Shown here one piece after another: positions 1 through 30,391 of a DNA stretch of 30,391 nt; the stretch's first letter is position 1, and each line of letters starts with the position of its first letter. The DNA is from a virus, in the IMG/VR virus record IMGVR_UViG_3300027788_000049, positions 1 to 30,391 of that record; one strand, given 5' to 3'. Under the pieces are notes generated by a model, which saw nothing but the letters and a program-made list of their open reading frames with translations, was not told the DNA's origin and ran no database searches. The position numbers and the translations under genes were made by a program.

Positions 1-1
1 T

Positions 2-361
2 ATTAATCCACTTAACTTAAATGTTGTAAGCCCTCAGGTATTTACAGACTTAGGTACATATACTCAAATGTTAAGATTAGATACTATAAATACTGCCGGT
101 GGAAATTTAGATATTTATATTAATGATACAGACACTCAGTGGAGAACTGGGCAAACTATGAGATTAACCTTTAATAATACTCTTCTTATAGGATCAAGAA
201 ATATAAGATTATATACTGATGCATTAGGCAGATTAAATAATGGCTCATACGGAAAATTAGCTGCCACTATACCAAATACAGATTTAAGTAGTATTCCAAT
301 CATTGATTTGATTTGTACAGAACAAGGAGTATTAACTTTTGTCTATGATATAGTTAAATAA
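2..361 (+). CDS. Virion structural protein, 3' end only
   Basis: The reading frame is open from the left edge, so the gene begins upstream and only its last 119 codons are here. An ATG at 68 lies inside the open frame and is probably not the true start. The visible part is rich in N, T, I and L, has no cysteine-rich or catalytic motif, and alternates short hydrophobic and polar stretches, as in beta-rich phage virion proteins. It ends 23 bases before the next start in a run of very large structural genes, so a baseplate or fibre role is likely by context. I do not recognise the family. Confidence 0.6.
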   Translation: MNPLNLNVVSPQVFTDLGTYTQMLRLDTINTAGGNLDIYINDTDTQWRTGQTMRLTFNNTLLIGSRNIRLYTDALGRLNNGSYGKLAATIPNTDLSSIPIIDLICTEQGVLTFVYDIVK

Positions 362-384
362 ATAATAAAATCGAAACCTAGATA

Positions 385-3300
385 ATGGCTGAAAATAATT
401 CAATACAAACTTTGCTACCAGAACTGTTAAGACTCTTTAACAATTCGCTGGAGAGCTTTGAGAAAGTTAATCAAGCAATTACTTCGAGTAGAGACTCTGT
501 AACTGTTAACATTCAAAACAATGATGGAACTAATGCTAGGATTACTATTCCAAGTTTTGGATTTCTTAAAAACTCAGTTGATCGTTTAAATACTAACATT
601 AATACCCTTACTAATTTTAATGATTCTAATAGTTCAATAAGATTACCTGATGGTACATTTAGAAAATTGGTTTTAGCAAAATTACCAACAGAAGCATTGG
701 ACGTAACTTCAATGAATTCTATAAACGAGTTTAATGTTAAACCTAATTGGTTTTTTGAAGAATTAATTAATCCTTTGCTTTTCATTTCATTTGATATTAC
801 AGGACAAGCACCTATTGATACTGAAAGAGCAATTGTACAGAGATATATTTTAGACACAAATTCACAAAGTAAAATTAATTTCTTTGAGAATCAATATAAT
901 GGAACTGCTGATATTGTATATTCTACATTTTTACAACAAATTGTTGAAAAGAATATTTCATATGTTTTAGATGAAGCTGTTGTAGATTTGCCACCTAGAG
1001 ATAAAAGATTTTCTGGTAAGTTTAGTGTATTAAGAATAGGAGAAGAAAGCATAACAGAGACTGTGAATGGTGTAGAGCAAACAGTAATACAAAAGCTATA
1101 TAAACTTAATAAAATATTTTATACAGATTCAGAGGCTGATTTTGCTGATACTATACAACTTAAAGTTGGTGATAGTTTAGAAGTTGTATCTGCGCCGATT
1201 GATACTAGATATACAGTAACCCAAATTGATAGTAGTACTAACTCTGTAGTTGTAAGATTACAGGAAGGTTCTAGAACAATCAGTATTGGCGCTGATGTAT
1301 TAAAAATAGGATCCGCATTAAATAACCGAGTAGAGGTTGATGTTACTGTTGGATTTAATGAAAGATGTGTAACCTTTATTAAACCTATTGATCCTGATTC
1401 TAAAATACCTGCTGTTAACTGGTCTCCAGGTAGTGGCTTTTATACTAATGATTTAAATACAATTGATACTAGCGGTAATCAGCAAACACTGGCAGATTAT
1501 TATCAACAAAACGCTGTTGATTTTGGAAGATACTTATTATCATTTGCACAAGACAAGATTCCTACTAGTAGAGAAGGATTAACTCCTAACGCTCCGGTGT
1601 TATCGGCTGATGATTTTTCGGTGTCATTAATAAATGGACAAGTTAGTAATTCAGATGCTATCATACAGCTTAAGGATTTAAATAATCAAAAGAATACTAT
1701 TCAGTCTACGTTAACTGAATTAGATACTGCTATTGCACAAAGCAGAACAAAAATACAAACAACTAATTATTCTACTGAAGTTGAAAGAGATGCAGATAGA
1801 AATGCATTACAAGGACTTATTACAGAAAGAGCATCTCAAACAAAACTGTATTCATCAGTAGTTACAGAAATTGATGCGTCTGCAAGTGACAATTCAGTAA
1901 GTAGTGTAACACCTAAATATAGAGTAAGAGGATTTTGGGCAATGCCTAATGAAAAATCTGCTCCTGAAACTGGTGTACAAGATATAATAAAATTTCAATA
2001 TCGTTATAGATATCTTTCTGCAGACGGTGCTGCTAATCAAGTAAAACAGTTTTCTTATACTGATGGTAGTGGAACAAGTCAAGGTGCCTTTTCAAATTAT
2101 GTTATTGTAAATAGTGTATTAAGACCTAGAGTAAAAAATGCTATAACAGGTTTATATGAATGGATTGCTATTGATGATGATAATGCAGATTCTGTAAATA
2201 TTAATCAATTAGATATTCCAATTAGAAAAGGTGAACAAGTAGAAATACAAGTTAAGTCTATATCAGAAGCAGGATGGCCATCTAATCCACTAGAAAGCCA
2301 ATATAGTCCAGCCATAAGAGTAGAGTTTCCTGCTGATTTAAGCTCTGATAGTGCATTAGAAAGTATTCTTGCACAGAATCAAGAAGATTTAGCTAAGGTT
2401 GCATTAGAAGAAGATCTAGAAGCAAAAGGAATTAATACTCACCTGAGCAGTTCATTCATTGCAAATGAAACATATTTTGCACATTCATCTCCAGTAATTG
2501 CTTCTGGTTTTTTATCAGAAAACCAAACACCAATTGATTTATTCTCTAAGTTAACAGAGATGCAAAACCAATTGGACTTATTTGCTGAAATACTAAATAA
2601 TGCACAAGGTGAAATGTCTACTACGTTAATTGATGATGGTGGTAATACATACAACCTAAGACAAAATTCAGTTACCAATATTTTTGCAGGTTTTTATTCT
2701 CAAGAAGTTGCAGGCTTAGATGATCCTAGGGGAGCAATAATTTCAAAAACTTATTTTATTAATATTGCAAACGTTTCACAAACTGCATTACAATTAGTAG
2801 CAAGAATTACAGGTAGCAGAATTAGAATGGTTAAACAATCAGAAAATCCAGGGTCTTATAGCCCATCAGATACTGGTGCACTAAATAATGGTTCTACTAT
2901 TTTACCAGCAACTTACCCATGGTTAGACAATGCAGCAGAGAACCAAAGGAACGCTAGAGCTACATATAGGTCTGATGATGTAGATTATAATACTATTAGA
3001 AAATATGATCTTACTCCTCTTCTTTTAACTAACCCTTCAGTAACAACAGCAACAAAATATGGTCAGACGATATCATTACCGCCTTTCCAATCAACACAAA
3101 ACAAGAATCAATATCTTTATAGTAGATTTAGTGATGTTTCTAATGATGCAAATTTTTATAGTTATATTAATCCAAGCTCTAACTATTCAATTAATTTAGA
3201 TACTACGGAAAATCTTTACAATGCAACATCAAATACAGGTTTGGCTGCTCCAACAACTGAATTTATTTGGGGTGGTGGTTTTTTACCAGATGGCACTCCA

Positions 3301-4269
3301 ACAACAACAGCGGCTTATCCTACTACAGATGATGTAGTTCAGGTTTCTATAGCTCACCCATCATTAACAAACTATACTGCATATAGAAATGCATATATTG
3401 CATTAACGAATGATACTGAAACTTTACCTGCAAGTATTCCTGCTGGTGGAATTGATTGTACGACAGGTAATGGTGTTACTGCTGGTATTGGAACTGCTGG
3501 TGTAATGTTTAGACAATCTAAATTTGCACCATTAAAATCAAGTGAAACTTTTGGACAACAGCAAGCAATATATTTAAATGAAAACGTTACACGCTTACAG
3601 GCATTTGCCTTAACCCTACCCGTTATCGCATTTGATACTTCACAGTTATTACAGGCTAGTCCATCTTTAACATTACCGGCATTATCTAATTTATGGGACA
3701 GCAACGCAGGTAATGTAGGTTACGTTAATTATGCTAGAAATGCAAAAACATCATTTGACAGTTTTGATCAATATACATTAGGTAAACAATCATGTGGATC
3801 TTATTTATTCATTTCTGCTGATTCGCATGAAAATATACAAGTAGATGGTGATTCAATACAATCATTAGAAACTATTCAGTTCGGTCAACAAAACTCAGTA
3901 AGTATACCTTTAGTCTTTCAATATAGAATGACTGATTATTTTGGGGTTACATCAGGTACAGGCTTAGGAAATATTGCAGGTGATTCAACTGGATCTACTG
4001 TTAATCTTACATATGCTAAGAAAATAGGATTTGATATTTTTCCAATCAATAGTGAGGCTATACAATTTGATATTCTAGTTTCGGCTAAATATAGATCTGA
4101 TAGGTTAAGTATTGATAATTTCCCTAAAGCAACAGTGACTAAAGGTCTAAATGATTTAGAGAAAGTAATTGCAGGACTAAGACCATCACTAAATCAAACT
4201 GTTATTTCTACTTCTGATAGAATAGGTGGTAGCTCACAATCATTTACTGGAACTAGTTCCAGCTACTAG
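385..4269 (+). CDS. Giant virion (baseplate/tail) protein, 1294 aa
   Basis: A 1294-residue protein with no recognisable enzyme motif. The N-terminus is helical. Residues about 430-495 form a likely coiled coil rich in Q, L, T, E and K. Residues about 508-655 look like a fibronectin-III-like or similar beta-sandwich domain, starting PKYRVRGFWAMP and running to SPAIRVEFP. The C-terminal half is N/S/T-rich with many aromatics, and the tail is a low-complexity serine-glycine stretch ending GTSSSY. Size, composition and position at the head of a block of structural genes suggest a baseplate or tail-fibre network component. Homology to a specific T4 protein (such as gp7 or gp10) cannot be claimed. 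There is no clear ribosome binding site before the ATG, only AT-rich sequence. Confidence 0.75.
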   Translation: MAENNSIQTLLPELLRLFNNSLESFEKVNQAITSSRDSVTVNIQNNDGTNARITIPSFGFLKNSVDRLNTNINTLTNFNDSNSSIRLPDGTFRKLVLAKLPTEALDVTSMNSINEFNVKPNWFFEELINPLLFISFDITGQAPIDTERAIVQRYILDTNSQSKINFFENQYNGTADIVYSTFLQQIVEKNISYVLDEAVVDLPPRDKRFSGKFSVLRIGEESITETVNGVEQTVIQKLYKLNKIFYTDSEADFADTIQLKVGDSLEVVSAPIDTRYTVTQIDSSTNSVVVRLQEGSRTISIGADVLKIGSALNNRVEVDVTVGFNERCVTFIKPIDPDSKIPAVNWSPGSGFYTNDLNTIDTSGNQQTLADYYQQNAVDFGRYLLSFAQDKIPTSREGLTPNAPVLSADDFSVSLINGQVSNSDAIIQLKDLNNQKNTIQSTLTELDTAIAQSRTKIQTTNYSTEVERDADRNALQGLITERASQTKLYSSVVTEIDASASDNSVSSVTPKYRVRGFWAMPNEKSAPETGVQDIIKFQYRYRYLSADGAANQVKQFSYTDGSGTSQGAFSNYVIVNSVLRPRVKNAITGLYEWIAIDDDNADSVNINQLDIPIRKGEQVEIQVKSISEAGWPSNPLESQYSPAIRVEFPADLSSDSALESILAQNQEDLAKVALEEDLEAKGINTHLSSSFIANETYFAHSSPVIASGFLSENQTPIDLFSKLTEMQNQLDLFAEILNNAQGEMSTTLIDDGGNTYNLRQNSVTNIFAGFYSQEVAGLDDPRGAIISKTYFINIANVSQTALQLVARITGSRIRMVKQSENPGSYSPSDTGALNNGSTILPATYPWLDNAAENQRNARATYRSDDVDYNTIRKYDLTPLLLTNPSVTTATKYGQTISLPPFQSTQNKNQYLYSRFSDVSNDANFYSYINPSSNYSINLDTTENLYNATSNTGLAAPTTEFIWGGGFLPDGTPTTTAAYPTTDDVVQVSIAHPSLTNYTAYRNAYIALTNDTETLPASIPAGGIDCTTGNGVTAGIGTAGVMFRQSKFAPLKSSETFGQQQAIYLNENVTRLQAFALTLPVIAFDTSQLLQASPSLTLPALSNLWDSNAGNVGYVNYARNAKTSFDSFDQYTLGKQSCGSYLFISADSHENIQVDGDSIQSLETIQFGQQNSVSIPLVFQYRMTDYFGVTSGTGLGNIAGDSTGSTVNLTYAKKIGFDIFPINSEAIQFDILVSAKYRSDRLSIDNFPKATVTKGLNDLEKVIAGLRPSLNQTVISTSDRIGGSSQSFTGTSSSY

Positions 4270-4300
4270 TAGGAGATTTTTAACTTTATCTTTTGGTGAA

Positions 4301-4307
4301 TATATAA
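4301..4307 (+). promoter_or_regulatory. TATATAA element before the 1559-aa gene
   Basis: TATATAA in the context GGTGAATATATAAAAA ends 18 bases before the ATG at 4326, in the 56-base gap after the 1294-aa gene. The same GTGAATATATAA string occurs before the ssb unit at 17090, and TATATAA recurs at comparable spacing before four other unit starts. It resembles, but is not identical to, the T4 late element TATAAATA. It is a candidate phage-specific -10 element. Confidence 0.5.
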
Positions 4308-4325
4308 AAAAAGTAAAAGATAAAT

Positions 4326-7300
4326 ATGGCTCAAGAACTGCTTGACAAAGCATCATACAGTGTTGTAAGGACTAATCCTAAATTAACTGCGAATGTTAAG
4401 ATAGTATCTGATGGAACGGATATTTACTTAGAGTCGTTCAGTGCAAGTACTCAGTTAGCCTCTCAGAAATTTAAAGCATTTAAAGTTGATGGAACTAGTA
4501 CATATGATCGTGATGTAAATAGATTCTTTGATAATGGGCAATTCCCTATAGAGGCTGCATATGAAATATTCCAGGAATATGAAGATACTGCTGTATTATC
4601 TAATTACAGAAATCAATATGAAATGTTTTATTGTGCAGGGACTAGATCTATTGCATCAGAATCATACCCACAAAGCTTAGGGACATTAGCACCATTATGG
4701 TTAAATGAACAAATACCTAGCGCGTTTGTTATCTTTAGATTAGATAACCCGGCTGCCGTTAATAATGTAACAGCAGCATCTGAAAATGCTGGAAAGGCAA
4801 ATGCACAAACCTCTGTTAATTTTTCAAAACAAGTATTAGAAAATTGTACTGCAATTAAAACATTTGATTTAACCGAAGGTAGTACACTCGGATCTTATAT
4901 TAGAAATTACAGAAACCAAGAAGAGTTTCCAGAAGTTCCACTTAATATGACCTGGAGGAAAGATGAACCAATATTATGGAGTGGTATATCTTATAAGAAT
5001 GGTGGTTTTGTAAATAGTGGAAATTTTGCATATGAAGATATTGTAGTTAAAGATTCAACTATTATACAAGATGAATATTTGTTTACACAAGGATTCCAGA
5101 ACAATGGAATAATTTTAGCAAATCTTTTAAACTTAGAGTTCTTATTTGACGATCCTACTGCTAGTGACTATTCAATTAATAGATACTTTGGTATGTATGT
5201 TAATGAAATAGAAGAAGGAAATTTTGATATATCAGGAGAAGGTTTTTATAAGAATACAGAGAAGAGCCAGTTACCAACTATTAAAACTATAACTGAAGTA
5301 TCTCAAGACTTAAATACACCATTTGAAATTACAAATGATGCAGGTATTCTATTATTTTTAGATCCTACCAAAACAACAACAATTACAGGTTTGCCAACTC
5401 CTACTAGAGTTGATGAGGTTGAATCTATATTTTATGTAAAAGATAAAAAAGATGATTTTCATACAGTTAAAAAAGGATCATTGTGGGGAACTAATGAAAT
5501 TAGATTATTTGACACTAAAGTAGACGTGTCTTTATTTACAGGATATAAAGAACCTGATACTTTTGCTAATGCAAGTATTGTTAGCCATAAAGGATTTTCA
5601 CAAATGTATCTTAAAATATTAGATAATGTACAAGAAGGTTCTAAGATTTCATTTTATGATGGTTTAAGTTTAACAGGAGAAATATTTGCTGATAGTACAT
5701 TAGCAACAATACCTGGTAAGTCATTTGAATCTTTCTTCAATCCAAATGGAACCACAGAAGAAGTTGCACAATCTATAACATCAGCAATTAATATAGGTAT
5801 TAATGAAAATAATAGATTTTTTACTGCTACTTATAATGATAGTACCGTTTATGTTAAATCAAGATTTAGTGGTACTAGATTTAATAGATTAAATTTTAAA
5901 ATGGATGTTATTTATCCTGAACAGTTTTTACAAATAGAAACATACCCTTTAACAACAGAAGTAGAACCTGCAAAAACATTTGTTGGTGGAAATGATGTAT
6001 CCAACGGTTTACTTAAAGTTGAAATAGGGGATCAGAATAGATTTGTAAAAGGTAATTTTGTACAAACTACTGGTGATTTTGCAGTTATCGGCGATTGGGT
6101 ACCATATACAGAAGAACCTATTTATAGTGGTAATAATAAAATTATTGGATATACTAACATTGATAAATTTGTTATAATTACATGTAATGATAATCAAATA
6201 ATGGTTACGAATGCTAACCAGGTTGCTCTATACTCTGATTATAAACCATCATTTGGTAGATTTTCATTTTTTGATGTTAAAGATTTTGACTTTGATTTTT
6301 ATAGTACTTTATACAGTGAAGAAGGTGAATTAGATTTTGAATATGCAGAATATAATAAATCAACACCAGGAACTAATCCGCCACAATATACAGGAGTAAG
6401 CAGTACTCCACAGATTAGAGAATTTTATGATAATGGTGGATTTTATAATCTTATAGGTTTATTAAATGATGCTGAAGATGCAAATCCAGATGATGAATAT
6501 ATTAAGAGTGAATATATTAGATTAGAAGAAAACTATTTAACATCACAAGCTAACATATCGAGGATTGCACCATATATTAATAAGTGGGCATGGATTAATG
6601 ATGGTAAAGATGTAAGGAATCATCCGTATAGATTAGATGTTAATCAAGCTTTTGGTTTAAATAACTTTGCACCATCTAAATGGGACCTAGGACAAGAAGC
6701 TAGTGGGTTTACTCATGAATGGTATTATCTTTCGGAATTCCCTGAGTATTTTACAAAAGCAGCAATCAAAAGTTCTTGGAGTTATATTGACAAAGCCCCA
6801 GTTGATAACACAGATGGTGTTGGCCAAACTTTTGCATTAGGTACTTTTCAGAATGTTACTAAAGATAACTTTAATGATTATTTTATAATAGAGAGATTTA
6901 CCACGGGTGGGATAACTGAAATTGATAGACAGTTAAGATATACTAGATTAAATGGTGGTAATGAAAAGAATTATTCGGAAGGCTTTCTAAGAGGTGTTAG
7001 AATAATAGCAAAATCTAAAGCGATAGGATCAGAAAAACCAGATTTTAATGCTAGATCATTATCATATGTACAAGATGGTTTATTTAATGATTATCGTTTC
7101 TCTGCTATTTTAGTTCCTAATTTACCAGACAAGCCTGAATCTCAAATTAAATTTATTAAGAACGAAAAGTGGAAAACTGTTGTAATGTTAATTTCAGTAG
7201 ATTATGCCAATGTATGTTTAAATAACGGAGGAGATTCTATTATTGATAGAACAACTTTATATTCTTTAAATAGTTCATATTTACAAACTGCCAATTGTGC

Positions 7301-9005
7301 ACCTACACCAAGCGGTGATAGTTTTAAATACACAGACACTGTACTAAGAGGGGCTATAAGTTTTGCAACATCAACGTTTGATACTGCTTCTGGTTTATAT
7401 ACAATTAATGGTATGCCTAATAGTACAGGTGAGCTTACTGATTTTGTAAATGATATTAGAGTAATAGAAAACGGTACATATGGTGTAGTTAAGATTAGTG
7501 GTGGTTATCTAATAAGCGGTATTCAATCTATAGTATCATCTAATCAATTTATATGTACTAGTGTAAAATTAGCCGGTAATGATATACTGTTACCAAACCC
7601 AACACCATCTACTTTGGTTTTACGTGCAGCTACATATACAGTTGAAAATGGTGGTTATTTTCAATTTGAAAATAGATTAAATTCAATTAGCTTTGGCGAA
7701 ATATTTAATGCAGTTAATCAAGGTAATCCTAATATTATATATGAAACAATAACAGAGGCTGGATTACAAGTAAAGAATACTGATGGTACATTGGCTCAAA
7801 CTTTTGCAATAGAGCTGAGGGCACAGGCTGATATTCTTAAATCTGTTTATATAGGTATATTACCAGATCCTGTTAAACCTACAGCTTTTAATTTAACTGA
7901 TGTTGTAGGATATGATTTATCTTTACAAAAGAATCCTAATATAACTCCTATTGCTAGACATGCAGGTTATTATGCGCCTTATGCCTTACCTCTATTGTTT
8001 TTTAGGGATCCATATATGAATTTAGATTTTACCGGAAATGTAACTGGTGCTGTTACTGGTGGTGCTAGTATTTCTGATTCAGTTTATAAATTAAAAGTAT
8101 TAGAATTATGTAAATTTAAAAATTCACAATTCAATAGTTCGGATGTTAATTTTGGACAAGTACAAAATTTCTTTTATCATAAAGTAAACGAAGAAGACCC
8201 ATCAACTATTTTAGAATTATCTAGAGAAAGTGCATTCCCTAGTTTATATCCTTTAATACAAGAAATAGGTATTGATTATAAAGACTTTTATGCTTTCTCC
8301 TCCAACTGGGAACCTTCATATTTTACAAAAAGTATTGACAAATCACTAATAGAAGACGTTATTGGTACAAGATCAATGTTTGAGAGAAAATCATTTTTTG
8401 GTTCAAAATATTTAAAAGTTCCAGAAACTATAATTTTAGAAACATTTAAACCTGATCCTTTTGTTAGGGCAGCAGTTAAACAACCTAATTTAATACAAGG
8501 AACATTTATGCACCAAGATACACCGTCTGTTACTGTTAATAAAAGACAGATTTTAACAAAAGGTGTTGTAAATACTAGAGATATTAAAAAAGTACCATCA
8601 ACACCAACAGTTGAATTTTATTTGTTTAACCAAAAAAGATTAATTGAATTTTTATTTATACCAATTAAAGCTCAGTTTGTAAAGTATGTTAATGAATTAT
8701 ATGGTTTTGGTGATTTGGAAACATTAGATGATGATGTTAATCAATACATTAGAGAAAATATATTAAAGCTATACAAAATAGAAAAAGTAGAATTATATAC
8801 TTTAGCAAGTCGTGACATTAGTGAATCTACCTATAGTACTGCTGAATTAACTGATGCAGAAAAAATTAGTGCAGGTTTAACTGTTAATGATAACGTATCA
8901 TCAAAAACTATAAATACAAACCCATTTGATTTAAGGCTAATATATAATAAAAGAACAGGTTTCTCTGAATCGTTTGGTTTCAGTGTTACCATAGTTAAAA
9001 AATAA
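4326..9005 (+). CDS. Giant virion structural protein, 1559 aa
   Basis: The largest gene in the window. The N-terminus (MAQELLDKASYSVVRTNPKL) leads into alternating beta-rich segments with frequent Y, F, D, N and G, and there is no signal peptide or membrane segment. I see no enzyme motif. It contains segments that look like separate beta domains divided by glycine and asparagine linkers, and a more charged, helical C-terminal part from about residue 1340 with several KxxK and E/K stretches. Located between the 1294-aa structural gene and a collagen-type fibre, and preceded by its own TATATAA element, it is most likely a baseplate or adsorption-apparatus protein. The precise role is unknown. 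Confidence 0.7.
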   Translation: MAQELLDKASYSVVRTNPKLTANVKIVSDGTDIYLESFSASTQLASQKFKAFKVDGTSTYDRDVNRFFDNGQFPIEAAYEIFQEYEDTAVLSNYRNQYEMFYCAGTRSIASESYPQSLGTLAPLWLNEQIPSAFVIFRLDNPAAVNNVTAASENAGKANAQTSVNFSKQVLENCTAIKTFDLTEGSTLGSYIRNYRNQEEFPEVPLNMTWRKDEPILWSGISYKNGGFVNSGNFAYEDIVVKDSTIIQDEYLFTQGFQNNGIILANLLNLEFLFDDPTASDYSINRYFGMYVNEIEEGNFDISGEGFYKNTEKSQLPTIKTITEVSQDLNTPFEITNDAGILLFLDPTKTTTITGLPTPTRVDEVESIFYVKDKKDDFHTVKKGSLWGTNEIRLFDTKVDVSLFTGYKEPDTFANASIVSHKGFSQMYLKILDNVQEGSKISFYDGLSLTGEIFADSTLATIPGKSFESFFNPNGTTEEVAQSITSAINIGINENNRFFTATYNDSTVYVKSRFSGTRFNRLNFKMDVIYPEQFLQIETYPLTTEVEPAKTFVGGNDVSNGLLKVEIGDQNRFVKGNFVQTTGDFAVIGDWVPYTEEPIYSGNNKIIGYTNIDKFVIITCNDNQIMVTNANQVALYSDYKPSFGRFSFFDVKDFDFDFYSTLYSEEGELDFEYAEYNKSTPGTNPPQYTGVSSTPQIREFYDNGGFYNLIGLLNDAEDANPDDEYIKSEYIRLEENYLTSQANISRIAPYINKWAWINDGKDVRNHPYRLDVNQAFGLNNFAPSKWDLGQEASGFTHEWYYLSEFPEYFTKAAIKSSWSYIDKAPVDNTDGVGQTFALGTFQNVTKDNFNDYFIIERFTTGGITEIDRQLRYTRLNGGNEKNYSEGFLRGVRIIAKSKAIGSEKPDFNARSLSYVQDGLFNDYRFSAILVPNLPDKPESQIKFIKNEKWKTVVMLISVDYANVCLNNGGDSIIDRTTLYSLNSSYLQTANCAPTPSGDSFKYTDTVLRGAISFATSTFDTASGLYTINGMPNSTGELTDFVNDIRVIENGTYGVVKISGGYLISGIQSIVSSNQFICTSVKLAGNDILLPNPTPSTLVLRAATYTVENGGYFQFENRLNSISFGEIFNAVNQGNPNIIYETITEAGLQVKNTDGTLAQTFAIELRAQADILKSVYIGILPDPVKPTAFNLTDVVGYDLSLQKNPNITPIARHAGYYAPYALPLLFFRDPYMNLDFTGNVTGAVTGGASISDSVYKLKVLELCKFKNSQFNSSDVNFGQVQNFFYHKVNEEDPSTILELSRESAFPSLYPLIQEIGIDYKDFYAFSSNWEPSYFTKSIDKSLIEDVIGTRSMFERKSFFGSKYLKVPETIILETFKPDPFVRAAVKQPNLIQGTFMHQDTPSVTVNKRQILTKGVVNTRDIKKVPSTPTVEFYLFNQKRLIEFLFIPIKAQFVKYVNELYGFGDLETLDDDVNQYIRENILKLYKIEKVELYTLASRDISESTYSTAELTDAEKISAGLTVNDNVSSKTINTNPFDLRLIYNKRTGFSESFGFSVTIVKK

Positions 9006-9015
9006 TAAGAAAGAA

Positions 9016-11652
9016 ATGCCAATCACTATACAAGAAATAATAGCATCGGATACTATTTCGCAGCTTGTCGATAAGACTAACTTTAACTTTGATCAGTTAT
9101 TGCTAAATGGTGGCGGTCCATCTGGTCCTACTGGTATTGCTGGCCCAACTGGCCCAAGCGGAGGAAGAGGGCCTAAGGGAAGTACATGGTATGATGATGC
9201 AAGTACTACTACACCCGGTGTTAGTCCTAATGTTACTCCCCCAACTGTAACTCCATTGAGTGGAGATTATTATTTACAATTTAATGGTCAAGTATGGGAA
9301 TATAATGGAACAATTTGGGTAGTCACAACAATAGATTTACAAGGACCTACTGGAGCTGCTGGTACTACTGGTGGTTTTAGTTTAGCTTATGGCCAAGGTA
9401 ATATTAACAATATAAATAGTTATTACCCAGCCCCTAATGGTTTAAATGCCGGTGCAACAACAACAAACCAAGGTGTTATGTCAATAATGATGGGCGGTGT
9501 TGTATCAAACACTGTACCAATTGATGCTGCTATTCCATTAACAAATGCATATATAATACCAGATGCAATAGCTACAGCAATGGCATCCGATGTATTATCA
9601 GTTTTAATTCACCAACGAGATTCAGCTGCAACTGCTATAAAATTTCATGGTGGTAATTCTATTGGTGCAGAAAATTATGAACAAACTACATTAGGTAATT
9701 TAAGTGGTATACAATTAGGTGTTGATGATAGATTAAGAATAGTTGTACCTAAAGCAGCAACCAACCCATCAACACAGTCTGATTTAATAGGATATGAGGT
9801 TAGTACTGCACAAAGAGCCCAATATTACTCAGCAGGGCAATCTATACAATTTGCAACAGGTCTTGAAGGGACACAACAGTTTAGCGGACAAAATTCTAAT
9901 TTTGAGATCGCAGTAGGTAACGGTGCAACTTCTAATGCAGGTAATAAATTTAAGATGTCTACATCAGGCACGGAATCTAGTACATTAACAGAAGCAGGAA
10001 ATGCCAATACAATTACCTTATTAAATACTAGTACTTTGGTTGGTAATTGGCAAGCAGTTGCTGGTAGAATTAGATTAGTATCAAGCTTAAACACTGAGGT
10101 ATATTCTGGGCAAGCAATAAGATTAGAAACAACATCAGCATCGGCAGCAGGCTTAATAACATTACAAACTAAAACTGGTGGTATGCAATTGAATTCAGTA
10201 GGAGGTCCTATAACAATTCAACAAACAAGCAATACCGTAACCCAACCGATTACAATATCTAATAATGATAACAATATACTTATAACTACTTCAGGTGCTG
10301 GTGAGATTGCATCTAGAACAGAGGATGACGGAAGCATTAAAAATGCAGTAGTGCTTGACCCTGGGGTTAGCAATACTTATACATTAAACAATGCAGGCTT
10401 TAACTTAATAACAGAAGCTCCAAATGCTGTGACATTAATAAAAGGAAAAGGTTCGGGGTCTAGTATAGCAATGGATGTTCTTGCTGCTGATGGAGAGATT
10501 GAATTAGGTACTACCTCGGATTCGGCTTCGGCTAATATAAAGTTGTATTACAGAGGTGGTACCACCCCTGATCGTTCAATAATAAACACAAGAGGTAGAT
10601 TAAATTGGTCAATAGACGGAAGTGGTGTTACTGTTTTACCAGTATCACAACCACCAGTTTGGCCATATAGAAAAATAAATACAAAAGGTATATTAGGTGG
10701 AAATATTGTAACACAGACTGGTGATGCAGTCTTACCCACAGATGCAGGTGTTGCAATGGCAGCATTCATAGACGGAGCTGCAATTGCAGCTTCTGCAAGC
10801 AGTATTTTTGTAGGTAAACCAAATTATTATCAAGCAGGTGGTTCATTTGCCCCTAGTAATGAATTAGGTATCTTTGTTAATTCTACTAATGTATTTACAC
10901 AAGGGCCACTTACTAGTACTGATGATGCATCATTCTCGCCTGCCGTTGAAAAATTTAGTGTAACAGAAGATTTTACTAAGATAAGTAATAGATTAATATA
11001 TGGTGGAAAGAATGGTGTACAAACTGTTTATTTTGATCCATTGCGTCAAACTTCACCTAACACTAATATTGTAATGACATCACCTTATCTTAGGTTAGTA
11101 GTAGGATCTGATGCAAGAGGTGGAGCAGAGTACACTGCAGCAGCATTAACAGCAGGCACAATTGGAAATAACCTAAACTTTACTTATAATTTTAATATAA
11201 CAGTAGATCAAACTACTAACAATTGGCTTGAAGGTCAATTTGCTTTTGTTGAGCTTATTAATTCTAATAATATGATCATTATTAATAATGGTGGGGTTGA
11301 AACAATATTAAAACAATACGGACAAGTTAATTTAAATTATGCAGTATTTAAAAATGTCAGTGGTATAATAGAATATTCACAACCAGGCATACAATTTGGT
11401 GTACAGAGATCATTGGTAGCAGTAACACCCGACCCTTCAATTGCTTCAAATGTTCCTGGGACTATAACAACTCAAACATCAAGTAATAACATGCAACTTA
11501 GAGGTAGTGATGTTGATAAAGTTCAATTTAGATTTGTAGAAGGTGGCCAAGGCTCCGGTAGTAATGTTGTAACTACAAATACCCTGCCATTATATTGGGG
11601 ATTAGTTGGAAAATCATTATCAGTCGAAACGTATTTGCAAGATTACAGTTAA
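9016..11652 (+). CDS. Collagen-stalk tail fibre protein, 878 aa
   Basis: The N-terminus (MPITIQEIIASDTISQLVDK) looks like the virion-attachment region of phage fibres. It is followed at residues 34-55 by seven Gly-X-Y triplets (GPSGPTGIAGPTGPSGGRG and on) and, after a small beta domain, by a second short collagen stretch (GPTGAAGTTGG) near residue 112. The rest is N/T/S/G/A-rich and beta-like, without cysteine, typical of trimeric fibre shafts, with a distinct C-terminal domain from about residue 690. Collagen-like triplets are well known in phage fibres, where they form trimeric stalks. Receptor binding is inferred from architecture. It starts 10 bases after the previous gene, so it is probably co-transcribed. 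Confidence 0.8.
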   Translation: MPITIQEIIASDTISQLVDKTNFNFDQLLLNGGGPSGPTGIAGPTGPSGGRGPKGSTWYDDASTTTPGVSPNVTPPTVTPLSGDYYLQFNGQVWEYNGTIWVVTTIDLQGPTGAAGTTGGFSLAYGQGNINNINSYYPAPNGLNAGATTTNQGVMSIMMGGVVSNTVPIDAAIPLTNAYIIPDAIATAMASDVLSVLIHQRDSAATAIKFHGGNSIGAENYEQTTLGNLSGIQLGVDDRLRIVVPKAATNPSTQSDLIGYEVSTAQRAQYYSAGQSIQFATGLEGTQQFSGQNSNFEIAVGNGATSNAGNKFKMSTSGTESSTLTEAGNANTITLLNTSTLVGNWQAVAGRIRLVSSLNTEVYSGQAIRLETTSASAAGLITLQTKTGGMQLNSVGGPITIQQTSNTVTQPITISNNDNNILITTSGAGEIASRTEDDGSIKNAVVLDPGVSNTYTLNNAGFNLITEAPNAVTLIKGKGSGSSIAMDVLAADGEIELGTTSDSASANIKLYYRGGTTPDRSIINTRGRLNWSIDGSGVTVLPVSQPPVWPYRKINTKGILGGNIVTQTGDAVLPTDAGVAMAAFIDGAAIAASASSIFVGKPNYYQAGGSFAPSNELGIFVNSTNVFTQGPLTSTDDASFSPAVEKFSVTEDFTKISNRLIYGGKNGVQTVYFDPLRQTSPNTNIVMTSPYLRLVVGSDARGGAEYTAAALTAGTIGNNLNFTYNFNITVDQTTNNWLEGQFAFVELINSNNMIIINNGGVETILKQYGQVNLNYAVFKNVSGIIEYSQPGIQFGVQRSLVAVTPDPSIASNVPGTITTQTSSNNMQLRGSDVDKVQFRFVEGGQGSGSNVVTTNTLPLYWGLVGKSLSVETYLQDYS

Positions 11653-11671
11653 CTATATTAATTATAATAAA

Positions 11672-11905
11672 ATGACAAAAAAAGAAATAAAAGATTTAAA
11701 TGGATTCGTAAGTAGATATAGAGAGATAACACTTTCTTTAGATCTAATGCAAAAAAGTATTGTAAGTTTAGCAAAGAAAAGAGACGATCTTTTTACAGAG
11801 GTTGATTCTATGAAAGGTAAAGAAACTAAATTTATTGAAAAAATTGCAAAAAAATATGGAGCTGCTGAGGTAACACCAAATAAGCTTCTTAAGTATATAC
11901 AATGA
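11672..11905 (+). CDS. Small helical protein, 77 aa
   Basis: A short, lysine-rich, mostly helical protein starting MTKKEIKDLNGFVSRYREI. A longer frame is open from an ATG at 11606, but that start would overlap the fibre gene by 47 bases and add an unlikely cysteine- and asparagine-containing leader. The ATG at 11672 sits in the A-rich context (AATAAAATGAC) shared by other starts here, so I chose it. Its stop overlaps the next start in an ATGA junction, indicating translational coupling to the membrane-anchored 261-aa protein. The pattern of hydrophobic residues suggests a coiled coil. Function not recognised; a chaperone, small virion part or lysis accessory would fit. Confidence 0.6.
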   Translation: MTKKEIKDLNGFVSRYREITLSLDLMQKSIVSLAKKRDDLFTEVDSMKGKETKFIEKIAKKYGAAEVTPNKLLKYIQ

Positions 11906-12687
11906 TACTAATTATTAAAAATATTCTTGGTATAATAACAGACCCAAAAAACACTAGGATGTTTTTATTAGGTGGGATTGGTATTTTATTATTTTTACTT
12001 CTTAAACAGTGTAATGAAACTGAAGAAGCTAAAGGTGAGGTTACTAGATTTCAAAATAACTTAAGTGCAGCAAATGACACTATACTTAATTATGTTAATG
12101 AAAAAGGTGAATCGGTTGGTGAAATAAAAGGATTAAGTTTATCATTAGAAGAACTTAAAGATAGTTTAAAATATGAACAAGGAAGACCACCTATTACAAT
12201 CGTTAAGTATAAAACTATAATAGAGGAAAGAATTATTGAAGTACCAGTTATAACAAAAGATACTGTAATTAAACAAGGTAATAATAGTTTTAATTCTATT
12301 TTAAGTTTTAACTCTGATAGTAATTGGATTAAAAGTTCAAGATCGATAAGTGTAGATTTACCTTATAGCTTTATAGATAGTTTAACATTTGGTTCTGCCA
12401 CTGTTGGGCTTAAACAAAATATTTGGTTAGATGCTACATTATCACAGGATATTAGCACAAAAGAAATATTTATAAAATTAACATCAGATTATCCTGGTAC
12501 TACATTTAATAGTACTAAAGGAATAATGATTGATAAAAAAAGTCCGGAGTTTAAAAGCTTACAGATGCAAAATAGAAAACCATTTGGTTTTGGATTAAAC
12601 ATGGGAATAGGAATTGTTGGAAACGGCCAATTAGGTCCATACATTGGACTTGGTGTTTCATGGAATCCAAAGCTTTTACAATGGTAA
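11902..12687 (+). CDS. Membrane-anchored coiled-coil protein, possible spanin-like
   Basis: A 261-residue protein with an N-terminal transmembrane segment at about residues 20-34 (MFLLGGIGILLFLLL). It is followed by a polar coiled-coil region (about 40-90), a proline-containing stretch (GRPPITIVKYKTIIEERI) and a beta-rich C-terminal half ending in a glycine-rich segment (GFGLNMGIGIVGNGQLGPYI) and a final tryptophan. The ending resembles short outer-membrane beta-barrel strands with a terminal aromatic residue. One anchor in the inner membrane plus a barrel-like C-terminus would let the protein bridge the envelope, as one-piece spanins do in lysis. That is inference; a tail or membrane-docking role is also possible. 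It overlaps the 77-aa gene by ATGA. No lipobox is visible around Cys37. Confidence 0.6.
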   Translation: MILIIKNILGIITDPKNTRMFLLGGIGILLFLLLKQCNETEEAKGEVTRFQNNLSAANDTILNYVNEKGESVGEIKGLSLSLEELKDSLKYEQGRPPITIVKYKTIIEERIIEVPVITKDTVIKQGNNSFNSILSFNSDSNWIKSSRSISVDLPYSFIDSLTFGSATVGLKQNIWLDATLSQDISTKEIFIKLTSDYPGTTFNSTKGIMIDKKSPEFKSLQMQNRKPFGFGLNMGIGIVGNGQLGPYIGLGVSWNPKLLQW

Positions 12688-12701
12688 ATAAATAGAATAT
12701 A

Positions 12702-14180
12702 ATGGAATCATCAAGATTTATACAAATATCGGATCAAATACTTATAGAGTATGTTTATACAAGTAGCGCACCATCAGAAGCGTTAACGTATAATACATCA
12801 AACTTTGGTGTTGATCTTATGAGAGATGCTAATACCAACGGGACTTACTTTTTTAACTCAGAGGGGTTAATACCAGTAGCACCAGATACAATTAGCTTTA
12901 ATAATGATGTAAGGAAATCTAGTGCTTCTAATAATGAATCACGAAATCAATTTGTTAACTTAGGCCCAACTGGTGTGGCTGTTCCTTATAATAATACAGT
13001 TGCAACATTAACAAGTGATCCTGATCTTCCACAAGTATTTAGTCCTAATATTGATATACAATATGATACAGTACGAATTCATTTTGTAGCTGGATTTTCT
13101 TTTGGAGATTTTGATGGTATTATATTTGAAGTCTTAGCACCAAGAACAGACGGTGTTATGATGAATCTTAATTCTATTAATTATCTAAAAGGCGGTCCTG
13201 TAGAATTAAACCCAGATCCATTATTAATAGCAGATAAATTATATGCTACATTTATTGAATGGAAAACACCTTCTCTATATTATATGGATGAGGCATTTAA
13301 CGCAGCTGTACCAAACGGCTTAGCCTGGAGAATAACTGAAGGAAAAGGATTTTTAGGTACCCCACCAATAACACTTAGAGCTACTGGTATTTTTGAAACT
13401 ATTATAGAGAATGGATATAGCTTTTATGAAATGCAATCTATTAATTCTGTTTCTATATTAAATAGAGATGTTTATGATAATTTATATGCACAAGTAATTC
13501 CATCAACTAATGGTGATTATTTTGAATTATCAGGGCAAGTTATAGGTTCTTCACTTAGCCAATTCATTGCTCAATTAAATGCACAAGGAAATGGTGATTG
13601 GATAATATTTTATGAAATAAGTGTTACTGAGCAAGTAGGTCAAGTATTTGCACAATCAAGCTTTCAAACATTTGCACAAACCAGTCTGTTTGATGATCCT
13701 ATTTTATTTAGGCCTATTATTAAAAATGCAAACACCGCCGTATCATTTTCTATAAACTTTGTATTAAGATTATATAATAAAGGTGATGCTACACAAATAA
13801 TTAAAAATGCTAACTTAACTTCATTTAATCCTCAAATGTATGGAGCACAAATGCTTACTATAAATTTAGGAGTGGTTCCTACTGTGGCTAATGTTTACAA
13901 CCAGATTAATAATGATGTTGGTAAACAAATAGTAGTAGGTACAGGTTCATCTGTAGATAATTCAGCAAATACATCTGAACAAATCGCAGAAAAGTTAGTA
14001 GTAAAAACAAAATATGTAACTACATTCAGAGATAAGTTAAATGTTAAAGCTTCTATATCTCCAGTTAAAATACAAACATTAACAGATGAGACTGTACAAA
14101 GACCAACATTCGGAACTGCTAATAATGCAAAACCAAATGCTGGAACCGTTGGATCAGTTCCTGATACAAAAACAACTTAA
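12702..14180 (+). CDS. Virion structural protein, 492 aa
   Basis: An N-terminal beta-rich region (MESSRFIQISDQILIEYVYT) leads into a long beta-like body with frequent aromatic, D and N residues, and ends in a low-complexity tail rich in N, A, P, G and T (about residues 465-492). No enzyme motif or membrane segment. The neighbours are structural proteins on both sides, and the next gene starts 3 bases after the stop, so these genes are surely expressed together. A baseplate wedge or tail-completion role is plausible, but I do not recognise the family. Confidence 0.65.
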   Translation: MESSRFIQISDQILIEYVYTSSAPSEALTYNTSNFGVDLMRDANTNGTYFFNSEGLIPVAPDTISFNNDVRKSSASNNESRNQFVNLGPTGVAVPYNNTVATLTSDPDLPQVFSPNIDIQYDTVRIHFVAGFSFGDFDGIIFEVLAPRTDGVMMNLNSINYLKGGPVELNPDPLLIADKLYATFIEWKTPSLYYMDEAFNAAVPNGLAWRITEGKGFLGTPPITLRATGIFETIIENGYSFYEMQSINSVSILNRDVYDNLYAQVIPSTNGDYFELSGQVIGSSLSQFIAQLNAQGNGDWIIFYEISVTEQVGQVFAQSSFQTFAQTSLFDDPILFRPIIKNANTAVSFSINFVLRLYNKGDATQIIKNANLTSFNPQMYGAQMLTINLGVVPTVANVYNQINNDVGKQIVVGTGSSVDNSANTSEQIAEKLVVKTKYVTTFRDKLNVKASISPVKIQTLTDETVQRPTFGTANNAKPNAGTVGSVPDTKTT

Positions 14181-14183
14181 CTT

Positions 14184-15098
14184 ATGAGTTCTATACAAAC
14201 TAATATATCTCTAACAGCACCACAGAAGGAATACTTTCAAAGATTTGTTGATTTAGCAGTTAATGACGCACCATTACCACAAGGGGATGGTATGATTAGA
14301 ATCTCTCCATTTGATGATTACTTTTTATTTACTCTGTTTGATGAAGTAGATGGAGAAGATACACCAATAGACTTAAGTAATGTGGGAGATATCTATATTA
14401 ACTTTATTGGATCGTTTGATGAAATTGATATAATAAATCATACACAAGTTGAAGAAGTAGATTTATCAAGAGGCGAGGTATTATTTAGAATTACTAGATC
14501 AGATAGTAAAAAGATTTTAGCATTAGATAATAATAACTTTTATATTTCTACTAAGATGATAGATGTAACAGACGGATCTATATCAGATGAATCTGTTTTA
14601 TATCAGGGTATTTGGTTAGCTGTTGATGATGCTAGTAGACGTACATTAACTTCTCAAATAGAAGAGCAGAGATTAGAGTATAGCATTTTACTTGCAAAAT
14701 TACAAGAAGACAACAATAAGCTCCTTAGTGAAAATGCCGCGCTAGTTACCTCGGCTGAAGAAGATACTTTGGCTATACAAACATTACAAGCCAGTAATAA
14801 TGAATTAATAAATGAAATTGCAGAATTAACTAAGGATTTAGAATCTGCTGATATTGAATTAATTAATAGGAATGCTTCATTGGCACAAGCATTAGCTGAT
14901 AAACAAATAAGGTCTAAACAACAAATTGATGCTATAGCAAGAAGAACTATACCAGCTGCTAATCAACAGACGGCATTCTTTCAACAAGCAGCACGTAATT
15001 TACAACAGTATGTTACTGGATACAATGTAGTAGGAACGCCATACAACTTTAGACCTGATGATAGGTTTAGAGCTGATAATAACGAAAGATTTTCATAA
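14184..15098 (+). CDS. Structural protein with beta head and coiled coil, 304 aa
   Basis: Residues 1 to about 150 form a compact acidic beta-rich domain (with FDDYFLFTLFDEVDGEDTPI), in the manner of N-terminal domains of baseplate or fibre-attachment proteins. Residues about 155-235 form a clear parallel coiled coil with leucine/isoleucine heptads (EEQRLEYSILLAKLQEDNNK and following). The C-terminal 60 residues are Q/A/R-rich and end FRADNNERFS. This head-plus-rod layout suggests an oligomeric connector or whisker in the tail. It lies 3 bases after the 492-aa gene and 3 bases before the 184-aa gene. No specific family is claimed. Confidence 0.65.
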   Translation: MSSIQTNISLTAPQKEYFQRFVDLAVNDAPLPQGDGMIRISPFDDYFLFTLFDEVDGEDTPIDLSNVGDIYINFIGSFDEIDIINHTQVEEVDLSRGEVLFRITRSDSKKILALDNNNFYISTKMIDVTDGSISDESVLYQGIWLAVDDASRRTLTSQIEEQRLEYSILLAKLQEDNNKLLSENAALVTSAEEDTLAIQTLQASNNELINEIAELTKDLESADIELINRNASLAQALADKQIRSKQQIDAIARRTIPAANQQTAFFQQAARNLQQYVTGYNVVGTPYNFRPDDRFRADNNERFS

Positions 15099-15101
15099 GA
15101 T

Positions 15102-15656
15102 ATGATATTAAGTGCTAGAAATAACCAATTTAAGTTTGACTTTCCAAGGAATTTTATACCTGAGCCTATTGCTAAGAAGTATAAACCATTTCTTACTAGG
15201 ATACCTGGTGGTTTAATAAAAGAACCTATTGATTATTGGAATTATGGAATTCAGTCTATTAATTTACCTGGACCATCCTTTGATCCTGTAACACAAACAG
15301 ATTATCCAGGTAATACTCGAGCATTCAGATCAAGTATACCTATACAACAATTATTTGATAAATCATTAACTGTTACTATGCAGGCATTTGATGGTTATGT
15401 AAATTATTGGATGGCTGTTGAAATGTTTGATTATTATTATAAGCTAAGTGGTAAACACCCTTATTTACCAGAAGGTGTTGGTATACAAATGTTAGATGCG
15501 GACGGTGCTGTTTTTGTTACTGTGCAATTAAAAGATATGTTTATATCAAATATAGGTGCATTAGATTTAAACTTCTCTAGTAATACAGTAGAATTTCAAA
15601 CTTTTGATATGGAATTTAGTTATAACATCTTAGATGTTGTGGTTAACATAACCTAA
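15102..15656 (+). CDS. Possible tail tube-like virion protein, 184 aa
   Basis: A 184-residue protein without signal peptide. It has a proline-rich N-terminal segment (FPRNFIPEPIAKKYKPFLTR), a middle region WNYGIQSINLPGPSFDPV, and a C-terminus of alternating beta strands ending EFQTFDMEFSYNILDVVVN. A terminal strand of the type 'vtF.v.FsYn.idv' is a recurrent ending of contractile-tail tube proteins (T4 gp19 is 163 aa), and tube-fold proteins also cap the baseplate. Length, ending and location after baseplate-like genes favour a tube-fold protein. The evidence is fold-like pattern only, so another small baseplate protein cannot be excluded. Confidence 0.45.
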   Translation: MILSARNNQFKFDFPRNFIPEPIAKKYKPFLTRIPGGLIKEPIDYWNYGIQSINLPGPSFDPVTQTDYPGNTRAFRSSIPIQQLFDKSLTVTMQAFDGYVNYWMAVEMFDYYYKLSGKHPYLPEGVGIQMLDADGAVFVTVQLKDMFISNIGALDLNFSSNTVEFQTFDMEFSYNILDVVVNIT

Positions 15657-15663
15657 TATATAA
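15657..15663 (+). promoter_or_regulatory. TATATAA element before the glycine-zipper gene
   Basis: TATATAA in CTAATATATAAACAAA, starting at the base after the previous stop codon and ending 18 bases before the ATG at 15682, the same spacing as at 4301. Candidate phage promoter element by recurrence. Confidence 0.45.
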
Positions 15664-15681
15664 ACAAATAAAGAACTTATA

Positions 15682-16038
15682 ATGAAAACCTTTAAAGATT
15701 ATTTAACAGAAGAGATTAATGAAACTTTGGATATTCAAAGCTTATTAAACGAATCTCACGATTTAACCGAAGAACAGGATGCTGCTATTGATATGGCGGT
15801 TGAAAGAATTATGGAAGAACATAAAAATGGTAAAGATTTAGATATAATTGTTGAGGAAATTGTAAATGAAGGTATCTTAGGAAGTATATTTGGTGGTCTT
15901 GGTGGTTTTGCTTTAGGTAAAACTGTAGGTAAAGCAATTGCCAAAGTATTAGGTATTCAAAAAGGTGCTTTATATGATTTAATGACTTCACGTCTTGTCG
16001 GAGCTGCGTTAGGTGCAGTTCTTGGTAAGAGAATATAA
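15682..16038 (+). CDS. Small internal-protein-like glycine-zipper protein, 118 aa
   Basis: The N-terminus MKTFKDYLTEE closely resembles the T4 internal-protein capsid-targeting peptide MKTYQEFIAEA. An acidic helical stretch follows (about residues 12-62). The C-terminal half (from about residue 63) is very different: glycine- and alanine-rich and hydrophobic (GILGSIFGGLGGFALGKTVG, later LVGAALGAVLGKRI), with two segments able to insert into membranes as glycine zippers. The boundary reads IVNE-G, which fits a prohead-protease site of the L/I/V-x-E type, so cleavage could release a basic membrane-active peptide. By analogy with T4 IPI-III and injected phage pore proteins, a capsid-packaged, membrane-inserting role is inferred. 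It follows the structural block and has its own TATATAA element. Confidence 0.6.
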   Translation: MKTFKDYLTEEINETLDIQSLLNESHDLTEEQDAAIDMAVERIMEEHKNGKDLDIIVEEIVNEGILGSIFGGLGGFALGKTVGKAIAKVLGIQKGALYDLMTSRLVGAALGAVLGKRI

Positions 16039-16043
16039 ATAGA

Positions 16044-16703
16044 ATGATTAATATAGGAATTGACTTTTCACTTAATAGCCCAGGAGTATGTGTTGAAACT
16101 ACTGATGGGAAGTATCACTTTATAACCTTTTTTAATTACGGTAATCGTATATGGGATGAAGAAGGCAGAAAGATACCAAAATCCTTTAGTGTACATAAAG
16201 AATTAATGGATGACAATGCTATGTTAGGATTCCCTTATCATAGAGATGTAACAAGTAAAGAATTTTTACCAAGGGAGCGACAGAAATTAGAAGATGCTGG
16301 AAATATTAGTTCTTTAATGGTTAATATATTTTCTACATTATTCGAAGGTGATAAAGTATCAGTTGCATTAGAAGGATTCTCATATGGATCCAAAGGGAAT
16401 TCATTTATAGACATTATTCAATATAATACTTTTTTAAGAAAGGAACTAATAGATAAGTACTCAATAGAAAATTTATCTGTATTTCAACCTTCTCATGTAA
16501 AGAAGTTAGCAGGGAAAGGCAATGCAAACAAACATTATATGGCTAAAGCATTCCAAGATGATGTCCTTAATGATAAGAACCTAAGAATGACTAAACTTTG
16601 GAAATGGTGTCAAGGAAAAGACTTCAGCATTAAAATACCTAAACCTATCGATGACATCATTGACGCTTACTTTATACTTAAAGCATTAAAGGCAAACAAC
16701 TAG
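16044..16703 (+). CDS. RuvC-like Holliday junction resolvase
   Basis: A 219-residue RNase H-fold nuclease of the RuvC superfamily. The first strand reads MINIGIDFSLNSPGVCV with Asp7. A second acidic residue, Glu110, lies in VALEGFSYG, and the C-terminal helix carries KPIDDIIDAYF with Asp204 and Asp207. This D...E...DxxD order matches the four metal-binding acids of RuvC. Such enzymes cut branched DNA before packaging; in T4 the unrelated endonuclease VII (gp49) does this. It lies directly before the gp31-like and ssb genes. The upstream string TATAAATA (16034-16041) is only two bases from the ATG, too close to act as its promoter. Confidence in the fold is good; the exact substrate is inferred. 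Confidence 0.8.
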   Translation: MINIGIDFSLNSPGVCVETTDGKYHFITFFNYGNRIWDEEGRKIPKSFSVHKELMDDNAMLGFPYHRDVTSKEFLPRERQKLEDAGNISSLMVNIFSTLFEGDKVSVALEGFSYGSKGNSFIDIIQYNTFLRKELIDKYSIENLSVFQPSHVKKLAGKGNANKHYMAKAFQDDVLNDKNLRMTKLWKWCQGKDFSIKIPKPIDDIIDAYFILKALKANN

Positions 16704-16751
16704 ATACTATTTCTCCAATTCAATAGTTAAAAATTATATTGCAACATGTGG

Positions 16752-17083
16752 AGTTTGTTTCAGCTTTACACAAATTAAATTTAAAATATTATGTTAAAAC
16801 CATTAGGAAGTAGAATTTTTATAAAAAAAGATGAGCAGCCAGATAAAAAAGGTAGTATAATTTTATTAAAACAAGATGGCATGTATGCCCCTCCTTATTC
16901 AGGGATAATCATCGGCGTAGGCTCGGGTGTTAAGGATAATGAATATAAAATTGGAATGAAAGTTCTTTTCCATGATTTAGCAGGAACTGAATTTAAATAT
17001 AATGGTAAAACTGTATTTAGTCTTAGAGAAAAAGATATAACGGCAATAATAGATAAAAATATTCACGTAGTCTGAAACAAACT
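16752..17083. repeat. 12-bp inverted repeat flanking the GroES-like gene
   Basis: AGTTTGTTTCAG at 16752-16763 and its exact reverse complement CTGAAACAAACT at 17072-17083 bracket the GroES-like gene. The right arm overlaps its TGA stop. The intervening distance is 308 bases. Pairing in RNA would enclose the whole gene in a loop; as DNA they are two inverted copies of one site. A chance occurrence is possible in AT-rich DNA. Confidence 0.4.
16791..17075 (+). CDS. GroES/gp31-type co-chaperonin
   Basis: A 94-residue protein with the GroES pattern: N-terminal MLKPLGSRIFIKKDE (compare IRPLxDRVxVK), a flexible loop at about residues 25-38 (LLKQDGMYAPPYSG) in the position of the mobile loop that contacts GroEL, then IIIGVGSG, KIGMKVLFHDLAGTEFKYNG and the closing SLREKDITAIID (compare SESDILAIV). 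GroES forms a seven-membered lid on host GroEL. T4 encodes gp31 as a replacement that allows folding of the large major capsid protein gp23, and the same role is likely here. T4 gp31 is 111 aa; at 94 aa this protein is nearer cellular GroES in length. It is flanked by 12-bp inverted repeats. Upstream, 16704-16790 holds no other convincing feature. Confidence 0.88.
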   Translation: MLKPLGSRIFIKKDEQPDKKGSIILLKQDGMYAPPYSGIIIGVGSGVKDNEYKIGMKVLFHDLAGTEFKYNGKTVFSLREKDITAIIDKNIHVV

Positions 17084-17094
17084 GACTTAGTGAA

Positions 17095-17101
17095 TATATA
17101 A
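17095..17101 (+). promoter_or_regulatory. TATATAA element before the ssb unit
   Basis: TATATAA in AGTGAATATATAATAAAC lies 19 bases after the GroES-like stop and 141 bases before the ssb ATG (17243), or 23 before the ATG of a 13-codon frame at 17125. The GTGAATATATAA string is shared with 4298-4307. It would start a long ssb leader RNA. Confidence 0.5.
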
Positions 17102-17124
17102 TAAACAAAGGAATCAATAATTAA

Positions 17125-17166
17125 ATGGTTACTTTTAAACAGGCGATAACAAGGCAAAGTAAATAG
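17125..17166 (+). CDS. Possible 13-codon leader ORF upstream of ssb
   Basis: ATG at 17125 opens a 13-codon frame (MVTFKQAITRQSK) ending in TAG at 17166, within the ssb leader. AAAGGA at 17107-17112 lies 12 bases upstream as a weak ribosome-binding candidate. The 3' part of the frame overlaps the 5' arm of the leader hairpin, so its translation would open that hairpin. It may equally be a chance frame. Confidence 0.2.
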   Translation: MVTFKQAITRQSK

Positions 17167-17205
17167 GCAATTAAATAAGTAGTTTAGGCACAGAGCTTTG
17201 TTATC
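17145..17205 (+). promoter_or_regulatory. ssb leader hairpin, possible gp32-type translational operator
   Basis: GATAACAAGGC (17145-17155) can pair with GCTTTGTTATC (17195-17205) over 11 base pairs with a single G-U pair, enclosing a 39-base loop. After it comes an unstructured A/U-rich stretch to the ssb ATG at 17243. The 9-base string GGCAATTAA appears both in the loop (17166-17174) and just before the start codon (17233-17241). In T4, gp32 represses its own translation by binding an A/U-rich unstructured leader nucleated at an upstream pseudoknot. The arrangement here is analogous, which makes autoregulation likely but unproven. Confidence 0.45.
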
Positions 17206-17242
17206 AATTATAAATTAATAATAACAAAAAAAGGCAATTAAC

Positions 17243-17500
17243 ATGGCAAATGAATTCGACATTTTTAATGTAAGTGTAAAAGATTTAGACACTGGTGAAA
17301 GACCTTCCACAGCAGGAAGTGATTTATACACACCTAAACCAGATCAAGGACAAGACGGTATCTACCGATCTTTAATTAGGTTTCTACCTAATGCTAAAAA
17401 CCCAAGAAAACCATTCGAACGTAAGTATGTCTACTGGCTAGAAGACAGAGAAGGAAACGGCTTTTTCGCTGATTCCCCTTCAATATGTTCTTTAAACTAA
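17243..17500 (+). CDS. gp32-like single-stranded DNA-binding protein, N-terminal part
   Basis: 85 codons matching the start of T4 gp32: a short N-terminal region, then SLIRFLPN with R46-F47-L48-P49 at the same positions as in T4 gp32 (AVIRFLPS), followed by a strand-rich segment KYVYWLEDREGNGFFADSPS. The frame then reads ICSLN and stops at TAA 17498-17500, inside what should be the OB-fold core, where T4 gp32 carries its zinc-binding loop. The rest of the protein continues in the -1 frame. The last two sense codons form the heptamer T TTA AAC, a canonical -1 slippery site directly before the stop. Alone, this fragment could not make a complete OB fold. It follows a long leader and its own TATATAA element. 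Confidence 0.75.
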   Translation: MANEFDIFNVSVKDLDTGERPSTAGSDLYTPKPDQGQDGIYRSLIRFLPNAKNPRKPFERKYVYWLEDREGNGFFADSPSICSLN

Positions 17501-18132
17501 GAAACTCTGAATCTGCAGTAGATAAAAAGATGTCAGAAGGTTTAAAGCGTAGAGAAGTATTCTATGCATTGGTACAGATCGTAAAGGATCCACAAAACAG
17601 AGACTTAGAAGGACAAGTTAAAATTATGAAATTCGGTTATAAAATCAAAACTAAAATTGATGAAGAACTGAATCCACAATTTGATGAACCAACTCAAGTA
17701 TTTGATCCATTTGAAGGAAAAAACTTTGAATTAGTAATTTCTAAGAAAGGTGGTTTTCCAAATTATGACTCATGTAAATTTCATGGTAATAAATCTCCAA
17801 TGACAATCGGTGGTGAACCTGTTGCTAATGATGATGCAAGCCGTAAAGCAATTTTAGAATTGTTAGGTACTGCACCAGAATTAACAAGTTGGGGTTATAA
17901 AGCATGGGATGATTCAATCAGAGGAAAGGTAATGAATGTATTATCTCAATTTACATCTCCAGGTGATTCAATCCAAAACATCACAAGATCAAAACCAGCA
18001 CCAGTTAATACAAAAGTAACTGAAGCTGCTGCTGTACAAGCAACAACTGAAACAAAATCTGAAACTCAACCTGCAGCAGGAACTGAGAAAAAAGAAGATT
18101 TTGATGATTTCATTAATGGTTTAGATCTTTAA
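17485..18132 (+). CDS. gp32-like single-stranded DNA-binding protein, C-terminal part
   Basis: The continuation of the SSB in the -1 frame. An ATG is available at 17485, but the conserved sequence (FFKLRNSESAVDKK) simply reads through it. The part includes FYALVQIVKDPQNRDLEGQV, which aligns with T4 gp32 YWANILVVKDPAAPENEG, then KKGGFPNYDSCKF (T4 SGFSNYDESKF), a variable linker and an acidic C-terminus EDFDDFINGLDL like T4's LDDLLNDL tail that recruits partner proteins. Joined to the N-terminal part by a -1 shift, the product would be 296 aa, against 301 in T4, with about eight residues fewer between RFLP and VKDP. The two frames overlap by 16 bases. Either a frameshifted, internally deleted gp32 or an assembly error. 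Confidence 0.8.
   Translation: MFFKLRNSESAVDKKMSEGLKRREVFYALVQIVKDPQNRDLEGQVKIMKFGYKIKTKIDEELNPQFDEPTQVFDPFEGKNFELVISKKGGFPNYDSCKFHGNKSPMTIGGEPVANDDASRKAILELLGTAPELTSWGYKAWDDSIRGKVMNVLSQFTSPGDSIQNITRSKPAPVNTKVTEAAAVQATTETKSETQPAAGTEKKEDFDDFINGLDL
17491..17497 (+). other. Slippery heptamer T TTA AAC at the ssb frame junction
   Basis: TTTAAAC at 17491-17497 is read as T-TTA-AAC in the first ssb frame and is followed immediately by TAA. A -1 slip gives TTT-AAA-CTA, which is exactly the frame of the downstream ssb part. The heptamer is a known -1 frameshift signal in other systems. It also spells the conserved residues F-K-L of the second part, so its presence may be incidental. Confidence 0.4.
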
Positions 18133-18137
18133 TAATT

Positions 18138-19214
18138 ATGGCAGAAGAAGTAATAATATCTTCTGAAATGAAAGCTCGGATCATTGATAAAGTGGTCCGA
18201 GTTCTTCATACTAATCACTCCCATCCGGAGAAAAGAAGAATTTTAGAAAGTAAAGGAAGATTAAATATGGCATGTCCATATTGTGGTGATTCAACAACTA
18301 CTCCTAGGAAAAAAAGAGGCAATTTATATTGGAATGATTTATACTTCCATTGTTATAATTGTTCTGCTCATTCTTCGTTAGATGTTTTTTTAGCTGATCA
18401 TCATCAAAACTTTGAAGGTGATGATAGAATAGATGTAATAAATTACATAAAGGAAAATCGTAAACACTTTTCATTAGGTGAAAGTTTAGACTTTTATCTT
18501 TTTGATAAAGCTAAAGAATTAGCATTAACTTTTGATGAAATAGCAATAGGGTTTAATGTATATGCAATAAACACGTTAACATACCAAGCTTATCCTTATT
18601 TAAAAAGTAGATTACTTCATCATAAAACTGATAGATTTGCGTTTGATCCTCGTCGTAGAGAATTATATGTTTTTAATTTAACACCAGATGGTAAGATATT
18701 AGGTTTTCAAACTAGAGCATTAGGTAGTGATAATACTGGTCCTAAATATAAAACTTGGAATATTGAAAGAATATATGATAGATTAAAAAGACCATTAGAA
18801 GTAACTGAAGAGGAATTAGATAATTTAAATAAAATATCAATGTTGTTCGGTATTTTAACAGTTGATATGTCTAGAGATTTTTCTATATTTGAAGGTCCAA
18901 TCGATGCAATGTTTATGAATAATTCAATTGGCTTAACTGGTGTTAAGAAGCAAATAATTGAATTTAATGAAATACCTACAGCAAGATATTTCTTTGATAA
19001 TGATATGGAAGGTAAAACTAGAATGATTGAAAAATTAAAAGGTGGTCAAACTGTATTTATGTGGACTCAGTTTTTAAAAGACTTTGATATTCCTGCAAGA
19101 AAAGTAAAAGATTTAAACGATTTAGTAAAATATGAATTTAAAAATCGAACAGGCTGCTTAAGCAACCTAGATAAATATTTTACAAACAATTCATTAGATA
19201 TTATTTTTATATAA
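18138..19214 (+). CDS. DNA primase, T4 gp61-like
   Basis: A 358-residue primase. A zinc-binding domain lies at residues 46-75 with Cys46-x2-Cys49 (MACPYCGDS) and Cys72-x2-Cys75 (FHCYNCSAHSS), the four-cysteine ribbon of the bacterial and T4 primase type. A Toprim-like catalytic core follows, with Glu252 in IFEGPIDAMFM and Asp287/Asp289 in YFFDNDMEGKTRM, the metal-binding residues of the family. Length is close to T4 gp61 (342 aa). It makes the RNA primers for lagging-strand synthesis and should partner with a gp41-type helicase, which is not in this window. It starts 5 bases after the ssb stop and shares a TAATG overlap with the next gene, placing it in an ssb-primase-UvsY-UvsW unit. Confidence 0.85.
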   Translation: MAEEVIISSEMKARIIDKVVRVLHTNHSHPEKRRILESKGRLNMACPYCGDSTTTPRKKRGNLYWNDLYFHCYNCSAHSSLDVFLADHHQNFEGDDRIDVINYIKENRKHFSLGESLDFYLFDKAKELALTFDEIAIGFNVYAINTLTYQAYPYLKSRLLHHKTDRFAFDPRRRELYVFNLTPDGKILGFQTRALGSDNTGPKYKTWNIERIYDRLKRPLEVTEEELDNLNKISMLFGILTVDMSRDFSIFEGPIDAMFMNNSIGLTGVKKQIIEFNEIPTARYFFDNDMEGKTRMIEKLKGGQTVFMWTQFLKDFDIPARKVKDLNDLVKYEFKNRTGCLSNLDKYFTNNSLDIIFI

Positions 19215-19432
19215 TGAATATTAAAAATTATAATAATTTCGTGAGTGAAGAAATAGATGACTTTTATAAGGATTCAGAAAATAGTAAAAGAAAGCTTAGA
19301 CTATTTTCTACATTTACCAAATCTACATTAGGTGAAGTTAAGAGTAGCTTTGTTATACCAGAACCTAAAAAGAAATTTCAACCTAAAGTAAAAGGCTACA
19401 AGAAGATTAATAATGATAAAGGTATATTTTAA
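19214..19432 (+). CDS. Small basic protein with internal-protein-like N-terminus, 72 aa
   Basis: A 72-residue protein starting MNIKNYNNFVSEEIDDFY, with the same hydrophobic spacing and V-x-E ending as the capsid-targeting-like peptides of several other proteins in the window. The remainder is strongly basic (KSTLGEVKSS, then PEPKKKFQPKVKGYKK), compatible with nucleic-acid binding or with packing beside DNA in the head. Both ends are TAATG overlaps, with the primase upstream and the UvsY-like gene downstream, so it is translated with recombination genes. T4 also has tiny genes between uvsY and uvsW. Function not recognised. Confidence 0.6.
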   Translation: MNIKNYNNFVSEEIDDFYKDSENSKRKLRLFSTFTKSTLGEVKSSFVIPEPKKKFQPKVKGYKKINNDKGIF

Positions 19433-19881
19433 TGGAGTATAATGATACATCAACAGGTGAGGCTAATGAAGAACTGGCAACTAGATTAGCTACTGATAGA
19501 ACTGGCTGGAAAGAAAAAATAACTAACCTAGTAGGTTTACTAAAAGAAGTTCGTAATCTATCTGAGTGTCAAGTAAATATGTTATCTTATAGACAAATAC
19601 TGTTAGATAAAATTACTGACTTTAAAACTACTAAGCATAAAAGACAAGCTGCGTATGATAGGTACTATAAAATTAAGTACAGAGAATATTCAATTGACTA
19701 TGATGTTAAATTAACAAGCGGAGAAAAGAATGCTTTTATAAAAGCAGATTTATCTCATTTAAGAACCCAAATGGAAATGTTACAATCACACATGGACTAT
19801 TATCAAGAATGTATAAAAACTTGTGATAATCTTGCATTTGCTATTCGTAACAGAATAAACTTAGACGATAAAGAATATTAA
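19432..19881 (+). CDS. uvsY: UvsY-like recombination mediator
   Basis: A 149-residue all-helical protein resembling T4 UvsY (137 aa). The region MLSYRQILLDKITDFKTTKH aligns in pattern with UvsY VMLYSKWLNKHSSIKKEMLR. The segment KLTSGEKNAFIKADLSHLRT matches KTVLSADKDVLKVDTSLQYW, and YYQECIKTCDNLAFAIRNRI matches LLDFCSGALDAIKSRGFAIK. UvsY loads the UvsX recombinase on gp32-coated single-stranded DNA. The identification is supported by its place directly before the UvsW helicase and just after ssb and primase, as in T4-like recombination modules. It starts and ends in TAATG overlaps. UvsX itself is not in the window. Sequence similarity is modest, so confidence rests on both pattern and context. 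Confidence 0.72.
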   Translation: MEYNDTSTGEANEELATRLATDRTGWKEKITNLVGLLKEVRNLSECQVNMLSYRQILLDKITDFKTTKHKRQAAYDRYYKIKYREYSIDYDVKLTSGEKNAFIKADLSHLRTQMEMLQSHMDYYQECIKTCDNLAFAIRNRINLDDKEY

Positions 19882-21386
19882 TGGAACTATCCCTATCTGA
19901 TAATAAAAAGTTTTTAGTTATTGATTCTTGTACTGAATTAGAGTATGAGCAATTAAAAAGTAGCTTAACTAAAAAAATTGAAGGTTGGAGATTCCATCCT
20001 TTGGTTAAAAAGAAAGTATGGGATGGAAATGTATCCTTTGTAAAAAGAAATAAAATACCAGCTGGTCTTTGGAAAGAAATATTAGATATCTGTAAAGATT
20101 ATGATTTTCAGTGTTCATTAAATGGTATCACAGATATTTTTGATACTGAAATTAATGAAGACGCATTTAGGTTATGGGTAACAAGTATTTTTGCAAAGCA
20201 TCCTGATTTTAAACCTAGAGAATATCAAATAGACGCAGCCTTTAAAATATTAAAGTATAGAAGGTGTTTAGCAGAGTTAGCAACATCCGCAGGTAAAACT
20301 TTAATATCTTTTATGGTAGTTGCATATATGATGGATAAATTAAAAAAGAAAAAGATCTTAATGATCGTTCCTAATGTAAATTTAGTATTACAAGCTACTG
20401 GGGATTTTGATGAATATAATAAATGTGGAATTCCATTAAAGACACAGCAAATATATGCTGGCGCAAAAATAAGAACTAGTTCTAACTTAGTAATTGGAAC
20501 TTATCAATCTTTAGTTAAAAAAGATGAAGAATATTTTAGTCAATTTGATGCAGTGTTTGTAGATGAAACTCATAAAGCGAAGGCTAACTCAATTCAAAAG
20601 ATAATGGATAAATGTTGGCATTGTGATTTTAGATTTGGTTTGAGTGGAACGATTCCTAAGAAAGGAACTGTTAATAGGCTAAGCTTAATGTCTGCTATGG
20701 GTCCTTTAGTTACTCAAGTAAAGGCTAATCAGTTACAACAAGAAGGTTTCATTGCAAGTTGTAAAGTTATTCAACTCCACATGGATTATGCAACTGATGC
20801 ACAAAAAGAATCGTTTTCATTTCTTTCTAAAAATCCGCAAGATAGACAAAAATTATTTGGATTAGAACAAAACTTTATTAATCAAAGTGATAAGAGATTA
20901 GATTTTGTTTGTCAAGTAATAAAAAAGTCAACAAACAATTCTTTAGTATTATTTCATAAAATAGCATACGGAGAAAAAATATATCAAAAACTAAGACAAA
21001 TAACTGATAAGAAGGTTTATTATGTAGATGGCTCAGTTAATGTAGATATAAGAGAAGAATTTAAAAGTAGAATGGAAAAGAATGATGATGTTATTATTGT
21101 AGCATCTTATGGAACCTTTTCTACTGGTATTTCTATTAAAAACATACATAACATATTCTTTACTGAAAGTTTTAAGTCAGAAGTGATCATTAGACAGAGT
21201 ATAGGTAGAGGATTAAGAAAGCACTCATCAAAAGACGTAGTTAAAATCTATGACTTTATTGATGATTTTAGATATAAGGCCGAAGACCATGATTGGGTTA
21301 ACTATATCTACCGCCACGGTATTGCAAGGCGAACAATTTACAAAGAAGAAAAGTTTCCATTCGAAGTTCAGAACATAAGATTCTAA
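19881..21386 (+). CDS. uvsW: UvsW-like superfamily 2 helicase
   Basis: A 501-residue SF2 helicase. An N-terminal region of about 110 residues precedes the Q-like motif FKPREYQIDAAF. Walker A is ATSAGKT with Lys139, Walker B is DETH at residues 228-231, motif III is GLSGTIPKK, and motif VI is RQSIGRGLRKH at residues 438-448 with the arginine fingers. The ATSAGKT form and length of about 500 aa match T4 UvsW (LPTSAGRS), which unwinds R-loops and branched recombination intermediates and turns origin-dependent into recombination-dependent replication. It shares a TAATG overlap with the UvsY-like gene. A 55-base gap with a weak hairpin and a TATATAA element follows, marking the end of the replication unit. 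Confidence 0.88.
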   Translation: MELSLSDNKKFLVIDSCTELEYEQLKSSLTKKIEGWRFHPLVKKKVWDGNVSFVKRNKIPAGLWKEILDICKDYDFQCSLNGITDIFDTEINEDAFRLWVTSIFAKHPDFKPREYQIDAAFKILKYRRCLAELATSAGKTLISFMVVAYMMDKLKKKKILMIVPNVNLVLQATGDFDEYNKCGIPLKTQQIYAGAKIRTSSNLVIGTYQSLVKKDEEYFSQFDAVFVDETHKAKANSIQKIMDKCWHCDFRFGLSGTIPKKGTVNRLSLMSAMGPLVTQVKANQLQQEGFIASCKVIQLHMDYATDAQKESFSFLSKNPQDRQKLFGLEQNFINQSDKRLDFVCQVIKKSTNNSLVLFHKIAYGEKIYQKLRQITDKKVYYVDGSVNVDIREEFKSRMEKNDDVIIVASYGTFSTGISIKNIHNIFFTESFKSEVIIRQSIGRGLRKHSSKDVVKIYDFIDDFRYKAEDHDWVNYIYRHGIARRTIYKEEKFPFEVQNIRF

Positions 21387-21402
21387 TATAGAATATCTTT
21401 TC
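21377..21402 (+). terminator. Weak hairpin at the end of the uvsW gene
   Basis: AAGATTCT can pair with AGAATATCTT, apart from a two-base bulge, around the stop codon of the uvsW-like gene. It is followed by only a short T-rich stretch. All stem pairs but two are A-T, so any termination would be weak. It lies just before the next TATATAA element. Confidence 0.25.
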
Positions 21403-21415
21403 ATTAAGACATGGA

Positions 21416-21422
21416 TATATAA
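21416..21422 (+). promoter_or_regulatory. TATATAA element before the 552-aa gene
   Basis: TATATAA in GGATATATAAAAAAAT ends 19 bases before the ATG at 21442, in the gap after the uvsW-like gene where function changes from replication to the capsid-interior module. Candidate phage promoter by recurrence. Confidence 0.5.
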
Positions 21423-21441
21423 AAAAATAAAAATAACTAAC

Positions 21442-23100
21442 ATGAAGTCAATCAAAAAGTTTTCTGCAATGTCTGCTAACGATCAATCGATCACAGAATC
21501 TGCAAAAGTAACGAAAGAGGCTGTTGATGAATTGATCAAAAAGATTGGTTTTAACAGTATAGATGAGTTAAAGAAAGAAAAAGATCTTCTTTCTAAACTC
21601 GAAGCAATGTCAAAAACATTTGCAAAAAGTAATGATATATCTGAGGATGAACTTGAAGAAGATCGTGCTGATGATATTGAAGATGAAATGAATGCAAAAG
21701 GCAAAACTAAATCTTTAGAAGGTACTAAAGATAAAAAAGGTGATGAAGAAGTAGTAGCATCTGAAGTAGAAGAAGTAGAAGAAGATACTGCTGATGATAT
21801 TGAGGCTGAGGTATTAGCTATTGGTAAACCTAAATCTTTAGAAGATGAAGCAGATGAATTAGTATCTGGTGATCAAGAAATAACAAAGGAAGTTCCTGCT
21901 GAAGCTGATGAGGTTGAGGATGAGGATGGTGTTGATGTTGCTTCTGAAGAAAAAGAAACTCCTAAAGCTACAAAAAGAATTATGGCTTTTGAAGATTTCA
22001 TTAAAGAAAAAGAAGAAACTATAAATAAGAACATTAATTATCGTGATGATAATGAAGAAGAAGAAGACTATGCAGTACCTGTAGCAGCATCTGCTGATGC
22101 TCTTGCTGAATCTAAAGAATCTCGTGGAAAAGAAGATGAAAAAGAAGGTGATGAACTAGAAGATAAAGGTGATAAGAAAGTTGATTCTGAAGATGATAAA
22201 GAAAAAGCAGACCATTATAAAGGAGCTGTTAAATCTGATGATGCTCAAATTAAATCTTTAAAGAAAGATGCTAAGTTTGATAAAGAAGAAGAGGAAGATG
22301 CTGAAAAGAACGAATCTACTATTATGAATTTTGCAAGCTTTGTAAATGAAGCTTATGACAAAGTTGTATTTGGTGGTAATAAAGGCGATAAGTCTAAAAC
22401 TAAAGAAGATGAAGAAGACTTTGAAGATGAAGATAAAACTGACGAAAAGTTTGATGATGTAGTTCTTGGTGGTAATAAAGGTGATAAGTCTAAAACTAAA
22501 GAAGGAGAAGAAGATTACGAAGATGAAGACAAAAAGGATGAAGCATATGATGTAGTAACTTTAGGTGGTAATAAAGGCGATAAGTCTAAAACCAAAAAAG
22601 GTGAAGAAGATTATGAAGATGATTCAGACGAATCAGTTGAAGAAGGTGTAGCTGAAGTAATTACTAAAGTTGAAGGTGATGAAATTAAAGATGAAGAAGC
22701 TGGAGCTGATGGAATGGCAATCCCTGTAATTAAAGGTGATGGTTCAGAAACTGCTGCTGGAATTGCTGGTGATATTATGGATAAAGGTAAAGTTAAAAAC
22801 TTATCTGCATTAGCTGGTAAATTAGTTACAACAGATCAAAAGATTACTGATGTAGTAAAAGGTGAATCTGATAATGTTAAAGACGGTCATGATATTCCTG
22901 TAGTAGAAACTATTGTTAATGAAGCGGATATTACTTCTGACGATCAGTTTAAAGAATATGCAATGAAAATGTTAAAAGATGCATTCGGTGCTGATTTTGA
23001 TGAAACAAAAGCAACTGAAACTGCTGATGGTTTAATTTCTAAGTACGGTGAAGATTACGGCGCAATGGTCGGAGCTTTACAATCTACAATGGGATCTTAA
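21442..23100 (+). CDS. Acidic repeat protein, likely prohead core/internal protein, 552 aa
   Basis: A highly charged, low-complexity protein dominated by E, D and K. A helical N-terminal part (to about residue 70) is followed by a duplicated 22-residue block (residues 72-93 and 113-134, sharing ADDIE and KSLE). Internal peptides at Met181 (MAFEDFIKEKEE) and Met295 (MNFASFVNEAYD) resemble T4 capsid-targeting sequences. Three copies of a 32-residue repeat (from residue 311, each starting GGNKGDKSKTK) come next. The C-terminal domain, ending with FGADFDETKATETADG and a stretch closing LQSTMGS, is ordered and distinct. Extreme acidity and several L/I/V-x-E sites fit a scaffold or head-interior protein cut by a prohead protease. 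No capsid gene is adjacent, so the role is inferred. Confidence 0.6.
   Translation: MKSIKKFSAMSANDQSITESAKVTKEAVDELIKKIGFNSIDELKKEKDLLSKLEAMSKTFAKSNDISEDELEEDRADDIEDEMNAKGKTKSLEGTKDKKGDEEVVASEVEEVEEDTADDIEAEVLAIGKPKSLEDEADELVSGDQEITKEVPAEADEVEDEDGVDVASEEKETPKATKRIMAFEDFIKEKEETINKNINYRDDNEEEEDYAVPVAASADALAESKESRGKEDEKEGDELEDKGDKKVDSEDDKEKADHYKGAVKSDDAQIKSLKKDAKFDKEEEEDAEKNESTIMNFASFVNEAYDKVVFGGNKGDKSKTKEDEEDFEDEDKTDEKFDDVVLGGNKGDKSKTKEGEEDYEDEDKKDEAYDVVTLGGNKGDKSKTKKGEEDYEDDSDESVEEGVAEVITKVEGDEIKDEEAGADGMAIPVIKGDGSETAAGIAGDIMDKGKVKNLSALAGKLVTTDQKITDVVKGESDNVKDGHDIPVVETIVNEADITSDDQFKEYAMKMLKDAFGADFDETKATETADGLISKYGEDYGAMVGALQSTMGS
22372..22623 (+). repeat. 96-bp in-frame tandem repeat, about 2.6 copies
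   Basis: Units start at 22372, 22468 and 22564, exactly 96 bases apart. The opening GGTGGTAATAAAGG and the following GATAAGTCTAAAAC are almost unchanged between copies. Each unit encodes 32 residues of the 552-aa protein; the third copy decays after about 20 codons. High nucleotide identity suggests recent duplication or gene conversion. Confidence 0.9.
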
Positions 23101-23101
23101 T

Positions 23102-23120
23102 AATAAAATCAAATTTTATT
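23102..23120 (+). terminator. AT-only hairpin between the 552-aa and 423-aa genes
   Basis: AATAAAAT and ATTTTATT form a perfect 8-bp inverted repeat around a 3-base loop (CAA), followed by TT, immediately after the 552-aa gene. Made only of A-T pairs, it is at best a weak terminator or an RNA-processing or stability element. The next ATG is 10 bases beyond it. Confidence 0.3.
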
Positions 23121-23130
23121 TTAATAAACT

Positions 23131-24402
23131 ATGAAACATATAAAATTGTTTGAACAATGGCTGACTGACAAAAGTCAGCCATTGTTGTTTGAAGGTGGTG
23201 CTGCTGGTCATATGCAACATCCATTTGATGATAAAGATTTAACCTTTGGTGATTTCAAAGCGATGGTTGATGCTGGTCTTAGAGGTAAATTAGATTTTGA
23301 AGAAGATCCAACTGAAAAGACAGATGGCCAAAATGTATTTGCAACTATTCAAAATGGTAAAGTAAAGTTTGCTCGAAATAAAACAGAATTAAAAAACCCT
23401 ATGTCTCTTTCAGAATTTAGAAATAAATTCGAAGGGCATGCAAGTAAATTAGTACAAGATACATTTCAATTTGCTGCTGATGATTTAGCTAAACTATTAA
23501 CGAAGCTTTCTCCAGAAGATCAAGAAAAGTATTTTAATAATGGAAAGGACTTTATGAACATGGAATTAATCTATTCATTAAATCCTAATGTTATTCATTA
23601 TGATACTGATGTTATCCAATTTCATGGAATAAAAGAAACTGATGGTGAAGGTAATATAATTGGAACTAATAACAGACCTGCTAAAGAAATAGTAAATATA
23701 CTCCAAAAGGTAAAATCGGATATTGGTAAAACATTTAAAATTATACCACCTAAAGTTATAAAATTACAACAAGATGTTGATTTTTCAAAGAATAAGAAAA
23801 AATTTATAAATCAAGTTAATGCTTTAGAAAAAAGATATGGTTTAACTGATGGTGATTCCGTTGCAAGATATCATGAAATGTGGTGGAGAGAATTAATAGA
23901 TAAAGAATTTCCAACATTAACTCAAGATGTTAAAGAAGGTTTACTTAGAAGATGGGCATACGGTGATAAAAAGAGTTTAAACATGAGATCTTTAGCTAAA
24001 CAAGCTGGACCTAAAGAAGCAGCATTAGTTAAAAAGTTTGATAAAGAAGATGTTGCTAAAAAGTATAAAGAAAACATTAGACCATTTGAAGATTTATTTT
24101 TAGAGTTAGGTTCTATCATTATGAAAAATGCTTCTGAGTTTTTAGCAGCTAACCCGTCAGATGAAGCTCAGCGCCTAAGAAGAGAAATAGAAACACAAGC
24201 CAATAAGATTAAAAAGACTGGTGGCGTAGAACAAATTAAAAAGGTTGAAGCTGAACTTGCAAGATTAAGTCGTATCGGTGGAATAGAATCTATATTTCCT
24301 ACAGAAGGTATTGTATTTAAATATAAAGGAAAGATTTATAAATTAACTGGAACATTTGCTGCTATTAATCAATTGCTTGGTATTATTAAATTTGGTAGAT
24401 AG
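23131..24402 (+). CDS. Ligase-fold nucleotidyltransferase with internal-protein-like N-terminus, 423 aa
   Basis: Shows the core motifs of the covalent nucleotidyltransferase (DNA/RNA ligase, capping enzyme) superfamily: motif I is KTDG at residues 63-66 in TEKTDGQNVF, with Lys63 the likely nucleotide-accepting lysine. A motif III-like strand is FMNMELIYS, motif IV is EGIVFK at residues 392-397, and motif V is the strand KIYKLTG with Lys404. The catalytic core is split by a long charged helical insert (about residues 195-375), unusual for a simple ligase. The N-terminus (MKHIKLFEQWLTDK ... LLFE-GG) is like a capsid-targeting peptide with an L-F-E-G cleavage candidate. The reaction is presumably adenylyl or guanylyl transfer, possibly RNA ligation, with unknown substrate. 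Packaging in the head is inferred. Confidence 0.65.
   Translation: MKHIKLFEQWLTDKSQPLLFEGGAAGHMQHPFDDKDLTFGDFKAMVDAGLRGKLDFEEDPTEKTDGQNVFATIQNGKVKFARNKTELKNPMSLSEFRNKFEGHASKLVQDTFQFAADDLAKLLTKLSPEDQEKYFNNGKDFMNMELIYSLNPNVIHYDTDVIQFHGIKETDGEGNIIGTNNRPAKEIVNILQKVKSDIGKTFKIIPPKVIKLQQDVDFSKNKKKFINQVNALEKRYGLTDGDSVARYHEMWWRELIDKEFPTLTQDVKEGLLRRWAYGDKKSLNMRSLAKQAGPKEAALVKKFDKEDVAKKYKENIRPFEDLFLELGSIIMKNASEFLAANPSDEAQRLRREIETQANKIKKTGGVEQIKKVEAELARLSRIGGIESIFPTEGIVFKYKGKIYKLTGTFAAINQLLGIIKFGR
23146..23193 (+). repeat. 14-bp perfect hairpin flanked by in-frame 9-bp direct repeats
   Basis: AACAATGGCTGACT (23153-23166) and AGTCAGCCATTGTT (23173-23186) form a perfect 14-bp stem with loop GACAAA, near the start of the 423-aa gene. 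It is bracketed by two copies of TTGTTTGAA (23146-23154 and 23185-23193), 39 bases apart and in the same frame, both encoding L-F-E. It is locally much richer in G and C than its surroundings. Confidence 0.85.
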
Positions 24403-24469
24403 TTGTTAATAACTTTTTTGAAATAATTAGAGAAGTATGGCCACAATCGCTAAAAATTGATTATATTTA

Positions 24470-24476
24470 TATATAA
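24470..24476 (+). promoter_or_regulatory. TATATAA element before the 118-aa gene
   Basis: TATATAA in TATTTATATATAATAAAA ends 15 bases before the ATG at 24492, in the 89-base gap after the ligase-fold gene. Candidate phage promoter by recurrence. The gap shows no other convincing feature. Confidence 0.45.
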
Positions 24477-24491
24477 TAAAATAACAATAAC

Positions 24492-24848
24492 ATGGAACAT
24501 TTACATAACTACGAATCCCTTAATGAAGCTAAGAAATTAGACACGATTAAAAAACAAGTTTTGGATTTTGCTGAAAAGAACGGCAAATCTAAATGGGGAG
24601 ACTTACAGAAATTTATTTTAACTCTTAAGGGCTTAGATCCAAATGATAGAGATAATCGTGGACAGTTCTCATCTTATTTTTCTGGTGGGTCTTCTTGGCA
24701 ATCAAAAGGAAAGGATACTAAATTAGGTAGAGATGCAAATTCTCATGGTTTATTAATGAGACCTACTGCAAATGATCCAAGATATTTAGAAAAAGATGGT
24801 AAAGATTATATTGTTAAAGTATGGGATGGTAAATCTAAATTAGCATAA
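24492..24848 (+). CDS. Conserved-looking small phage protein, 118 aa
   Basis: Begins MEHLHNYESLNEAKK, with L-N-E-A matching the T4-type prohead cleavage consensus at the end of a targeting-like peptide. The body has a compact, well-ordered composition: KSKWGDLQKFILTLKGLDPN, then a glycine/serine-rich stretch (FSSYFSGGSSWQSKGKD), then LMRPTANDPRYLEKDGKDYI and a closing strand VKVWDGKSKLA. The basic, glycine- and tryptophan-containing middle suggests nucleic-acid contact, but no known domain is claimed. It has its own TATATAA element and lies one base before the next gene. An internal virion protein is the most economical reading. Confidence 0.6.
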   Translation: MEHLHNYESLNEAKKLDTIKKQVLDFAEKNGKSKWGDLQKFILTLKGLDPNDRDNRGQFSSYFSGGSSWQSKGKDTKLGRDANSHGLLMRPTANDPRYLEKDGKDYIVKVWDGKSKLA

Positions 24849-24849
24849 C

Positions 24850-25287
24850 ATGAAAAACTTTAATGAATTTGTAAATGAGAAGTTTAAATATGAATCTTCT
24901 TTTATAAATGGAAAAAAGATAAGTTCTTCATTTCAAGGTAGTACTTCTAGTATGAATGACTTCATAAAACAAATTAAAAGTTTACCTGCAACATTAGAAT
25001 CTATTAAAATACCAATAGAAACATCAGCATTTAATCCTGAGAATAAAACTTTCAAAGGCCCTATATCATCAGGTGATAAAAATCAAATTATTAAAATTAT
25101 TAAAGATATAACGAAAGACTTTAAAAAAGAAGGTGATCCTATTACTAAATATGGCATCAGATCTTTTTATGGAGTTTTAAGTGGTGCAAAAGAAGTAACC
25201 GATGCATGTTATATTAGATTCAGTACTGAAGGCCATAGCAAGTTCGGTAAAGCAATGAGCAGAGGTGATTACGGTCCATTAGATTAA
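24850..25287 (+). CDS. Small protein with internal-protein-like N-terminus, 145 aa
   Basis: Begins MKNFNEFVNEKFKYES, one of the clearest matches in the window to the T4 targeting peptide pattern, with V-N-E as cleavage candidate at residues 8-10. The rest is a small mixed alpha/beta domain with basic helices (KNQIIKIIKDITKDFKKEGD) and a closing segment FSTEGHSKFGKAMSRGDYG. No catalytic motif or membrane segment. It is followed by the strongest terminator in the window and is co-expressed with the 118-aa gene just upstream. Function not recognised. Confidence 0.6.
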   Translation: MKNFNEFVNEKFKYESSFINGKKISSSFQGSTSSMNDFIKQIKSLPATLESIKIPIETSAFNPENKTFKGPISSGDKNQIIKIIKDITKDFKKEGDPITKYGIRSFYGVLSGAKEVTDACYIRFSTEGHSKFGKAMSRGDYGPLD

Positions 25288-25315
25288 TATATTGAGTCCA
25301 TAACTAAAGTGTATT

Positions 25316-25344
25316 AAAGGTGAGCTAAGGTCTCATCTTTTTTT
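25316..25344 (+). terminator. Rho-independent terminator
   Basis: AAAGGTGAG (25316-25324) pairs with CTCATCTTT (25332-25340) across a 7-base loop, with one G-U pair, and runs into a seven-T tract (25338-25344). It lies 28 bases after the stop of the 145-aa gene and 23 bases before the next TATATAA element, cleanly separating two transcription units. Confidence 0.8.
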
Positions 25345-25367
25345 GTTTAAACATTTAACAATTCTAA

Positions 25368-25374
25368 TATATAA
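25368..25374 (+). promoter_or_regulatory. TATATAA element before the 930-aa gene
   Basis: TATATAA in TTCTAATATATAATAGG lies just after a strong terminator and ends 22 bases before the ATG at 25397. Because transcription must restart here, this is the best-supported instance of the recurrent promoter candidate. Confidence 0.6.
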
Positions 25375-25396
25375 TAGGTATAACTAAAAACTAATA

Positions 25397-28189
25397 ATGA
25401 AAGAGTTAACAAACATATATAAAGTAGCAGGACAACGGTTCGTAGATGATCTATTTAAAGATTACCTATTAGTGACTGAAAAATTGTCAGGATCATCATT
25501 CTCCTTTGAAAGGCATGGTGGTGAATTGAGATTTTTTAAAGGTAGCAACAAGCAGCCTATTAATTTAGTGGACAGAACACTAATGATGTATTATGAACCT
25601 GCTATTCAATACATGCTTTCCCAAACAACAGATAATTTAGAAGACTTACCAGAATATTGGAGATTTTGTTTCCAATACTTTGTTAATAATCAACCTGGTG
25701 CAATTGAATATGATAATATGCCACAGAATGGTTTAATACTTACTCATATTCAAATTAGAAATGCAAAAGGTAAAATTGCTAAAGTTATAGAAGATCCTAG
25801 AGTATTAAGAGACTGGGCATCTGCATTTCAAGTTACTCCACTTATTCCAATCTTTAGTGGTTATTTAAAAGAAGAGCAAAAAAGAAAGATTAGAGAATTT
25901 CTTTCTACCCCTAAAGAAGATCATTTAGAAGTATTTGGTACAAGTTCATTTGCAAAATATTTAATTACTTGTTTAAATCCAACAATAGAACAAACAACAT
26001 TACAAAATAATTTAGATAAACCTATAGATTCTATTATCTTTAAGTTTTTTAAACAAGGAACTAACCAAGTCTTTGCAGCTAAAATGATTGATCCTTATAC
26101 TGAGGCTTTAATGAAAGAAAGAGAGCCTATCGATTTAAGAAGAGCTCCTGCTGATATTAATGAAATACTTTTATTAGATATTTTAGCCTTTATAGAAGAA
26201 AGAGGATTAAGAGGTGGCGAACTATTAACTTCAATACCAAGCGAAAGGTATTTAGAATTAATGTCAAACCTATTTAATGATTACGTTGCAAAAAGAGGAG
26301 TTGATCTACAAAAAATAGATATTGAAAAAGCTGAATTTGCAAAAGGCCCTGAATTTAATTTAAATTTAGATTTAATTAAAAATAGCAGAACAAGAGAAAT
26401 ACTACAAAAATCTCCTAAACTCCAAAACTTATATAAAATAATGGTAGGTTCTTTAAGAAAGAAAAGAAACCCTAACCGAATAGGTGCGGTAATGACAGCA
26501 TCTGTAATAGAAGATTTTAATAAATTGGTAAATAAAATATCTGACACTATAAGTAAAGAAACTGATGGTAAGTTTAAAACCTTTGGTGACTATTTAAATA
26601 ATAAAGTTACAGAAGAAATAGATCATAAAGATTTAGAAGAACTAATTGTTGAAGAAAAAGTATTAAACTATAATAAATTTATAGATTTAGCTAAGGTTGA
26701 TATTTTAAATGAAGCTAAGAAGATAACCAAAAAAAGTATAGAGGAATTTTGGAAAGATGGCTACAAGAAATATTTTAAGTCAACTGATGTGACAGGTGTA
26801 TCTTCAAGAAAAGGTGATACTGGAGAAGTACTTAGAGCTAACTTTGGACCTAATGATGGCACAGCAGAAAAATCTATAAAAGATTTTTTATTTAAGCATG
26901 CTGGGATTAAACCAAATACCTATAAAATAGAAAGTTTACCAGTCGGTGTTATTTCATCTGATTATTCTGCTTATAAAATAATAATACAAAGAGGTGTTAA
27001 GAATAAGCTAGGGCAAGATTATGGAATTAGTGATTTCTTTATTATAACAAATAGATATAAGATTTCTAAAAAGACTGGAGAGGCTTCAGTTATCGGTAGA
27101 AAAGATTTGACACCAGATAGATTAGGTTTACCAAAACATGAATATCACAATGCAGCTGCGCTATATGCTAATGTAGAACCTTATATTAAAGCTTCAAAAT
27201 ATCCTGATAATTATAAAGAGTTTATTTTACAATCAACTCGTGAAGTTATGGATAGTAGTAATAGTGGAAAATTTACTAATTTTAATAAATATGCAAATGC
27301 ACCAACACAAATCTTAAATTATAAAATTACAGAATCTTTGTTTGATGGTATAGATCAATTATCAATTCAAAACTTTCAAAATGATTATGGTGAAATATTA
27401 GGTGGTTTTATGTTATTTAATTTATTACAAGATACTGGTAAAGGTATAAGATATCCAATCAATTCTAATGAAAAGCTAGTAGACTTTTATTTTGATAATT
27501 ACGCAATATCATCAAAAGCAGGTAGGGGTGGTACTCCTAGTGGTGATACTATTATTCAAAGAATATCTTCAATGTACTTAGATGATAAATTAGATTTTAG
27601 TACAATACAAGAACAAGACTTTTATAATTATGTAATAAAAGTATGGACCAATCCAATAAAATTAGCAAGAAGTGGTATTTATAATACTGTAATGAATTTG
27701 TGCAGTGTAAACATTGTAGATAAAGCTGATTCAGGTTATTGGTATTTAATAGCAGAATCTAAACTTCAGCCTAATTTATTAACACAAGATTCAGTAGTGT
27801 CTTTCTTAGATGAATTACATTTAGATGAAAGTAAGTTTAAAGAATTCTTAAGTACATTATGGACAAGGTCAGGTATGTCTTGGAATGACAAAAAATTAAA
27901 TGCAGCATATGATGGATATATTGCATTAGGTAAAAATAGAGTAGGTATAGTATTTTATCCTTTAATGGTTGAGGCTACTAAAATACTTAATGAAAAATAT
28001 ACAAAGCAATTAACACAGTATTCACAATTAGTAACTGATGTTAAACAATTATACTTAGATGTTTTAGTTAAGAAAGGATTGTTTCAATTTAAAACAGTTC
28101 CATTTTCTAAAGCTAAATTTGTATTTGAACAAAAAGGAAGTATGAGTAACCCTTTTAACGCTAATATGGGTATAAGAATACTAAAGTAA
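25397..28189 (+). CDS. 930-aa protein with ligase-like N-terminal domain
   Basis: Residues 1 to about 260 look like an RNA-ligase-type nucleotidyltransferase: motif I-like EKLSGSSFSF with Lys29, a motif III-like block FCFQYFVNNQPGAIEYDNMP, a motif IV-like strand DSIIFKFF lacking the usual E-G, and a motif V-like FAAKMIDP. Lys29 is kept, but Ser31 replaces the common Asp, so activity is uncertain. A helical region follows, with NYNKFIDLAKVDILNEAKK near residue 423 (L-N-E-A site). A C-terminal half from about residue 440 includes LVDFYFDNYAISSKAGRGG, where Asp696 and Lys707 are spaced like a PD-(D/E)xK nuclease core. Possibly a multi-domain nucleic-acid enzyme, either virion-associated or an early effector. 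It follows a terminator and a promoter candidate. Confidence 0.5.
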   Translation: MKELTNIYKVAGQRFVDDLFKDYLLVTEKLSGSSFSFERHGGELRFFKGSNKQPINLVDRTLMMYYEPAIQYMLSQTTDNLEDLPEYWRFCFQYFVNNQPGAIEYDNMPQNGLILTHIQIRNAKGKIAKVIEDPRVLRDWASAFQVTPLIPIFSGYLKEEQKRKIREFLSTPKEDHLEVFGTSSFAKYLITCLNPTIEQTTLQNNLDKPIDSIIFKFFKQGTNQVFAAKMIDPYTEALMKEREPIDLRRAPADINEILLLDILAFIEERGLRGGELLTSIPSERYLELMSNLFNDYVAKRGVDLQKIDIEKAEFAKGPEFNLNLDLIKNSRTREILQKSPKLQNLYKIMVGSLRKKRNPNRIGAVMTASVIEDFNKLVNKISDTISKETDGKFKTFGDYLNNKVTEEIDHKDLEELIVEEKVLNYNKFIDLAKVDILNEAKKITKKSIEEFWKDGYKKYFKSTDVTGVSSRKGDTGEVLRANFGPNDGTAEKSIKDFLFKHAGIKPNTYKIESLPVGVISSDYSAYKIIIQRGVKNKLGQDYGISDFFIITNRYKISKKTGEASVIGRKDLTPDRLGLPKHEYHNAAALYANVEPYIKASKYPDNYKEFILQSTREVMDSSNSGKFTNFNKYANAPTQILNYKITESLFDGIDQLSIQNFQNDYGEILGGFMLFNLLQDTGKGIRYPINSNEKLVDFYFDNYAISSKAGRGGTPSGDTIIQRISSMYLDDKLDFSTIQEQDFYNYVIKVWTNPIKLARSGIYNTVMNLCSVNIVDKADSGYWYLIAESKLQPNLLTQDSVVSFLDELHLDESKFKEFLSTLWTRSGMSWNDKKLNAAYDGYIALGKNRVGIVFYPLMVEATKILNEKYTKQLTQYSQLVTDVKQLYLDVLVKKGLFQFKTVPFSKAKFVFEQKGSMSNPFNANMGIRILK

Positions 28190-28204
28190 ATATATAGTAT
28201 AGAC

Positions 28205-29527
28205 ATGGAGAATTTAAATGATTTAAATGATTTCTTAAATGAAAAGAGAGTAACTGTTAAGAGAAGGTACACTGAGGCCCACCCGGCTAAAAATGTATCA
28301 ACAGCTGCACGTGTAAGAAGTACTATTTTAGATTCTATTGCTGATGGTCATATTACTGAAGAAGAGATGACTAGAATACTTTCTGAACTTAAAGCTCATA
28401 AGAGATGGTTAAGTAGAAACAAAGGTTTATTTAATATTAGTGAAGATCAAGCAGGAATTAAAACTTTTTCGCTTTCTCCTTATGGAATAAGAGTAAAGAA
28501 TAAAACAACTGTACTTAATGAAGCTCTTAATGTTCCACATAAAGAAAAAGGAAAGAAGCCAGTAAATATGTTTGTTGGTAGATTTCAACCTTTTACGTTA
28601 GGGCATGTTAAAGTATTTGAAAAAATGTATAAAGAAAATGGTTTACCTGTAGTTGTTTATATGGTAAGAGGTGGGAAGGCTGATCCAGAGAAAAGACCAT
28701 TTGATGAAGATATGCAACAAGCAATGTTTGCTAAAATGAAAAAGCAATATCCATTTTTAGAAGCTAGCTTTGTAGTTCCTAATGGAGCAATTGACACAAT
28801 GTTTGCAGCAGCAAGACCAGCATATGAACCTATGATGTGGGGTTATGGTACTGATAGAAAGAAAGCATACGGTAATATGATTAATAAACAATCATATCGA
28901 GATGACTTAGGAGTTGATCCAAGTTTTAAGGGTTATGAAATAACAAGAGGTGATGAAAATATTTCAGCATCTAAAGTTAGGAATGCTTTAAAGATAGATG
29001 ATGAAAAGACTTTTAAGAAAATGACTCCTAAAAGTATACATGGATTTTATAAACCATTACAAACTATAATGCAACCAATAAAAGAAAACACTAATATGAA
29101 AAATTTAAAATCACTAACAAACTTTAGTATTAATGAAGCAAAGTTTAATAAGAAGAAGTTAATGAAGGCCATGAAAAAAGATGATGGTATGATTCAATTA
29201 GGTAATGGTCAAGAATATGTTATCTATAATCCTAATAACGGTAATGATGATAATACTGATATGTGGAAAGATAAAGTTATTTTTGGTTTAGACCAAGATG
29301 GTGAAGAACATGAAATTGAATATTCTGATATTGTTAGTTATAATGAAAGTACAATCAATGAAGAGTATATTGAATTAATGCCAGAACTAGAAGAGGCCTT
29401 AGGTAGAATGGCTCAAGATTGGCAACAGTGGAAAAGAGGACCACTAACAGATCCTAAAGATATTAAACCAGCAGCAAAAGAATTAACATCATATGTTATG
29501 AGCTGGTTAAAAAGAAACATAAAGTAA
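28205..29527 (+). CDS. TxGH nucleotidylyltransferase with targeting-like N-terminus, 440 aa
   Basis: Residues about 115-285 form a nucleotidylyltransferase of the cytidylyltransferase/NMN-adenylyltransferase superfamily: GRFQPFTLGH at residues 125-134 is the (H/T)xGH signature, in the Thr form also seen in phosphopantetheine adenylyltransferase, and ISASKVR at residues 253-259 is the ISxTxxR-type phosphate-binding motif. The N-terminus (MENLNDLNDFLNEK) is targeting-like with L-N-E. A second such peptide starts at Met298 (MKNLKSLTNFSINEAKF) and precedes a separate C-terminal domain of about 125 residues. The substrate (NMN, CTP-linked or other) cannot be read from sequence. Some large phages encode NAD-salvage enzymes of this type. 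Its stop overlaps the next start (TAATG). Confidence 0.68.
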   Translation: MENLNDLNDFLNEKRVTVKRRYTEAHPAKNVSTAARVRSTILDSIADGHITEEEMTRILSELKAHKRWLSRNKGLFNISEDQAGIKTFSLSPYGIRVKNKTTVLNEALNVPHKEKGKKPVNMFVGRFQPFTLGHVKVFEKMYKENGLPVVVYMVRGGKADPEKRPFDEDMQQAMFAKMKKQYPFLEASFVVPNGAIDTMFAAARPAYEPMMWGYGTDRKKAYGNMINKQSYRDDLGVDPSFKGYEITRGDENISASKVRNALKIDDEKTFKKMTPKSIHGFYKPLQTIMQPIKENTNMKNLKSLTNFSINEAKFNKKKLMKAMKKDDGMIQLGNGQEYVIYNPNNGNDDNTDMWKDKVIFGLDQDGEEHEIEYSDIVSYNESTINEEYIELMPELEEALGRMAQDWQQWKRGPLTDPKDIKPAAKELTSYVMSWLKRNIK

Positions 29528-29916
29528 TGCCAGCTCAATCTAAATCACAAAGAAGATTTTTTGCATTAGCATTACAATATAAAAAAGGAGAGCTCAAATC
29601 ATCAGAAGTATCAGATGAGATTAAAGAGTTATCCAAATTACCAGTAAAGACATTAGAAGATTATGTTAATACTGAAGAAAAAGATTTACCTAAAAAGATA
29701 AAAGAAAGCGAAATCGGTACTGTTAACCTTAACCCAAACATGAATGTTCAGGGTATGGGAAATGCTACTCTTCCTGGTAATCCTGGATCTAATAATTCTT
29801 TTGCAAGCCAAAGAACCGGGAGCGGAGATTTGGTAGAGCCTATTAAAAAGAAGAAAAAGAAAAAGAGAAAATACCTTGTAACATTCGATAAGTTTTTAAA
29901 TATCAAGAAGGGTTGA
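29527..29916 (+). CDS. DUF3008-like small phage protein, 129 aa
   Basis: The first 50 residues (MPAQSKSQRRFFALALQYKK, then SDEIKELSKLPVKTLEDY) match the pattern of the short DUF3008-type phage proteins (MPAKSxAQRRFMxMA...). The middle is a glycine, asparagine and proline-rich linker, followed by a run of basic residues (KKKKKKKRK) and a final YLVTFDKFLNIKKG. That ending resembles the F-x-x-F-[LV]-N targeting peptides found at other N-termini here, but placed at the C-terminus. The poly-lysine suggests nucleic-acid association. TAATG overlap with the nucleotidylyltransferase gene upstream. Function of the family is unknown. Confidence 0.65.
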   Translation: MPAQSKSQRRFFALALQYKKGELKSSEVSDEIKELSKLPVKTLEDYVNTEEKDLPKKIKESEIGTVNLNPNMNVQGMGNATLPGNPGSNNSFASQRTGSGDLVEPIKKKKKKKRKYLVTFDKFLNIKKG

Positions 29917-29943
29917 TAAATAAAACAAATCAGATCAACTGTT

Positions 29944-30391
29944 ATGGGAGTATTACCTAAGAACGAATTATTATTATTATTTGAAAGTGGAGATTTAATC
30001 ACACAAGCAACGCTGACTCAATTAATCGAAGCAGCATATAATCCCGTGCTTGTTGGTGGGACTAATGTTCAGCTCCAGACTGTAACTAATTCTGCAGGTA
30101 CAACAATTACAATTAACTCAAATGCAGCAGCACAAGGAACCCAAGGACCACAAGGTCCGCAAGGTCCACAAGGAGCTGCATCAACAGTTTCAGGACCACA
30201 AGGACCGCAAGGACCAGGTGGTGCAGGTGTACAAGGACCACAAGGACCACAAGGACCAGCAGGTGCAGGTGTACAAGGACCACAAGGACCACAAGGACCA
30301 GCAGGTACAGGTGTACAAGGACCACAAGGTCCGCAAGGTACTGCGGGTGATCAAGGTCCACAAGGACCAGCAGGTGCAGGTGTACAAGGAC
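29944..30391 (+). CDS. Collagen-like fibre protein, 5' end only
   Basis: An ATG at 29944 opens a frame that remains open to the right edge, so the gene is incomplete. The N-terminal 60 residues ([20 protein letters not shown], then [16 protein letters not shown]) resemble virion-attachment segments of phage fibres. From about residue 63 the sequence is almost pure Gly-X-Y collagen with Gln-rich triplets (GPQGPQGPQ), arranged in 42-base units that encode [12 protein letters not shown] plus a two-residue GA or GT interruption. Such stalks form trimeric head or tail fibres in phages. GATAAATA at 29915-29922, 21 bases upstream of the ATG, is a weak promoter candidate. This is a second, longer collagen gene compared with the one at 9016. 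Confidence 0.75.
30220..30391 (+). repeat. 42-bp tandem repeats encoding collagen triplets
   Basis: Units begin at 30220, 30262 and 30304, each 42 bases (14 codons, [14 protein letters not shown] type). A 27-base shortened unit follows at 30346 and a new unit starts at 30373, running off the edge. The copies are nearly identical in nucleotides, so copy number is likely to vary. Confidence 0.9.

Follow-up and report, generated by a model that had tools for sequence, protein, structure and literature searches.

A conserved hairpin within the first codons of a phage ligase-like gene, a probable intrinsic terminator for the gene upstream

The ligase-like gene, its neighbours and its N-terminal peptide

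The window analysed here is a stretch of 30,391 nucleotides from an IMG/VR virus record (IMGVR_UViG_3300027788_000049). Positions 23131–24402 of its plus strand encode a 423-amino-acid RNA-ligase-like protein with an invariant KTDG motif, and the first codons of this gene carry the hairpin described below. The four residues (K63-T64-D65-G66) are identical in all 24 aligned proteins, and KxDG is the nucleotidyl-transfer motif of the RNA/DNA ligase superfamily. A structure model of the protein (pLDDT 68.7) retrieved weak matches, with RNA ligases in the top five places of the Foldseek search (best E 0.016) and ligases in the top 35 rows of VIA-align (best Z 7.6, 4.7 Å, 199 residues). Pfam returned only a sub-threshold hit to Med28 (E 0.17), no PHROG matched the protein, and no solved structure was significantly matched by sequence. 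The hairpin-bearing gene is likely ligase-like.

Immediately upstream lies a gene for an acidic protein of 552 residues with several internal LxE motifs (21442–23100, plus strand), the proposed target of the terminator. No family matched this protein, which is possibly a scaffold or core protein. A short gene separates the acidic and ligase genes in 11 of the 34 distinct stem-bearing junctions, the hairpin staying inside the ligase gene; here, as in the other junction comparisons, one locus was counted per identical 120-nt junction. Searching for the acidic gene by its C-terminal signature found only part of the loci, and these counts rest on the junction comparisons. Small genes with targeting-like N-termini occupy this position in L004, L014, L016, L017, L024, L035, L053 and L074, which suggests a cargo-gene hotspot ahead of the ligase gene.

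The arms of the hairpin, 23153–23166 (codons 8–12, plus strand) and 23173–23186 (codons 15–19), are each 14 nt long and 100% complementary, and enclose a 6-nt loop at 23167–23172 that encodes Asp13-Lys14. The stem spans codons 8–19, its first base lying 22 nt downstream of the A of the ATG (23131). An inverted-repeat search confirmed the perfect stem and six-base loop described in the initial annotation. Among inverted repeats of at least 13 nt whose arms lie within 120 nt, it was the only one in the window with full complementarity; nor does the window contain a second copy of the hairpin. The accompanying description of the stem as GC-rich holds against the AT-rich background only, since 6 of its 14 pairs are G-C. 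Folding 120 nt around the hairpin gave −31 kcal/mol, whereas shuffled sequences averaged −19.3 (z −3.93) and none of 200 did as well. An Rfam search of the window produced no match, and in the open-licence literature searched, PMC2988021 included, no description of the hairpin was found.

The same bases fall within a probable capsid-targeting propeptide, MKHIKLFEQWLTDKSQPLLFE, encoded by codons 1–21 (23131–23193, plus strand). Two 9-nt copies of TTGTTTGAA, 39 nt apart as originally noted, encode Leu6-Phe7-Glu8 (23146–23154, plus strand) and Leu19-Phe20-Glu21 (23185–23193, plus strand); they look like the two LxE motifs (E8 and E21) of a T4-type capsid-targeting peptide, the second forming a predicted prohead-protease site, LFE/GG (the slash marking the cut). 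According to PMC9026906, the T4 capsid targeting sequence is cut after L/I-x-E. The phage peptide resembles that sequence and the gp21 propeptide in being N-terminal and short, in ending in L/I-x-E and in being one of many such proteins in the phage (PMC9026906); it differs from the T4 sequence in being longer (21 residues, with two LxE motifs) and in overlapping an RNA hairpin, and its cleavage, putatively by a gp21-like protease, is a prediction. The targeting-like appearance that the initial annotation had attributed to the N-terminus is thereby borne out. Similar N-termini occur in other proteins of the window (MKTFKDYLTEE, MKNFNEFVNEK and MENLNDLNDFLNEK), the last belonging to a cytidylyltransferase-like protein (PHROG 3041) encoded downstream of the ligase-like gene at 28205–29527.

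Relatives were represented by the best 80 of 325, which together with the window gave 81 genes. In all 81, an N-terminal extension precedes EGGAAGHM (or EGGASGHM). It follows MK[HY]xKLFE[QE]W...[FL]EGGAAGHM or a near variant in 55 genes, which have the stem-type N-terminus (L052 being shortened and diverged), and is a different peptide, mostly ..F..F..E.....LILE/GG, in the other 26. Directly before GGAAGHM, the stem clade has LFE or LLE; elsewhere the residues before E are mostly LIL, LLL or similar, with a few cases of SIM or LVM. Removal of identical coding sequences reduced the 55 stem-type genes to 38.

The exact repeats flanking the stem in the window had led to suggestions that a small hairpin element had inserted with duplication of its target site, or that the segment is a slippage or ribosome-bypass cassette whose 13 codons can be removed. 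Across the 81 genes, none lacks the 39-base segment and no empty site was seen; relatives with other N-termini likewise have a spacer before LxE/GG, the only length change within the clade is of one codon (L052, L082), and the short form MKHIKLFE-GGAAGHM was not found among the relatives examined. The two 9-mers are identical in just 11 of the 38 distinct sequences (window included), and the direct repeat is therefore not a conserved feature. In the T4 gene 60 bypassing element, a hairpin lies near a repeated sequence in a phage coding region. The hairpin and nearby repeat described here share that arrangement, but the spacer is conserved as protein, the stem carries no stop codon and the paired sites are not conserved. 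Because no examined relative is without the 39 bases, insertion, a slippage cassette and ribosome bypass are all unsupported, and we regard this group of explanations as hardly credible.

As to whether the hairpin is mobile, a strict pattern search of IMG/VR returned 65 stretches, 64 of them at the start of a ligase-like gene and one unrelated (L088), and we rejected that idea. In six long records, the strict pattern occurs once in each of three and is absent from the other three.

Selection on the stem

Conservation of the residues with loss of the stem had been named at the outset as the pattern expected from simple coding constraint. The opposite was seen, with a stem kept in all 38 distinct sequences, window included. 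Codons in the arms are invariant (Leu11 CTG in 37/37, Gln16 CAG in 37/37, Pro17 CCA in 38/38), while the loop codon Asp13 varies freely between GAC and GAT; in the remainder of these genes, 2.9% of leucines are encoded by CTG and 17.5% of glutamines by CAG. Of the 18 sequences with Ala (GCN) in place of Thr (ACT) at residue 12, 17 encode Ser15 by AGC rather than AGT, and the remaining one has a G-U pair. Among 23 distinct rows, two-sided changes were found at 6 of 13 pairs (20 cells), a level reached by none of 500 shuffles; the shuffles gave 3.1 pairs, and slid pairing never exceeded 2 pairs and 5 cells. At one position of the stem, 11 rows have AU, 10 have GC and 2 have GU. In the divergent relative L052 the stem is rewritten altogether, as GTTAGC/GCTGAG.

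A scan of the collection with a pattern that did not require the 3′ arm gave a similar picture. It returned 66 stretches. One encodes an unrelated protein and one is cut by a contig end; both arms can be read in the other 64, all of them ligase genes, of which 63 have the exact stem and one has the rewritten stem.

Taken together, these patterns show that the stem is selected beyond protein coding, in keeping with the initial view of a functional hairpin rather than a coding accident. Complementary codons might still have arisen by chance and become nearly identical through recent spread, as the well-conserved peptide and the movement of the 5′ segment between lineages (L074, below) would allow. 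That account is contradicted by the rare invariant arm codons, the free loop, the two-sided changes and the rewritten stem of L052, and we consider it very improbable. A general caution is that the preceding gene can constrain synonymous sites at phage gene starts.

In a tree of the protein body (56 distinct proteins, strongly gapped ones left out), the stem-bearing label needs two changes, with L074 grouping among the stem-less relatives. Compared with the window, the DNA of L074 is 93–100% identical over codons 1–28 and 66–74% identical thereafter, and the 5′ module was probably moved by recombination.

A candidate terminator inside the start of the next gene

We consider it probable, from sequence features, that the hairpin and the U-rich codons behind it form an intrinsic (Rho-independent) terminator and attenuator for the upstream gene, placed inside the start of the next gene. 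A stable short-loop stem, a U-rich tract after it and a position following a gene are all found here, and termination is predicted on that basis. In stem-bearing loci, the hairpin starts 27–63 nt past the upstream stop codon and is nearly the only strong perfect stem between 3 kb upstream of the ligase start and 1.4 kb from it. Each of the 34 distinct stem-bearing junctions has a score of −10.2 kcal/mol or below; L013 and L052 are missing from the list of perfect stems because that list takes only perfect stems of at least 8 pairs.

The U-rich tract of the window (23182–23190, plus strand) covers codons 18–20, Leu-Leu-Phe, with 7 T in 9 bases; the L-F of the LFE motif is read from it as well. 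Ahead of the peptide's final Glu codon, the nine bases contain 8 T in 27 of the 38 stem-bearing sequences (mean 7.5 of 9) and never more than 6 in 24 sequences without the stem. Several relatives, too, reach just 6 of 9. Because Leu and Phe codons are U-rich anyway, coding may account for part of the tract. When the window's stem is folded to its full 14 bp, it pairs part of this tract, and the remaining tail, GTTTGAAGGT, has 4 T in 10.

Other hairpins of the group are terminator-like by position. A scan of a 181-kb relative for perfect stems with 9 bp or more, four or more of them G-C pairs, found five places; four are intergenic, 12–30 nt past a stop codon and with T-rich tails, and the fifth is the ligase-gene hairpin, 41 nt past the upstream stop. 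A looser scan of three long relatives found 11, 23 and 19 intergenic, sense-strand terminator-like hairpins, numbers from which regular use of intrinsic terminators seems apparent. The window itself has an ordinary intergenic example with a T-rich tail at 25316–25340 (plus strand), after the gene ending at 25287. More generally, terminator-like hairpins are enriched at gene starts on both strands, 9 of 10 sense hits and 10 of 17 antisense controls lying in the first 170 nt, with starts taken as first-ATG guesses.

At the stem-less junctions, 7 of 21 distinct ones (L054, L056, L060, L064, L065, L079 and L080, several of them alike in sequence) have a terminator-like intergenic hairpin ahead of the ligase gene. 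In the other 14, the stretch scanned upstream of the gene contains none, and a terminator is accordingly not required at stem-less junctions.

Under the terminator reading, terminated transcripts would come from the acidic, possibly scaffold-like gene or, in some relatives, from the small gene after it, and most polymerases would stop about 60–65 nt past the ligase ATG. Within the first 21 codons, the same bases would specify two parts of the capsid-targeting peptide, its linker and its LFE cleavage motif. Read-through, by chance or with a ribosome already covering the stem, would allow the ligase and the downstream genes to be made. Since only the polymerases that read through would make ligase, the terminator would act also as an attenuator, holding the ligase below the upstream gene. 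Polymerase termination at the stem, its frequency and its effect on ligase dose are all predictions. Two consequences count against the terminator reading: such a terminator would leave non-stop messages and would lower the expression of its own gene.

The alternative is a post-transcriptional element that slows early elongation or binds a phage protein and so tunes how efficiently the ligase mRNA is translated or how stable it is, without ending transcription; the RNA brake on translation suggested in the initial annotation is one form of it. The hairpin starts 22–27 nt into the coding sequence, just past an initiating ribosome, and it accompanies the ligase gene regardless of which gene precedes it, as the junctions with an intervening short gene illustrate. 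Two relatives (L067 and L073) also have a hairpin at a similar place, within the targeting-peptide codons of the ligase gene; it is perfect but of different sequence (GAGCTCAG with CTGAGCTC) and lacks a T tract. Against a post-transcriptional element, position and tail mark the remaining perfect hairpins of the 181-kb relative as terminators, the U-rich tract is enriched in stem-bearing sequences, and relatives carry intergenic terminator-like hairpins at the same junction. This context points to transcription termination instead, and we judge a purely post-transcriptional role unlikely.

The terminator reading is consistent with what PMC4824070 reports for E. coli. There, tR2 placed no more than 100 bp into a coding region terminates efficiently, the ribosome not having caught up yet, and ribosomes at an upstream stop codon repress a terminator only up to a distance of about 27 nt (PMC4824070). 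We propose a terminator combined with an attenuator because the phage element falls within both E. coli limits, lying less than 100 bp into the coding region and 27 nt or more past the stop. Like lambda tR2 as presented in that source, it has a stem of 9–14 pairs, a short loop and a U-rich 3′ side, and it occupies the position from which efficient termination is reported in E. coli (PMC4824070). In contrast to the tR2 experiment described there, the phage hairpin sits in a natural full-length gene, is conserved by compensatory changes and encodes a probable targeting peptide bearing a protease site, and its termination is predicted. Leader-peptide attenuators such as pyrBI (PMC4824070) likewise place a terminator in translated sequence, where the position of the ribosome can govern its action; pyrBI has a separate short leader peptide, whereas in the phage the downstream protein itself begins in this sequence, and nothing points to a sensing mechanism.

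A second embedded hairpin, in the primase gene

Another hairpin of this kind lies at 18168–18209 (plus strand), in codons 11–24 of the primase gene (assigned by PHROG 47), after a gene for a gp32-type single-strand DNA-binding protein (17485–18132, plus strand; Pfam gp32, PHROG SSB). Among primase matches of at least 60% identity that reach the gene start, it is kept in 43 (some being overlapping loci of one contig), in 14 distinct versions. Five pairs show two-sided changes, with none of 500 shuffles as high, and one pair is T-A in 8 versions and C-G in 6 through synonymous changes on both sides. The hairpin is absent from two distant homologues; one has a terminator-like hairpin with a T-run, AAAGGGCTAATTAAACTTAGCCCTTTTTTT, in the gap before the primase gene, and the other a different hairpin inside the gene.

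Hairpins in coding sequence were also scored across the 181-kb relative, where 34 of 182 ORFs could be taken, the others giving no hairpin with enough relatives. Among the 141 in-gene hairpins of these 34 genes, four keep at least 85% of their pairs, and the ligase and primase hairpins are the strongest two of the four.

As a rule, T4-like phages make much scaffold protein and gp32 but little ligase and primase. It is possible, though we offer this tentatively, that the clade uses dual-coding attenuators at junctions between probably abundant structural or DNA-binding proteins and low-copy enzymes (scaffold-like/ligase and gp32/primase), a terminator having moved from the gap into the first codons of the enzyme gene. 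On this proposal, the targeting peptide and the dose control of a packaged ligase would share 40 bases, and the 5′ module would be exchanged between lineages as a unit. Terminator-like hairpins in coding sequence are easily dismissed as false positives; because compensatory changes maintain them in many natural sequences, the two hairpins of the window are a clear candidate for coding sequence that doubles as a terminator. Such embedded hairpins would also offer a natural test of the competition between translation and termination at gene starts.

The gp32-like gene appears split in two overlapping frames (17243–17500 and 17485–18132), by a frameshift or a sequence error, and is a single 921-nt frame (g158_10004) in a relative. 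A 930-residue protein (25397–28189) has EKLSG near its start, which we take to be possibly another ligase-type motif. The UvsW-like helicase is 56% identical to that of one uncultured huge phage and about 33% identical to those of Tenacibaculum phages and cyanophages.
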